A stretch of 58,339 nucleotides of DNA from Chloroflexota bacterium (GTDB taxonomy: Bacteria > Chloroflexota > UBA6077 > JACCZL01). Position numbers and translations under genes: made by a program. The DNA lies in assembly GCA_020850535.1 (NCBI GenBank), contig JADZEM010000102.1, positions 1 through 58,339 on the forward strand, read 5' to 3'. Shown here one piece after another: positions 1-58,339 of the stretch (positions within the stretch are counted from its first letter, which is position 1; each line of letters opens with the position of its first letter). Under the pieces are notes generated by a model, which was given only the letters and a program-made list of their open reading frames with translations, had not been told where the DNA came from and did not search any database.

Positions 1-103
1 TCACCCCCCGACCCCCTCTCCCTGTGCGCGGGAGAGGGGGAGACACACGAGACAGTGATTTCTCCCCCTCTCCCGCGCACAGGGAGAGGGGGTCGGGGGG
101 TGA
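1..103. repeat. Perfect 43-bp inverted repeat
   Basis: Positions 1-43 and 61-103 are exact reverse complements separated by a 17-nt loop (44-60). The arms are built from C-rich and G-rich runs around a CCTGTGCGCGGG core. It looks like a dispersed intergenic repeat of the kind common in GC-rich genomes, but here it lies in the reading frame that leads into cobH/cbiC, with no stop codon. The left arm touches the window edge, so the element may extend further. Confidence 0.9.
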
Positions 104-809
104 GGGCCTTCCCGGGGGTGAGGGCCTCCCCACCCCCGGGGGTGAGAGCCTCCCCGGCCCGCTGCTCCGCGCCTACGGGCTGCCGCCAGACGAGATCGAG
201 CGGCTGAGCCGGCAGCGGATCGACACGCAGGTGGGCGCGCGCCTGCCCGCCCAGCAGCCGGAGCGCGGACTCGTGGCGCGCCTCGTCTACGCGGCCGGCG
301 ACCCGGCGCTGGCCGATCTGGTGCGCCTCACCGGCGACCCGATCCAGGCATCGCTTGATGCGCTGCGCGACGGCGCGCCGCTGATCGTGGACGTGGGCAT
401 GGTGGCGGCCGGCATCTCGAAGCCGTTGCTGGCAACGCCTGGCTGCGAGCTGATCGTGGCCCTCCACGCCGCCGGCGCGGAATCGCTGGCCCGGTCGCAC
501 GGGATCACGCGGTCGGCGGGCGGCATCCTGGCGCTGGCCGACCGACTCGACGGCGCGGTCGTGGTCATCGGCAATGCCCCGACCGCCCTCCTGGCGCTCC
601 TCGACCTCGTCAACGCCGGCAGCGTCACTCCGGCCGCGATCGTCGGGCTGCCGGTCGGCTTCGTGGCCGCTGAGGAGTCGAAAGCCGCGCTGCTCCAGGC
701 GTGCGTCCCCAGCGTCACGATTGCAGGGACGCGCGGCGGCTCCGGACTCGCAGCCGCCGCCGCCAACTACCTGCTGCGCCTCGCCTCCGAAGCGTCACCC
801 TCGACGTGA
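24..809 (+). CDS. cobH: Precorrin-8X methylmutase (CobH/CbiC), 5' end uncertain
   Basis: Moves the C11 methyl group to C12 in precorrin-8X, giving hydrogenobyrinic (or cobyrinic) acid in the corrin pathway. The family signature is clear: a PxxIExxS stretch at the start of the conserved domain, PLIVDVGMVAAGI, GNAPTALLAL and GLPVGFV followed by ESK, ending in an RGGSG segment. The conserved domain begins near position 175. Everything before it is repeat-encoded low-complexity Gly/Glu/Pro sequence. The first in-frame start seen is GTG at 24, but the frame stays open to the window edge, so the true start may be upstream or may be a CTG near 162. The 3' end overlaps cobK, which is on the opposite strand, by 43 bp. 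Confidence 0.88.
   Translation: MRGRGGDTRDSDFSPSPAHRERGSGGEGLPGGEGLPTPGGESLPGPLLRAYGLPPDEIERLSRQRIDTQVGARLPAQQPERGLVARLVYAAGDPALADLVRLTGDPIQASLDALRDGAPLIVDVGMVAAGISKPLLATPGCELIVALHAAGAESLARSHGITRSAGGILALADRLDGAVVVIGNAPTALLALLDLVNAGSVTPAAIVGLPVGFVAAEESKAALLQACVPSVTIAGTRGGSGLAAAAANYLLRLASEASPST
96..155 (+). repeat. Three copies of an 18-bp GC-rich direct repeat
   Basis: GGGGGTGAGGGCCTYCCC occurs at 96-113 and 114-131. A third copy with one substitution lies at 138-155. In the cobH frame the repeats encode Gly-Gly-Glu-Gly-Leu-Pro units. They overlap the end of the adjoining inverted repeat, which suggests local slippage or expansion at the edge of that element. Confidence 0.8.
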
Positions 810-1567
810 CCGCGCCGCTGAAGCACCCGCCCGACCCAGGCCACGGCCTCATCGACGCTGCTGACGGTCTCGCCCTGCGCCCGAATCGGACGCGCGACCA
901 TCACCACGGGGATCCCGCGCTCGCGGGCAGCGATCAGCTTGGCGTCGGTCGGCCCGCCGCTGTTCTTCGTCACCACGAGATCGATGCGATGCGTTGCGAG
1001 GAGCGACCGTTCGTCGGCCAGCCTGAACGGTCCGCGCGCCAGCAGCAGCTCATGCGCACGGGGGATCGGGCCGTCGGGCGGCTCGATGCAGCGGATCAGG
1101 AACCACAGGTCGGCCACCGACGCGAACGCTCCGACGCCCTGGCGTCCGATGGCCAGCAGCACGCGCCGCCCGTGCTCGGCCGTCAGGCAGGCCGCCTCGG
1201 CCAGCGACTCGGCGTGCAGCCAGCGGTCGCCGGGTTGCGCCTGCCAGGGCGGGCGATCCAGGCGGAGCAGCAGCAGGCCCAACGTGGCGCAGGCAGCCAC
1301 TGCCGACGCACCGATCTGCGCTGCGAACGGGTGCGAGGCATCCACGACGGCGACGATCTGCTCCGCCTGGAGCCAGTCAGTCAGTCCGGCCGCCCCGCCG
1401 AAGCCGCCGCTCCACGACTGTCCCACAGAGCGTGCGGGCGCGCTCAGGCGGCCGGCCAGCGAGGTGATGACACCGACTCCGCAGGCAGTGAGCCGCTCGG
1501 CCAGCAGGCGGCCCTCACCCGTGCCGCCCAGGATCAGGACGCGCTGAGATGATTGGTCGCCGCTCAC
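767..1567 (-). CDS. cobK: Precorrin-6A reductase (CobK/CbiJ)
   Basis: An NADPH-dependent enzyme that reduces precorrin-6A (or the cobalt form) to the 6B state. The 266-residue protein starts with the nucleotide-binding segment VLILGGTGEGR (about residues 10-20). It also has the family motifs DASHPFA, a central AIGRQGVGAF and a late VVTKNSGG. These fit CobK/CbiJ in order and length. The start is GTG at 1567, and its first bases overlap the TGA of cobF (GTGA), so the two are probably translationally coupled. The sequence does not say whether the substrate carries cobalt. Confidence 0.92.
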   Translation of the reverse strand: MSGDQSSQRVLILGGTGEGRLLAERLTACGVGVITSLAGRLSAPARSVGQSWSGGFGGAAGLTDWLQAEQIVAVVDASHPFAAQIGASAVAACATLGLLLLRLDRPPWQAQPGDRWLHAESLAEAACLTAEHGRRVLLAIGRQGVGAFASVADLWFLIRCIEPPDGPIPRAHELLLARGPFRLADERSLLATHRIDLVVTKNSGGPTDAKLIAARERGIPVVMVARPIRAQGETVSSVDEAVAWVGRVLQRRGHVEGDASEARRSR

Positions 1568-2331
1568 TCGCCGGACCGTCGCAGCAGGTAGGTGTCCATG
1601 ATCCAGCCCTGCGCGGCTCGGGCCTCCGCGCGGACCCGTTCGATGGTCGCCGCCACCTCGCGCAGCGGTCCACGCACCAGGATCTCGTCCGGCGTGCCGA
1701 CGTAGGCGCCCCAGACGATCTCCAGGTCGGGGTGCGACTCGGCAAGGGTCTGGAACGCGCAGCCGCCGTCCAGCATCACGACCACGTTCTCGGCCTCGGC
1801 GGGCAAGCCTGCCCGCAGCCGCCGTCCGGTCGTGAGCTGGATCGCCTCACCCACGCGGTTGAGGGTGACGCCATGCCGGGCCGCCAACGCCTGGACGCTG
1901 CTGATGCCGGGAACGATCGTCACGTCGAACTGGAGCGCACCGCGCGCCTGAACGTCCTCGACAATCGCCAGGGTGCTGTCGTAGAGGGACGGATCGCCCC
2001 AGACCAGGATGCTGCCGCACTGCCCATCGGCGAGGTGCGCCGCCATCGCCCCTTCGTACCGAACGGCCCGCTCGTGTCGCCAGGCGTCCACGGCCGACCG
2101 GTACGCTTCCGCCGTGCGATCCCGGGCTGGCTCCTCGATCTCGACCACCCGGTAGCCGCCGGCCGGACCGTAGCGCAGCAGCAGCTCGTGGCGCAGGCTG
2201 ACCAGCCCGGCCTTCTCCGCGCCCTTGTCAACCACGAAGAAGACGTCGGTCTGCTGGATCGCCTTGATCGCCTGCACGGTGATGTAGTCCGGGTCGCCCG
2301 CGCCGATCCCGATGACCAGGAGTCTCCTCAT
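1564..2331 (-). CDS. cobF: Precorrin-6A synthase, deacetylating (CobF)
   Basis: An SAM-dependent methyltransferase that methylates C1 of precorrin-5 and releases the acetyl side chain as acetate, a step specific to the aerobic cobalamin route. The protein is 255 residues, the usual CobF length. It carries VIGIGAGDPDYITVQAI at the N terminus, LVWGDPSLYDST, VPGISSVQALAARH, VVMLDGG, and ends in GWIMDTYLLRR, a strongly diagnostic CobF tail. The ATG at 2331 has an AAGGGG ribosome site upstream; a longer open frame upstream is antisense to cobL and not credible. Its presence beside a full cbiG is discussed as a finding. Confidence 0.94.
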   Translation of the reverse strand: MRRLLVIGIGAGDPDYITVQAIKAIQQTDVFFVVDKGAEKAGLVSLRHELLLRYGPAGGYRVVEIEEPARDRTAEAYRSAVDAWRHERAVRYEGAMAAHLADGQCGSILVWGDPSLYDSTLAIVEDVQARGALQFDVTIVPGISSVQALAARHGVTLNRVGEAIQLTTGRRLRAGLPAEAENVVVMLDGGCAFQTLAESHPDLEIVWGAYVGTPDEILVRGPLREVAATIERVRAEARAAQGWIMDTYLLRRSGE

Positions 2332-2443
2332 GCTCGCAACCCCTTCAGCCCCACCAGGCGATCCTTGCGGCATGCGCTTCACCCTCGTCGGGGACGCATC
2401 GCGCCTGGGCCGTATTATTCCGCCCAGAAGGGGTGAACGAGAA
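2332..2443. promoter_or_regulatory. Divergent promoter region between cobF and cobL
   Basis: This 112-bp gap separates the minus-strand cobF-cobK pair from the plus-strand cobL operon. A TATTAT hexamer at 2413-2418 is a plausible -10 box for cobL, without a clear -35 partner. I saw no B12-box-like sequence, and the space is too short for a typical cobalamin riboswitch plus promoter. Confidence 0.35.
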
Positions 2444-3697
2444 ATGAGCGTGACAGACGCTGCCTCGGCAATGCAGCGCATCCTTGTCGTCGGCATCGGG
2501 GACGACGGCCCTGACAGCGTGCCCGGGCCGGTGCGGGCGCGCATCCGGACGGCAGACATCCTGGCGGGCGGGAACCGCCACCTGAGCCTCTTCCCAGACG
2601 CTGGCAAGGAACGCCTCCCGGTTACCGCCGATCTCGACGGACTCGTGGCGCAGCTTGGCGCGGCATCAGGGTCGCGCTCGGTCGTCGTGCTGGCCTCGGG
2701 CGATCCGTGCTTCTTCGGCATCGGGCCACTGCTGGCGGAGCGTCTCGGCCGCGAGCGCGTCGAGATCGTCCCGAACGTCTCGTCGGTGGCGCTGGCGTTC
2801 GCGCGCCTCGGCGTCTCCTGGCAGGATGCCCGCGTGGTCTCGGCGCACGGGCGACCGCTGTCACAGGCGATCAAGGCAGCCACCGGCGCGGAGAAGCTGG
2901 CCGTCCTGACCGACGACACGAACACCCCGGCGGCCGTCGCGACGGCGCTCCTGGCGGCTGGCGCGCAGGACGGCCCGGCCTACGTGTTCGAACACCTGGG
3001 CGGCCCGGCCGAGGCCGAGACGCCGACGACGCTCAACGGCCTGAAGGGTTCAACCTTCGCCGATCTCAACGTGCTGGTGGTCCCGACGCTGACCTGGGAG
3101 AAGCGGCCCGAGCCAGCCGGGGCGGCGGTCCAGTTCGGCCTGTCGGAACTGGTGTACGCACACAGCGGCGGCATGATCACCAAGCCGGAGATTCGCGCGG
3201 TGGCCCTGAGCAAGCTGCGGCTGCCGCCCGGCGGCGTGCTCTGGGACGTCGGGGCGGCCTCCGGGTCGCTGGCTATCGAGGCGGTGGGGCTGGCGCCACG
3301 GGTTACCGCCTACGCCATCGAGCGCTCGCAGATCGAGTTGAAGCACCTCTGGCGGAACGTCGCCACGCGCCCCAACGGCAACCGCGTGCGCGTTATCACC
3401 GGCGACGCGCCCGACGTCTTCGCCGACCTTCCCGATCCAGACTCGGTCTTCGTGGGTGGGAGCGGCGGACGGTTGACCGACATTCTGGCCGAAGCCTCGG
3501 CCCGGCTCCGGCCGCATGGCCGCATCGTCTGCAACTTCGCCACCGTCCAGAACCTGGCGGAATCGTTGCGCTGGGGCGAGTTTCGCGGTCTGCAGGCCGA
3601 GGTGGTGCAGGTGGCGATCTCGCGCAGCACGGACATCGTCGGGATGACGCGGCTCCAGGGCGAGAACCCCGTCTGGGTGGTCACTTTCAGGTCATGA
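2444..3697 (+). CDS. cobL: Precorrin-6B C5,15-methyltransferase/decarboxylase (CobL; CbiE-CbiT fusion)
   Basis: Methylates C5 and C15 of precorrin-6B and decarboxylates the C12 acetate chain. Residues 1 to about 200 form the CbiE-type tetrapyrrole methylase (VVGIGDDGPDS, ASGDPCFFGIG, VPNVSSVALAFARLG). From about residue 232 the CbiT-type Rossmann methyltransferase follows (ITKPEIRAVALSKL, WDVGAASGSLAIEA, VFVGGSGG). The 417-residue length matches the fused CobL. The start is ATG 2444 after an AAGGGGTG ribosome site. The stop overlaps the cobI start (ATGA), which points to one coupled transcript through at least 7160. Confidence 0.94.
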   Translation: MSVTDAASAMQRILVVGIGDDGPDSVPGPVRARIRTADILAGGNRHLSLFPDAGKERLPVTADLDGLVAQLGAASGSRSVVVLASGDPCFFGIGPLLAERLGRERVEIVPNVSSVALAFARLGVSWQDARVVSAHGRPLSQAIKAATGAEKLAVLTDDTNTPAAVATALLAAGAQDGPAYVFEHLGGPAEAETPTTLNGLKGSTFADLNVLVVPTLTWEKRPEPAGAAVQFGLSELVYAHSGGMITKPEIRAVALSKLRLPPGGVLWDVGAASGSLAIEAVGLAPRVTAYAIERSQIELKHLWRNVATRPNGNRVRVITGDAPDVFADLPDPDSVFVGGSGGRLTDILAEASARLRPHGRIVCNFATVQNLAESLRWGEFRGLQAEVVQVAISRSTDIVGMTRLQGENPVWVVTFRS

Positions 3698-4452
3698 CCG
3701 ACCGCAACCCGCGGCCGGCCGTCGCCTGCCCGACGCTGATCGGCGTCGGCGTCGGGCCGGGCGATCCGGAGCTGCTGACGTTGAAGGCCGTCCGGGCCAT
3801 TCGCGAGGCGGACGTCGTCTTCGCACCCGTCCGCCACGCCGGCGACCGCAGCATGGCGCTCCAGATCGTCGCGGACCACCTGGACCCGGCCCGGCAGGAG
3901 ATCGTCACGGTGCCGTTTCCGCGCACGGACCGTGGCGAATCGTGGAGAACGGCCAGCGCGTCAATGCTCTCCAGGCTCGGCGGTCGTCGTGGCGTGTTCC
4001 TGACGGAAGGCGATCCGCTCCTGTTCGGCAGCTTCGGCGACGTGCTGGCAGCGCTCGGCCCGGCCTCGGCGTCCGTCGGCGTGGCAGCGATCCCCGGCAT
4101 CTCGTCGGTCACCGCTGCTGCCGCGGCCTCATTGCTCCCCCTGACCGACCACGATCAGCGGCTGGCCATCGTGCCGGCCACGGCAGGTGTGTCCGAGATC
4201 GAGGCCGCCATTCGCCAGTACGATTGCGTCGTGCTGCTCAAGGTTGGCAGACTCCTCGGCAGCCTCCTCGATCTGCTCGCCGCACATGGTCGGCTGGACT
4301 CCACCGTCTACATCCGACGCTGCGGCTGGCCCGACCAGGAGATCGTTCACGACGTGCGACGCTTGCGGGCGTCGCCACCCCGAGACTACTTCGCGCTGCT
4401 GATCGTTCACCGGCCGCGCCACGCTGAGGAGTACGATGGGAACGTTTCGTGA
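3694..4452 (+). CDS. cobI: Precorrin-2 C20-methyltransferase (CobI/CbiL)
   Basis: Adds the SAM methyl group at C20 of precorrin-2 or cobalt-factor II. The 252-residue protein has the tetrapyrrole methylase motifs GVGVGPGDPELLTLKAV, FLTEGDPLLFGSF and IPGISSVTAAAA, followed by LPLTDHDQRLAIVPAT, which is characteristic of CobI/CbiL. It starts at ATG 3694 inside the cobL stop codon and overlaps cobM by 17 bp. Given an early cobalt chelatase (cbiX at 53247-54134), it may act on the cobalt-containing substrate; sequence alone cannot decide. Confidence 0.92.
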   Translation: MTDRNPRPAVACPTLIGVGVGPGDPELLTLKAVRAIREADVVFAPVRHAGDRSMALQIVADHLDPARQEIVTVPFPRTDRGESWRTASASMLSRLGGRRGVFLTEGDPLLFGSFGDVLAALGPASASVGVAAIPGISSVTAAAAASLLPLTDHDQRLAIVPATAGVSEIEAAIRQYDCVVLLKVGRLLGSLLDLLAAHGRLDSTVYIRRCGWPDQEIVHDVRRLRASPPRDYFALLIVHRPRHAEEYDGNVS

Positions 4453-5290
4453 GGCGCGCGGCGGCATGGTGGTGTTCGTGGGGGCCGGCCCCGGCGACCC
4501 CGACCTGCTCACGATCCGTGCGCGTGACGTCATCGCCGCCGCCGATCTGGTGATCTGGGCCGATTCGCTGGTGCATCCGGGGGTGGCCGCCCTGGCCCGC
4601 CCCGATGCCGAGGTGATCGGCAGCGCCACCATGACGCTGGAGACGATCTCCGAGCGGATGATCGCGGCGGCCCGGGCTGGCAAGCTCGTGGCTCGCGTCC
4701 AGAGCGGCGACCCGGCCATCTACGGCGCGATGCACGAGCAGATGGTGTTGCTCGATGCCGCCGAGATTCCGTACGCCGTGGTGCCGGGCGTCAGCGCCGT
4801 CTTCGCCGGAGCCGCCGCGCTGAACGCTGAGCTGACCGTCCCGGACGTGGCCCAGACGGTCATCCTGACCCGACTCCCCTCGCGCACGACGATCCCCGAG
4901 CAGGAGCGGCTGCGGGCGATGGCTGCCCACGGCGGCACGATCTGCCTGTTCCTGAGCATCACCGTCATCGAGCGGGTGGTGACCGAATTGATGGAGGGCG
5001 GCTACCTGGCCGACACGCCGGCCGCCGTGCTGCACCGCGTGACCTGGGAAGACGAGACGATCATCCGAGGGACGCTGGCCGACATCGCGGCCTCGGCGCG
5101 AGACGCCGGCCTGAAGCGGCAGGCCCTGATCCTGGTCGGGCGGGCCATCGATCCCCAGTTGACTCGGGTGGCCTCGTCGCACCGCTCGAACCTGTACAGT
5201 CCCGAATGGAGCCACGTCTTCCGACTGGCTGAGGGGCGTGGGCAGACGGACACGTCTGCCACGGGGGTTGCCGAGCGTGAACGGTCGTAG
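4436..5290 (+). CDS. cobM: Precorrin-4 C11-methyltransferase (CobM/CbiF)
   Basis: Methylates C11 of (cobalt-)precorrin-4. The 284-residue protein shows VVFVGAGPGDPDLLTIRA, IWADSLVHP, the SAM-site region VQSGDPAIYGAMHEQ, VPGVSAVFAGAAALN and ILTRLPSRTTIPE, all in family order. The C-terminal 25 residues are not part of the fold and overlap the next gene. The ATG at 4436 lies inside the end of cobI, so coupling is likely. Cobalt state is unknown, as for the other methylases here. Confidence 0.93.
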   Translation: MGTFREARGGMVVFVGAGPGDPDLLTIRARDVIAAADLVIWADSLVHPGVAALARPDAEVIGSATMTLETISERMIAAARAGKLVARVQSGDPAIYGAMHEQMVLLDAAEIPYAVVPGVSAVFAGAAALNAELTVPDVAQTVILTRLPSRTTIPEQERLRAMAAHGGTICLFLSITVIERVVTELMEGGYLADTPAAVLHRVTWEDETIIRGTLADIAASARDAGLKRQALILVGRAIDPQLTRVASSHRSNLYSPEWSHVFRLAEGRGQTDTSATGVAERERS

Positions 5291-7160
5291 GCGGCGCTCG
5301 GGCGTCGCGGTTGTCGCGGTCACCCGCCAGGGCACGCGGCTGGGCGCGCAGATCGTGGCGACGCTGCGCTCAAGCCTCGACGAAGACAGCGACGTGGAGA
5401 TTGCGCTCCACATCAAGAGCCAGTGGGCGGGTGATGCGCCTGAGGATGCCGTGCCCTTCGACGGCTCGCTCGGGCCGCTGCTGGCGGACCTGTTCCCACA
5501 GGTCGAGACGCTGATCTCGGTGCTGGCCGTTGGCGCGACCGTTCGGCTGGTCGCACCGCTGCTCGGCAAGAAGCGCGACGACCCCGGCGTCATCTGCGTG
5601 GACGACGCAGGGCAGTTCGTGATCCCGGTCCTCGGCGGCCACCAGACCGACGCCAACGGGCTGGCCCAGGAGATCGCGGACGCCATCGGCGCGACGGCGG
5701 TGGTGACCACGGCCAGCGACGCCATCGGCCTGCCCAATCTGGACCGGCTCGGGTCGGTCCAGCAGTGGCGGATGGACGCCCTGCCCGAGACCGTCAAGCA
5801 GGTGAGCGCCGCCGCCCTGGCCGGCCAGCTTCCGACCGTCTACTTCCCGCGCGAGTTCCAGGGGCCGCACGCCGAGCTGCCGGAGGCGTGGCCGCGCGCC
5901 GACTCCCTGGCCGCCCTGCGCGGCGTGAGCGGGCCGCGCATCGCCATCACCGACCGCGTCCTGCCCGACGATCTTGTCTCGGATGGCGGGCCGCTGCTGG
6001 TCTACCGGCCGCGCACCCTGGTACTGGGGATCGGGTGCAGCACGGATGCCACGCCAGACGATGTCGAGTCGCTCGCACGTCGAACGCTCAGCGCGGCGGG
6101 ATTGGCCTGGGGCAGCGTGCACACGGTCGCGACCATCGACCGACGGCTCGATCACCCGGCCCTCGTGCGGCTGGTCTGGCAGGCTGACGCAGCCTACTTT
6201 CCCGTCTTCACCCCCGAACAGCTTGCCGCCGTGCCAGATGTGCCGACGCCCTCGGCGGAGGTCGAACGGCACGTCGGCACGCCCGGCGTTGCCGAGCCGG
6301 CCGCGATCCTTGCCAGCCAGGGCGGCGTGCTGCTGGTGCCGAAGCAGAAGTCGGCCACGGCGACGGTCGCCGTCGCGCGGCGCGGCAGCATCGCGCTGGA
6401 GCCAGGAGCGCTCTGGCTGGTCGGGATCGGGCCGGGGCCGCTCGACCTGATCGCACCCCGTGCGAGCCGCGCCATCCGCTCGGCCGACATCGTGATCGGC
6501 TATCGTGGCTACCTTGAGCTGCTTTCGGAGATCGTGAGCGAATCCCGCATGCGTCCCTACGACCTGGGCCAGGAGCACGAGCGGGCCGCCGCGGCGATCC
6601 GGCTGGCGCAGCAGGGGCGGCAGGTGGCCGTGGTGTCGAGTGGCGACATCGGCGTCTACGGCATGGCCGGTCTGGTCTTCGAGCTGCTGCACGAGCAGCC
6701 GCCATCTCCTGCCGGCGAGGATATCAGCGTCGAGGTGATCCCAGGCATCACGGCGGCCTCGTCCGCCAATGCGTTGCTCGGCGCGCCGTTGATGCTCGAC
6801 TTCGCGGCGATCAGCCTCAGCGACCTGCTGGTGCCGTGGGACGGCATCCGCCGGAGGCTTGAAGCCGCTGCACAGGGCGACCTCGTCGTCGTCCTCTACA
6901 ACCCGGCCAGCGCACGGCGTCGCCAGCCGTTCGAGGATGCCGTGGCCATCCTCCGCGAGCACCGCGCACCCGAGACGCCGGTCGGCCTGGTCCGCGATGC
7001 CTACCGTGACGAGGAGAACGTCACTGTCACGACATTGGCCGAGCTGACGGTGGACGACGTGGACATGCGGACCGTCGTGGTCGTCGGCTGCTCGCGCACG
7101 GAACTGCTGGACGGTGTGATGGTCACGCGGCGGGGCTACCTGGAGCGGCCGGGCCGATGA
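5277..7160 (+). CDS. cbiG-cobJ: CbiG-CobJ fusion: cobalt-precorrin-5A hydrolase and precorrin-3B C17-methyltransferase
   Basis: A two-function corrin enzyme of 627 residues. About residues 5-110 form the CbiG N-terminal domain (LISVLAVGATVRLVAPLL, IPVLGGHQTDANGLA). A linker domain follows. Residues about 244-375 form the CbiG C-terminal/CobE domain (LVLGIGCSTDATPDDVE, ending in LVPKQKSATATVAVARR). From about 378 to the end is CobJ/CbiH (LVGIGPGPLDLIAPRA, VSSGDIGVYGMAGLV, VIPGITAASSANALLGAP, YNPASARRRQPFEDA). CbiG opens the delta-lactone and releases acetaldehyde in the anaerobic route; CobJ methylates C17 with ring contraction. I chose GTG 5277, 14 bp inside cobM after a G-rich ribosome site; GTG 5238 is a longer option with less conserved sequence. 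Confidence 0.93.
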   Translation: MNGRRRRSGVAVVAVTRQGTRLGAQIVATLRSSLDEDSDVEIALHIKSQWAGDAPEDAVPFDGSLGPLLADLFPQVETLISVLAVGATVRLVAPLLGKKRDDPGVICVDDAGQFVIPVLGGHQTDANGLAQEIADAIGATAVVTTASDAIGLPNLDRLGSVQQWRMDALPETVKQVSAAALAGQLPTVYFPREFQGPHAELPEAWPRADSLAALRGVSGPRIAITDRVLPDDLVSDGGPLLVYRPRTLVLGIGCSTDATPDDVESLARRTLSAAGLAWGSVHTVATIDRRLDHPALVRLVWQADAAYFPVFTPEQLAAVPDVPTPSAEVERHVGTPGVAEPAAILASQGGVLLVPKQKSATATVAVARRGSIALEPGALWLVGIGPGPLDLIAPRASRAIRSADIVIGYRGYLELLSEIVSESRMRPYDLGQEHERAAAAIRLAQQGRQVAVVSSGDIGVYGMAGLVFELLHEQPPSPAGEDISVEVIPGITAASSANALLGAPLMLDFAAISLSDLLVPWDGIRRRLEAAAQGDLVVVLYNPASARRRQPFEDAVAILREHRAPETPVGLVRDAYRDEENVTVTTLAELTVDDVDMRTVVVVGCSRTELLDGVMVTRRGYLERPGR

Positions 7161-7291
7161 TCCGCGACGACGGCGCCTGGCCCTACCTGACCGTGATCCT
7201 GGTTGCGGTGGTCATCGGCGTCGGGCTGGCGGTGTACGTCGCCGGCTACCGCTCGGAGATCCTGGCGATCCTGACCCAGTCCCCGACCTGA
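7157..7291 (+). CDS. 44-residue single-span membrane peptide at end of corrin operon
   Basis: A short reading frame starts with ATG overlapping the TGA of cbiG-cobJ (ATGA) and ends at TGA 7289-7291. The product has a charged N terminus (MIRDDGAWPY), one hydrophobic span of about 20 residues rich in Val, Ile and Gly, then a short polar tail (YRSEILAILTQSPT). The tight coupling and the transmembrane pattern support real translation. It has no His-rich tail as in the CbtB cobalt transporter subunit, and I recognise no family. Its position suggests a role linked to corrin synthesis or membrane tethering, but that is only context. Confidence 0.6.
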   Translation: MIRDDGAWPYLTVILVAVVIGVGLAVYVAGYRSEILAILTQSPT

Positions 7292-7303
7292 CGCAGCTAC
7301 GCA

Positions 7304-7340
7304 TCCCTGTCATCCTTCGGTGCGCTCAGGATGACAGGGA
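7304..7340. terminator. 13-bp hairpin after the corrin operon
   Basis: TCCCTGTCATCCT at 7304-7316 pairs perfectly with AGGATGACAGGGA at 7328-7340 around an 11-nt loop. It lies 12 bp after the small membrane gene and between convergent genes, so it could end transcription from both sides. There is no run of T after it. The sequence also resembles a dispersed repeat found in many GC-rich genomes. Confidence 0.6.
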
Positions 7341-7436
7341 GACTTGCATTCTTTGCACAGGGATCGCACATGCCTGAAGACATAGCCAGGCCGCGCTGGC
7401 TCTCACGCCGAGGCAGGTCGGGGAGCACTCCAATGT

Positions 7437-7901
7437 CTACGGCAGCGCCTGTAGTTGCTCGATCACCTCGACGTAGTGCCCCGGATCACGCGCATCGAAC
7501 GCGGTATTGACGAACCTGACGATGCCGTCGCGATCCACCACGATGGCGACCCGCGTCGGACAGTTGCGCTCGGCGTTGTGTGCGCCGTACGCCTTCGTGA
7601 CGTCCATGCCCCAATCGGCCAGCAGTGGGAACGGCAACCCGTCGAGCGCCTTCGAGAAGGCCCGGTGCGCCCAGATATGATCTCCGCTGATCGCCAGCAG
7701 CTCGGCATCGGCGTCGCGCACGAGGTGGTGTACGTCCCTAAAGGACGTCAGTTCGTTCGTTCAACCAGGGGAGAAGTCGAACGGGTAGAAGAGGATCGCG
7801 ACCTTGGTCCCGCGCATCGCCGAGAGCTGAACCTCACCCTCGAGGTGCGAGGGAAGCGTGAAGTCCGGCGCCGCCGATCCGACCTCCGGTAGAGCGCGCA
7901 T
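7437..7901 (-). CDS. Peroxiredoxin (AhpC/TSA, AhpE-like) with in-frame TGA at the peroxidatic position: probable selenoprotein
   Basis: Reduces hydroperoxides with a peroxidatic residue in the motif PxxxS/TxxC. The frame from ATG 7901 reads GSAAPDFTLPS, then ILFYPFDFSPG, a TGA codon at 7761-7763, then TNELTSFRDV without a frame change, and continues to TAG 7437-7439. The TGA is codon 47 of 154, exactly where the catalytic Cys should be, so the active site reads PFDFSPGU. The second half has the normal features: LLAISGD, FPLLADWG, YGAHNAERNCPTR with the conserved Arg, and a C-terminal IVVDRDGIVRF strand. Cys in NCPTR could serve as a resolving residue. No other stop interrupts the frame. Alternatives are a one-base nonsense mutation (TGC/TGT to TGA) or a sequencing error; a frameshift is excluded because both halves are in one frame. 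Confidence 0.78.
7732..7763 (-). promoter_or_regulatory. Candidate bacterial SECIS element downstream of the TGA
   Basis: On the minus strand the TGA (7763-7761) is followed by 12 nt and then a perfect 6-bp stem, ACGTCC (7748-7743) with GGACGT (7737-7732), around the 5-nt loop TTTAG. The loop lies 19-23 nt after the TGA, within the spacing used by bacterial SECIS elements. I do not see the bulged U or the GGU-type loop of the E. coli fdhF element, so the match is by position and shape only. Confidence 0.5.
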
Positions 7902-8200
7902 ACTGTGACTCCGTGGCATGGGCCGCACGAATCTGGCCGACCTGTTGTGGGGCTGATTGTGCGCCAATCGGCCGCCGACCGCCAGCATGCACCGCCAAGT
8001 GAACGTTCCAGGCCGCGCACCGGGCGCTACCCGAAGGCCACGCAGATGGGCGTGCTAGAATCCAGCACGGTTCGCCGCCCCGAGTCGGCGCGTCCTCGTG
8101 GGGATGCCCGCCACGCGGCGCTCGCCGCTGCGCGCACTGGTGGCGCTCAGTGCCGACACATCGCGGCTAGCTAGACGCGCCCAAGAAGGAAACGGCCGAC
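7902..8200. promoter_or_regulatory. Divergent intergenic region, peroxiredoxin / histidine operon
   Basis: This 299-bp gap has no credible gene. A TAGAAT hexamer at 8056-8061 may be the -10 box of the histidine operon. It sits within a hairpin with arms at 8051-8056 and 8064-8069 (CGTGCT/AGCACG). An AAGGA ribosome site precedes the GTG at 8201. I saw no T-box or his leader peptide. Confidence 0.35.
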
Positions 8201-9754
8201 GTGGACCAGCTCGACGTACAGCGAGTCCGAGGAATGAACGACGCACTGCCGCCTGACGATGCCCGCCTGCGCGGGCTGACGCACCGGCTGCGCCATCATT
8301 TCGAGCGCTTCGGCTATCGCGGCATCGACACGCCGATTCTCGAAAACCTCGATCTCTTCCTGCGGAAGTCCGGCGAGGAGATCGCCGCGCGCATGTACAG
8401 CTTCACGCACTGGAATCGGAAGCTGTGCCTGCGGCCCGAGCTGACGGCGTCGGTCATGCGCGCCTACGTGAGCCAGTTGCGCGACCGGCCGTTGCCCGTG
8501 CGGGTCCACTACGCCGGCCCGACGTTCCGCTACGAGAAGCCGCAGCGAGGCCGGTACCGGCAGTTCACCCAGGTGGGCATCGAGTGCATCGGCGGGGAAG
8601 GGCCGTCTGCCGACGCCGAGGTACTCGCTGCCGCCTGCGGCGCGGTGGCGCAGATCGGGCTGCGGAACTCACGGCTGGTGGTCGGCCACCTCGGCGTGGT
8701 GCTTCAGTTGCTGGAGCAGCTGGGCATCGACGAGCACGGGCAGAACCTGATCCTCGGCAACATGGAGGCGCTCGCCCGGCGCGGCGCCGACCCCGACGAG
8801 GTCGTGCCGCGTGTCCTGGCGCTGATGGGCGTCGGCTCGACGGTGGCCCAGGAGGATCGGACGGTTGACGAGGCTGATGAGGAGCCGGCCAGCCTGTTGC
8901 CGTCGCTCCTCTCCGAGTTCGGGTCGGAGGGCGCGGCGCACGTCGCCTCGGACCTGCTTGCGCGGGCCAACCTTGTGCTGGAAGGCGGCAGCCGCACGCC
9001 GGAGGAGATCGTCAGCCGGCTGGTGAGCAAGGCCGGGCGGCTCGATCCGACCGACAACGTCTCCCGCGCCGTCGACTTCATCGTGCAGCTTCAACGGCTG
9101 GCCGGACCCCCGTCGGAGGCGTTTGAGCGGATCGCGGCGCTGCTGGCCGAACATAACCTCGACCCCGGCCCGCTCCGCGAGATCGAGCGCGCCCTGTCGC
9201 TGCTCCCGAGCTACGGCGTGGAGCATCCGGATGTGGTGGTCGATCTGAGCCTCGGTCGCGGCCTGCGCTTCTACACCGGGCTGGTCTTCGAGCTGCACGC
9301 GACGGCCGTCGGCGGCGTCAGCAGCCAGATCGGCGGCGGCGGTCGCTACGACGACCTGGTGCGGTCGCTGGGGGGCCACGACGCGATCCCGGCCTGCGGA
9401 TTCAGCTTCGGGCTGGAGCGGCTGAAGCTGGCGCTCGAGGCCGAGGGCGCGGAGCTGGAAGGGGACCGGCCGCTAGACGTGGTGGTTGCGCCCATCGAGG
9501 AGGGCGACGAGCCGCTGGCCGTTCAGGCGGCGACCCGCCTGCGGGCTGACGGCCTGGACGTGGAGGTGGATCTCCGACGGCGCGGCGTCAAGGCAAACCT
9601 GCGCCACGCCGACCGCGAGGGCATCCCCTACGTCGTGATCGTCGGGGAGCGCGAACGCCAGGCCGGGCAGCCGCTCCTCCGCGACATGCGATCTCGCAGC
9701 GAGCAGGCGGTCGATCTGGATCGGCTGGTGCAGGTGGTGAGGGCAGGACGATGA
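8201..9754 (+). CDS. hisS: Histidyl-tRNA synthetase family protein (HisS or HisZ-like), 517 residues
   Basis: A class II synthetase fold. Motif 1 region GYRGIDTPILENLD, motif 2 FRYEKPQRGRYRQFTQ, the histidine-site strand GRGLRFYTGLVFE, GGGGRYDDL and motif 3 CGFSFGLERLKLAL are all present. The last ~90 residues form an anticodon-binding domain (LDVVVAPIEEGDE to YVVIVGERE). Motif 2 and the Arg of the histidine A loop are kept, but the usual LDYY reads LRFY. There is also an extra helical insertion near residues 220-310, making the protein about 90 residues longer than typical HisRS. It is coupled to hisG by ATGA, so a HisZ-type regulatory role is possible, but HisZ normally lacks the anticodon domain and the hisG here is the long form that does not need HisZ. 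Confidence 0.8.
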   Translation: MDQLDVQRVRGMNDALPPDDARLRGLTHRLRHHFERFGYRGIDTPILENLDLFLRKSGEEIAARMYSFTHWNRKLCLRPELTASVMRAYVSQLRDRPLPVRVHYAGPTFRYEKPQRGRYRQFTQVGIECIGGEGPSADAEVLAAACGAVAQIGLRNSRLVVGHLGVVLQLLEQLGIDEHGQNLILGNMEALARRGADPDEVVPRVLALMGVGSTVAQEDRTVDEADEEPASLLPSLLSEFGSEGAAHVASDLLARANLVLEGGSRTPEEIVSRLVSKAGRLDPTDNVSRAVDFIVQLQRLAGPPSEAFERIAALLAEHNLDPGPLREIERALSLLPSYGVEHPDVVVDLSLGRGLRFYTGLVFELHATAVGGVSSQIGGGGRYDDLVRSLGGHDAIPACGFSFGLERLKLALEAEGAELEGDRPLDVVVAPIEEGDEPLAVQAATRLRADGLDVEVDLRRRGVKANLRHADREGIPYVVIVGERERQAGQPLLRDMRSRSEQAVDLDRLVQVVRAGR

Positions 9755-10836
9755 CCGCGACGCTTCCGAATCCATCCCGGCGCGATCAGTTGCGCGCCCG
9801 CAAGAACGGGGCGGTGCAGTCCGTCGTCCGCGTTGCCCTGCCCTCCAAAGGCATGGAGGAGCAGACGCTCGAATTCCTGGCGAACTGCGGGATGAAGGTC
9901 AGCCGGCCCAACCCGCGCCAGTACCGGGCCACCATTCCGGCCCTGGCCGGCGTCGAAGTGCTCTTCCAGCGGGCCACCGACGTCTTCGCGAAGGTGGCCG
10001 AGGGCAGCGTCGATCTCGGCATCACCGGCTACGACATCGTCCGCGAGCACGAGCGCGAGGATGACGGCGTGGTGATGCTGGAGAAGGCGCTCGGCTACGG
10101 CAGTTGCGCCCTGGTCCTGGCCGTCCCCGAGGGTTGGATCGACGTCAGCAGCGTGACCGACGTGGCCGAGATCACCGCCGAGTTCCGCCGCCGGGGCCGC
10201 GACCTGCGGGTCGCCACGAAGTATCCCAATCTGTCGCGGCAGTTCCTCTTCGACAACGGCATCAACTACTACACGATTGTCGAGTCGAGCGGGGCGCTCG
10301 AAGCCGCACCGGCGTTGAACGCCGCCGACGTGATCGTCGATCTGGTCAGCAGCGGCGTGACGCTGCGCGAGAACCGGCTGAAGCGCGTCGCAGGCGGCAC
10401 GATCGTGGAGTCGCAGGCCTGCCTGATCGGCAACCGCGCCGCGCTGCGCGACAACCCCGACAAGCTCGAGATCGCGCGGCAGGTGCTGGAGCTGATTGAG
10501 GCCCAGATGCGCTCCCGCGACTACTACAGCCTGACCGGCAACATCCGGGGCGACTCGCCGGAGGCGGTGGCACGCCGGGTGACCAGCCACACCGAGGTTG
10601 CGGGCCTGCGCGGCCCGACCATCTCCAAGGTCTACCCGAAGCTCGGGGGCGAAGAGGGCTGGTACGCGGCCACGGTCGTGGTGCAGTCCAAGCTGCTGGT
10701 GCAGGCGGTCGATGCGCTGCGCCGGGCCGGCGCGGGCGACGTCTCCGTCGCACCGCTGCGCTACGTCTTCCAGGCAAAATGTTGGAGCTTCGAGCGGCTC
10801 TGTCGCCAGCTCAACGAACGCTCGGGCGACGAGTAG
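9751..10836 (+). CDS. hisG: ATP phosphoribosyltransferase, long form (HisG)
   Basis: Catalyses the first step of histidine synthesis, joining ATP and PRPP. The core has VRVALPSKGMEEQTLEFL, VDLGITGYDIV, YGSCALVLAVP, RVATKYPNL and ADVIVDLVSSGVTLREN (the PRPP-binding region). After about residue 260 a C-terminal regulatory domain of the ACT-like HisG_C type follows (LRGPTISKVYPKL to LRYVFQ), which places it in the long, self-sufficient, histidine-inhibited class. The 361-residue length includes a basic 25-residue N-terminal extension. Its ATG overlaps the TGA of the preceding synthetase-like gene. Confidence 0.95.
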   Translation: MTATLPNPSRRDQLRARKNGAVQSVVRVALPSKGMEEQTLEFLANCGMKVSRPNPRQYRATIPALAGVEVLFQRATDVFAKVAEGSVDLGITGYDIVREHEREDDGVVMLEKALGYGSCALVLAVPEGWIDVSSVTDVAEITAEFRRRGRDLRVATKYPNLSRQFLFDNGINYYTIVESSGALEAAPALNAADVIVDLVSSGVTLRENRLKRVAGGTIVESQACLIGNRAALRDNPDKLEIARQVLELIEAQMRSRDYYSLTGNIRGDSPEAVARRVTSHTEVAGLRGPTISKVYPKLGGEEGWYAATVVVQSKLLVQAVDALRRAGAGDVSVAPLRYVFQAKCWSFERLCRQLNERSGDE

Positions 10837-10893
10837 CCTCGCTCCGCTGCAAGTCTCTGCACAGTCACGCCTGACACGCTTGAAAGGATCACC

Positions 10894-12252
10894 ATGATCG
10901 GACCGGTGATCGCACGGTATGACGACGTAGACGAGGCCCGCCGCGAGATCCTCGGGCGGCGCTCGCTGGGGGACCAGCCCCTGCCCGCTCCCGTCGTCCA
11001 GAAGATTCGCGAGGTCTTTGGGACGGATCTCACGCCGCTCGAAGTCGTCACCCGCATCATCGCGGATGTCCGAGCGGACGGCGACGCGGCGATCCGTCGC
11101 TATACGCAGGCCATCGACGGACGGACGGTGGACTCCCTGGTCGTGACGCCGGCGGAGATCGATGCCGCGCTGGCGAACGTCGCACCGGAGATCGTGGCCG
11201 GGCTGGAGGTCGCCGCCGACCGGGTCCGCCGCTTCCACGAGAAGGCGCGCCGCAACAGCTGGATCGCCCACGAGGGGGACGGCGCGCTCGGACAGATCAT
11301 CCGCCCGTTGCACCGCGTCGGCATCTACGCGCCGGGCGGGCGAGCGCCGTATCCGTCTACGGTGCTGATGTCCGCGGTGCCGGCCCGCGTCGCGGGGGTG
11401 GCCGAAGTCGTGATGTCCGCGCCGGTCGGTCCGGACGGCGAGATCGCCCCGGTCCTGCTGGCCGCCGCGAAGGTCGCCGGCGTGGACACCGTCTACCGGG
11501 CCGGCGGGGCGCAGGCCATCGCGGCGCTGGCCTACGGCACGGAGTCCATCGAGAAGGTGGACAAGATCCTCGGCCCAGGCAACATCTTCGTGGCTCTCGC
11601 GAAGCAGCTGGTCTACGGAGCGGTCGCCATCGACGGGCTGGCCGGGCCGACCGAGTGTCTGCTGGTGGCCGACGACTCGGCCAACCCGACGTTCCTGGCC
11701 GCCGACCTGATCGCCCAGGCCGAGCACGACCCGCTGGCGCAGCCGCTGCTCTTCTGCACCGACCGCAAGGTCATCGAGCGGACGCTTGGCGAGGCTGAGC
11801 GCATGATCGAAGAGGCTCCACGCGCCAACATCATCCGCGAGTCTCTGGCCGGCCGGGGCGGCATCGTCCACGTCCCCGACATCGAGGCCGGCATCAGACT
11901 CGCCAACGAGTATGCGCCCGAGCACCTGACGCTCTGCGTGCGGGACGCGTGGTCGCGAGTCGGCCAGATCGAAAACGCCGGTGGCATTTTCATCGGCGAC
12001 TGGTCTGCCGAGGCCATCGGCGACTACACCGCCGGCCCGAGCCATGTGATGCCGACCGGCGGCACCGCCCGCTTCAGCTCGCCGCTCAACCTGGACGACT
12101 TCCTGAAGATCACGTCCGTCTTCTCGTTCGGGCCGAACGATCTGCGTCGGCTCGGTCCGCCAGCCATCGCCATCGCGCACGCCGAGGGGCTGTACGCTCA
12201 CGCCAACGCCATCGACGTCCGCCTGAGGGAGCTTGATGAGCGCAACGCCTGA
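10894..12252 (+). CDS. hisD: Histidinol dehydrogenase (HisD)
   Basis: Oxidises L-histidinol to histidine in the last two pathway steps, using NAD and a zinc ion. The 452-residue protein has YAPGGRAPYPSTVLM, GGAQAIAALAYGTESI, KILGPGNIFVALAKQ, GPTECLLVAD, the zinc/catalytic segment LIAQAEHDPLAQ, NEYAPEHLTL and GPSHVMPTGGTARFSSPL. All expected motifs are in order. It starts at ATG 10894 after a gap of 57 bp with an AAAGGA ribosome site, and its end overlaps hisC by 17 bp. Confidence 0.96.
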   Translation: MIGPVIARYDDVDEARREILGRRSLGDQPLPAPVVQKIREVFGTDLTPLEVVTRIIADVRADGDAAIRRYTQAIDGRTVDSLVVTPAEIDAALANVAPEIVAGLEVAADRVRRFHEKARRNSWIAHEGDGALGQIIRPLHRVGIYAPGGRAPYPSTVLMSAVPARVAGVAEVVMSAPVGPDGEIAPVLLAAAKVAGVDTVYRAGGAQAIAALAYGTESIEKVDKILGPGNIFVALAKQLVYGAVAIDGLAGPTECLLVADDSANPTFLAADLIAQAEHDPLAQPLLFCTDRKVIERTLGEAERMIEEAPRANIIRESLAGRGGIVHVPDIEAGIRLANEYAPEHLTLCVRDAWSRVGQIENAGGIFIGDWSAEAIGDYTAGPSHVMPTGGTARFSSPLNLDDFLKITSVFSFGPNDLRRLGPPAIAIAHAEGLYAHANAIDVRLRELDERNA

Positions 12253-13366
12253 GATCCGCCGCTCTGCCGTCCGCCGCGCTATCGCCGAGATCGCCCCGTA
12301 TGCCGGGCCGGACGATCCGGAGCATCTGGCGAAGCGGCTGGGACGCCCCGTCGAGAGCATCATCAAGCTCGACGCGAACGAGAACCCGTACGGCCCGTCG
12401 CCGCTGGTGCAGGAGTTTCTGAGCACGTTCAACGGCTACAGCGTCTATCCGGATGCCGATCAGCGGACGGCCCGTGACGCCGTCGCCGAGTACGCCGGCG
12501 TCCCGGCGTCGAGCATCATCCTGGGGAACGGCGCAGATGAGCTGATCGATCTGCTGATGCGGGCGTACCTCGACCCCGGCGACGAGTTGATGGACTTCCC
12601 GCCGTCGTTCGCGATGTACGCGTTCAACGCCCAGTTGCAGGATGCGCGCGTCGTGGCGGTCCCGCGCGACGAGCAGTTCAACATCGACGTGGACGCGGCG
12701 ATCGCGGCGATCACCGACCGCACGAAGATCATCCTGCTGACCTCGCCCAACAACCCGACCGGCACGGTGATGCCGACCTCGGATGTGCGGCGGCTGCTGG
12801 ACACCGGCTATCTCGTGGTGCTGGACGAGGCCTACTACGAGTTCGCCAACGCCGACGGCCAGGGCTTCGAGACGATGATCGGGGAGGTCGCCAACTACCC
12901 GAACCTGGTGGTGCTGCGAACGTTCAGTAAGTGGGCCGGCCTGGCCGGGCTGCGGATCGGCTACGGGGTCTTCCCACAGGAGGTCAGTCAGCACCTCTGG
13001 AAGCTGAAGCCGCCGTTCAACGTCAACGTCGCGGCCCTGGTCGCCATGCGCGCCGCCCTGGCCGACCGGGCGCACCTGATGGACACCGTCCAGAAGATCG
13101 TGGCCGAGCGCGAGCGGCTGCTCGTCGAGCTGCCGAGAACCCGCATCGTGACGCCCCATCCGACGCGCTCGAACTTCATCCTGGCCGACGTGCACGGCAT
13201 GGACGGCCGCGAGCTGCGGGATCGGATGGCGGACGAGGGCATCCTATTGCGGCACTACGGCAGCCCACGCCTGAAGAACTGCATCCGGATCTCGGTCGGG
13301 CGGCCCGAGCAGAACGACGTGGTGCTCGCCACGCTGAAGAAGCTCGCCGACGAGCGCGGCCTGTAG
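12236..13366 (+). CDS. hisC: Histidinol-phosphate aminotransferase (HisC)
   Basis: A PLP-dependent class I/II aminotransferase that makes histidinol phosphate from imidazole-acetol phosphate and glutamate. Motifs: IKLDANENPYGPSP, ILGNGADELIDLL, TSPNNPTGTVMP, VVLDEAYYEF, and RTFSKWAGLAGLRIGYG with the PLP lysine. The 376-residue form starts at ATG 12236; a TTG three bases earlier is a poorer start. It is the last recognised histidine gene in this operon; hisB, hisH, hisA and hisF are not in the window. Confidence 0.93.
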   Translation: MSATPEIRRSAVRRAIAEIAPYAGPDDPEHLAKRLGRPVESIIKLDANENPYGPSPLVQEFLSTFNGYSVYPDADQRTARDAVAEYAGVPASSIILGNGADELIDLLMRAYLDPGDELMDFPPSFAMYAFNAQLQDARVVAVPRDEQFNIDVDAAIAAITDRTKIILLTSPNNPTGTVMPTSDVRRLLDTGYLVVLDEAYYEFANADGQGFETMIGEVANYPNLVVLRTFSKWAGLAGLRIGYGVFPQEVSQHLWKLKPPFNVNVAALVAMRAALADRAHLMDTVQKIVAERERLLVELPRTRIVTPHPTRSNFILADVHGMDGRELRDRMADEGILLRHYGSPRLKNCIRISVGRPEQNDVVLATLKKLADERGL

Positions 13367-13370
13367 TCAG

Positions 13371-13949
13371 TTGAGGCCCACGTTCACGCCGGCGTCGCTC
13401 GAGGACTGTGCCCTCGCGCCGACGCCGGTGCACGACATCCTGCGGCGCATGCGCTGGGAGTTCGGCGACGACCGCGTCGCGTTCGGCGGGTTCGAGATCA
13501 ACGGCGGCGCCGCCACCATCGACTGGCTGCTGCAGCACACGCTCGAAGGCACCCGCTACGACCTCTCGCCGCTCCTGCACTCGTCAGCCCTGGCCGATGC
13601 GCTGCCGGCTCTGGCGCGCGGCGTCAACCCGGACCGCATGTTCAACTTCGAGCTGGTCGAGCCGCTGGCCGTCGTGCCGTCGCTCGCGGCGGCTCTCGCC
13701 GGTCTGGCTCCGACGAATGGCGGCACATCCCGCGTGCCAGCAGGGACGGCGAGAGATGTCGCCACTGATCTGCTCGACGCTCTGCTCGGCGACAGGCTGT
13801 GGCGGGCCACCGTCCTCGCATCGCGGGCGGCGTGGTCTGACTGGTTCGCCTGCGACGTGTGGGACCACTCCTGGGTGCTGGTGGACGTAGCCGGCCGCGT
13901 CGTCTGGCTGCTGTGCCTGAGCAGCCCGCCACCGCCCCGCTTCGCCTGA
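13371..13949 (+). CDS. Hypothetical protein after hisC
   Basis: An open frame of about 192 codons begins 5 bp after hisC. I recognise no family. The product is moderately hydrophobic with a Trp-rich end (AAWSDWFACDVWDHSWVLV) and no clear signal peptide or catalytic motif. The first start is TTG 13371; ATG 13450 (MRWEFGDD) is a shorter choice. Codon choice is GC-rich at third positions like its neighbours, which favours a real gene, and its spacing suggests it rides on the histidine transcript. Confidence 0.5.
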   Translation: MRPTFTPASLEDCALAPTPVHDILRRMRWEFGDDRVAFGGFEINGGAATIDWLLQHTLEGTRYDLSPLLHSSALADALPALARGVNPDRMFNFELVEPLAVVPSLAAALAGLAPTNGGTSRVPAGTARDVATDLLDALLGDRLWRATVLASRAAWSDWFACDVWDHSWVLVDVAGRVVWLLCLSSPPPPRFA

Positions 13950-13976
13950 CCGCTGCCTACGGGCTCCGACCCGCGG

Positions 13977-14678
13977 CTACAACTCGCGGGCCACGACCAT
14001 CCCGTACACTTGCCGTGCGCCCGCCATGCGGAGCGCTTCGGTGCAGGCTGCGAGCGTCGCACCGGTCGTCATGACGTCGTCGACGATCCCGACGCGCCGT
14101 CGCAGTACAAGCTCGGTTGAGCGGCAGGCAAACGCCCCGGCGACGTTCGCCTCCCGCTCAACCGCCGACCGTCCAACCTGTCTGGGCGTCTCGCGCACCC
14201 TTTCGAGCGCTCCGGCCGCCACCGGCACGCCGAGCTTTTGACCCAGCACGTCGGCGATCAGCTCGGACTGGTTGAATCCGCGCGTACGTCGCCTGTCTGA
14301 GGCCAGCGGGACCGGGACCAGCACGTCCACGGCGAGCGGTCGGTCTTCGAGCACCGTCAGCATGAGATCGGCCAGCAGCGCCGCGCGTGACCTGACCCGT
14401 CGATACTTCAGGTCGTGAACAGCCGTCCGGACAGCCCCCTCGAAGGCCGATGCCGCACACACACCGTCGAAGTGCGGCCGCTGGCGAGCGCAGTCACGGC
14501 AGATCCGCCCGAGGCGGGTCGGCACGGCGCACCAGGGGCAGACCTCTGGCCCAAGCCAGGAAATCCGCGCGCGGCAGTCGCCGCAGAGATCGACGCCCCG
14601 CAAGCCGCAGCCCGCACAGCGGGGAGGAAAGAGGGCCGCGAGCAGCCGATGGAGCAGCCCGGGCGTCAGGTCTGACAC
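13977..14678 (-). CDS. comF: ComF family phosphoribosyltransferase-like protein
   Basis: Related to the ComF/GntX proteins of DNA uptake. Residues ~18-65 carry paired cysteines that probably bind zinc (CAGCGLRGVDLCGDC, CPWC, CRDC). The C-terminal part is a type I phosphoribosyltransferase fold with LVPVPLASDRRRTRGFNQSE and the PRPP loop VGIVDDVMTTGATL. At 233 residues it is full length. It is third in a minus-strand group with a small membrane protein (13-bp gap) and an amidohydrolase. No other competence gene is close, so its role here is unknown. Confidence 0.9.
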   Translation of the reverse strand: MSDLTPGLLHRLLAALFPPRCAGCGLRGVDLCGDCRARISWLGPEVCPWCAVPTRLGRICRDCARQRPHFDGVCAASAFEGAVRTAVHDLKYRRVRSRAALLADLMLTVLEDRPLAVDVLVPVPLASDRRRTRGFNQSELIADVLGQKLGVPVAAGALERVRETPRQVGRSAVEREANVAGAFACRSTELVLRRRVGIVDDVMTTGATLAACTEALRMAGARQVYGMVVAREL

Positions 14679-14691
14679 CCGGACGCCCGAT

Positions 14692-15060
14692 CTACCGAGG
14701 CAGCGCCGGGGACGGCGACGGCGAGGCGAATGGGCTTGGCGACGGCGACGGCAGCACCGTTGGGCCGGGCGTCAGCACCGGCGCGACCGTCTCCTGGCTG
14801 CCGCCGCCCGAGAACAGCGTCCCGATCCACGACAGGCCGTTGACGATCCCGATGCCCAGGTTGGCGATCATCTGCGGAACGACGGACCACCACACGTAGC
14901 ACGCCAGGATGACGGCCAATCCCACGACGGCTATCCCCAGCCGATACTCAGTCTCCTGGAGCGGGCGCGCCTGGAAGAGCAACCGCGCCCACCACGAGCG
15001 GGGCTGACCTCGGTCGTCCAGCCCCGGACCTTCTGCCTGCGACGGATCCTGCGTGCTCAT
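14692..15060 (-). CDS. Small membrane protein with Ser/Pro-rich tail
   Basis: A 122-residue protein with a polar N terminus, one clear membrane span (YRLGIAVVGLAVILACYVWW), a second weakly hydrophobic stretch, and a C-terminal tail of repeated Pro-Ser (SPSPSP) typical of flexible extracellular or envelope linkers. The ATG at 15060 shares one base with the stop of the upstream amidohydrolase (TGATG), so translation is likely coupled. No family is recognised. A longer start at 15117 would run far into the amidohydrolase and is less likely. Confidence 0.7.
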   Translation of the reverse strand: MSTQDPSQAEGPGLDDRGQPRSWWARLLFQARPLQETEYRLGIAVVGLAVILACYVWWSVVPQMIANLGIGIVNGLSWIGTLFSGGGSQETVAPVLTPGPTVLPSPSPSPFASPSPSPALPR

Positions 15061-16307
15061 CAGCAGCGAATCAGCCGGCCGTTCTCGACTTCGGCCACGC
15101 CATCCTTGAAGACCCACCGCAGTTTGCGGATGTCCGATACCTGCCTGGTCGGATCACCCTCCGTGACCAGGAAGTCGGCGCGCAGCCCGGCCTGCAACGA
15201 CCCGAAATCGCGCTCGCGGTCGAACGCCTGCGCGCCGGTGTAGGTCGCCGCCACAATCGCCTGTATCGGCGTCAGGCCCAGCTCGTCGACCGCCGCCTCA
15301 AGCTCGCCCGGCATCGAATCGAGCGGCACATTTGCGACGCCCGCATCCGTGCTGCCGATCACCTTGACGCCGCGCGCGATCATGTCGCGCTGCACCTCGC
15401 GAATCCGTGGCCGCATCCCGAGCGTGCGCCGCCGCACTTCGGAGAGATGAACGTCCGCGTCCGTCGCGTTGGCGACGCGGGCCGGGCTGAGCGTCGGGCT
15501 GAGGTAGACGCCCTTCTCCGCCATCATGTCGGCAACCGATGGGTCGTAGTCCACCACCGTATCGTCCCACTCCGAGACCCAGGTGGCATGCTCGATGGTG
15601 GTGACGCCAGCCTCCACGGCGTTGCGGATGCCGGCCGTGCCGTGCCCGTGGGCAGCAACCCGCCGGTTGAGCCGCTTCGCCTCGCTGACGAGCGCCGACA
15701 GCTCCTCGACCGTGAACTGGGCGGCGGTCACGTTCGTGTTTGGCGTCATGCGCCCGCCCGTCGACATGACCTTGAAGAAGTCCACGCCGTCCTTGGCGAG
15801 CTGCCGTGCCAGCTTCCGCATGCCGTCAGCAGAGTCGACCTCGCCCTGGAAGAAGTAGCAGTGGCCGCCCGTGATGGTGATGGCCGGGCCGGCTGCCAGG
15901 ATGCGCGGGCCGGGGATGATCCCATCCGCGATGGCGTCCCGCAGCTTGAGCGTCATGTGCGCCCGGCCGCCGCAGTCGCGGACGGTCGTCACACCGACAC
16001 GCAGCGCCAACTGGGCGTTGTGAACGGCCCGCAGGAGGATGCGCGGGTTGTCGTCGCCGAGGATGTCTGGCAGCGTCGTCGGAAGGGCACTGAACACGAG
16101 ATGCACGTGGCCGTCGAGCAGACCGGGGACGATGGTGTTGTCGGAGAAGTCGAGGTGCTGGTACTCACCACTCGGCGTCTTGACCTGGCTGGCTGGACCG
16201 ACCTCACGGATGCGACCGTCCTCGACGATCATCCGCGCTGCATCGACCGGCTCGGCGCCAGTCCCGTCCATGAGGCGGCCTGCCTCGATCACCATCATCC
16301 TCGGCAT
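15060..16307 (-). CDS. Metal-dependent amidohydrolase (prolidase/imidazolonepropionase-like)
   Basis: A cytosolic hydrolase of the amidohydrolase superfamily, 415 residues. The metal-binding pattern is complete: DGHVHL near residue 65, the likely carboxylated lysine in FFKVMSTGG, AAHGHGT, TTIEHATW and GSTDAG. The C terminus has the usual beta-sandwich closing segment (GLRADFLVTEGDPT). Such proteins often split Xaa-Pro dipeptides or cyclic amides; the substrate cannot be read from sequence. The ATG at 16307 has a strong GGAGGAAG ribosome site, better than the longer start at 16343. Confidence 0.88.
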   Translation of the reverse strand: MPRMMVIEAGRLMDGTGAEPVDAARMIVEDGRIREVGPASQVKTPSGEYQHLDFSDNTIVPGLLDGHVHLVFSALPTTLPDILGDDNPRILLRAVHNAQLALRVGVTTVRDCGGRAHMTLKLRDAIADGIIPGPRILAAGPAITITGGHCYFFQGEVDSADGMRKLARQLAKDGVDFFKVMSTGGRMTPNTNVTAAQFTVEELSALVSEAKRLNRRVAAHGHGTAGIRNAVEAGVTTIEHATWVSEWDDTVVDYDPSVADMMAEKGVYLSPTLSPARVANATDADVHLSEVRRRTLGMRPRIREVQRDMIARGVKVIGSTDAGVANVPLDSMPGELEAAVDELGLTPIQAIVAATYTGAQAFDRERDFGSLQAGLRADFLVTEGDPTRQVSDIRKLRWVFKDGVAEVENGRLIRC

Positions 16308-16489
16308 CAGCTTCCTCCGCGCCCCTGTGTTCCGGCACTGCACGCTGGCGAGTCAACTGCCGGCAGTGCGCGGACATTCTAGGCGAGCGTCGCCCAGAGT
16401 ACCAGCAGCATGCGAGCATCGGCCGACATGAAGCGGCCCGGCCCCTGGTAGGCCGAGCCGCTGTCCATCAACCTCGATCAACGCCCCGG

Positions 16490-18553
16490 TCAGGGTTGGC
16501 GTGTGGCGGTCACCGGCGTCCCATCCGAGAGGACGTCCAACGCCGAGATCGCGACCTCTTCGCCAACCTGCAGGCCCGACAGCACTTCCACCTGCTGGCC
16601 GTTGTTGATACCGAGCGTCACCTCACGCGCCTGGACCCGGCTGTCCTGGCCGATCACGAAGACGATGTTCCGGCCCGAGCGGTTGACCACGGCCTGCACC
16701 GGCACCAGCGAGGCCTGCCGCGACGGCGTTTGCAGCCCCACCTGGGCGAACATACCGTCCCGCAGGCGGCCCTGAGGATCGTTCGGGTAGACCCGCACGG
16801 CGAACGTGCGGCTCCGCGAGTCGGCCGTTGGCGAGATGCTCGCGACGGTGCCCGGGAACTGCTCGCCGGGGTAGGCGGCCACCGTGATCTGCGACGGCTG
16901 ATTCCGCGCGACCTGACCGATGCGCGCCTCTTCCACCTGGAGGATGATCTCCGTCTCCTTGGAGACCAGGGTCACGATGGGCGAGTTCGTGCCGACCGTC
17001 GCGCCCGCGCTCACCAGCCGCTGTGCCACCACGCCGTTGAACGGCGCACGGATCACCGACTCGGCCTGATTCACCCGCGCGGCCTCCAGCGAGGCCGCCG
17101 CCTGCTCCACCTGGGCCGCCGCGATCTGGATGTCCTCGGAGGTCGGGCGCTGGCGCGACGCCAGGGCCGCCTGCGCCTGATCGAGCGCGGCCTGGGCGGC
17201 CCGCACGTCGAACGGGTTCGGGTTCACGAGGCGGGCGAGGTTCGCGGCAGCCTGATTGACGACTTCCTGGGCGTTACGCACGTCCCACTCGGCCGGGTTC
17301 CGCGCCGAGTCCGACCGCGCCTGCGCCGCGTCCAGGCCCGCCTGCTGCTGCTCCAGCGAGGCCTGCAGCCGCTCGACCTCGGCCTGGGCCTGACCGTAGC
17401 GCAGCTCCAGCGTGGCGAGGTCGGTGGTGCCGCCGAAGCGCGTGCGCTGCAGCGCCGCCTCAGCCTGACGAACGGCCTCTTCACCCTGGGCGATCTCGAA
17501 GGGCGTCGAACCATTCTTGATCTTTTCGAGCTGATTCTGCGCTTCTTGCAACGCGATCTGGGCCGAGTTGCGCTGCGCCGTCAACTGATCCCTCTGCGTC
17601 GAGACGCAGTTCGTGCGCGACTGGTTCGTGCTCTCGGTGACCACCCCGGTCTGCTCGTTCCGCGAACGCGAGCGCGAGGTCGTCGTAGTCCGACCGCAGG
17701 CCTCCAGCGCCGCATCGGCGGACGCCACGTTCTGGCGGGCGCGGTCGAGGGCCAGCTCGGCCGCCCGTACATCCTCTGGTCGCGCGCCAGCCCGCAGGTT
17801 GTCTAGTCGGCTCTTCGCCGCGTTGACGGCCGCCTGGGCCGCCGCGATGTCCTCAGATCGGGTGTTCGGACCGCCCAGGCCAGCGCGGGCCTGCTCCAGC
17901 CGATACCGTGATTCCGTCAGCGTCGCCTGGGCCGAGCCGAGCTGCGCCCGCGTCTGATCGACCTGGGCGCGCGCCTGGTCGACAGAGGCATCAAGGGCCT
18001 GGGCGTCGTCTGGCTTCGGGCCGGCGAGCAGGGCGTCCACGCGGCTCTGGGCCTGCCCGACCTGGGCACGGGCCGCCGCGATCTCCTCGGCGCGAGCGCC
18101 AGAACGCGCCTGATCGAGCCGAGCCTCGGCTGCGCGGACCGAAGCGGCAGCCGCCTCGATGTCCTCAGCCTTCGAGCCTGCCTGCACCTGGGACAGCCGG
18201 GCCTGCGCCACGGTGACCGCGGCCTCCGCCTGCTGTACCTGGGCGTCCAACGCGGCCCGGTCCAACTGAGCGATCACCTCACCCTGCCGCACCTCGTCCC
18301 CGATGTCCACCAGCAACTGCTCGACGCGCCCGGTGATCTTCGGCACCACGTTGACGGTGGAGCGGGCCTGAACGTTGCCGCTGTAGACCAGCGTCGCGGC
18401 GATGCTGCCCTGGGTCACCAGCGAACTGGTGATCGGGATGGCGGCCGGTGCGAAGTCCTTGCCCGTTGGCTTCGGCGGGGTGGTGGCAGCCGGCGTACAG
18501 CTGACGACGGCGATCACCATGATGAGCGCGATGGCGCCAAGGCGACGGCGCAT
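16490..18553 (-). CDS. Very long HlyD-family lipoprotein adaptor
   Basis: A membrane-fusion (periplasmic adaptor type) protein of 687 residues, about 1.7 times the usual length. MRRRLGAIALIMVIAVVSC is a lipoprotein signal with Cys at residue 19. A first lipoyl half-domain (ITGRVEQLLVDIGDEVRQGE) precedes roughly 400 residues of Ala/Gln-rich coiled coil. This is made of a repeating unit of about 26 residues that begins with a G-x-x-x-ED(I/V) step. A hairpin tip with two cysteines (EACGRTTTTS and SRTNCVSTQ) lies midway. The second lipoyl half (VIRAPFNGVVAQRLVSAGA) and beta-barrel follow. No ABC or RND partner gene is adjacent. A TTGACA/TAGTAT promoter lies upstream. Confidence 0.88.
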   Translation of the reverse strand: MRRRLGAIALIMVIAVVSCTPAATTPPKPTGKDFAPAAIPITSSLVTQGSIAATLVYSGNVQARSTVNVVPKITGRVEQLLVDIGDEVRQGEVIAQLDRAALDAQVQQAEAAVTVAQARLSQVQAGSKAEDIEAAAASVRAAEARLDQARSGARAEEIAAARAQVGQAQSRVDALLAGPKPDDAQALDASVDQARAQVDQTRAQLGSAQATLTESRYRLEQARAGLGGPNTRSEDIAAAQAAVNAAKSRLDNLRAGARPEDVRAAELALDRARQNVASADAALEACGRTTTTSRSRSRNEQTGVVTESTNQSRTNCVSTQRDQLTAQRNSAQIALQEAQNQLEKIKNGSTPFEIAQGEEAVRQAEAALQRTRFGGTTDLATLELRYGQAQAEVERLQASLEQQQAGLDAAQARSDSARNPAEWDVRNAQEVVNQAAANLARLVNPNPFDVRAAQAALDQAQAALASRQRPTSEDIQIAAAQVEQAAASLEAARVNQAESVIRAPFNGVVAQRLVSAGATVGTNSPIVTLVSKETEIILQVEEARIGQVARNQPSQITVAAYPGEQFPGTVASISPTADSRSRTFAVRVYPNDPQGRLRDGMFAQVGLQTPSRQASLVPVQAVVNRSGRNIVFVIGQDSRVQAREVTLGINNGQQVEVLSGLQVGEEVAISALDVLSDGTPVTATRQP

Positions 18554-18699
18554 TTGCCAGCCACCCAGAGGATCATCCCACCCTCGGATGAATGGATCGA
18601 CCGCTGCTCGGCGGCCTGCGGATCTCAACCGATGGACGAGAGGCATGAAGTGGTTCCGACAATCACTTTGATGGCTCCGAAGCATTTCGGTGCGCCCCG

Positions 18700-18728
18700 A
18701 TACTACGCGCGTCCGTCGGTACTGTCAA
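18700..18728 (-). promoter_or_regulatory. Sigma-70-type promoter for the HlyD-like gene
   Basis: On the minus strand TTGACA (18728-18723) and TAGTAT (18705-18700) are separated by exactly 17 bp. Transcription would start near 18693, giving a leader of about 140 nt before ATG 18553. Confidence 0.75.
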
Positions 18729-18904
18729 GCAGGGCATGGTCCCGGAGGCTGGTCGGGACGGTCCCTGCGACGTTCTTGCAAGACCCAGGTGGGAGATCAC
18801 GGGGCCAGCGCCACATTTGGGACAGATGTCAGGCCGGCTGCGGGACCGGCGTCACGACCCTGTTTCAGGTTCGTAATCGTTCAATGAATCAGGAAGGCAT
18901 CTCG

Positions 18905-18949
18905 TTGACACCCCTCAGGCAGCAGTGTATTCTGAGGGTGCGGGTGTCA
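18905..18949 (+). promoter_or_regulatory. Sigma-70-type promoter with overlapping palindromes (SWIM gene)
   Basis: TTGACA (18905-18910), a 17-bp spacer and TATTCT (18928-18933) form a near-consensus promoter. Two nested inverted repeats overlap it: TGACACCC (18906-18913) with GGGTGTCA (18942-18949), and CCCTCAG (18912-18918) with CTGAGGG (18932-18938). Such symmetry across the -35, -10 and start region would suit a repressor operator. Confidence 0.7.
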
Positions 18950-19018
18950 CTGAGGACGCCCTCCGGGATGAGCGTATTGGCTACGACATCTGCGGCGCCG
19001 AACAGCATAGACAGCGCA

Positions 19019-19049
19019 GGACGCCAGTGTGCCATGCACACTGGCGTCT
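19019..19049 (+). terminator. Strong hairpin in the leader of the SWIM gene
   Basis: GACGCCAGTGTG (19020-19031) pairs perfectly with CACACTGGCGTC (19037-19048) around the 5-nt loop CCATG, with one more G-T pair outside. It is followed by TCGCTTTCTGT, only partly T-rich. It lies about 80 nt after the expected transcript start and about 40 nt before ATG 19090, so it may be an attenuator, a leader stabiliser, or the end of a short RNA. Confidence 0.55.
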
Positions 19050-19089
19050 CGCTTTCTGTGCAGTTGGGCCAAGAAGTGGAGGACTCGGC

Positions 19090-19371
19090 ATGCAGTCCAG
19101 TCTGATCGGCAAGATTCAGAAGGCCAACCTCTATGCGCGTGAGCCCGATCGCGTAACATTCAACGACTTCTCCGCCTCGTTCCGGGGAGAGAACGACTCT
19201 CACACCATCTCGTTCACGTCCAACCATTGGACCTGCGATTGCCACTTCTTCGAATCGAACGCCATTTGCAGCCACATCATGGCGATCCAGAAGCTGCTCG
19301 GCTCGATGCTGCCAGCCGAGGGCCGTTACTGGCCCGGCAGCGAGTTGGCGACGGCCGGCGCCGTCAACTAG
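19090..19371 (+). CDS. Small SWIM zinc-finger protein
   Basis: A 93-residue protein with the SWIM pattern CxC...CxH: CDCHFFESNAICSHIMAIQKL near its middle, with a WTCDC entry strand. SWIM domains bind zinc and contact DNA or proteins. Nothing else is fused to it, so it is a stand-alone domain. The ATG at 19090 has a GGAGGA ribosome site; a longer frame back to 18925 would pass through the leader hairpin and is not supported. A good promoter and a strong hairpin precede it and a 15-bp hairpin follows, so it is a single-gene unit. Target unknown. Confidence 0.85.
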   Translation: MQSSLIGKIQKANLYAREPDRVTFNDFSASFRGENDSHTISFTSNHWTCDCHFFESNAICSHIMAIQKLLGSMLPAEGRYWPGSELATAGAVN

Positions 19372-19415
19372 TCCCGGCACGGGCTCACGCGCTCGAACGG
19401 ATCGGTGCACCCCTG

Positions 19416-19449
19416 AACAGCCCTCGGCCAGGTTTGGCCGAGGGCTGTT
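19416..19449 (+). terminator. 15-bp hairpin after the SWIM gene
   Basis: Positions 19416-19430 pair perfectly with 19435-19449 around GGTT (stem begins AACAGCCCTCGG). It lies 45 bp after the SWIM stop and just before cbiB. There is no T-run, so termination strength is uncertain, but the stem is very stable. Confidence 0.65.
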
Positions 19450-19468
19450 GCGTGCGCAGGACGCGGCC

Positions 19469-20419
19469 ATGAGCAACGCGCGTGCGCTGCCGATGATCGC
19501 CGCCCTCGCGCTCGACGCCGTCCTGGGCGAGCCGCCGGATGCACTGCACCCCGTGGTGTGGATCGGCACGGCTGCAGGCCACCTGGAGCGGCGTGCTCCG
19601 CGACATGGGACGCCAGCGCTGCTGGCCGGGGCGGCCATCGTCGGGCTGACCGTCGGCGGGTCCGCGCTGACTGGGCTCCTGGCGCAGCGCATGCTCCAGC
19701 GGCTGCCCTGGCCGCTTCGCCTGCTGGTCGAGGCCTGGCTGCTCAAGACGACGCTCAGCGTGCGGGCGCTGCTCGATGCCGGGCATGCCGTCGAGGAGGC
19801 GCTCGCCGACGACGACCTGGACGTGGCCCGTCAGGACGTGCGCGCGCTGGTCAGCCGCGACCCAACAGGCCTCACGGCGACGCAGTTGACGAGCGCTGCC
19901 ATCGAGTCGCTCGCCGAGAACACCGCCGACAGTATCGTCGCACCACTCGTTTACTACCGCCTGGGTGGCCTACCCGCCGCCTTCGCCTATCGTGCCGCCA
20001 ACACCCTTGACGCCATGATCGGCTACCGGGGCGAGTACGAGCATCTCGGCAAAGCCGCCGCCCGCCTCGACGACCTCCTGAATCTCGTCCCCGCGCGTCT
20101 CAGCTCCGTCACATTGCTGGTTTCCGGGGCGATCTTCGGTGGCGCGGTCCCGACCGGCGTCGCGATCACGGTGCGCGACCATCGGGAGACCGCCAGCCCC
20201 AACGCCGGCTGGCCGATGAGCACGATGGCCGGCCTGCTGTTCGCACGGTTGGAGAAGCCCGGCCACTACGTACTCGGGGACGACCTCCCAGCGCCGGACA
20301 TCTCGGCTATCGACCACGCGGCCCAGATTGTCGCCGGGGCGGCCGGGCTGACGGTCCCGTTGGCAGCGATCGTGGGCCGGCTGGTTGACAGCATCCGCCG
20401 CCTCGTTCGGTGCTGGTAG
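19469..20419 (+). CDS. cbiB: Adenosylcobinamide-phosphate synthase (CbiB/CobD)
   Basis: An integral membrane enzyme that attaches the aminopropanol arm to adenosylcobyric acid. The 316-residue protein shows LDAVLGEPPDALHPVVWIG at the N terminus, SRDPTGLTATQLTSAAIESL, ENTADSIVAPLVYYRLGG, AYRAANTLDAMIGYRGEYE and NAGWPMSTMAG, which together are specific to the family. Several hydrophobic spans are visible. ATG 19469 is used; the upstream GTG at 19448 lies in the terminator hairpin. The next gene, 12 bp downstream, also belongs to cobalamin lower-ligand assembly. Confidence 0.93.
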   Translation: MSNARALPMIAALALDAVLGEPPDALHPVVWIGTAAGHLERRAPRHGTPALLAGAAIVGLTVGGSALTGLLAQRMLQRLPWPLRLLVEAWLLKTTLSVRALLDAGHAVEEALADDDLDVARQDVRALVSRDPTGLTATQLTSAAIESLAENTADSIVAPLVYYRLGGLPAAFAYRAANTLDAMIGYRGEYEHLGKAAARLDDLLNLVPARLSSVTLLVSGAIFGGAVPTGVAITVRDHRETASPNAGWPMSTMAGLLFARLEKPGHYVLGDDLPAPDISAIDHAAQIVAGAAGLTVPLAAIVGRLVDSIRRLVRCW

Positions 20420-20431
20420 ACCAGAGCCACG

Positions 20432-21610
20432 ATGAAATCTTCACCGCCCGCGACCGAGGTAGCCCGACGGCACAAGCAGTTCGACGGCCGCCCGATCCTC
20501 CTGGTCCACGCCGAGCAGGAGGGCCGCGCGTTCCTGGCGAGCCTCTATGGCCGCAAGCCGCTGTTCGTGCTGACCGTCGCCCACACCGAGACAGCGGACA
20601 TCGACGGCCTCTCCGGCGCCGGCGTGACGGCGGAACTGCGTCGCCTGACCGCCGCCGCCGACGCCGAGGCGCTCGTCCACGGCCGGCCGCTGTGTATGGA
20701 TGGCGTCCCATCGAACCCCGGCGGAGCGCCCGGCCCGGTCCTGATCGCGCTGGCCGGCCTGCGCCTGACCGAGATGCCGTTGGTCATCGTGGACGCCGGC
20801 CTGCGGGTCAAGCCCGACGCTCCGACCACCGTCGTGGCGAGCCAGTGGGGGACGTCCATCGTCACGGGCGACGCCGTTCCACACGCCGGCGACCTCTTCG
20901 AGCGTGGACGGGCAATGGCCGCCGAGTACGTCGAGCGTGGCGACTGCCTGATCCTGGCCGAGAGCGTCCCGGGCGGCACCACCACGGCGCTCTCGTTGTT
21001 GTGCGGCCTTGGCTACGACGCCTGGGGCAAGGTGTCCAGCAGCATGCCCGGCAACGCCCACCCGCTGAAGACAACCGTCGTGCGGCAGGCGCTGGCCGCT
21101 GCCCGCGCGCGCGGCGTCACGCCGGAGAGCACGGGCATGGAGATCGCCGCCGCCGTCGGCGATCCGATGCAGCCGTTTGTCGCCGGCCTGGCGTTGACCG
21201 CCGCGCAGTCCGTTCCCGTGGTGCTGGCCGGCGGCAGCCAGATGGCCGCCGTGCTGGCCCTGATGGCGCGGCTGGCGAGTGAGTGCGACATCCCGCTCCG
21301 GACCGACCGCGTCGGGATCGCCACGACCTCGTGGGTCGCCAACGATCCAACCGCCGATCTGGCCGGTCTCGTCGCCCAGATCGGCCCTGTGCCGGTCATC
21401 GCCAGTGGCCTGGATTTCAGCGGGTCGCGCCACCCGCCACTGCGCCGCTACGAGCAGTTCCTGGTCAAGGAGGGCGTCGGCGCGGGCGCGGCGGCGGTCA
21501 TGGCCGCGCTGCTGGCCGATGCCGATCGCGCCGCCCTGCTGGCCGCCATCGAACGCGTTTACGAGGAGATCTACGGCATCACGGCTCTTGCAGGCGATTC
21601 AGAGTCGTGA
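20432..21610 (+). CDS. cobT: NaMN:DMB phosphoribosyltransferase-type protein (CobT, TIGR00303-like)
   Basis: Probably activates the lower ligand base by moving phosphoribose from nicotinate mononucleotide to dimethylbenzimidazole. The 392-residue protein follows the archaeal/cyanobacterial CobT subgroup rather than the Salmonella form: LVHAEQEGRAFLAS-like N terminus, HTETADIDGLSGAG, LVIVDAGLRVKPD, LAESVPGGTTTALSLLCGLG, SSSMPGNAHPLKT and VVLAGGSQMAAVLALM. It sits 12 bp after cbiB, so the two are co-transcribed. The substrate base is not determined from sequence. Confidence 0.85.
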   Translation: MKSSPPATEVARRHKQFDGRPILLVHAEQEGRAFLASLYGRKPLFVLTVAHTETADIDGLSGAGVTAELRRLTAAADAEALVHGRPLCMDGVPSNPGGAPGPVLIALAGLRLTEMPLVIVDAGLRVKPDAPTTVVASQWGTSIVTGDAVPHAGDLFERGRAMAAEYVERGDCLILAESVPGGTTTALSLLCGLGYDAWGKVSSSMPGNAHPLKTTVVRQALAAARARGVTPESTGMEIAAAVGDPMQPFVAGLALTAAQSVPVVLAGGSQMAAVLALMARLASECDIPLRTDRVGIATTSWVANDPTADLAGLVAQIGPVPVIASGLDFSGSRHPPLRRYEQFLVKEGVGAGAAAVMAALLADADRAALLAAIERVYEEIYGITALAGDSES

Positions 21611-21631
21611 CGCGGCCCCGGTCCGACTGAC

Positions 21632-21640
21632 TGATACAAT
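21632..21640 (+). promoter_or_regulatory. Extended -10 promoter of def
   Basis: TGATACAAT matches an extended -10 (TGn plus TACAAT). A GGAGGA ribosome site follows at 21655-21660 and the def ATG is at 21670. No convincing -35 box was seen. Confidence 0.55.
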
Positions 21641-21669
21641 CGTTCTGTGAATTCGGAGGAGCAGCAAGG

Positions 21670-22188
21670 ATGACGGTCCGCCCTATCGTGGCGCTGGGGA
21701 ACGCAGTCCTGCGGAACAAGGCGCGCAAAGTCTCACGCTTCGATCAGGCGCTTCGCACGCTGGTGCAGGACATGATCGAGACGATGCGTGACGCCCCCGG
21801 CGTCGGGCTGGCCGCGCCGCAGATCGGCGTGCCGCTCCAGGTAACCGTGATCGAGGCCGAGAAGGACGAAGTCCACGTGCTGGTGAACCCGGAGATCGTC
21901 AAGACCGAGGGCGAGCACCTGCTGGATGAGGGCTGCCTCTCCGTCCCCGGCTACTGGGGCAAGGTCAAGCGGTTCGAGAAGGTGACCGTGAAGGCCCGCG
22001 ACGCCTCCGGCAAGGAGTTCCGAATCGTGGATGCTGAGGGCCTGCTCTGCCAGGCGCTGCAACACGAGATCGACCATCTCAACGGCATGGTCTACGTCGA
22101 CCGGCTGGACAGTCTGGACGATCTCCAGCGGACCCCTCGCCGCGAGTTGACGCCCCGCACGGTCGACGAGGCCGTTGAGGCGGAGTGA
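21670..22188 (+). CDS. def: Peptide deformylase
   Basis: Removes the formyl group from the first methionine of new proteins. The three family motifs are intact: GVGLAAPQIG (residues ~43-52), EGCLSVPG with the metal-binding Cys, and QHEIDHLNG with the HExxH pair. The 172-residue length is typical. The final codons overlap the GTG start of the following lipoprotein gene (GTGA). The usual partner fmt is absent; a substrate-binding lipoprotein follows instead. Confidence 0.96.
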   Translation: MTVRPIVALGNAVLRNKARKVSRFDQALRTLVQDMIETMRDAPGVGLAAPQIGVPLQVTVIEAEKDEVHVLVNPEIVKTEGEHLLDEGCLSVPGYWGKVKRFEKVTVKARDASGKEFRIVDAEGLLCQALQHEIDHLNGMVYVDRLDSLDDLQRTPRRELTPRTVDEAVEAE

Positions 22189-23960
22189 GCCGGTTGTCGG
22201 CGCCAGGGCGTGACCGGCTCGTAGAAGGCTCGATCTCACGCCGACGCCTGCTCGGCGGTTCGCTGGCCCTGGCCGCCGCGTTCCTCGCCGCCTGCCGTGG
22301 CGGCAGCGAGAGCAGCGACGATGTCCCGGCTGGGGCCACACCCGCCCCGGCCGTCGCGCCGACCGCGCCCCCGCCGACCCCGAATGTCGCGGCGACGGCC
22401 ACCGTGCGGGCGCAGCTTCAGTCGATCCGCATGCCCATCGCCGAGCCGCCCACGCTCGACCCGGCGCTCGCCACCGACCACAGCTCGGTGCAGGTCGCCA
22501 TCCAGCTCTTCGAAGGTCTGACCGAGACCGACGAGGCCGGCCAGCCAGCTCCGCTCGGAGCCGAGCGCTGGGAGGTGGGCGACGAGGGGCGCACCTACAC
22601 CTTCTCGCTGCGGACCGACCGGCTCTGGTCGGACGGCTCTCCGGTCACCGCCGCCGACTATGTCTGGGCGTGGCGGCGGGTCATCGACCCGCGCACCGCT
22701 GCCGACTACGCCCCGCTGCTCTATCCGATCAAGAACGCCGCGCGGATCCACGGCGAGCGGCTGGACTCGGCCTTGCTCGGCGTCACGGCCCGCGACGCCC
22801 GCACGCTGGTCGTCAACCTGGAGGAGCCGCTTGCGCACTTCCCGCGCCTGACGTCGCTCATCACCTTCGCGCCGCTCAAGAAGGAGGCCCTCGAACGGCA
22901 CGGCGACCGCTGGATTCGGCCCGAGAACATCGTCACGAACGGCCCGTTCCGGCTGGTCGAGTGGCAGCACGACCGCCAGATCACGCTGGAGCGGAACCCC
23001 ACCTATCCGACGGCCGACCGCCTGATGCCCCGCGCCACCCTCCCGATCTTCCCGGACGATGGCGCGGCAGCCGTGCTCTCCGCCTACGAGAACAGCGCCC
23101 TCGACGTGTTCGGGACCGGCGCATCGTTCGAGCTGCCGCCTGGGGATGTTGAGCGCATCACCGCCGACGCCGCCACACGGCCGATGCTGCGCACCACGGC
23201 CCAATCTGGAACGCTGTTCCTGGCCGTCAATACGCGCAAGCCGCACCTTCAAGATGCCCGCGTCCGCCGGGCGCTCGGCCAGGTCATCGAGCGCGAGAAG
23301 GTGCTCAAGTCGGTGCTCAAGCGGGTCGGCACACCGGCCTTGACGTTGACGCCAGACGGGATCTTCGGGCGCGATGAGGGCCGCTGGCCGATTGAGGACG
23401 TGGCGGCAGCCCGGGCAGGCATGGCCGACGCGGGCTTCCCGAACGGCGCGGACTTCCCTCCCATCGCCTTCGCCTTCAACGTCAGCTCGCAGTGGACAGA
23501 GCTTGGCGAATACTTGCGCCAGCGGTACAAGGACACGCTCGGCATCGAGCTGAAACTGGAGCCAATGGAGTGGACGGCGTACATGCGCTGGCGGCGCAGC
23601 GACGAGTGGGCACAGAACGGCGACCTCCAGCGCGGCGGCTGGTTCTCGGACTACGAAGATCCGTACAACTGGTACAACCAGATCTGGGACAGCCGCGAAG
23701 ACCCGTCCAGCTTCAACTCGGCCTGGGCGCACGACCTCTACGATGCCTACGTCCGCGAAGCTGCGCTCACCCTTGACCGCGCGGAGCGGCTGCGCCTGTA
23801 TCAGCAGGCCGACGAGATCCTGGCGACCGAGTATCCGGCCATCCCCATCTTCTACTACGGCTCTCGGACGCTGGTACGGCCCTATGTAGTCGGCTTCGAG
23901 CCAGAGCGGCTGCTGTCGTTAGTGCGGCTCAAGCGCGTCCGCCTCGACGAGGCCCGTTGA
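22185..23960 (+). CDS. Oligopeptide-type ABC transporter substrate-binding lipoprotein
   Basis: An extracytoplasmic solute-binding protein of family 5 (OppA/DppA type), 591 residues. The N terminus combines a twin-arginine-like SRRRLLGGSLALAAA with a lipobox LAAC, so it is probably exported by Tat or Sec and lipid-anchored. Family segments include EPPTLDPALATDHSS, QLFEGLTETDEAG, AERWEVGDEGRTYTFSLR, LWSDGSPVTAADYVWAWRR and the conserved NGPFRLVEW. No permease or ATPase genes are adjacent, so its transporter must be elsewhere. Translation is coupled to def through GTGA. Confidence 0.93.
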   Translation: MSRLSAPGRDRLVEGSISRRRLLGGSLALAAAFLAACRGGSESSDDVPAGATPAPAVAPTAPPPTPNVAATATVRAQLQSIRMPIAEPPTLDPALATDHSSVQVAIQLFEGLTETDEAGQPAPLGAERWEVGDEGRTYTFSLRTDRLWSDGSPVTAADYVWAWRRVIDPRTAADYAPLLYPIKNAARIHGERLDSALLGVTARDARTLVVNLEEPLAHFPRLTSLITFAPLKKEALERHGDRWIRPENIVTNGPFRLVEWQHDRQITLERNPTYPTADRLMPRATLPIFPDDGAAAVLSAYENSALDVFGTGASFELPPGDVERITADAATRPMLRTTAQSGTLFLAVNTRKPHLQDARVRRALGQVIEREKVLKSVLKRVGTPALTLTPDGIFGRDEGRWPIEDVAAARAGMADAGFPNGADFPPIAFAFNVSSQWTELGEYLRQRYKDTLGIELKLEPMEWTAYMRWRRSDEWAQNGDLQRGGWFSDYEDPYNWYNQIWDSREDPSSFNSAWAHDLYDAYVREAALTLDRAERLRLYQQADEILATEYPAIPIFYYGSRTLVRPYVVGFEPERLLSLVRLKRVRLDEAR

Positions 23961-24032
23961 CCCCGCCCGTGTGCCCACCCGCTCGTCTGGCCGATGCCGC
24001 CCACGCCAAACGGCCCGTGCGATCGGGTAGGC

Positions 24033-24041
24033 TGGCATAAT
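24033..24041 (+). promoter_or_regulatory. Extended -10 promoter of secDF
   Basis: TGGCATAAT matches TGn followed by CATAAT, 50 bp before the secD start, within the 130-bp gap after the lipoprotein gene. No -35 box is evident. Confidence 0.45.
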
Positions 24042-24090
24042 TCCGTTCACTCGTCTCCATGATTCCGCACCTGAAGTCTCGGAGCACTGC

Positions 24091-25460
<1,370 letters not shown>

Positions 25461-25461
<1 letters not shown>

Positions 25462-26426
25462 TGACGTTCGACTTCGTCAAGTACCGGCTCTGGTTCTACA
25501 TCGTCTCGTTCGTGCTGATCCTCCCCGGCGCGATCTCGCTCGTGCTGCCGGGCGGCCTACGGCCCGGCATCGACTTCACCAGCGGCACGATCATGACACT
25601 GCGGTTCGGACAGACCGTCGATCAGCCGCAACTGCGCGAGGCGCTGGCCGGGCTCGGCCATCCCGAGGCCATCGTGCAGCGCGCGGACGACGGCACGTTC
25701 GTGGTGCGGACGCTGCCCTTCGAGGGCCAGCTGTCAGAGACGGCCGGCTCCACCGAGCAGACCGAGCGACAGGTGATCGTCAACGGCCTGACGCAGCGCT
25801 TCGGCCAGGTCGAAATGTTGAGCCTCGACGTGGTCTCGCCCATCGTCGCCGACGAGATCGTGCGCTACGCGTTTCTGGCCGTCGCGGCAGCCTGCGGCGG
25901 TATTCTGCTCTACCTCTGGTGGGCGTTCCGCCGCGTCCCGAACTCGGTGCGGTACGGCGCCTGCGCCGTCATCGCGCTGCTGCACGACGCCCTGCTGCTG
26001 ATCGGCATCTTCTCGCTGCTCGGGCGGTTCTTCGCCGTCGAGCTGGACGCGATGTTCATCACCGGCGTGCTGACGGTTATCGGCTTCTCAGTTCACGACA
26101 CCATCGTCGTGTTCGACCGGGTCCGCGAGAACATCGTGCGACACGCTGGCGAGCCGTTCGAGGACGTGATGAACCACAGCCTGACCCAGACGCTCGGGCG
26201 CTCGGTGAACACGTCGATCACGGTGCTGCTGACGCTGCTGGCCCTGCAGTTGTTCGGCGGAACCACGATTCACAGCTTCGTGCTGGCCCTGCTGATCGGC
26301 ATCACGTCCGGCACGTACAGCTCGATCTTCAACGCCAGCCTGCTGCTCTACTCGTGGAACACTGGCGAGCTGAACCGCTGGCTCGGGCTGAATCGCGGGC
26401 ACACAGCAGCGCCGGCCCCCGCCTGA
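25461..26426 (+). CDS. secF: Protein translocase subunit SecF
   Basis: The SecD partner, 321 residues. It has an N-terminal span, the SecF motif PGIDFTSGTIM, a periplasmic domain, then five spans including GVLTVIGFSVHDTIVVFDRVREN, the conserved SecF region. A later NTSITVLLTLLAL segment also matches. It is coupled to secD and is the last gene before a convergent junction with manC, where a long inverted repeat lies. Confidence 0.96.
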
Positions 26427-26431
26427 GTAGA

Positions 26432-26491
26432 CCTCAGCCCCAACCCACTGCGCAGCCGATATTCGCGCCGCGCAGCGGGTTGGGGGTGAGG
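26432..26491. repeat. 22-bp imperfect inverted repeat between convergent secF and manC
   Basis: Arms 26432-26453 and 26470-26491 match with two mismatches and a 16-nt loop. They contain CCCCAACCC and GGGTTGGGGG. The place between convergent genes suits a two-way terminator. The sequence is of the dispersed GC-rich type also seen at the left edge of the window. Confidence 0.65.
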
Positions 26492-26537
26492 CTCACCGGG
26501 GAGCCGGGGCGGTGAGGTCTGAGGGGCAAGGCATCCG

Positions 26538-27626
26538 CTACAGCAGGTCCGCCTTGCTCGGGTCGAGTTGCAGGCGCTCCACCAGCTTCTTGACGTCGGC
26601 CGCGCGGTCACGCGGGCAGACCAGGATCACGTCGTTCGTCTCGACCACCACCATGTCGGTCAGGCCAATCGTCGCGATCTTCCTCGACGTCCCGTACACC
26701 AGAGTGTCGCGCGTGCCCAGCCCCAGGTGCTCGCCCTGGACCACGTTGCCATCAGCATCGTGCGGCAGCACGTCGAAGATCTCGCTCCAGCTGCCGATGT
26801 CGCTCCAGGGGAAGCGCGCCGGGATCACCGAGACGATGTCGGACTGCTCCAGCACGCCGACGTCGATGGTCTCGATCGGCACGGTCGGGTAGACCCGCGC
26901 CAGCACCTCAGCGCCGTCCGGCTGGCTGAGCCGCGCCGCGATGTGACGAACGAGGTCGTCGATTCGTGGCTGCAGTCGTTGAAGCTCGGCGAGGATCGCG
27001 TCAACGCGCCAGACGAAGACGCCCGGGTTCCAGTAGTGGCGGCCTGACTTCACGAACTGCATCGCGCGCTCGAGGTCCGGCTTCTCGACGAAGCGCGCCA
27101 CCTTTCGCACGGCGTAGCCGTCGATCTCGTCCTGCTGCCCGGCCGCTTCGATGTACCCGAGCTGCGTGGACGGCCCGGTTGGCTCGATGCCCATCAGCAC
27201 CAGCTGCCGCGTCTTCTCGGCCGCCGCGAACGCTGCCGAGAGGGTGCGGCGAAACTCCTCGGCGTCGCCGATGTGCGCGTCGGAGTGCACCGAGGCCATC
27301 ACCGCGTTCGGATCGCGCTCGGCAATCGCCGCCGCCGCCAGCCCCAGGCTGCCAGCGGTCCCGCGCCGGGCCGGCTCCACGATGATGTTCTCCGGCGGTA
27401 CCTCCGGAAGCTGCTCGCGGATGCCGTCTGCGTGCGACTGCTCGGTCATCACGATGACGCGCTCGGCAGGCACCAGCGGTACATTGCGGTCGAACGTCGA
27501 CTGCAGCAGCGACCGTTCGCCCGCCAGAGCCAGCAGCTGCTTGGGCTTGTGAGACCGGCTCAGCGGCCACAATCGGCTGCCGCTGCCACCGGCGAGAATG
27601 ACGAGGTAGGTGTGAGGCCCGCTCAC
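26538..27626 (-). CDS. manC: Mannose-1-phosphate guanylyltransferase
   Basis: Makes GDP-mannose for glycan and glycoprotein synthesis. The 362-residue protein opens with VILAGGSGSRLWPLSRSHKPKQ, the nucleotidyltransferase signature, and has FVEKPDLERA, GRHYWNPGVFVWR, IPARFPWSDIGSW and TNDVILVCP. It is the short form without the fused C-terminal isomerase cupin. The likely start is GTG 27626 (VSGPHTYLV) with a G-rich ribosome site; the longer start at 27698 adds unrelated sequence. It is separated from pyrG by 178 bp. Confidence 0.93.
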   Translation of the reverse strand: MSGPHTYLVILAGGSGSRLWPLSRSHKPKQLLALAGERSLLQSTFDRNVPLVPAERVIVMTEQSHADGIREQLPEVPPENIIVEPARRGTAGSLGLAAAAIAERDPNAVMASVHSDAHIGDAEEFRRTLSAAFAAAEKTRQLVLMGIEPTGPSTQLGYIEAAGQQDEIDGYAVRKVARFVEKPDLERAMQFVKSGRHYWNPGVFVWRVDAILAELQRLQPRIDDLVRHIAARLSQPDGAEVLARVYPTVPIETIDVGVLEQSDIVSVIPARFPWSDIGSWSEIFDVLPHDADGNVVQGEHLGLGTRDTLVYGTSRKIATIGLTDMVVVETNDVILVCPRDRAADVKKLVERLQLDPSKADLL

Positions 27627-27804
27627 GAATCTGCCCCCTGGAGCTAGACGACGAACGTGGCGGCTCCAGCAGGTGGAGGCGCAACGCCGCGCACACAATT
27701 AAGTGCATGACGGCGCGTCACCAGTTGGCAACGCGCCGCCCAAGTCTAGCACAGCGATCTGTCGCGGCCCGACAACTGCGAGGTCAGCCGCTCTCAGGCC
27801 CGGA

Positions 27805-29460
27805 TCAGGAGGCGGACTCAACCTCCGCAACGTGGGCCACGCCGTTGCGGCCCACGCCGCTGCGCGTGCGAACCGCTCCGATAAAGTCGCGGAAGAGGGG
27901 ATGCGGTCGGTTTGGTCGCGACTTCAGCTCCGGGTGGAACTGCGTCCCGAGCATCCACGGATGGTCGGCCAGCTCGCCGATCTCGACCAGGCGACCGTCT
28001 GGCGAGAGGCCGCTCGCAATCAGCCCGACCTCTTCCAGGGCCGCACGGTACTCGTTGTTGACCTCGTAGCGGTGCCGGTGCCGCTCGAAGACGATGCCCT
28101 GCTGGTAGGCCGCCAGCGCCCGCGAGCCGTCGGTCAACTGGCAGGGGTACTGCCCGAGGCGCATCGTGCCACCCTTGTCCGCGACGTCCTTCTGCTCGGG
28201 CAGGATGTCGATGACGGGATGCCGGGTGAAGAGGTTGAATTCGGCGCTGTTGGCATCGTCGAAGCCGGCCGAGTTTCGCGCCAGCTCGATGACCATCACC
28301 TGCAAGCCGAGGCACAGCCCGAGGTACGGCACCTGATGCTCGCGCGCGTACTTCGCGGCCTGGATCATCCCCTCGACGCCGCGATACCCGAACCCGCCGG
28401 GCACGACGATGCCGTCAAGGTGGCCGAGACGCGCCGCCGGATCCGCATCCTCGCCTTCGAGCTGCTGCGAGTCGATCCATTGGAGGCTGACCCGGACGTT
28501 GTGATGCCAGGCCGCGTGGTGCAACGACTCGCGGACGCTGATGTAGGCGTCCTCAAGCTCGATGTACTTGCCGACGACGCCGATCTTGATCTCGGGCGCT
28601 TTCGACTTGGCCCGGGCCACCAGCTCGCGCCACTCCACGAGATCCGGCTCTGTGGCCTCCAGGCCCAGCCGCTCAACCACGAAGTCTCCCAGGCCGGCCT
28701 GTTCGAGCACCAGCGGTACTTCGTAGATGGAGTCTGCCGTCTCCAGCGGAATAACGGCCCGCCGGTCCACGTCGCAGAACAGGGCGATCTTGTCCTTCAG
28801 GTCGTCGGCCACCGGGTAGTCGGACCGTGCGACGATCACATCGGGCTGAATCCCGATGCTCCGCAGCTCCTTGACGCTGTGCTGGGTCGGCTTGGTCTTC
28901 AGCTCCTTGGTCGGCCCGACGAACGGCAGCAGCGTGACGTGGATGAAGAGCGTCTGCTCGCGGCCCAGCTCGCGGTGCATCTGGCGGATCGCTTCGAGGA
29001 ACGGCAGGCACTCGATGTCGCCCACCGTCCCGCCGACCTCGACGATCACTACCTCGGCGCCGGTCTGCCGGGGCACTCGCTTGATGCGCTCCTTGATCTC
29101 GTTGGTGATGTGTGGCACGACCTGGATGGTGCCGCCAAGGAAGTCGCCGCGCCGCTCTCGCCCGATGACGCCGGCGTAGATCACACCGGTCGTGACGTTG
29201 CTGGACTTCGTCAGGCTGAGATCGACGAACCGTTCGTAGTGGCCGAGGTCGAGGTCCGTCTCGGCGCCATCGTCGGTCACGAAGACCTCGCCGTGCTGGT
29301 ACGGGCTCATGGTGCCCGGGTCCATGTTGATGTACGGGTCGAGCTTGAGGACGGAGACGGCGATGCCCCGGCTCTTGAGCAGTCGACCGAGCGACGCAAC
29401 CGTGATGCCCTTACCGACCGACGAAACGACGCCGCCGCTGACGAAGATGTACCGAGTCAC
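27805..29460 (-). CDS. pyrG: CTP synthase
   Basis: Aminates UTP to CTP using glutamine. The N-terminal synthetase domain begins [17 protein letters not shown] and carries [33 protein letters not shown]. The C-terminal class I glutaminase has [10 protein letters not shown], the nucleophile in [13 protein letters not shown], and FHPELKSRP with His and Glu. GTG 29460 is placed 6 nt after an AAGGAG ribosome site, so I prefer it to ATG 29475, which lies before that site. At 551 residues it is full length. Confidence 0.96.
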
Positions 29461-29795
29461 GTCTGCTCCTTCCATGCTCTGAGAACTACAACGGGGTGAG
29501 CGACAGCCAGTTTCGGGGCCGGCGGCCCGTGCGGCTCACAGAGCCAGCATCCCGCATCACAATCTCGAGATCACCGGGCACAAAAAGGGGACCGGCGCCC
29601 CGAGTGGGGCGCCGGTCCGAGGATGCTGGTGTCGGGTGGGGTGGCGAACTCGCGCGGTCCAGATGGCCGCGCTTCAGTTCGTGGTCTTGGAGGCAACGTC
29701 TCGCACACCACACCATCCGACTATACGGGCCGGCGGCGAACGGTGACAAGAGCCTGCGGCGACAGCACCTGGGGACATCGCTTTCGCGCTGGTTG
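29461..29795. other. 335-bp intergenic region upstream of pyrG
   Basis: It contains the terminator of the next minus-strand gene (29582-29618) and, to its left, the presumed pyrG promoter region, in which I found no clear hexamers. There is no credible coding frame or tRNA. Confidence 0.5.
29582..29618 (-). terminator. Rho-independent terminator of the SH3/metallopeptidase gene
   Basis: On the minus strand a perfect 13-bp stem (29618-29606 with 29601-29589, GGACCGGCGCCCC type) with a 4-nt loop is followed by CC and then TTTTT at 29586-29582. This is the best-formed intrinsic terminator in the window. It stands between the upstream gene ending at 29796 and pyrG. Confidence 0.9.
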
Positions 29796-31241
29796 TTACG
29801 GCACCCAGAGCCGACATTGATCCTGATAGCCCTCAGTGTCCACGACATATTTGTACAACCACGGGTCACCTTCTGTTGCGTAGTAGTACGCTTGGTCGTT
29901 GCCGAGACGCTCACGAAGGGTCCGACCTGGCGCGGGGCCGTTGTACAGAGTGACCCAGACGATGATCTGGACACGGAACGCCGCGACCTCACTCTCGACG
30001 CATGCGCGGCTTGGGTTTTCGCCCTGCATGAACTGCATGACATGCGTCAACTCGTGGGCGAGGATCGATGCGACTGTCCGCGAATCTTCATTCAGTACCT
30101 GCGAGTTGACGGTGATGGAGTTCGTTCGCCCCTGGAAGTATCCTCCGACTTGCGGCTCCAACGATTTCATGTTCATGCTGACGCCGCTGCTCTCCACGGT
30201 GTATCGGAAGACGTCTCCCAGCGTCGTGCCGTTCGCCAACGTCTTTCGGATGCCATAGAGCAGGCGCAACGCCTGCGCCAGGCGATTGTCGATGGCCGCA
30301 GCAGGCTTCGGCGTCGCGGTCGGTGGGACCGGGGTCCGGGTTGGCACGAGAGCGGCCGGCGCAGGTGTGGCCGGTGGTGGCGGCGGGGAAGGCGCGGCAG
30401 CCACCACCGGCCCCTGGTCGGACATGACGTACTCTGACACCACCCAGCCGACGACGCCGTCGCCCGTCTTGACGTTGTGCCATTTGCGGCCGTCACTCCC
30501 TTGTTCAGGCGCTCCGAGCACGATGATGGTGTCGCCGTCGTTGACGACCATCAGCAGTTCGCTGGTCGAGTGCGGCAACGTCCGAAGGTTCGCGCCACTT
30601 CCGCCAGTGTTGCCGATCCGCGCTGACCTGCCGTGGGCTGAGGCCGACTCCGTTGGCGCGGCGGGAGTTGGACCGACGGCCAGCACCTGATCGTACCGGG
30701 CTGAGGACACGCCAGCGAGCGTCAGCACACTCGGCAGCGACACGACGCCTTTGCGGCCGAGCGCTCGCGTGAAGATCACCATGTCACGCTTGATGAAGCC
30801 AACCTCAAACGTGACGATGCCCTCCTCCACCTTCTGAAGGCTTGCCGTTCCGCCGTCATTTGGCGCGCCCGGCACCATCTCGAACCCCTCCTGCTCGATG
30901 GCCCGCCGGCGAATCTCGTCCAGGAAGCCGTCGTACGCGACCGGACCATCAAAGCGGCCGATAAACTGCCCCACCATCACCGGTCCGGTCGATACCGATT
31001 CAGGGGTAATCGGGCGTTCCAGAAGGACCGAATACAGGACGCCCGGCCCCGGGTCCATCGCTCTCGACTCCTCCTTGCTGATCGTGAAGTCGGGAGGGAG
31101 GTCCGACGGACGTAGCGAGATCTCGTGCGGCTCGACTCTTGGACGCTGGGCGCGTACAGGCAGCGTACCCGTTAGTCCAGTGACAGCCAACATGACGCCA
31201 ACAAGCATTGCGGTGAGGACGGGCCGAAACAGACGAATCAC
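29796..31241 (-). CDS. Secreted SH3-domain protein with a HExxH metallopeptidase-like domain
   Basis: An exported 481-residue protein. VIRLFRPVLTAMLVGVMLAVTG is a signal peptide ending near VRAQ. The middle has a bacterial SH3 domain (about residues 215-285: NLRTLPHS, DGDTIIVLG, GVVGWVVSEYV) of the kind that binds cell walls. A Pro/Thr-rich linker (about 290-335) follows. The C-terminal domain has SILAHELTHVMQFMQ and, about 15 residues on, ESEVAAF, a layout like gluzincin zinc peptidases. I chose GTG 31241 because GGGAGG sits just upstream; ATG 31259 would be six residues longer. It ends at a strong terminator. Substrate unknown. Confidence 0.82.
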   Translation of the reverse strand: MIRLFRPVLTAMLVGVMLAVTGLTGTLPVRAQRPRVEPHEISLRPSDLPPDFTISKEESRAMDPGPGVLYSVLLERPITPESVSTGPVMVGQFIGRFDGPVAYDGFLDEIRRRAIEQEGFEMVPGAPNDGGTASLQKVEEGIVTFEVGFIKRDMVIFTRALGRKGVVSLPSVLTLAGVSSARYDQVLAVGPTPAAPTESASAHGRSARIGNTGGSGANLRTLPHSTSELLMVVNDGDTIIVLGAPEQGSDGRKWHNVKTGDGVVGWVVSEYVMSDQGPVVAAAPSPPPPPATPAPAALVPTRTPVPPTATPKPAAAIDNRLAQALRLLYGIRKTLANGTTLGDVFRYTVESSGVSMNMKSLEPQVGGYFQGRTNSITVNSQVLNEDSRTVASILAHELTHVMQFMQGENPSRACVESEVAAFRVQIIVWVTLYNGPAPGRTLRERLGNDQAYYYATEGDPWLYKYVVDTEGYQDQCRLWVP

Positions 31242-31483
31242 GAGAAACCTCCCACACATTGAGGTACCGGTGATGCCACACCGTCGCGCCCCGTTGCGCC
31301 GACTGGCTGCTGCGCCAGCATAGCATATCATCGCGCGGCAGTCGCACACATGGATAGTCGGATCGATGGGCGTATCACGACACCTTTTGCACGGATCGCC
31401 TGCTTCTTGGCCCGGCAGTACGAGCATGCGATAGCGTTCGCGGCATCCTAGTTCCCGTCCAGTCGGGCAAAGTACGACGCGTT

Positions 31484-31513
31484 TTGCCCGCCGTGCCGGC
31501 AAGGTGCTAAGGT
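31484..31513 (+). promoter_or_regulatory. Promoter of the cysteine desulfurase gene
   Basis: TTGCCC (31484-31489), an 18-bp spacer and TAAGGT (31508-31513). The expected start of transcription falls within a few bases of ATG 31524, so the message would be leaderless or nearly so. There is no ribosome site before the ATG, which agrees. Confidence 0.45.
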
Positions 31514-31523
31514 TCGAGCGTCG

Positions 31524-32720
31524 ATGGCCCGCTTGACGTACCTGGATCATGCTGCCACCACGCCTCTTGACGAGCGTGTCCTCGAGGCGATGTTGCCGTA
31601 TCTCCGGGACCGCTGGGGCAACCCGTCGAGCCTCTACGGCCACGGGCGCGTCGCACGCCGCGCACTGGACGAGTCGCGCGATACCGTCGCGAACGTCCTC
31701 GGCTGCCGCCCGAGCGAGATGCTGTTCACGAGCGGCGGCACCGAGAGCGACAACCTCGCCATCAAAGGCGTCGCCTACGCGCGCCGCGCGGAGGGCAACC
31801 ACCTCGTCACGACCGCCGTCGAGCACCACGCCGTGCTGCACACGTTCGAGTGGCTGGAGCGCCGCGCCGGCTTCGAGGTGACCTACGTGCCGGTCGACGA
31901 GTACGGCACGGTCGATCTGGCGGCGTTGGAGCAGGCCATTCGCCCGAGCACGACGCTCGTCTCGGTGATGCTGGCGAATAACGAGATTGGCACCATTCAG
32001 CCGGTCGCCGAGGCGGCGGCCATCGCGCACCGCCGGGGCGCGACGTTCCACTGCGACGCCGTGCAGGCGGCTGGCGGACTCGCCATCGACCTGCAGGCGC
32101 TCGGCGTTGACCTGCTCTCGCTGAGCGGCCACAAGATCTACGGTCCGAAGGGCGTCGGAGCGCTGTACGTCCGACGGGGCACGCCGCTCGTGGCCGACGC
32201 ACACGGCGGGGGCCAGGAGCGTGGCCTGCGGGCTGGCACCGAGAACGTCGCCGGGATCGTCGGCATGGCCGAGGCGCTGCGGCTGGCTCAGGACGAGCGA
32301 GCGGCCCGCGTCGCGCACGACGCCCGCCTGCGCGACCGTCTCATCGCCGGCCTGCTGGCGCGGATCGACGGCGCGCGCCTGACCGGCCACCCGACTGACC
32401 GCTTGCCGAACAGCGCCAGCTTCGTGTTCGCGGACACGGACGGCGAGTCGATCCTGATGGACCTCGACCAGTACGACGTCTGCGCGTCGAGCGGCTCGGC
32501 CTGCACGTCTGGCACGCTTGAGGTCTCGCACGTGCTGACGGCGCTCGGGCTGCCGCCACCGCTGGCCCGTGGCAGCGTCCGCCTGACGACTGGCCGCGCC
32601 ACCGACGATGCCGGCGTCGATCGCGTGCTCGACGTGCTGCCCGAGGTCGTCAGGCGGGTCCGTTCGATCATGCCGATGCTGCTTGGCGGTGGCCGCGAAC
32701 AGGCAACCATCGACGCCTGA
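31524..32720 (+). CDS. nifS: Cysteine desulfurase (NifS/IscS)
   Basis: A PLP enzyme that takes sulfur from cysteine for Fe-S clusters and thiolated tRNA. The 398-residue protein has YLDHAATTPLDERVL, FTSGGTESDNLAI, VEHHAVLHTFEWL, NNEIGTIQPVAE, the PLP lysine K204 in SLSGHKIYGPKG, and the sulfur-carrying C327 in SSGSACTSG. The Cys loop is short, which fits the NifS/group II arrangement less than IscS; the name is a family-level call. No iscU, mnmA or suf gene is adjacent. Some members also act on selenocysteine, which is worth noting with a probable selenoprotein in the window. Confidence 0.93.
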   Translation: MARLTYLDHAATTPLDERVLEAMLPYLRDRWGNPSSLYGHGRVARRALDESRDTVANVLGCRPSEMLFTSGGTESDNLAIKGVAYARRAEGNHLVTTAVEHHAVLHTFEWLERRAGFEVTYVPVDEYGTVDLAALEQAIRPSTTLVSVMLANNEIGTIQPVAEAAAIAHRRGATFHCDAVQAAGGLAIDLQALGVDLLSLSGHKIYGPKGVGALYVRRGTPLVADAHGGGQERGLRAGTENVAGIVGMAEALRLAQDERAARVAHDARLRDRLIAGLLARIDGARLTGHPTDRLPNSASFVFADTDGESILMDLDQYDVCASSGSACTSGTLEVSHVLTALGLPPPLARGSVRLTTGRATDDAGVDRVLDVLPEVVRRVRSIMPMLLGGGREQATIDA

Positions 32721-32803
32721 GCGCGACAGACGGTACAGTCACGCAGTTGCACGCTCGGCCACCCTCTGCGTGGCCGCACACCCAGAGTAGAGGGTTGCAC
32801 ACC

Positions 32804-33700
32804 ATGCGCCTCGTGACGTTCAGAGCCGAAGACGGGGCCGCTCGTCTCGGTGCAGTGGTCGGCGAACAGGTCGTCGATCTGGCGACTGCCTCCGGCGGTG
32901 CGCTGCCGTCGAGCATGCTCGCGTTCATCCAGAGCGGCCGGGCCGCCCTCGAAACGGCCCGCTCGGTCCTGGCCGCCAGCCCGAGCGGCGTTCCGCTCAC
33001 ATCGGTCATGCTGCTCGCGCCGATCCCGCGTTCGAGCCGAAACCTGCTCTGCCTCGGCCTCAACTACCGCGCACACGCGGCCGAGGGCGCGGCCCTCTTC
33101 GGCGCGCCGGTCGCGGAGCCGGCCTTCCCGATGTTCTTCACCAAGGCCCCGACGAGCGTCATCGGCCCTGGCGAGACCATCGAGATCGACACGTCGCTGA
33201 CCAGCGAGCCGGACTGGGAAGTTGAGCTGGCGGTGGTGATCGGCCCCGGCGGTCGAGACATCGCGAAGGCGGATGCCTGGAGGCACGTCTTCGGCTACAC
33301 CGTCGCCAACGACATCTCGGCGCGCGACCTGCAGTTCCGGCATGGCGGCCAGTTCTTCAAGGGCAAGAGCCTCGACACGTTCTGCCCGCTCGGGCCGTGG
33401 ATCGTGACGGCCGACGAGTTCGGCGACAACCCGACCCTCAACATCTCGCTCAGGCTGAACGGCGTCGTCAAGCAGGCCTCGAACACCAGCAAGCTGATCT
33501 TCGACATCCCGACGACCATCGCCTCGCTCTCCGAAGGCATGACGCTGGAGTCCGGCGACGTCATCCTGACCGGCACGCCGGAGGGTGTCGGCTTCGCCCG
33601 GAAGCCGCCCGAGTACCTGAAGAACGGCGACGTGGTCGAATGTGAGATCGAGGGTATCGGCATCCTGCGGAATCCGGTCCGCGAGAGGAGGCGCGCATGA
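32804..33700 (+). CDS. Fumarylacetoacetate hydrolase family protein
   Basis: A cytosolic metal-dependent hydrolase or isomerase of the FAH fold, 298 residues. A small N-terminal domain (MRLVTFRAED) precedes LLCLGLNYRAHAAE, EPDWEVELAVVIG with the metal-binding acids, FGYTVANDISARDLQ, GKSLDTFCPLGPWIV and TGTPEGVGFARKPP. Family members cleave C-C bonds in fumarylpyruvate or act in homoprotocatechuate breakdown. No aromatic pathway genes are close, so the substrate is unknown. ATG 32804 is preferred over the upstream in-frame start at 32747. It overlaps the next gene by ATGA. Confidence 0.9.
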   Translation: MRLVTFRAEDGAARLGAVVGEQVVDLATASGGALPSSMLAFIQSGRAALETARSVLAASPSGVPLTSVMLLAPIPRSSRNLLCLGLNYRAHAAEGAALFGAPVAEPAFPMFFTKAPTSVIGPGETIEIDTSLTSEPDWEVELAVVIGPGGRDIAKADAWRHVFGYTVANDISARDLQFRHGGQFFKGKSLDTFCPLGPWIVTADEFGDNPTLNISLRLNGVVKQASNTSKLIFDIPTTIASLSEGMTLESGDVILTGTPEGVGFARKPPEYLKNGDVVECEIEGIGILRNPVRERRRA

Positions 33701-34620
33701 GCTCGCTTGCCCCGCCGTCCGCTCGCGGCGGTCCGTCGACAGCCACGGTCTCGGTCGGCATCGCGGCGCTGGTGCTGGCCGGCCTGCTGCTGCTCCCGCG
33801 CCTGAGCCACGAATCGGCGGCGCCGGCGGCCACGTCTCGTGCAGCAGCCGGCGGCACGACCGTCTCGCGGACCATCCCGGCCTTCCCCACCAAGCCGGCG
33901 GGCATCGTCTGGGACACGGGCCGCGTCAAGCCGAAGGTGTTGCTCCAGCAGCCGCTGGAGCAGTTGCCGCCCGACGCGCCGTACACCTTCCGCGTGACCG
34001 AGCTGGAGATGGAGCCGGGCGCGACGATCTTCGAGCATCGGCAGATCGGCGTCGGCGCGCATATCGTGATGCGCGGCGACATCACGATCTCGAACCTCGA
34101 AGCGAAGACCGATGCCACCTACCGCCCGGGGCAGGCCTACTTTGAAGGGATGGAGCCGCTGCACTCAGCGCTCAACCCCGGCAAGGAAGCAAATCGCGTC
34201 CTGATGTTCGATCTCCTGCCGGCCAGCCGGGGCTTCGACGGACAGCAGCGCTTCACCTCCGAGGGCAAGCACAACGAGGGTGAAGTCCGCTCCGGACCGT
34301 ACGTGCAGATCCCGCTGACCGACCTGCCGCGGGGTCCGCTGATGCTGCGGGTCACGGACATGGAGTTCGGACCGAAAGCAAAGACCGAGCCGCATGCGCG
34401 ACTCGGCCCGACGATCTTCTTCGTGCAGGAGGGGACGGCGACGGTTCGGAAGGACTGGGAGAACAGCTCGCAGACCTTTGGGACGAATGGCTACTTCTAT
34501 GAAAGCGGTCGGGAGCCGTTCATCCTGGAGAACAAGCCGGCTCGGCCAGCGCGCTTCCTGGCCGTCGAGATCCTGCCGGCGAGCGTCGGCAACGGGCCAT
34601 CGACGGTCCCGTTCGACTGA
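33697..34620 (+). CDS. Membrane-anchored bicupin protein
   Basis: A 307-residue protein with one N-terminal span (VSVGIAALVLAGLLLLPRL) and a long outer part with two cupin-like beta-barrels. The first (about 95-165) includes FRVTELEMEPGATIFEHRQIGVGAHIVMRGD and the second (about 205-290) LRVTDMEFGPKAKTEPHARLGPTIFFVQEGTATV. Both keep a His in the first cupin motif and the Gly pattern of the second. It begins inside the FAH stop (ATGA), so the two proteins are made together. Function unknown; binding of a small ligand or sensing outside the membrane is an inference. Confidence 0.78.
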   Translation: MSSLAPPSARGGPSTATVSVGIAALVLAGLLLLPRLSHESAAPAATSRAAAGGTTVSRTIPAFPTKPAGIVWDTGRVKPKVLLQQPLEQLPPDAPYTFRVTELEMEPGATIFEHRQIGVGAHIVMRGDITISNLEAKTDATYRPGQAYFEGMEPLHSALNPGKEANRVLMFDLLPASRGFDGQQRFTSEGKHNEGEVRSGPYVQIPLTDLPRGPLMLRVTDMEFGPKAKTEPHARLGPTIFFVQEGTATVRKDWENSSQTFGTNGYFYESGREPFILENKPARPARFLAVEILPASVGNGPSTVPFD

Positions 34621-34686
34621 TCGCCTGGGGTGTTGGACGCCACGGCTGTGCGAATGCAGGCGCGTCCGAAGGGGCGCGCGCCGACG

Positions 34687-34968
34687 TCAGGCGGCCTGCC
34701 GTGGCGAGCCGCTACGCCGGGCGCGAGTGGCCAGTCGAGCCGACCGGTCCAGGCGGCTGACCTGCCGCGGCGCTGGGCGGGCTGCCAGCTTCTCGCGGAG
34801 CGTGCGCTCCCGCGTGACGCGTCCGACGTTCAGATTGCCCGGCAGCGGCATCGTGCCGGTCTCCATCCAGCGGTGGCACCACATCACGATGCCGATCACG
34901 CCTGCCAGAACCATCAGCACCACGGCCGGATCGGAGAGCCAGAGCGCCCCGCCATTGTCCACAAACAT
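34687..34968 (-). CDS. Small single-span membrane protein
   Basis: A 93-residue protein from ATG 34968, preceded by an AAGGGG ribosome site. It has one span (DPAVVLMVLAGVIGIVMWCH) and a basic, Arg-rich C-terminal half (ERTLREKLAARPAPRQ and onward). The inside-positive rule puts that tail in the cytoplasm. I recognise no family. The frame continues upstream of the ATG but without credible sequence. Confidence 0.6.
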   Translation of the reverse strand: MFVDNGGALWLSDPAVVLMVLAGVIGIVMWCHRWMETGTMPLPGNLNVGRVTRERTLREKLAARPAPRQVSRLDRSARLATRARRSGSPRQAA

Positions 34969-35142
34969 CGCTCGTCCCCTTTGCTTTCTGAACGTCGGTC
35001 CGCGGAGCGTTGGGATCGCACTCGCGTGAAACTGCCCGTTTCGGTAGGTCACGGCCCGCTGCGTGCGCGCGCTGACAGAATCCCAACGCAGATCGTGTGC
35101 CAGACCGCCCGCCGAACCGCGTCCGCGCCGAACGTTTGATCT

Positions 35143-35154
35143 GAACGTATGTTC
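35143..35154. promoter_or_regulatory. LexA-type SOS box candidate
   Basis: GAACGTATGTTC is a perfect GAAC-N4-GTTC palindrome, the LexA box core known from Firmicutes and Actinobacteria. It overlaps the ATG annotated for the GT39-like gene at 35149. A related half-site GAACGTTT lies at 35130-35137. If real it could control the membrane glycosyltransferase or the divergent small membrane gene. Confidence 0.35.
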
Positions 35155-36498
35155 GGATATCGACGCGCCGCCGTCAATGGCCCGGCCATCACGCCAGTGT
35201 CTCAGTCGAACGCCTGTTCTGGTCATTCGGCCGGGCGGCTGCCCTGGTCGCCCTGGCGGCTGGTCCGCGAGGTCGGGCTGCTCCTGCTGGTGCTGGCCGC
35301 CGCGGCCGTTGTGCTGCGCGGCCCGGCCGTTCGCCAGGGGTTCACCATCGACGAGAGCCGCTGGATCGCCACCAGCCGCTACTACTGGATCACCTTCGTG
35401 GACCGCGACCTGTTCGGCCCGGCCTGGCAGCCGAACTACATCGTGCTGACTCACCCTCCCGTGGCCCGCTACCTGATCGGCCTCGGGCTGGCGCTCCAGG
35501 ACTGGACTCCAGAGCAGTTGAACGGACGGTACGACAGCCTCCAGAGTCGGGCCTTCAACGAGCGGGCTGGCAACGTGCCGCAGGCGGACCTACTGGCAGC
35601 GGCGCGCCGAGTCACATTCTTGTTCGGGGTGGCGGCGGTCGGCCTGCTGTACGGGATCGCCCGACTCCTGGGCGGGCCGCTGTCAGGGCTGGCAACGGTC
35701 GCTCTGGCGCTGGTCAATCCGCTGTTGACCACCATCTGGACCCGCGCACTGGCCGAGTCGATCGTGGCGACCTTCACGCTGCTGACGCTGCTGCTGGCCC
35801 TGACGGTCCTTCCACGGGTGGCCGGACTCAGGCGGCTGGCCTGGACGCCCCTGACGGTCGGAGCGTCGCTCGCGCTGGCGACGGCCGCCAAGCTGAACGG
35901 CGCGATGGGCGCGGTCGGCCTGGTGCTGTTCGCCCTGGTGCAGCAGGGACTGGCGATTCGCGCGACGGGCCGCACAGCAGGGCTGCGCTCCTGGGTAGAC
36001 CTGGCCCTGGCGGCCGTGATCCTGTTCGTGATCGCCAACCCGCTGCTCTACCTGAAGCCCGTTGAGCGGGCCTGGGCGCTGGTGGAGCACCGCCAGGACG
36101 AGATGCAGTTTCAGCGACAGGTCTTCAGCGATCAGGCCGTGCCGCCCGACCTCATCGCTCGCGTCGAGCGGGTCGGTCGGCGGGCGTTCGGTAGCTGGGG
36201 TACGCCTGGAGTGGTGACACCAATCGCTGCCGACGCCCTGCTCGTGCCAGTTGGCGTCGCCCTGCTGGCGTGGCGCGCGTTCCGCTCACTACGCCGCGGG
36301 ACAGCCGGGCGCGAGCTGCTGCTGCTCTGCTGGTCGCTCGCGACCTACGTCATCGTCACCGTCAACCTGGGCTTCGACTCGTCGCACTACTATGCGCCCA
36401 TCGTCAGCCTGAACATGATCCTGGGTGGCATCGCCATCGGCGCGGCGGTAGCGCTGGCCAGACGACGCATCGGGGACAGACGGGCAGCCGTGTCCTGA
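35149..36498 (+). CDS. GT39/ArnT-like membrane glycosyltransferase (GT-C fold)
   Basis: A polytopic protein of up to 449 residues with roughly ten spans. The GT-C first loop has the acidic motif GFTIDESRWIATSRYYW followed by LTHPPVARYLIG, as in dolichyl- or undecaprenyl-phosphate-sugar mannosyl/arabinosyl transferases. It likely moves a sugar from a lipid carrier to a target on the outer side of the membrane. manC in this window makes GDP-mannose, but a direct link is only inference. The ATG at 35149 lies inside a palindrome; GTG 35197 is another in-frame start, so the N terminus is uncertain. Confidence 0.8.
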   Translation: MFGYRRAAVNGPAITPVSQSNACSGHSAGRLPWSPWRLVREVGLLLLVLAAAAVVLRGPAVRQGFTIDESRWIATSRYYWITFVDRDLFGPAWQPNYIVLTHPPVARYLIGLGLALQDWTPEQLNGRYDSLQSRAFNERAGNVPQADLLAAARRVTFLFGVAAVGLLYGIARLLGGPLSGLATVALALVNPLLTTIWTRALAESIVATFTLLTLLLALTVLPRVAGLRRLAWTPLTVGASLALATAAKLNGAMGAVGLVLFALVQQGLAIRATGRTAGLRSWVDLALAAVILFVIANPLLYLKPVERAWALVEHRQDEMQFQRQVFSDQAVPPDLIARVERVGRRAFGSWGTPGVVTPIAADALLVPVGVALLAWRAFRSLRRGTAGRELLLLCWSLATYVIVTVNLGFDSSHYYAPIVSLNMILGGIAIGAAVALARRRIGDRRAAVS

Positions 36499-36529
36499 CG
36501 GCGCGCGATGCGAGCCGAGCCGGACCCGC

Positions 36530-37000
36530 TCAGTAGACCCAGCTGCCCACCAGGTACAGCGGCAGGCGCACGGCCCACAGCGCCAGCATCAGCCCGATCA
36601 GCACCCACGGGGCCGGCGTCTTCGAGAGCCACTCCAGCAGCCAGGATGGCTTCGTCGCGGCCAGTCCGCCGGGGTGCGCCCGCCACCACGCATAGGCGTC
36701 AACGGCAACCAGCAGCAGCGCCGCCAGCACCAGGAAGACCGCCAGCGGATGATAGTACAGCGAGCCGGTCAGGTCGCCGTGCATCAGCAAGACCACGGCG
36801 CGGGTCAGGCCGCAGCCGGGACACGGCAGTCCGCTCATCAGCTTGAAGATGCACAGTTGCGGACCGTGCAGCACCCAGTCGGGTGGCAACAGTGCGCCAG
36901 CCGTCAGCCCGGCCATGCCGATCAGGGCTGGCCGAAACGCCTGCTCGGCGAGCGGGCGCAGAGCGTCTCCCAGCGGCACGCGCGGCACGGCCTCCGCCAC
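36530..37000 (-). CDS. DUF2752 membrane protein
   Basis: A 156-residue protein with about three spans and the DUF2752 signature CPGCGLTRAVVLLMHGD after a first span, followed by LYYHPLAVFLVLAALLL. The Cys pair and Gly-Leu-Thr-Arg motif define the family; its role is unknown. GTG 37000 is preceded by a GGGAGGGAG ribosome site. It lies 17 bp after the upstream gene ending at 37018, so they form a pair. Confidence 0.85.
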   Translation of the reverse strand: MAEAVPRVPLGDALRPLAEQAFRPALIGMAGLTAGALLPPDWVLHGPQLCIFKLMSGLPCPGCGLTRAVVLLMHGDLTGSLYYHPLAVFLVLAALLLVAVDAYAWWRAHPGGLAATKPSWLLEWLSKTPAPWVLIGLMLALWAVRLPLYLVGSWVY

Positions 37001-37017
37001 CGATACTCCCTCCCGCT

Positions 37018-37572
37018 CTACCGAGGCGGACTGAGTCGATCCAGGGTCAGCGCCGTCGTTACGCCGTAGAGGATGTGCAGGCCGATGGCCACCACCCGCA
37101 GACCCATCGCGGCGCGCGCCGGTCGCTCGTACAGACGCAGGGCGGGCACGATCCGGCCAGGACCGATCAGCCAGACGACGATCCCGGTGATGATGCCGTA
37201 AGGGACGGCGGGCGGGCGCAGCCGCAACTGGATCTGGGCGGAGAGTGCGCCCCAGCCGGCCCCGTAGAGCCAGTAGATCCACAGGCCGATCCGCTGCCGG
37301 CTCTCCTGCGACAGCTCGCGGTTGAACACTCGGCTGGCCAGCCGCTCGGCCACCTGCTCCTGCGGCGGCAACTGCCGGCCCGTGTCGATGGCCCGCAGGT
37401 CGTCAAGCTCGGCCTCATCCAACGAGTCGTCGTCGCGCTGCGCTGGCGACCCGCCCAGCAACCGGCTGGCGGCCTGGAGCCCTGTGGTCATCACCAGCGT
37501 GCCGACGAGGCCGGCGGCTACCCCCTTGAGCGTCTGCTGAAACGGGCTCTCGGTCACGGGCCTACGCGGCAT
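37018..37572 (-). CDS. Membrane protein of unknown function
   Basis: A 184-residue protein starting at ATG 37572 after GGGAG. The N-terminal segment GVAAGLVGTLVMTTGLQAAS is hydrophobic and Gly-rich, as in DUF1440/YagU-like proteins. A polar Asp/Glu-rich loop follows, then three more spans (YWLYGAGWGALSAQ, GIITGIVVWLIGPG, VVAIGLHILYGVTTAL). I do not recognise the family with confidence. It precedes the DUF2752 gene on the same strand. Confidence 0.7.
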   Translation of the reverse strand: MPRRPVTESPFQQTLKGVAAGLVGTLVMTTGLQAASRLLGGSPAQRDDDSLDEAELDDLRAIDTGRQLPPQEQVAERLASRVFNRELSQESRQRIGLWIYWLYGAGWGALSAQIQLRLRPPAVPYGIITGIVVWLIGPGRIVPALRLYERPARAAMGLRVVAIGLHILYGVTTALTLDRLSPPR

Positions 37573-37692
37573 CTGGTGCTCCCTCACGGCTGTGGCAGAG
37601 ATCGGATCGCTGGCTGCGCCCGCACCGCCGTTCGCGGGCGACCCTACTTGCCACGAATCTTACCGGCCGGCGCACACCGGCCGTCAGTCACG

Positions 37693-38436
37693 CTACCGCC
37701 ACGTATCGACTTCCCGTCCGCCCGGCCGCACGATCTCGCTGACGGCGAGGAACGGACCGGTCGGCCAGCGCTTGAACGCCTCGTCGCGCCGGAGGGCGTC
37801 CGCGATATCGGTCACCTTGTTGTTGCGGACGAACATCGCGTGCTGACTGACGTGGGCGTTGGCCGCCGCCAGCTTTCGGTCGAACCAGGGCGAGATGTCC
37901 AGCGTGATGTCGGCCCGATCATCCTCGTTGACGATCCGGTCCACGCCGCCCTTGCCGTCGTTTGCGCACCAGGTGAGCAGCTCCGAGGGCGTCCACGGCG
38001 CGAGCGTCCCCAGAGCTGCCAGCACGGCCCGGTGAGTGTAGATGTGCTGCGGATGGCCGTATTCGCCGTTCGAGCCGTGGGTGAGGACGACGTCCGGCCT
38101 GAGCTTGCCGATCCGCTCGGCCAGCGCCGCGCAGAACTCGACTGGCCCGGCGTCGATGGCGAGCGCCTCGCCGCCGATCTCCATCCACGGATCGACGAAG
38201 TCCAGGAACCAGACGTCGCGCGCCCCGAGCGCCGCCGCCGAGCCGCGCATCTCGACTTCCCGATACTCCCCGAGGCGCGATTTCGGCCCGACGGGCGGCT
38301 CGCCGACCTCACCGCCCTCGCCCCGCGTCGTGCAGAGCAGATAGAGGTCGTGCCCCTCGCTCACCAGCTTCGCCAGGTATCCTGCCCCGAACAGCTCATC
38401 GTCGGGATGCGCCGAGATCGCCAGTACCGTCGCCAC
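37693..38436 (-). CDS. PIG-L/LmbE family deacetylase
   Basis: A zinc-dependent N-acetylglucosamine-type deacetylase of 247 residues. The N-terminal motif AISAHPDDELFGAG supplies His, Asp and Asp for zinc and catalysis, and HPQHIYTHRAV supplies the second metal His. TRGEGGEVGE and the DVVLTHG strand also fit. Relatives deacetylate GlcNAc-inositol (mycothiol, GPI), bacillithiol precursors or other small glycans. Substrate not evident. It ends near 37693 and the MtrA-like gene starts the same strand group 57 bp upstream. Confidence 0.9.
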   Translation of the reverse strand: MATVLAISAHPDDELFGAGYLAKLVSEGHDLYLLCTTRGEGGEVGEPPVGPKSRLGEYREVEMRGSAAALGARDVWFLDFVDPWMEIGGEALAIDAGPVEFCAALAERIGKLRPDVVLTHGSNGEYGHPQHIYTHRAVLAALGTLAPWTPSELLTWCANDGKGGVDRIVNEDDRADITLDISPWFDRKLAAANAHVSQHAMFVRNNKVTDIADALRRDEAFKRWPTGPFLAVSEIVRPGGREVDTWR

Positions 38437-38493
38437 AGATGGCCCTCCGAACGTGCGGCCCTCCGCACGCCTCTCTCAGTGTGCTGCTATCGC

Positions 38494-39369
38494 TCAGCCG
38501 TGCGCGTCCATCGGCGGATGGTTCATCAAAGGGCGGTCCTGCTCGTAGTCGACGTTCAGGCGCAGCGCCGACTCGGCCCGCCCAAGCTCGCGCCCCAGGT
38601 AGACGGCGTGGGCGAGCAGCGTCACCAGACCGCGCCGGGCGAGCGTCTGCCCGATCTCTGCGGCGCCGGCTCCTTCGACGACATGCTGAAGCTCATGGCG
38701 CTGGTTGTAGTGCTCGACGCGCAGCAGTCCGTTGGGGCGGTCCACGAAGACCAGGAAGTACCCAATCGGATCGTACTCCCAGGCCGACCGCTGGTCGAGC
38801 GTCGCCTTGATACGCTCGGCACGGTCCGCGCTCCGCACAGCCTCGCCGTCCTCGGCTCTGGCAGCAGCCGTGCCGACCGACGCGGCCAGCTCGCCCGACC
38901 GCGCGATGATCGTGGCCGGATCCAGCTCGCCGATCATATCGACGACCTGGACTCGGCGCTGAAAGGTGCGAAGCTGATCGGGGCGGAGATTCGGCATGAA
39001 CGGCTCGGGGGCTGTCGAGCCGATGACCCGGTGGTCGGCGTCGAGTCCATTGGCGTGGAGCGCCAGGATCGTCTGTCCGACAGCATGCGGCGTCTCGCGC
39101 CCACAGACGACGAGCACGCGCAGCGTCGTCATGCCGGCCACGTTCTGCACCATCCGCTCGATGCCGACGTTCTCCGTGAAGACGCGCCCGGCGATGGCGA
39201 TCTCCGGGCGGGCCACCAGATCGGCCAGGAGCGACCGGCTGCCGAGCGTGCAGACGGCGACCGGGCTCTCCAGGTTCCCGAACACCACATCTCCTACCAG
39301 CGGAGGCGCGGCGTTGGCCGCCGAGGTTGCCGCGGTCTCGCCCGGCTGGCCCGATCTGCTCTCTGACAT
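38494..39369 (-). CDS. MtrA-like corrinoid-binding protein with DUF4346 domain
   Basis: A soluble 291-residue protein. Residues ~22-155 match the cytoplasmic domain of MtrA, the corrinoid subunit of tetrahydromethanopterin S-methyltransferase: VGDVVFGNLESPVAVCTLGS, FTENVGIERMVQNV, VVCGRETPHAVGQTILALH and a late FQRRVQVVDMIG. His95 in PHAVGQ aligns with the cobalt-ligand His of MtrA (GHISGQ type). From about 195 the DUF4346 region follows (YDPIGYFLVFVDRPNG, VEHYNQRH, AVYLGRELGRAESAL). There is no membrane anchor as in archaeal MtrA and no other mtr gene. The window's cobalamin genes would supply the cofactor. Methyl donor and acceptor are unknown. ATG 39369 has an AAGGGA site. Confidence 0.82.
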   Translation of the reverse strand: MSESRSGQPGETAATSAANAAPPLVGDVVFGNLESPVAVCTLGSRSLLADLVARPEIAIAGRVFTENVGIERMVQNVAGMTTLRVLVVCGRETPHAVGQTILALHANGLDADHRVIGSTAPEPFMPNLRPDQLRTFQRRVQVVDMIGELDPATIIARSGELAASVGTAAARAEDGEAVRSADRAERIKATLDQRSAWEYDPIGYFLVFVDRPNGLLRVEHYNQRHELQHVVEGAGAAEIGQTLARRGLVTLLAHAVYLGRELGRAESALRLNVDYEQDRPLMNHPPMDAHG

Positions 39370-39444
39370 GCTGTTCCCTTGCTGTGTGGCCGCGGCGCAC
39401 GCTCCCTTGTCGAAGCCCTTCGAGCGTCGCACCGGCGAGACGTG

Positions 39445-39457
39445 GCACGAGTCGTGC
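39445..39457. promoter_or_regulatory. Palindrome in the MtrA-like / histidine kinase divergent region
   Basis: GCACGA-G-TCGTGC is a perfect 6-bp palindrome with a one-base centre in the 188-bp space between two divergent genes. It may be an operator shared by both, but there is no further support. Confidence 0.25.
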
Positions 39458-39557
39458 AACAGAGATGGGGACCATCGTCGACGCCCGGCGGCACGGCGCA
39501 CGCTGCGCCGAGCTACCACGTGATGGATGCGCCATCCCCACTCTCGGAGTGTAGCGA

Positions 39558-40379
39558 ATGTCTGGCGGAGACGTTGCGGGTATCTCCAGCCCTACCAACG
39601 GAGACCATGCGGCCCGATTCGATCGTGTGGCCGACCCGCGCAGCCTGTTCGGCGCCGGGCTGTCCGCTCCGCCGACCGTCGAGCGCCCCGCGCCGGCCCC
39701 CAGGACCGCCGAGCGCTTTGGGCTGCCGTCGAGCGTCATTCACGAGCTGCGCACGCCGCTGACGTCGATCCACGGCTACGCGCAGGTGCTGAAGCGCACG
39801 CTCCGAAACGAGCCGAAGGCGTCGAACGCTGTAGCTGTCCTCAACCGGGAGAGCGCGCGGTTGTCGGACATGCTGGGCCTGCTCTCCGAACTGTCAGACC
39901 TGGAGGACGACGAGCCGGCGCCCGAGCACGAACGCATCCAGCTTGCCGACCTCGTTGACGGCGTCGTACATGACATCACGCGGCGCGAGGGCGAGGACCG
40001 TGGGTTTATCGTTTTCGGCGATGCCCAGGTGCTGGCGAGTCGGACGCTGGTGGCGCAGGCGCTGGCGCACGTCCTGGTGAACGCCGTGCGCTACTCCGGG
40101 CCCGGGCAGAACGTCACGGTCGAGGTGCGGTCTGCTGGCGGTGCAGGCGAGATCCTCGTGCACGACGATGGCATCGGCATCCCGCCAGCGGACCAGGCGC
40201 GGGTCTTTGCGCCGTTCGAGCGGGGATCCAACGCGCGCGACCATGGGGTGCGTGGGCTGGGACTCGGGTTGTATCTCGCCCGTCGCGCGCTGGAGCAGAC
40301 CGGCGGCGACATCGAGATCGTGCCCGTGCCCGGCCGCGCGAGCGGCACCACCGTCCGGATCACCGTGCCAGCAGCCTGA
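39558..40379 (+). CDS. Soluble histidine kinase without a recognisable sensor
   Basis: A 273-residue HisKA/HATPase kinase. The H box is SSVIHELRTPLTSIHGYAQ with His62. The ATP-binding domain has LVNAVRYSG (N box), HDDGIGIPP (G1), FAPFERGS (F) and GLGLGLYLARRAL (G2). The first ~55 residues are Pro/Ala-rich with no PAS, GAF, HAMP or membrane span, so no signal input is visible. No response regulator gene is next to it. It may act as an orphan kinase or join another protein. Confidence 0.9.
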   Translation: MSGGDVAGISSPTNGDHAARFDRVADPRSLFGAGLSAPPTVERPAPAPRTAERFGLPSSVIHELRTPLTSIHGYAQVLKRTLRNEPKASNAVAVLNRESARLSDMLGLLSELSDLEDDEPAPEHERIQLADLVDGVVHDITRREGEDRGFIVFGDAQVLASRTLVAQALAHVLVNAVRYSGPGQNVTVEVRSAGGAGEILVHDDGIGIPPADQARVFAPFERGSNARDHGVRGLGLGLYLARRALEQTGGDIEIVPVPGRASGTTVRITVPAA

Positions 40380-40422
40380 GCCACGCCCCGCCGCCGGCCC
40401 GGCTCGGGGGACACCTGCCGGG

Positions 40423-40626
40423 CTACTGCAGCAGCAGCTCGAAATTCACCTGGTTGCTGCGGCCAGCCAGACGCCCGAACGCGCTCTTGACGGAGTCCAC
40501 TGCTTCGTGTCCCAGCCGCAAGGCCACGAACGACCCCACGGCGAACCCGACCACCACGCCGACCCCGATTCCGACGCCTAACACGGCGCCCACACGGCAC
40601 TGGGTGGGCCGTTCCTCGTCGCTCAT
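40423..40626 (-). CDS. 67-residue glycine-zipper membrane protein
   Basis: A short protein with one Gly-rich span (RVGAVLGVGIGVGVVVGFAVG) and an amphipathic C-terminal helix. The small-residue pattern favours helix packing or oligomers. Its ATG follows the rsfS TAG directly with no gap, so it is translated from the same message. No family known to me. Confidence 0.65.
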   Translation of the reverse strand: MSDEERPTQCRVGAVLGVGIGVGVVVGFAVGSFVALRLGHEAVDSVKSAFGRLAGRSNQVNFELLLQ

Positions 40627-41022
40627 CTACTGCATCCGTACCAGGGGAACTGCGGCCGACCATAGCTCTTCGAGCCGGTAGAACCGACGCTGGTCGGCGC
40701 TGAAGATGTGCACCACGACGTCACCGTAGTCGATCAACACCCAGCCCGACGCGGCCTGCCCCTCGACCCGCAACGGGCGGACGCCGTCGTCATTGCGAAG
40801 TGCGTCGCCAAGCTCGCGGACAATGGCCGAAAGCTGTCGCTCGCTCGCCGTACTCATCACGACGAAATAGTCGGCGACGGTCGCCACTGAACGGATGTCG
40901 AGCAAGACGATGTCGCTGGCCTGCTTGTCGGACGCCACCTCGACGATCCGCCGCGCGAGTGCTTGTGCTTCCAGCTGAAAACTCCCGTCCGCCGTACTGG
41001 GTCTGCCTTCGCAGTATACCAT
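40627..41022 (-). CDS. rsfS: Ribosomal silencing factor RsfS (Iojap)
   Basis: Binds ribosomal protein uL14 and blocks subunit joining during starvation. The 131-residue protein has the family core ASDIVLLDIRSVATVADYFVV, STASERQLSAIVREL, VEGQAASGWVLIDYGDVVVHIFS and RRFYRLEELW. The ATG at 41022 is the only standard start, but a TATACT hexamer lies at 41018-41013, just inside the reading frame, which hints that the real start may be downstream at a weaker codon. Its usual neighbour nadD is absent. Confidence 0.92.
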   Translation of the reverse strand: MVYCEGRPSTADGSFQLEAQALARRIVEVASDKQASDIVLLDIRSVATVADYFVVMSTASERQLSAIVRELGDALRNDDGVRPLRVEGQAASGWVLIDYGDVVVHIFSADQRRFYRLEELWSAAVPLVRMQ

Positions 41023-41087
41023 GCCCTTCCGGACAGTCCGTTCTGCGCCTGTGCCGCCGGGCACACCTGCCAGTGTCTGTCGTCGAT

Positions 41088-44000
41088 CTAGCCAGCGGTC
41101 GGTGTGACCGCCGGCCGTCTCGCTCGACGGATCGCCCCCAGCAGGAGCGGCATCCCCAGGCCGATGACCGCTGCGCTCGCCGCCAGTCCGAGGCCGACCA
41201 GTGACAGCGAGATGCCTCGCTCCAGCGACGGCGGCACGAAGACAAAACGAACAGCGTGCTGTCCCGGCGGCAGGCCGACGGCACGGAACAGGAAATCCGC
41301 GCGTAGGATGGGCTGCTCCTCGCCGTCCAGGTAGGCCCGCCAGCCGGGATAGAACGGATCGGTGAGCACCAGGAAGCCACCGGCCGGCGCATCGGCCTGG
41401 ATGTCGATGACCGAGCCGCTCTCGGCCAGGATGACCGCCTCGACCGGCGGTGTCCCCACGAATGGGCCGATGCCGACAGATGGCTGACTCTCGACGACCA
41501 CCTGACGGCGCGGATCGAGCGGCCCGTTTCGCAGGCGAGCCATGGCGGCGGCGCCGTCCGGCGCCAGCACGGCTTCTGGAACGACGAAGGCGCGCGGATA
41601 GGCGCGTTCGTTCTCGAAGATGTTGACGGCCGGATCGGAGTAGACCAGCTTCAGGCGGTCCTCGCGCCCGACCTGCGCCGTGGCGTCCTCCTCGCGATCG
41701 TGCAAGGCCACACCGTAGAGGACGGTCTGGCCGAGGGGATTCGTATGGCGGTACTCCAACTCCGAAATGGTCACCCGACGAGGCAGCGAGATCTCGGCGT
41801 AGCCCAGAATCGATTGCGCGCCAACATCGCCGATGGCCGCCGCCTTCTGAATCGGTCGGTGCTGGACGACCCGCCCCGGCGCGCGCGGCCGCCACTCGGC
41901 GATCTCGCGGCCAGCCCGTATCGGCAGCACGTAGCGGACGCCCTCGGTGTCGGTGAGCAGCCACTCACCGACCTGTTCGCCGTCTGGGATCGTCTCGCCG
42001 CCGTTGAGTGCCGAGATCAACCGCAGCGACGTGGTCGTCTCCGGCTCCGGGCGCAGCGTGATCTGCCCGTTCGGCGTCCCGACCCCGCCGATCATGAGCG
42101 GACGGCTTGGGTGGAAGCTGACCATCTGGTACGACGGCAGCGACTCCGGCCGCGCCGGCTCGACGATCCACCGCACCGACCAGAGGTCCAACAGCACGTC
42201 GTCGACCGTCTGGACGGACTGCGCGTACCAGCGGTGGCGTGCGAGCTGGAGCGGGCTGTACCCGCCAGCCTCGGCGATATCGTGCGGCAGCAGCTCGTTC
42301 GGCTGCGGCTCCTGCACGTCTGGCCGCGTGAGCATGCGCCAGGGGCCGTCCCGCTCGATCAGGGCGCGGCCGGCCGGCCCGGGCTCTCCAAGATACGAGA
42401 TGTCCACCAGTGGGTGAAAGTCGCTGGCAAACAGGGCCAGGTCAATCGCCACCAGCAGCACCAGCGCCGCCTGCCAGAGCGGCGCGAGTCGCCGCAGCTC
42501 CCGCCACGCCACCAGCAGCAACGCAAACAGGCCGAGCAACACCAACGGGACTGCCGTCTTCGGGTTGGCAAGGCTGAGGGCGTTTTCAAGTCCGCGTACG
42601 ACGTCGAGCGGCAACAGCATCTGCAGCGGATCCTGGGTCTGGGCCAGATAGGTCTTGCCGAGCAGTTGCATGGCCCATGGACGGTCAGCCTGAATCCAGG
42701 CCCGCCAGACGACGAGGTGGCCGAGGACGAGGCCGAGCAACGCCAGCACACCCACGTGCAGCCCGATCAGCTGCGTGCGCCACCGAGCCACGCCACGCTC
42801 GTCACGCCGGGCCGCCAGCCAGTCCGCGCCGAACGCCGCCAGCATCGCCAGCGAGAGCACGGCGATCAACGTGAAACGGGCCGGCGCGCGCTGTACGTTC
42901 ATGCCTGGCAGCAGCCACAATTGCTCGTAGAGGCCGTACGGGGCGTAGCCGCCGAGCGCGATAACCACGCTCACGCCGGTAGCCAGCGCGAAAAACGTCA
43001 CGGCCCACCGCCGCACGCCGAGGACCGCCACCACGGCCAGCAGCAGCGGGACGATCCCGACGTAGAGCACGGACTCCCAGATCTGCCACAGCGACCACTG
43101 TCCACCATCCGGCGTCCGGAAGAAGAACGGGAAGATCAGCGTGATCAGGTTGACGGGCGGCAGCGAGTACTCGATGGCGTCGTTGTAGGTCCAGCCGCCC
43201 GCTCGCCACGATTCCTGACTCAGCTCGTACAGCGGCAGGATCTGGGCGGCGGCGATCAGCGCGCCGACGGCCGCCACGAAGACGACGGTCCCGAGCGCGT
43301 CCACGAGCAGCAACAGGGCAATTGGAGCGCCACGGCGCAGGCCGCCGGCGTGCATCTCCCAAATCGCCATCCAGGTCTGCCGCACCAGGACATAGGCGAC
43401 CAGCAACGCCCCCGTGAGCATCAGCGGCTGGACGTGTGTCGCCAGCGCCTCCAGGCCCAGCACCAGCGCTGCCAGTCCAAGCAGGCCGTGCCCGACCCAT
43501 CCCTGCCGAGCCAGCGCCACCTCGATCAGCGCCAGCAATAACGGCAGCCAGACGGCGGCGGCCAGCAGATTGGCGTGATGCTGCTGCGCGACGACAAAGC
43601 TGCCCAGGCCGAACGTCAGTCCGGCGATCACCGCGCCACACCGCCCGACGCGGTGCGCTCGCGCCAGGGCGTACGCGCCGAGCATCGCCACGCCGACGTG
43701 GAAGACCCGCAGCAGCAGGAAGCCCTCGACCGGCGAGAACAGCGCGGCCGCGACGATGGACGGCGGATAGAGCGCGCCGATCTGCCCTTCGGCGAACAGC
43801 GGAAAGCCGCCAAACACGTACGGTGTCCAGAGTGGCAGCTCGCCAGCCCGCAGCGCTTCGTGCAGCACGGCGTAGACCGGGTAGAAGAACGTGAACGTGT
43901 CGGACTCGGCGTAGATGCCGACGCCCGCGAGCAGCGGCCAGTAGACCGCGACCAGTGCCGCCAACAGTGTCGCCAGGGCCAGCAGCTCGGACGCCACCGC

Positions 44001-44111
44001 CCGCGGCGCGACACTCGCGAACGGCTGCGCCAGCGCAGAGGAGCCACGCCCCACGAGGTCGTTGCTGACAACGACCCGCAGCCGACCGCGATGTGCCTCA
44101 GTGGTTGCCAT
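41088..44111 (-). CDS. YfhO-like large membrane protein
   Basis: A 1007-residue protein with about 12 spans in the first 600 residues and a large outer domain near the C terminus before a last span. The pattern fits the YfhO family (PF09586): YAESDTFTFFYPVYAVLHEALRAGELPLW, YVFGGFPLFAEGQIGALYPP, and the late FVFVPPSLERGISLSLVG. Some YfhO proteins act in lipoteichoic acid glycosylation, and the fold resembles GT-C transferases. The acidic ESD in the first outer loop could be catalytic. Role here unknown. Confidence 0.85.
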   Translation of the reverse strand: MATTEAHRGRLRVVVSNDLVGRGSSALAQPFASVAPRAVASELLALATLLAALVAVYWPLLAGVGIYAESDTFTFFYPVYAVLHEALRAGELPLWTPYVFGGFPLFAEGQIGALYPPSIVAAALFSPVEGFLLLRVFHVGVAMLGAYALARAHRVGRCGAVIAGLTFGLGSFVVAQQHHANLLAAAVWLPLLLALIEVALARQGWVGHGLLGLAALVLGLEALATHVQPLMLTGALLVAYVLVRQTWMAIWEMHAGGLRRGAPIALLLLVDALGTVVFVAAVGALIAAAQILPLYELSQESWRAGGWTYNDAIEYSLPPVNLITLIFPFFFRTPDGGQWSLWQIWESVLYVGIVPLLLAVVAVLGVRRWAVTFFALATGVSVVIALGGYAPYGLYEQLWLLPGMNVQRAPARFTLIAVLSLAMLAAFGADWLAARRDERGVARWRTQLIGLHVGVLALLGLVLGHLVVWRAWIQADRPWAMQLLGKTYLAQTQDPLQMLLPLDVVRGLENALSLANPKTAVPLVLLGLFALLLVAWRELRRLAPLWQAALVLLVAIDLALFASDFHPLVDISYLGEPGPAGRALIERDGPWRMLTRPDVQEPQPNELLPHDIAEAGGYSPLQLARHRWYAQSVQTVDDVLLDLWSVRWIVEPARPESLPSYQMVSFHPSRPLMIGGVGTPNGQITLRPEPETTTSLRLISALNGGETIPDGEQVGEWLLTDTEGVRYVLPIRAGREIAEWRPRAPGRVVQHRPIQKAAAIGDVGAQSILGYAEISLPRRVTISELEYRHTNPLGQTVLYGVALHDREEDATAQVGREDRLKLVYSDPAVNIFENERAYPRAFVVPEAVLAPDGAAAMARLRNGPLDPRRQVVVESQPSVGIGPFVGTPPVEAVILAESGSVIDIQADAPAGGFLVLTDPFYPGWRAYLDGEEQPILRADFLFRAVGLPPGQHAVRFVFVPPSLERGISLSLVGLGLAASAAVIGLGMPLLLGAIRRARRPAVTPTAG

Positions 44112-44171
44112 AACGTCCGCATCCCGGCCAGACCGAGCCGTGCGCGCCTGCCGGCCGGGCCTGTCCCTGGA

Positions 44172-44669
44172 TCATGACGATGGATGGCTCCGCTGCGCCA
44201 GCCGGAACTGCCGGCGGTGCTCGGCCCGTGCGAAGCGCTCGCGCTCGGCGTCGGTGTGCAGCTCGAGCGGCGTGACCTCGTGGGGCCGCCCGTCTGGCCC
44301 GAGCGCCACATACACAAAGTAGGACAGCGACGCCCGTTTGCGCTCGCCGGTCACGATCTTCTCGGCGAAGATCGCGACCTCGATCTCCATGCTGGTGCGG
44401 CCCACCCAGGTGACCTGAGCTTCGAGCAACACCAGATCCCCGACCTTCACCGGCACCTCGAAGGTCATCGAGTCGGCGATAGCAGTCACGACCCGACGCT
44501 TCGCGTGGCGCGCCGCCGCGATGCCGCCGGCGGTATCAGCCAGCTTCATCAGCGTGCCGCCATGGACGTCGCCGCTCGGGTTGGCGTCGGCTGGCAACAT
44601 CACCTGGGCCAGCACGATGCGATCCTCGGACTGGCTCACCGCTGTCGCGCGTACGTCTGCGTCAGTCAT
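44172..44669 (-). CDS. Acyl-CoA thioesterase, hotdog fold (YciA/BFIT type)
   Basis: Hydrolyses acyl-CoA. The 165-residue protein shows RIVLAQVMLPADANPSGDVHGGTLMKLADTAG, the catalytic stretch of this thioesterase family, with Asn, Asp and His in the usual positions. VTAIADSMTFEVPVKVGDLV and ASLSYFVYVAL follow. Its ATG overlaps the stop of the upstream peptidase (ATGA). Chain-length preference cannot be told. Confidence 0.9.
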   Translation of the reverse strand: MTDADVRATAVSQSEDRIVLAQVMLPADANPSGDVHGGTLMKLADTAGGIAAARHAKRRVVTAIADSMTFEVPVKVGDLVLLEAQVTWVGRTSMEIEVAIFAEKIVTGERKRASLSYFVYVALGPDGRPHEVTPLELHTDAERERFARAEHRRQFRLAQRSHPSS

Positions 44670-46126
44670 GCAGCCTCCCGATACGGTGCGAGCGGCAACG
44701 GCTCAAGCAGGCCGGCGCGCCGCGACCCGATCCCGAGCAGCCTGATGCTGGCCTCAAGCTGCGCGTCCAGCCCGGACAGCAGATCATCGTCCGAGAGATC
44801 GACGCTCGAATCCGGCGTCACGCCAACGTCGTTGAGGACCGCGCCCTTGCCCGAGGTGATCGAGAGCACGGTGATCTGAAGCGCGCCGCCGTTCCCCAGT
44901 GGGAACATCCGAGCGCCGGCCACACTGCCGGATGTCGTCATTCCGACGACCCGTGCAACGCCACTCTCCTGCAGCGCCGAGCTCAGGATCTCGCCCATCG
45001 AGGCCGTCCCGGCATCCACCAGCGCCACCATCGGGACGCCGCGCTCCCAGTAGGCTCCAGCCTGCGTCCTGACCGGGCGCGGGCGTCCTGAACGGTCAAC
45101 CTGATTGAAGACCACGGTATCCTTCATCAGGCGGCTCGCGACCCGCATGCCAACGTCGATCCGGCCGCCGCTGTTGCCGCGCAGATCCAGCACCATCCCG
45201 TCGATCTTTTGCCGACCGATCTCGGCCAGCGCCTGCCCGACGCGCTCGTCGACGCTCGGCTCCGGGAAGCCTCTGATCTGGAGGTAGCCGACTTTGACGC
45301 CGTTCTCGCGGGTCAGAACCGACCAGCGTACGAACGGCAACTGGATCTCGCCGCGCTCGACGTTGAAGTGCAAGGGCGTCGCCTCGCCGCGCCGCTCGAC
45401 CGCCAGTTCAACGGGCGTGCCGCTCGGCCCGCGAATCTTGCTGGTCGCGATATCGGAGCTGACGCCCACGACGGACTCGCCGTCGACCGAGATGATGCGG
45501 TCACCCGTCCGAATGCCTGCCCGCGCGGCCGGGCTGCCGTCGAACACCTCGAGCACCACCGTAGACGGCCGTCGCAGGCGCGCCCCGATCCCTTCGTACC
45601 TGACCTCACCGCGCCGCCACGCCTCGTACTCGGCGTTCTGGCGCGGATCGAGGTAGCGGGTGTGGTGCTCGGCCATCGCCCCTGCCAGCGCGCGCATCGC
45701 GATCTCGTCGAGAGCGCTGCGCTCCATGATCGGTCCCATCAGCAGCGCCACGCGATCCAGCCACAGCTCGAAGGCCAACCAGGCGTCCTCACGCGTGGCG
45801 TCCGACGCGATGGACGGGGCCGACCACTCGCCAGGCTTGCGGTCGGCCGCGCGCCTGCCGACCTCCGTGGCCGCCAGGGTCACCAGGGCGGCGGGCTCCG
45901 GGGGCGAGACGAAGTTGTCCAGCAGGAGGTCGTACGCCTGCCGCACCGTGCCTGCCGACGCCCGTGGCTCCGCTGCCAACGACTCCGTTGGCGCAGCGGC
46001 ACGCACGCCCGCGACAAACGCGCCGGACGGGTGCTCGTTGGTCGCCATGGCCGTCCCCGCGACGGCGATGGGGACCAGGAGAATCAAGAGGGTTGCGCAG
46101 GCGAGCAGCCAGGCGCGCAGTCGCAT
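44666..46126 (-). CDS. S41-family peptidase homologue with PDZ domain, catalytic Lys missing
   Basis: An exported 486-residue relative of C-terminal processing peptidases. A signal peptide (MRLRAWLLACATLLILLVPIAVAG) leads to a helical region, a PDZ domain (IGARLRRPSTVVLEVFDGSPAARAGIRTGD near 195-265) and the S41 core. The nucleophile Ser376 is in GTASMGEILSSALQ with Glu three residues on. The Lys expected 25 residues later is Ser401 in TTSGSVAG, so the usual Ser-Lys dyad is absent. It could use another base, as tricorn-type members do, or be inactive. ATG 46126 is chosen; upstream extension lacks a signal. It is coupled to the thioesterase. Confidence 0.85.
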   Translation of the reverse strand: MRLRAWLLACATLLILLVPIAVAGTAMATNEHPSGAFVAGVRAAAPTESLAAEPRASAGTVRQAYDLLLDNFVSPPEPAALVTLAATEVGRRAADRKPGEWSAPSIASDATREDAWLAFELWLDRVALLMGPIMERSALDEIAMRALAGAMAEHHTRYLDPRQNAEYEAWRRGEVRYEGIGARLRRPSTVVLEVFDGSPAARAGIRTGDRIISVDGESVVGVSSDIATSKIRGPSGTPVELAVERRGEATPLHFNVERGEIQLPFVRWSVLTRENGVKVGYLQIRGFPEPSVDERVGQALAEIGRQKIDGMVLDLRGNSGGRIDVGMRVASRLMKDTVVFNQVDRSGRPRPVRTQAGAYWERGVPMVALVDAGTASMGEILSSALQESGVARVVGMTTSGSVAGARMFPLGNGGALQITVLSITSGKGAVLNDVGVTPDSSVDLSDDDLLSGLDAQLEASIRLLGIGSRRAGLLEPLPLAPYREAA

Positions 46127-46322
46127 GCCGATTCGCACCTCCGGCGCGGGAGGATAGCGCACCGAAATGCCCGCTGACCATCCCTTCGGGAAGAGAAAGC
46201 GCTCCGAGTTGACCAGAATCGGCGGTCTTCTGTCGGGTTCCCAAAAACTCGACGCCACTGCAGCCGGACTCGAACGCCGCGCACAACGTAAGGCGTGCGT
46301 AGTCGAGCCCGATCCGGCCGGG

Positions 46323-47432
<1,110 letters not shown>

Positions 47433-47439
47433 CGCGTCG

Positions 47440-48213
47440 TCACACTCCGAACAGATCTGCCTCGGTGATGCCCCAGCGGCGGAGGACGTCGCGCTCCTCC
47501 TCGCGGTTGCGGACTTTCTTGAAGAGCGCCCGGCCCACCCCTCGAACGCGCGCCTCGCACTCGCCCCAGGTAGCGTGGCGCTTCAGGATGCCGTCCACCA
47601 CGCTGAGATAGACCGTGCCGGCCGGTCCGGAGCCTGGGGATGCAGACGCCGGACCGGTCGGCCCTGGCGCCGCGCGCTCGGGTCGGGCGCGTGGCGTGCT
47701 GGCCCCGGGCGCCGGGGAGCGCGTTGGCCGCGCGGCCGGTCGCCGGCCGTTCGGCAACGGCCCAATCAACCGCGAAAACCAGCCAGCGATCTCATCACAA
47801 CGCTCGTTGCCGGGGTCGCCTGAGTGGCCCCTGGTCCAGTCCCAGGTGATGTGCGGTCCGTTCGCCCGGTCCAGCTCCTCCCACAGGTCGCGGTTCAGCA
47901 CGGGCTGCCCCGTCGAGGTGATCCAGCCCTTGCGCTTCCAGCCAGCCAGCCACTCGGTGACGCCGCGTCGGACGTACTGGCTGTCGGTGATGATGGTCAC
48001 CTGGGGATAGCCGGCGGTGGCGCGGGCCGCTTCGATGGCCGCCCGCAGCTCCATCCGATTGTTCGTCGTGTGGGCCTCGCCGCCGCCAAGCTCGACCACG
48101 CGGCCGTCTGGGAACTCGATGTGGACACCCCAGCCACCGGGGCCGGGATTCCCGAGGCAGCCGCCATCGGTGTGTGCGACGGGCCCGACTGAATCGTTCT
48201 GCATGGCCTGCAT
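47440..48213 (-). CDS. rnhA: Ribonuclease HI with a C-terminal viroplasmin-like domain
   Basis: Cuts RNA in RNA-DNA hybrids. The N-terminal 150 residues carry all catalytic residues: Asp in HTDGGCLGNPGPGGWG, Glu in NRMELRAAIEA, Asp in IITDSQYV, and HSGDPGNERCDEIA. After a Pro/Arg-rich linker (about 155-198), residues 199-257 (VYLSVVDGILKR, ATWGECEARVRGVGRALFKKV) resemble the hybrid-binding/viroplasmin domain that is normally at the N terminus of eukaryotic RNase H1. A TATACT box (48226-48221) lies 7 nt before the ATG and no ribosome site is seen, so the message may be leaderless. galK follows. Confidence 0.9.
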   Translation of the reverse strand: MQAMQNDSVGPVAHTDGGCLGNPGPGGWGVHIEFPDGRVVELGGGEAHTTNNRMELRAAIEAARATAGYPQVTIITDSQYVRRGVTEWLAGWKRKGWITSTGQPVLNRDLWEELDRANGPHITWDWTRGHSGDPGNERCDEIAGWFSRLIGPLPNGRRPAARPTRSPAPGASTPRARPERAAPGPTGPASASPGSGPAGTVYLSVVDGILKRHATWGECEARVRGVGRALFKKVRNREEERDVLRRWGITEADLFGV

Positions 48214-48316
48214 GGCGCGGAGTATACCGGCGCGACCGGCCGACCCGAGTGGTACGATCCCTGAGAGCGCCTCGTCATCAACGCCCCAACGCCGAGCACG
48301 CCCAGGAGGCCGCGCG

Positions 48317-49117
48317 ATGCCCCGTCCGCCCATCGATCTGCGCTACTCGGAGCACGGCGTTGGCGGCGCTGGCCCCATCGTGCTGCTGCATGGGTTCCCG
48401 CTCAACCGGGCCATGTGGGACGAACAGGTCGCCAGCCTCGCCGACCGCTACCACCTGATCGTGCCGGACCTGCGCGGCCACGGCGAGACGGACGCACCGG
48501 ACGGCCCGTATGAGATGGCGGATCACGCGGGCGACGTGCTGGCGCTGCTCGACCGGCTCGGCCACCAGCGCGCGGCGGTCGTCGGCCTGTCGATGGGCGG
48601 CTACATCCTGCTGCAACTGATGACGCGCGCGCCGGAGCGGCTCTCGGCGGTCGTCCTGGCCGACACGATGGGCGAGGCCGACGCTCCTGAGCGCAAGCAG
48701 GCCCGTGCCGACCAGGCGGAGGTCATCCGGTCGCTGGGGCTTGGCGCGTTCGCCGACCTGGTGCTCCCCCGGATGTTCGGCCCGACGGTACCCGCCGACC
48801 GACCGCACCTGGTCGAGCGGTTTCGCCAGACGATCCTGAGCCAGCAGCCCGAGGCGGTGGTGGCGGCGCTTCAGGGGCTGGCCGCGCGGCCCGACATGAT
48901 GGCGGCGCTCCCCGGCGTGAAGCTGCCGACGCTGGTCGTCGTCGGCTCAGATGACATGGCGACGACCAGCGGCCACGCCCACAACCTCGCCGCGGCCATC
49001 CCCGGCGCGACGCTGGTGGTGCTGCCCGGGGCAGGGCATATGTCAAACTGGGAGGATCCGGACGGGTTCAATCGGGCCGTCCGCTTGTTCCTCGACCGAA
49101 CACTCAGCCCAGGCTGA
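48317..49117 (+). CDS. Alpha/beta hydrolase
   Basis: A 266-residue soluble hydrolase. Oxyanion-hole strand VLLHGFPLNRAMWDEQ, nucleophile elbow VGLSMGGYILLQ with Ser, acid in VVGSDDMATTSGHA, and His in LPGAGHMSNWEDPDGF complete the triad. PDLRGHGETDAPDGPYEM is the usual lid-proximal motif. The nearest relatives are 3-oxoadipate enol-lactonase or haloperoxidase-like enzymes; the substrate is unknown. ATG 48317 has an AGGAGG ribosome site. It is divergent from rnhA. Confidence 0.9.
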   Translation: MPRPPIDLRYSEHGVGGAGPIVLLHGFPLNRAMWDEQVASLADRYHLIVPDLRGHGETDAPDGPYEMADHAGDVLALLDRLGHQRAAVVGLSMGGYILLQLMTRAPERLSAVVLADTMGEADAPERKQARADQAEVIRSLGLGAFADLVLPRMFGPTVPADRPHLVERFRQTILSQQPEAVVAALQGLAARPDMMAALPGVKLPTLVVVGSDDMATTSGHAHNLAAAIPGATLVVLPGAGHMSNWEDPDGFNRAVRLFLDRTLSPG

Positions 49118-49165
49118 CCGCGGACCGGGCCTCCGCACAAGGTCACAGGTCTGGCGTCCATATCT

Positions 49166-49182
49166 TGTACACTCTCTGTACA
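49166..49182 (+). promoter_or_regulatory. Repeated TGTACA palindrome upstream of the MMPL exporter
   Basis: TGTACA occurs at 49166-49171 and 49177-49182 with CTCTC between. Each half is itself a palindrome and the pair is also symmetric, spacing one helical turn. It lies about 60 bp before the exporter start in the otherwise GC-rich gap, a typical spot for a TetR- or MarR-type operator. No regulator gene is adjacent. Confidence 0.4.
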
Positions 49183-49242
49183 TACTTGCTCGTTCGCACG
49201 TCCCCCCTCCACTGCGCGCATTCTTCTCGCTCCGAGAGTGCT

Positions 49243-51489
49243 ATGACCGCAGCTTCTCCGCGTCCGCCTCACCATACTGACCCCTTCTTTCGCCTCGGCC
49301 ACTGGATCCACCGTCGCCGCTGGCTCGTGCTGGCCGCCTGGGCGGTCCTCGTCCTGGCGACCCTGCCGCTCGCGCCGACGGCTGCCAGCCGGCTGGCCCC
49401 AGGAGGATTCTCGACCGCGCGGCTGGAGGCCCAACGCGCCACATCCGAGATCCAGGCCGCCCTGGGCGAGAACCCCTCGACCCTGCTGGTGATCTTCACG
49501 CACCCGACGCTCGCGACCACGGACCCGGCCTACCTGGATGCCGTGGACACGGCGCTGGCCGAGCTACGGACCCTGCCGCTCGTCGCCCGGGTCACCACCC
49601 ACCGCGACAACCCCCGGCAGGCCGCCCCGGATGGCCACACGGCCTACGCCGTCATCGCGCTGCGCTCGCTGCCGGACCAGTTCAGAGGGGTGATCCCGCA
49701 GATCAACGGCGCGCTCCGCCCGACGGAACTCACGACCACACTGACGGGCGCGCCGGTCTTCTTCAGCGACATCCAGAGCGTCACCGAGCGCGATCTGCGC
49801 CGGGCCGAGTTCATCTCGTTCCCGTTCGCCGGCCTCGCGCTGATCCTGGTGTTCGGCTCGCTGGTAGCCGCCGCCATCCCGGCCGTCATCGGCGGCACGG
49901 CGGTGATCGCCACGCTCGGGGCAGTCGTGGTCATCACGCGGTTCACCGACATCTCGATCTTCGCGATGAGCCTGGTGAGCATGCTCGGGCTGGGCCTGGG
50001 CATCGACTACTCGCTGTTCGTCGTCAGCCGCTTCCGCGACGAGCTGGCCCGACACGACGTGCCTGACGCGCTGGGAATCGCGATGGCGACGGCCGGCAAG
50101 GCGGTGCTGTTCTCGGGCCTGACGGTCTTCATCGGGCTGCTCGGCCTGACGATGTTCACTTTCAATGCGCTGCGGTCGCTCGGCATTGCCGGCTCGGTCG
50201 TCGTGGCGCTCTCGGTGGTGGCGGCGCTCACGCTGCTCCCGGCGATCCTGGCCGTCGTGGGCCGCAAGGTTGACGCCCTCTCGGTCATCCGACCGGCGCA
50301 GGAGAAGACCGGCTTCTGGCACGCCGTCGCCGCGCGGGTGATGCGTCGCTCGGGCCTCATCTTCCTGGTGGTGATGGCGCTCCTGACGGCGCTCGGCGCA
50401 CCGTTCCTGCACGTCAAGTTCGGCGCACCCGACGCCTCGATCCTGCCGGCCGACGTGCAGTCGCGCCAGGGCTTCGACCAGTTGCGGCGCGCGTTCGGCG
50501 AGGGCGAGATCTCCCCGATCCTGATCTCGGTCCAGGCGCCCGAGTCGATCTACGCCCCCGACCGCCTCGTCGCGCTCGACGAGTTCGTCTCCCGCATCAA
50601 GGCCGATCCGCGCGTCGAGCGCGTGGACAGTATCATGGCGCTCGACCCGCGCCTGACCCGCGACCAGCACCTGCTGATCTTCCGCGACCCAGCCCGCATC
50701 TACGAGCCGTATGCGCGGGCGCTGGCCGCCGACACCACGCGTGAGCGATTCACCCTCGTTCGCGTGGTCAGCAAGGGCAGCCAGACCTCTGACCTGTCCA
50801 AGTCGCTGGTCAAGGCGATCCGCAACACGCCCGTCGGCGGCGACCTCAGCTTCAAGGTCGCGGGTGGCACGGCCGGCGTGATCGACTACTCGGAGGGTCT
50901 CTACTCGGAGTTGCCGCGCGCCCTGCTCTTCATCGTCGCCGCGACCTACTTCGTCCTGCTGCTGCTGTTCCGCTCGGTGATCCTGCCGATCAAGGCGCTG
51001 ATCATGAACACGCTCAGCATCCTGGCAAGCTACGGCGCGCTGGTCGTCGTGTTCCAGGACGGTGCGCTGGCAGGACTGCTCGGCTTTCAGCCGCTCGGCT
51101 TCATCGAAGCATCGTTGCCCATCGTGATGTTCTGCGTCCTCTTCGGCCTGTCGATGGACTACGAAGTCTTCCTGCTCTCCCGCGTGAAGGAAGCGTACGA
51201 CGGCGGCCTGGACAACAGCCAGAGCGTCGCCGTGGGCCTGGAGCAGAGCGGTCGCCTGATCACGAGCGCAGCCGCCATCGTCGTGCTGGTCAGCAGCAGC
51301 TTCATCGCCGCCGACATCATCCTGATCAAGGCGCTCGGGCTCGGGACGGCCATCGCCGTCTTCCTGGATGCGACCGTCGTCCGAGGGCTGCTGGTGCCCG
51401 CCACCATGCAGCTGCTCGGGGACTGGAACTGGTGGGCGCCGCGCGCGGTGCTGCGGCTGCTGCCGGCCCGCCTCGGAGGGGCCGCCTGA
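49243..51489 (+). CDS. MMPL-family RND exporter
   Basis: A 748-residue inner-membrane transporter with two halves of six spans each. The first half has SMLGLGLGIDYSLFVVSRFRDEL and the second CVLFGLSMDYEVFLLSRVKEAY, the paired Asp-Tyr motifs of MMPL proteins that carry protons. Two extracytoplasmic loops follow spans 1 and 7. Relatives export lipids, siderophores or pigments. ATG 49243 begins MTAASPRPPH; the frame upstream is not conserved-looking. Its stop shares one base with the start of a CrtC/AttH-like lipoprotein (TGATG), suggesting one function for both. Confidence 0.93.
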   Translation: MTAASPRPPHHTDPFFRLGHWIHRRRWLVLAAWAVLVLATLPLAPTAASRLAPGGFSTARLEAQRATSEIQAALGENPSTLLVIFTHPTLATTDPAYLDAVDTALAELRTLPLVARVTTHRDNPRQAAPDGHTAYAVIALRSLPDQFRGVIPQINGALRPTELTTTLTGAPVFFSDIQSVTERDLRRAEFISFPFAGLALILVFGSLVAAAIPAVIGGTAVIATLGAVVVITRFTDISIFAMSLVSMLGLGLGIDYSLFVVSRFRDELARHDVPDALGIAMATAGKAVLFSGLTVFIGLLGLTMFTFNALRSLGIAGSVVVALSVVAALTLLPAILAVVGRKVDALSVIRPAQEKTGFWHAVAARVMRRSGLIFLVVMALLTALGAPFLHVKFGAPDASILPADVQSRQGFDQLRRAFGEGEISPILISVQAPESIYAPDRLVALDEFVSRIKADPRVERVDSIMALDPRLTRDQHLLIFRDPARIYEPYARALAADTTRERFTLVRVVSKGSQTSDLSKSLVKAIRNTPVGGDLSFKVAGGTAGVIDYSEGLYSELPRALLFIVAATYFVLLLLFRSVILPIKALIMNTLSILASYGALVVVFQDGALAGLLGFQPLGFIEASLPIVMFCVLFGLSMDYEVFLLSRVKEAYDGGLDNSQSVAVGLEQSGRLITSAAAIVVLVSSSFIAADIILIKALGLGTAIAVFLDATVVRGLLVPATMQLLGDWNWWAPRAVLRLLPARLGGAA

Positions 51490-52535
51490 TGCATCCCCGA
51501 CATCGCACACTCACCTCACTCCTGCTGGCGCTGGTACTCCTGGCAGGGTGTGCCGCCCCTCGCGAGCCAGGACTGCCGCCGGCCCCGCCGCCCACGCCTG
51601 CCGTCTATCCACCCGTCACCTTCCCCAAGGATGAGGCTCCGCACAACGACCTCACGGAGTGGTGGTACTACACCGGCCACTTGCAGGCCGCTGACGGCCG
51701 ACAGTGGGGCTTCGAGCACGTCGTGTTTCAGGTGCTGCGCGCGAACCTGCCGCCGTTCTACATCTCCCACTTCGCGGTGACCGATCGTGCGCGCAAGCGG
51801 TTTGTCTTCGGCGAGCGCAGCAGCCAGGGCGTGCAGGCGCAGCCGCCGGAGGGCTTCGCGCTCGAGGTCGGCGGCTGGTCGATGCGTGGCCTGCTTGGCC
51901 AGGATCAGTTGGCCGCCAGCACCGACGAGTACGCCGTCGATCTTCGACTCAGTGCCACCAAGCCGCCGGTGCTCCACGACGGCGGGCTGGTGACCTTCGG
52001 CCCGGCCGGCGACTCGTACTACTATTCACGAACCCGCATGGAGATCAGCGGCGCCATCGTCGATCACGGCGAGCGGATCCCTGTCACCGGCCTCTCCTGG
52101 TTCGACAAGCAATGGGGCAACTTCGTGGTAGTCGGCGGCGGCTGGGACTGGTTCAGTCTCCACCTCGACGACGGCACTGAGTTGATGCTGAACCTGATCA
52201 AGGACGATCGAGGAGTCACGCAGATCGCCTATGGGACGTACGTCGCGGAGGACGGCCAGTTCCAGCATCTGCCTGGCTCGCAGTTCGAGGTCAGCGTGCT
52301 CGGCCAGTGGACCAGCCCGCACACCGGCTTCACCTACCCGAGCGGCTGGCGCGCGACGCTCCCCGGCCAGTCGCTCGACCTGACGATCAGGCCGGTCATC
52401 CCCGACCAGGAGCTGAACACGCAGCGCTCGACCGGCAAAATCTACTGGGAGGGCGCACAGGAGGTGACGGGCACGCGGGGCGGCCAGCCACTGTCTGGCC
52501 GTGGGTACGTCGAGCTGGTCGGGTACGAGCGGTAG
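51489..52535 (+). CDS. CrtC/AttH-like (lipocalin-like) lipoprotein
   Basis: A 348-residue lipoprotein with the signal TSLLLALVLLAGC (lipobox LAGC). The core has the marks of the AttH/carotenoid 1,2-hydratase group: APHNDLTEWWYYTGHL near residue 57, WGFEHVVFQV, PVTGLSWFDKQWGNF and a late STGKIYWEGAQEV. These form two lipocalin-like barrels that bind hydrophobic molecules. Translation is coupled to the MMPL exporter, so it may hold or hand over the exporter's lipid-like cargo; that is inference. Carotenoid hydration is not implied by sequence alone. Confidence 0.87.
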   Translation: MHPRHRTLTSLLLALVLLAGCAAPREPGLPPAPPPTPAVYPPVTFPKDEAPHNDLTEWWYYTGHLQAADGRQWGFEHVVFQVLRANLPPFYISHFAVTDRARKRFVFGERSSQGVQAQPPEGFALEVGGWSMRGLLGQDQLAASTDEYAVDLRLSATKPPVLHDGGLVTFGPAGDSYYYSRTRMEISGAIVDHGERIPVTGLSWFDKQWGNFVVVGGGWDWFSLHLDDGTELMLNLIKDDRGVTQIAYGTYVAEDGQFQHLPGSQFEVSVLGQWTSPHTGFTYPSGWRATLPGQSLDLTIRPVIPDQELNTQRSTGKIYWEGAQEVTGTRGGQPLSGRGYVELVGYER

Positions 52536-52569
52536 CGGCGCGGCGTGACGCGGTGAGTGGGAGAGGCCG

Positions 52570-53166
52570 TCAGTTGTAGCGGCCCGTCACCGCAACGTAC
52601 CCGAGCTTTTCAAGCTCGCGAACCGTGAGCGCGCGCGTCTCAGGCTTGAGCCACCAGTTCGTCTTGCGCCACTCGCCGTCCGGCGCGGCCCGGCCGATCA
52701 GGCGGATGCCGGTGTCGGCATACACGCCCCGGAACGTCAGGACGGCCCGCTGCAGGTGGTACGGCGAGGTCACCAGGACGGCACTGGTCAGCCGCTGCTC
52801 CTGCATGATCGACTTCGTGTGCACGGCGTTGCCGTAGGTGTCGTCGCCGTGCGGATCGACCAGGATCGCGCTGGCCGGGACACCATCCGCGATGGCCATG
52901 CCGCGCATGACATCGCCGTTGGAGTGGCTGCCGTCCCAGGTCGCCCCGGAGAAGATCAGCTTCGGCGCCCAGCCGGCCCGGTAGAGGCGCACGCCCTCGC
53001 GGTAGCGGGCCAGCGCCTCGTCGCCGCTGATGACGATGATCGCGTCACTCGCGGCCAGCGGCTCACTCGGGCCTTCCAGCAGGAATCCCGGTGCGACGAA
53101 CGCCGTTCCCGCGACCATCGCCATGAGGAGCAGCAGGACGGCGAGCCGGCGCAGCCAGCGCAGCAT
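52570..53166 (-). CDS. DUF218/YdcF-SanA-like membrane protein
   Basis: A 198-residue protein with an N-terminal signal anchor (LAVLLLLMAMVAGTAFVA) and a DUF218 domain outside: SDAIIVISGDEALARYREGVRLYRAG, KLIFSGATW, HTKSIMQEQ, LVTSPYHLQRAVLTFR. Family members such as SanA and ElyC affect envelope integrity. I use ATG 53166 because GGGAGGGG lies 7 nt upstream; GTG 53175 is too close to that site. Confidence 0.88.
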   Translation of the reverse strand: MLRWLRRLAVLLLLMAMVAGTAFVAPGFLLEGPSEPLAASDAIIVISGDEALARYREGVRLYRAGWAPKLIFSGATWDGSHSNGDVMRGMAIADGVPASAILVDPHGDDTYGNAVHTKSIMQEQRLTSAVLVTSPYHLQRAVLTFRGVYADTGIRLIGRAAPDGEWRKTNWWLKPETRALTVRELEKLGYVAVTGRYN

Positions 53167-53246
53167 CGGTCGCACCCCTCCCAGAGGGTCAGTCCCCGCT
53201 GTGAGTATAGGCAGCGAGCGGCGCGCTCGTCAGCGAAAGCCTCGGA

Positions 53247-54134
53247 TCAGGCCCGCGTCTCCACCTGGAGCAGTTGCCGACGACCGTTCGCCACCGAGTT
53301 GCAGGACGCTCGACCGCACACCGAGAGCAGCCCCTCGCGCGGCAGACCCAGCGCCAACCCCTCGCGCACACGCCGCTCGATCAAGTCGAGCATCCGAGGA
53401 TGCAGTCCGAAATGGGCGCTCCGAGCAGCCTGCAACCCAGGATGCGCCTCCCGGATCGCCGCAAGCTGCTCGTCAATGCGCCTGAGCAGCACTCCCGTGT
53501 TCAGGAAGTAGGGGACAATCGCCAGGCGGGTGGCCCCGAGCTTGACGCAGCGCTCCACGACCTCGGCGAGGCTCGGGCGGGTCAGGCTGACCCAGGCCGC
53601 TTCGACCATCGGATACTGGTCCTTGCCGCGTTCCCAGACCAGCCGCGCCGCCTTACAGAGGTCGCCGTTGGCATCTGGATCGCTGGTGCCAGCGCCCACC
53701 AGGATCACGGCGGTCAGCGAGTCGTCCGCGCCGTCAAGGGTGGCGAGCGCTTCCTGCGCGCGGGTGTCCACGGTCTCCAGGATCTCGTCGGCAGCGCCGA
53801 GCGGCGGCACGAACTCGATCTCGGCCCACTGGCCGGCTGCGCGCGCGGCTTGCAGCTCGGTCGGCAAATCCTCGCGCACGTGTCCGGCTGGGAACAGGAA
53901 GTAGGGCAGCGCCACGACCTGTCGCGTGCCGAGACGCGCGCACTGCTCCCACGCTTCGTCAATCGACGGCAAGCCGTCCTCGGCGCGCGGGAACTCGAGC
54001 GCACCGAACACGACCTGGATCGGCGCGAGACGCTCGGCAATCGCTTCGTGGATGCGTCGATACTCGGCGCGGGCCTCGCGGTCCCGACTGCCATGGGCCA
54101 TCATCAGAACCGATTGATCGCTCGTATTGCTCAT
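53247..54134 (-). CDS. cbiX: Sirohydrochlorin cobaltochelatase (CbiX, long form)
   Basis: Inserts cobalt into sirohydrochlorin, the entry to the early-cobalt (anaerobic) cobalamin route. The 295-residue protein has two homologous halves. The first begins VLMMAHGSRDREARAEY with the metal-binding His and has LPYFLFPAGHVREDLP. The second has VGAGTSDPDANGDLCKAARLVWE and VPYFLNTGVLLRRI. A CGRASC pair near the C terminus may bind metal. It lies 46 kb from the corrin cluster and is a single gene, so its link to that cluster is by function only. Confidence 0.9.
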   Translation of the reverse strand: MSNTSDQSVLMMAHGSRDREARAEYRRIHEAIAERLAPIQVVFGALEFPRAEDGLPSIDEAWEQCARLGTRQVVALPYFLFPAGHVREDLPTELQAARAAGQWAEIEFVPPLGAADEILETVDTRAQEALATLDGADDSLTAVILVGAGTSDPDANGDLCKAARLVWERGKDQYPMVEAAWVSLTRPSLAEVVERCVKLGATRLAIVPYFLNTGVLLRRIDEQLAAIREAHPGLQAARSAHFGLHPRMLDLIERRVREGLALGLPREGLLSVCGRASCNSVANGRRQLLQVETRA

Positions 54135-54294
54135 CTAGCTTGACATCCTGGTGTGGCACGCCGACGTGCTGGGAGATGTGGCTCGTCGCACGGCCCGGTC
54201 TGAGGGTCGACCGACGCGATGGTACGGTCGATGGTCGTATTATGAGGGCTATGCCGCGTGGTTCAACCGATCCGCTCGTGACGATTTCTGTCTG

Positions 54295-55419
54295 ATGCTG
54301 CTGTTCACTCAGGCCCGGCGGCTGCTGGGCGGTCCGCCGAGGGCGTCGCTGCTCGCCGTACTCGCCTTGTTGGCTGCCCTGCTGGCTGGCGGGGCCTGCG
54401 GATTCGGCACGCCGGCGGCTGCACCGATCCCGCTCCCGACGCCCGCCCCGCTCCCCCGCCCGACCGCCGAGCCGCCGGCCTCGGTCGCGGCGTGGTACCT
54501 GGCGGCCCAGGCCGGCAACGAGGAGAAGGTCCGGATCCGCGCCGACCTGACCCAACCCGAGATCGACCGCATCCGACGGGTCGTCGAGCGCCGCTACCCG
54601 AAGCTGGCCGTTGACTGGTCGCGCGGCAGCGACGCGTCGCTGTTCCAGACCACGGCTGACGAGATTCGGGCCGGCACGGCGAACTGGGACATCTACATCG
54701 GCGACAGCGGCCCGACGCTCGCCCTGGCTCGGGCCGCCCTGCGCTGGACCCCACCAGAGGGCCGCAACGTGCGCCCCGAGCTGATCGACGGCGAGGGCGG
54801 CTGGTACGCGATGGCCGCGACGTACCACGTCATGCAGTACAGCAGCGAACAGGTGCCACCGGCGGCCGTGCCGCGCGCTTACGAGATGCTGCAGGATCCG
54901 GGGTATCTCGGGCGGCTTGCCATCGAGGATCAGTCGCTGGTCTGGCTGAAGGGGCTGATCGAGACGCGCGGCCAGGAGCGGACCGCTGCGCTGATCCAGG
55001 CGCTGGCACAGCAGGGCGTCACGTTTCGGGGCGACGCCCGCTCGCTGGTCGCCTTCGTGACGGCGGGCGAGCATGCCGTGGCCATCGACACTCGCCTTGA
55101 CGCAGTCGAGCGAGACAAACGCAGCGGTGGCAAGACCGGCTGGGCGGCCGTTGAGCCGGTGCTCGTTCAACCGCTGGCGATGGTCGTCTCCGCCAGCACC
55201 GACCGACCAAACGCCACGAAGGTCGTGGCCAACCTGCTGCTCTCGCTCGACGTGCAGGAGATCCTGGCCGAGCATGGCCGCGTGCCCAGCCGCGCCGACG
55301 CCGACTCGGAGCCACAGTCGCCGGTCCGGGGATTGCGGACGCAGGTCGTGCTGCCGCCAGACAGCGCCCGCGAGCGCGAGCTGCGCGCGCTCTGGTCGGA
55401 GCTGTGGGGCCGACGCTGA
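54295..55419 (+). CDS. ABC transporter substrate-binding lipoprotein (iron/spermidine type)
   Basis: A 374-residue extracytoplasmic solute-binding protein. A lipobox in LLAGGAC ends the signal, then a Pro-rich linker. The binding core has VERRYPKLAVDW, NWDIYIGDSGPT, GGWYAMAATYHVMQYSS, and LVWLKGLIETRG, like family 1/iron-binding proteins. No permease or ATPase follows. A TATTAT hexamer at 54238-54243 may be its -10 box. The longer frame from 54151 is discarded because it would bury the signal peptide. Confidence 0.85.
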   Translation: MLLFTQARRLLGGPPRASLLAVLALLAALLAGGACGFGTPAAAPIPLPTPAPLPRPTAEPPASVAAWYLAAQAGNEEKVRIRADLTQPEIDRIRRVVERRYPKLAVDWSRGSDASLFQTTADEIRAGTANWDIYIGDSGPTLALARAALRWTPPEGRNVRPELIDGEGGWYAMAATYHVMQYSSEQVPPAAVPRAYEMLQDPGYLGRLAIEDQSLVWLKGLIETRGQERTAALIQALAQQGVTFRGDARSLVAFVTAGEHAVAIDTRLDAVERDKRSGGKTGWAAVEPVLVQPLAMVVSASTDRPNATKVVANLLLSLDVQEILAEHGRVPSRADADSEPQSPVRGLRTQVVLPPDSARERELRALWSELWGRR

Positions 55420-55543
55420 CGCGGGTCAACGCGGTCCAGGGCGGCCCCGGCTAACCGTTGCTGAGGCGGCTTTCCACCACCTATGCTACCCACCAGATCG
55501 AGTGAGCACAGACTGACTCGCCGTATCAATTCTGGCAAAGGCG

Positions 55544-56884
55544 GTGCGCGTGCGAACGACACAGTTCGGGGCGCACTCCGGTTTCGGCGCTTGGGGCGAC
55601 GAATCGGAGCTGGCGAGCGCGGCAGCGGAGCGCGGTGACCGGGGACGCGGCCTGCACGAGGAGCACATTGAGAAGGCCATCCTGTCAAACGGCGTGACGG
55701 TCCTCTCGCGGTACCTGACCGATCCCGACATCGTTGCGATCAGCATCGGCGCGCGGGCGGGCGCTCGCAACGAGGACGACGCCACGGCCGGCGCCACCAA
55801 GTTCCTGGAGAAGCTGTACGTCCAGGGAACCACCCGCCGCCCTGGACCCGAGCAGGTGCAGCGCCCGCTGACCGTGCGCGGCTCGGGCGTCTCGGCGATG
55901 GCCGGCTCGGAGATGGTCGTCTTCCAGTCCCAGGTGCGGACTGCCGACCTCGGGACGATGCTCGACGTGGTTTCCGACGTGATCCTCAACTCGACGTTCT
56001 CCGAGGACCGCGTCGAGAACGAGCGCCGGGTGATCCTGGAGGAGCTGCGCGCCCGCCGTGCCAGCCCGAACGTCTACGCGTCGGACCTGTTCTATCCGGC
56101 CGTCTTCGGCTCGCACCCGCTCTCACGCTCGACGGCCGGCGATGCCGAGAACACGCCCAACCTGACGCGCGCCACGCTGGTCAACTACCGCGACCGCTAC
56201 GTCACCGGCGTGAACACGGTGATCGCCGTCGCCGGCAACCTGCCGAGCGATCGGGTCTTCGCCCAGGCTGAGAAGTATTTCGGCAGCCTGCCGGCCGGCG
56301 AGGCGGCGCCGGCATCGGACGTGCCGCCGCCACCTCGGAATCCGGGCCGCATCGATGGGCAGGCCGGCAGCTCCCAGGCTCGGGTCATCATCGGCGGCCC
56401 GCTGCCGGGCCTGCGCCACGAAGACCGCTTTCCGCTCGCGGTGGCGAACTCCGTGCTGGGCGGGTCGGGGATGCGCCTCTTCCGTGAGATCCGCGACCTG
56501 CGCGGCCTCTCCTACGATCCGGCTCCCTCGATCCAACAGTTCCCCGATGCCGGCATCTGGCTGGCCGCCGCCGGCACCGACCCCGTGAACATCGATACCG
56601 TCGTCGAGATCCTCAATCGGGAGATCGGCCGGCTCGCCGAGGAGGCGCTCTCCGACGACGACCTCAACAACGCCAAGAACTACCTCGACGGCAGCCTCGT
56701 CGTCGGGCTGGAGACGTTCTCGGCCCAGGCGTTCCAGATGATCCGCGACGAGAGCTACGGCGTCCGCGTCCTCTCGCAGGCGCACCGCGAGGGCATCGCG
56801 CGGGTCACGGCTGACGACGTACTGCGGGTGGCCCAAGCGTATCTACGGCCGGAGACGGCGACCCTGGTGGTGGTTCAACCATGA
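55544..56884 (+). CDS. M16-family peptidase homologue, zinc site lost
   Basis: A 446-residue M16B (insulinase-fold) protein. The fold is clear from LSNGVTVLSRYLTDPDIVAISIGARAGARNED, ENERRVILEEL and FREIRDLRGLSYDPAP. The HxxEH motif reads KFLEK (Lys86 and Lys90 in place of both His), so zinc binding and catalysis should be lost. It overlaps by ATGA a second M16 gene that keeps the motif; such active/inactive pairs form heterodimers in M16B. The start is GTG 55544 or 55550; the 40-residue N terminus is not part of the fold. Confidence 0.9.
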   Translation: MRVRTTQFGAHSGFGAWGDESELASAAAERGDRGRGLHEEHIEKAILSNGVTVLSRYLTDPDIVAISIGARAGARNEDDATAGATKFLEKLYVQGTTRRPGPEQVQRPLTVRGSGVSAMAGSEMVVFQSQVRTADLGTMLDVVSDVILNSTFSEDRVENERRVILEELRARRASPNVYASDLFYPAVFGSHPLSRSTAGDAENTPNLTRATLVNYRDRYVTGVNTVIAVAGNLPSDRVFAQAEKYFGSLPAGEAAPASDVPPPPRNPGRIDGQAGSSQARVIIGGPLPGLRHEDRFPLAVANSVLGGSGMRLFREIRDLRGLSYDPAPSIQQFPDAGIWLAAAGTDPVNIDTVVEILNREIGRLAEEALSDDDLNNAKNYLDGSLVVGLETFSAQAFQMIRDESYGVRVLSQAHREGIARVTADDVLRVAQAYLRPETATLVVVQP

Positions 56885-58113
56885 GCGACGACGCGAAGCG
56901 CGACGATCTCCCGAACGGCATGGCTGTCTTCACTCGGGAGCGCCCGTACGCCGATGTCACTGCCATCAGCATCAGCGTCAAAGGCGGCTCGCGGAACGAG
57001 CACGAGGACACCGTCGGCGCGGCCCACTTCATGGAGCACATGTTCTTCCAGGGCACACCCTCGCGCCCGAACATCGAGTCCGTGTTCGGACCGATCAGCG
57101 CCCGAGGCGGCTGGCTGAACGCCTACACTGCCTTCGAGAACATCAACTTTCAGGCCGTCGTCAAGAACGAGGACTTCCAGCTTGCGCTGGACACGCTGGC
57201 CGACATGCTGGTCAACGCCCTCTTCGCCGAGGAGCGCATCGACAAGGAGCGCCAGGTCGTCCTGGAGGAGTTGATTCGCGGGAAGAACGAGCCGCGCCGC
57301 TACGCCGGCGAGCTGTTCTTCAAGCACGTCTTCGCGGATCACCCCTGCCGCAACCTGCCCATCGGCAGCCGTGAGACGCTGGCAAACTCCGACCGCAACG
57401 TGCTGATGTCGTTCAGGAACGCCAACTTCCTGGCCTCAAACATGTACACGGCAGTTGTGGGCGATCAGCGCCATGAGGACATCGCCGAGCGCGTCGCCGC
57501 AGCTTTCCGCGACATGCCGACCGGCCCACGCCCGACCTTTGAGACGGCCCCCATCCCGACGGCTCGTCCGCGGCGCATCGAGGAGACGACGCCCGGCACC
57601 CAGGCGCACCTCGCGATGGGCCTCCCGGCCGCCGGCGCCAACCACGCCGACACCTACGCGCTGGACATCATGAGCGCTACGCTCGGGACGGTCGGGCGGC
57701 GGCTGGTCACCGAGATCCGTGACAAGCGGGGTCTCGCGCCGCACGTCAGCTCGTACTACTACGCGCTGTCGGATGTGGGCACCTGGAACGTCTCGGTCAG
57801 CACCTCGCCGGACAACATCGAGCAGATCGTGGAGCTGGTGACCGCCGAGATGAATCGCATCCGCGGCGAGCCGCTGACCGAGGGCGAGCTTGAGGATGCC
57901 AGGTCGTACATCGAGGGCGGCGCGGTACTCGGCCTGCAGACCAGCATCTCGTTCGCCCAGTACCTCGCGGACCGCGAGGCCATCGGCGTCGAGCCGCCGC
58001 TGGAGGAGTACCTGCGGCGCGTTTCCAGCGTCACGGCTGACGACGTGCAGCGCGTGGCCCAGACCTACCTCGACCCCGCCCTCGTGACGTCGGTGTTGCT
58101 CAGCCCGCGGTAG
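56881..58113 (+). CDS. M16-family zinc peptidase, active subunit
   Basis: A 410-residue M16B peptidase with the inverted zinc motif HFMEH (His49, Glu52, His53) in AAHFMEHMFFQGT, and the third ligand region in IDKERQVVLEELIRG. The C-terminal half has LVTEIRDKRGLAPHVSSYY, the substrate-binding region. It probably cleaves peptides in a two-gene complex with the preceding zinc-less homologue, with which it is translationally coupled. There is no signal peptide, so it acts in the cytoplasm. Confidence 0.93.
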   Translation: MSDDAKRDDLPNGMAVFTRERPYADVTAISISVKGGSRNEHEDTVGAAHFMEHMFFQGTPSRPNIESVFGPISARGGWLNAYTAFENINFQAVVKNEDFQLALDTLADMLVNALFAEERIDKERQVVLEELIRGKNEPRRYAGELFFKHVFADHPCRNLPIGSRETLANSDRNVLMSFRNANFLASNMYTAVVGDQRHEDIAERVAAAFRDMPTGPRPTFETAPIPTARPRRIEETTPGTQAHLAMGLPAAGANHADTYALDIMSATLGTVGRRLVTEIRDKRGLAPHVSSYYYALSDVGTWNVSVSTSPDNIEQIVELVTAEMNRIRGEPLTEGELEDARSYIEGGAVLGLQTSISFAQYLADREAIGVEPPLEEYLRRVSSVTADDVQRVAQTYLDPALVTSVLLSPR

Positions 58114-58130
58114 GCATCGACGGGCTCCCG

Positions 58131-58163
58131 CGCGACCGTGCCGGCCTGCCGGGTACGGTCGCG
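58131..58163 (+). terminator. Hairpin after the M16 pair
   Basis: CGCGACCGT (58131-58139) pairs with ACGGTCGCG (58155-58163), extended by a G-T and two C-G pairs inward. It lies 17 bp after the last stop codon. No T-run follows, so it is a candidate rather than a clear intrinsic terminator. Confidence 0.5.
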
Positions 58164-58224
58164 TCTCAGGGCGATTGCATGTTCATTGGTGTCCCCGGAG
58201 CATCATGGAACGGGCGGTCGGGGG

Positions 58225-58339
58225 TTGAAAGCCCCGCCTACAGTCATTCCGTCGCTGCGCGACGGAGACCGGGAACGGCCGGCACTGGTGAGACTGGCGC
58301 GTCGCGCAGCGACTGCAGGATCGTAGGCGGGGCTTTCAA
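58225..58339. repeat. Inverted-repeat element at the window end
   Basis: A 17-bp perfect inverted repeat forms the ends (58225-58241 and 58323-58339, TTGAAAGCCCCGCCTAC). An inner 13-bp pair lies at 58251-58263 and 58301-58313 (GTCGCTGCGCGAC type). Together they give a long nested palindrome of about 115 bp. It looks like a small non-coding mobile or REP-like element and may continue past the window edge. Confidence 0.7.

Follow-up and report, generated by a model that had tools for sequence, protein, structure and literature searches.

The window analysed here, a contig of 58,339 nucleotides from a Chloroflexota bacterium (JADZEM010000102.1), encodes on its reverse strand a soluble protein of 291 amino acids (38494-39369, ATG start) that joins an MtrA-type B12-binding domain to a C-terminal DUF4346 domain. 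Judged from its sequence, the likely function of this protein is that of a cytosolic corrinoid methyl carrier. Taken as a whole, we think the best explanation of the data, with a probability of about 0.55, is a cytosolic methyl carrier with the MtrA fold, belonging to a family that points to chemistry on soft metals and metalloids. The domains, the fold match, the ligand residues and the statistics of gene context are shown directly; for the divergent copy in the window, we infer corrinoid binding, methyl carriage, the substrate and any link to metals.

A soluble MtrA domain with the cobalt ligand in place

The gene has the features of a genuine coding sequence, with AAGGGA about 8 nt 5' of the ATG and a coding-type pattern of GC content at the three codon positions. 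A longer frame of 827 amino acids on the other strand (36883-39366, +) was rejected as spurious, being antisense to both mtrA and the adjoining PIG-L gene, each of which has conserved relatives. The MtrA domain (PF04208; residues 17-165, 38875-39321, -) is matched with an E-value of 2.6e-32 and 112 bits against a cut-off of 25, and DUF4346 (PF14251; residues 200-278, 38536-38772, -) with 1.5e-18 and 68 bits against 29.6, both far above chance. The NCBIfam model NF002128 spans the two domains (residues 17-279) at 206.5 bits, below its cut-off of 568, so that the equivalog threshold is not reached; this MtrA-DUF4346 model of 390 aa extends about 107 positions further at its N-terminal end, in the region where relatives bear a Cys-rich domain. 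The protein is the sole match to either MtrA or DUF4346 in the 7.65-Mb genome. A membrane anchor is lacking, the Kyte-Doolittle mean over 19 residues never exceeding 1.32, and MtrH (PF02007) has no match anywhere in that genome. The homology to the soluble domain of MtrA, the fusion to DUF4346 and the missing anchor had all been proposed in the initial annotation, and all are borne out; its further remark that the other mtr subunits are absent holds as far as MtrH is concerned. Neither the window nor any of four related loci yielded a riboswitch when scanned with Rfam.

The structure prediction that had been suggested as a check of the likeness to MtrA also comes out in its favour. The PDB entry 5laa, MtrA with cobalamin, is matched by the sequence at 3e-25 (phmmer), and an AF2 model built from ten relatives (pLDDT 78) finds 5laa at a TM-score of 0.83 and 5l8x at 0.78 (by target length; 35-38% identity), all seven Foldseek matches at E<=0.001 being MtrA. 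We take the designed "Pizza" proteins that also turned up in the PDB search to be chance matches to one 40-residue stretch, and no stretch passes alone.

In MtrA the lower axial ligand of cobalt is His84, with Glu54 as its hydrogen-bond partner, and further contacts are made by Thr53, Asn55, Gly57, Asn64 and Tyr18, the latter stacking on the benzimidazole (Wagner et al. 2016, PMC4915002). When the window protein is aligned on the sequence of M. fervidus MtrA, His84 corresponds to His95 (39085-39087, -; motif H-x-x-G-Q), as had been claimed, and Glu54 to Glu66 (39172-39174, -; motif T-E-N). Six key contacts are present, namely Thr65, Glu66, Asn67, Gly69, His95 and the equivalent of Asn64. Two features count against a corrinoid carrier: the position of Tyr18 is occupied by Val, and compared with archaeal MtrA, one residue is missing from the loop leading into His95 (in the large branch of relatives that retain the ligand, hereafter the His+ branch, this loop is two residues longer).

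The behaviour of the ligand pair across the family is informative here. Of 105 sequences, 77 have the equivalents of both Glu54 and His84 and 23 have neither, with Glu alone in four and His alone in one; the two are thus kept or lost together, as would follow from a shared role at the cobalt site, and this pattern fits a working site where both residues occur. The conservation of His95 in orthologues, on which the initial annotation had staked its proposal, is mixed and on balance favourable. The three genomes of the window's family all retain both residues, and the ligand His occurs in 68 of 80 relatives retained from at least 455 found by sequence search; on the other side, whole clades have lost the His, with the partner Glu lost alongside.

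The protein can be compared with several known systems. It resembles methanogen MtrA (5laa, 5l8x, 8q3v) in its Rossmann-type B12 domain, the T-E-N and H-x-x-G-Q motifs and the Glu54/His84 pair, and differs from it by the shorter loop, the Val in place of Tyr18 and the added DUF4346. It also lacks the C-terminal transmembrane helix and the MtrH partner that characterise subunit A of the Mtr complex, an energy-converting Na+ pump. Bacterial homologues, mostly with His84, have already been reported (PMC4915002), and the window protein is like the cytoplasmic homologues of methanogens and bacteria described there, which are soluble, anchor-free and mostly retain the ligand; the cytoplasmic methanogen copies are, however, 60-97% identical to MtrA, against 33-38% here. 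What that paper says of these homologues includes neither DUF4346 nor operon context, and relative to it the spread of the MtrA-DUF4346 family and its genomic context are new.

DUF4346 itself gives a confident beta-beta-beta-alpha-alpha model when predicted alone (34 sequences, pLDDT 89). This model has no PDB match at E<=0.001, so that the label "PterinBD" attached to the domain is structurally unsupported here, and sequence profiles gave no credible match to a pterin-binding structure either. The domain is also C-terminal in the dihydropteroate-synthase-like family TIGR00284, and the name may derive from there.

As to mechanism, the cobamide would probably be held base-off/His-on through His95, with Glu66 tuning this ligand, and a methyl group would probably be shuttled between a donor and an acceptor protein, DUF4346 most likely acting as a docking or capping module.

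Neighbours of the gene and rival readings

The only tight partner of mtrA in the three-genome clade is a PIG-L family deacetylase that keeps its AHPDD motif; in the window it lies 57 bp downstream on the same strand (37693-38436, -), and it adjoins mtrA in all three genomes with gaps of 57, 9 and 9 bp. A histidine kinase with HisKA and HATPase_c and no recognised sensor domain (39558-40379, +) is divergent from mtrA, as first noted, and is a looser neighbour, since in the two other genomes it is found upstream beyond a gene for a dynamin-like GTPase that overlaps the start of mtrA. We do not retain this GTPase as a partner: it is absent from the window genome, and its homologues elsewhere in the order lie on contigs that do not carry mtrA. 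Somewhat further away, the gene at 32747-33700 (+) recurs near mtrA: seven genomes, among them members of families f1 and f2 and the more distant G019, have a homologue no more than about 10 kb from it.

The investment in cobalamin synthesis that had been claimed for this genome is evident in the window itself, which holds CbiJ, CbiG, three TP_methylase proteins, CbiB and CbiX; the genes concerned encode a CbiJ/CobK precorrin-6x reductase (767-1567, -), a TP_methylase and a CbiG-TP_methylase fusion (4436-7160, +), CbiB/CobD (19448-20419, +) and the cobalt chelatase CbiX (53247-54134, -). The genome also has a MetH-type protein, a DHPS-type protein and other B12-binding proteins, together with four frames matching PF01717. 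No dedicated partner methyltransferase was recognised in it, its two pterin-binding proteins resembling DHPS and MetH, and ThyA was not found.

Several other explanations deserve to be weighed. The protein could be a degenerate relative that has lost cobalamin binding, as several sister clades seem to have done. The short loop and the Val at position 18 would fit, and so would the loss of His84 both in f2, a family of the same order (where it is replaced by R, P or W), and in a clade in which T-A-N is found; we nevertheless regard this as unlikely, because none of the six key contacts has been lost in the three-genome clade, in contrast to its neighbours, and the loop varies in length in the large His+ branch as well. 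The initial annotation had left the choice between a B12-dependent methyl carrier and a corrinoid sensor; the former stays the best reading and the latter a rival, in which the protein would signal its cobamide, methyl or redox state to the histidine kinase. The sensor remains a candidate because a kinase devoid of a sensor of its own is found near mtrA in each of the three family genomes, and the lack of a recognised partner methyltransferase is in line with it. However, the kinase is on the opposite strand, its counterparts in the different genomes resemble one another little (53-126 bits), and its synteny across three related genomes may be passive, the neighbouring RsfS being conserved too, so that of the readings considered here we give this one the least credit.

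Hardly more probable, in our opinion, is that MtrA-DUF4346 proteins are C1-transfer accessories of nucleotide metabolism, the pair of domains serving thymidylate or pterin C1 chemistry. This idea comes from another branch of the family, in which MtrA, ThyA and DUF4346 are fused (L024:1489-2988, +; L029:457-1920, -), the ThyA part best matching the methanogen-type model TIGR03283. In the window's own order the ThyA of such proteins is decaying, with PPRL in place of PPCL (the presumed catalytic Cys) in L020, an eroded domain in L022 and none left in L019. Moreover, an archaeal contig (L057:1518-3723, +) carries MtrA-DUF4346, ThyA (TIGR03283) and dCTP deaminase genes consecutively, and its protein is, by path length in the tree, the nearest to the window clade among sequences from outside the family. 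Against this, the fusions form a clade of their own with 100% support, in which both His84 and Glu54 are lost, the evidence from L057 is one contig of 4 kb, and ThyA is missing from the window genome. For the same reason, the separate position of the fusion branch and its lack of the ligand pair, we rejected the idea that the window protein arose from an MtrA-ThyA-DUF4346 fusion whose ThyA part was lost. Our preferred reading for the window protein stays that of a cytosolic corrinoid methyl carrier.

Distribution of the family and its metal(loid) context

MtrA matches occur in 28 of 301 sampled Chloroflexota genomes, in 12 of 29 genomes of the window's class and in 11 of 16 of its order. A scan of genome contigs gave the relatives mentioned above, and the 80 kept come from more than 20 phyla; no relative was found in viral contigs. 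The window protein forms a clade with those of two other genomes (G209/L053 and G089/L054), which are 54-56% identical (SH-aLRT 100). This three-member clade falls outside the 60-member His+ branch (SH-aLRT 97), and the deep order of the remaining clades is not settled in what is a quick SH-aLRT tree without bootstrap. Two observations on neighbouring parts of the tree may be recorded here. In the sister family f2, in which the ligand His is lost, one locus (L045:8145-15102, -) reads PadR, ABC, ABC, mtrA and a chromate transporter pair. The T-A-N clade (L061-L064, L066, L069, L071, L072) places soil "Bathyarchaeota" bins among Ktedonobacterales and other Chloroflexota sequences, a mixture that, on the tree, may reflect either recent transfer or mis-binned contigs.

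The survey of gene neighbours in other bacteria, which had been recommended at the outset, proved rewarding, since it uncovered metal-resistance operons in relatives as well as the thymidylate synthase of the fusion branch. A Cys-rich N-terminal domain (CxxCxC and C[LIV]GC) is present in 51 of the 68 His+ relatives and in none of the 12 that are His-. The gene directly upstream of mtrA encodes an ArsR-type regulator in 18 of 80 cases; for the other genes of the same loci the figure is 13 of 818 (Fisher p 1.6e-12, a value that overstates independence, the loci being related), and no His- mtrA gene has such a regulator there. Genes that turn up repeatedly alongside mtrA encode a small secreted-type protein, a membrane protein with a GCC motif, a thioredoxin together with a membrane protein of the DsbD type, P1B-ATPases and CusA-type pumps, some of these labels resting on similarity to seeds named by eye. 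Copies of the GCC-motif protein adjoin mtrA in about a dozen loci, and in another (L101:9176-10726, +) a membrane domain with this motif, unmatched in Pfam, forms the N-terminal part of a fusion with MtrA-DUF4346.

Individual loci make the association more concrete. In G019, which belongs to the window's class, ArsR, P1B-ATPase and mtrA genes follow one another with head-to-tail overlaps. The Planococcus plasmid pA26H3 (L151:352-6169, +) carries ArsR, a cation transporter, a heavy-metal P1B-ATPase, mtrA and an ISL3 transposase, and its MtrA-DUF4346 protein is apparently identical to one of Paenibacillus naphthalenovorans (L067), which suggests horizontal transfer. MerR and MerA genes stand beside mtrA in Dechloromonas hortensis. 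Three Chloroflexota relatives with the ligand His (L038:3935-4768, -; L040:6518-7465, +; L041:9133-9969, -), of which the first has a C-terminal FeS domain of the CFeSP type (PF04060, Pfam), are found in loci containing ArsR, an ArsP permease, an ACR3/SBF transporter and an ArsM-like methyltransferase, a context that suggests corrinoid-dependent arsenic methyl chemistry.

In the largest His+ branch, the Cys-rich domain could possibly serve for reductive activation or metal capture, and its combination with ArsR and P1B-ATPase or other efflux genes suggests that a soft metal or metalloid gives or receives methyl groups in the course of detoxification. Corrinoid proteins that work with an Fe-S partner are familiar from the corrinoid iron-sulphur protein and from HgcA/HgcB, in which the corrinoid protein is unrelated to MtrA. 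The MtrA relatives with PF04060 FeS or Cys-rich domains in ars and metal operons recall these systems by analogy only, and the window protein differs from both in having no Fe-S or Cys-rich domain, with two Cys in all.

The associations with ArsR, P1B-ATPase, mer and ars genes thus lead to a metal(loid) hypothesis at the level of the family only. For the window copy the link to metals is a weak inference, as this protein is without the Cys-rich domain and its gene without a metal operon, the immediate neighbours being the PIG-L and histidine kinase genes and not an ArsR-type regulator or metal efflux gene. We would tentatively go further and suggest, as a speculation that seems to us more probable than any of the rivals above and still improbable in absolute terms, that MtrA-DUF4346 proteins form a new class of B12-dependent enzymes for which soft metal(loid)s such as As, Hg or Pb give or receive methyl groups, that they are combined with ArsR regulators, P1B-ATPases and Fe-S or Cys-rich domains and travel on mobile elements, and that the window protein is a divergent member with the same chemistry and another acceptor. 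Two points count against the metal reading, namely that adjacency to ArsR is confined to 18 of the 80 loci and that the metal differs between operons.

Significance for corrinoid biology

The open-access literature searched contains no report tying MtrA to arsenic, mercury, ArsR, selenoprotein operons or thymidylate synthase, and the metal(loid) link at the family level is likewise unreported there. In methanogenesis MtrA is the established B12 motor. If many bacterial proteins share its cobalt site and do without the Mtr complex, with one branch tied to metal(loid) resistance and another fused to thymidylate synthase, the uses of this corrinoid fold would extend far past methane, and the NCBIfam name "tetrahydromethanopterin S-methyltransferase subunit A" would be misleading for its bacterial members. 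If the metal link is true, bacteria, including the plasmid-bearing Planococcus, would possess a new route for making or breaking carbon-metal bonds, which would bear on the cycling of arsenic and mercury.
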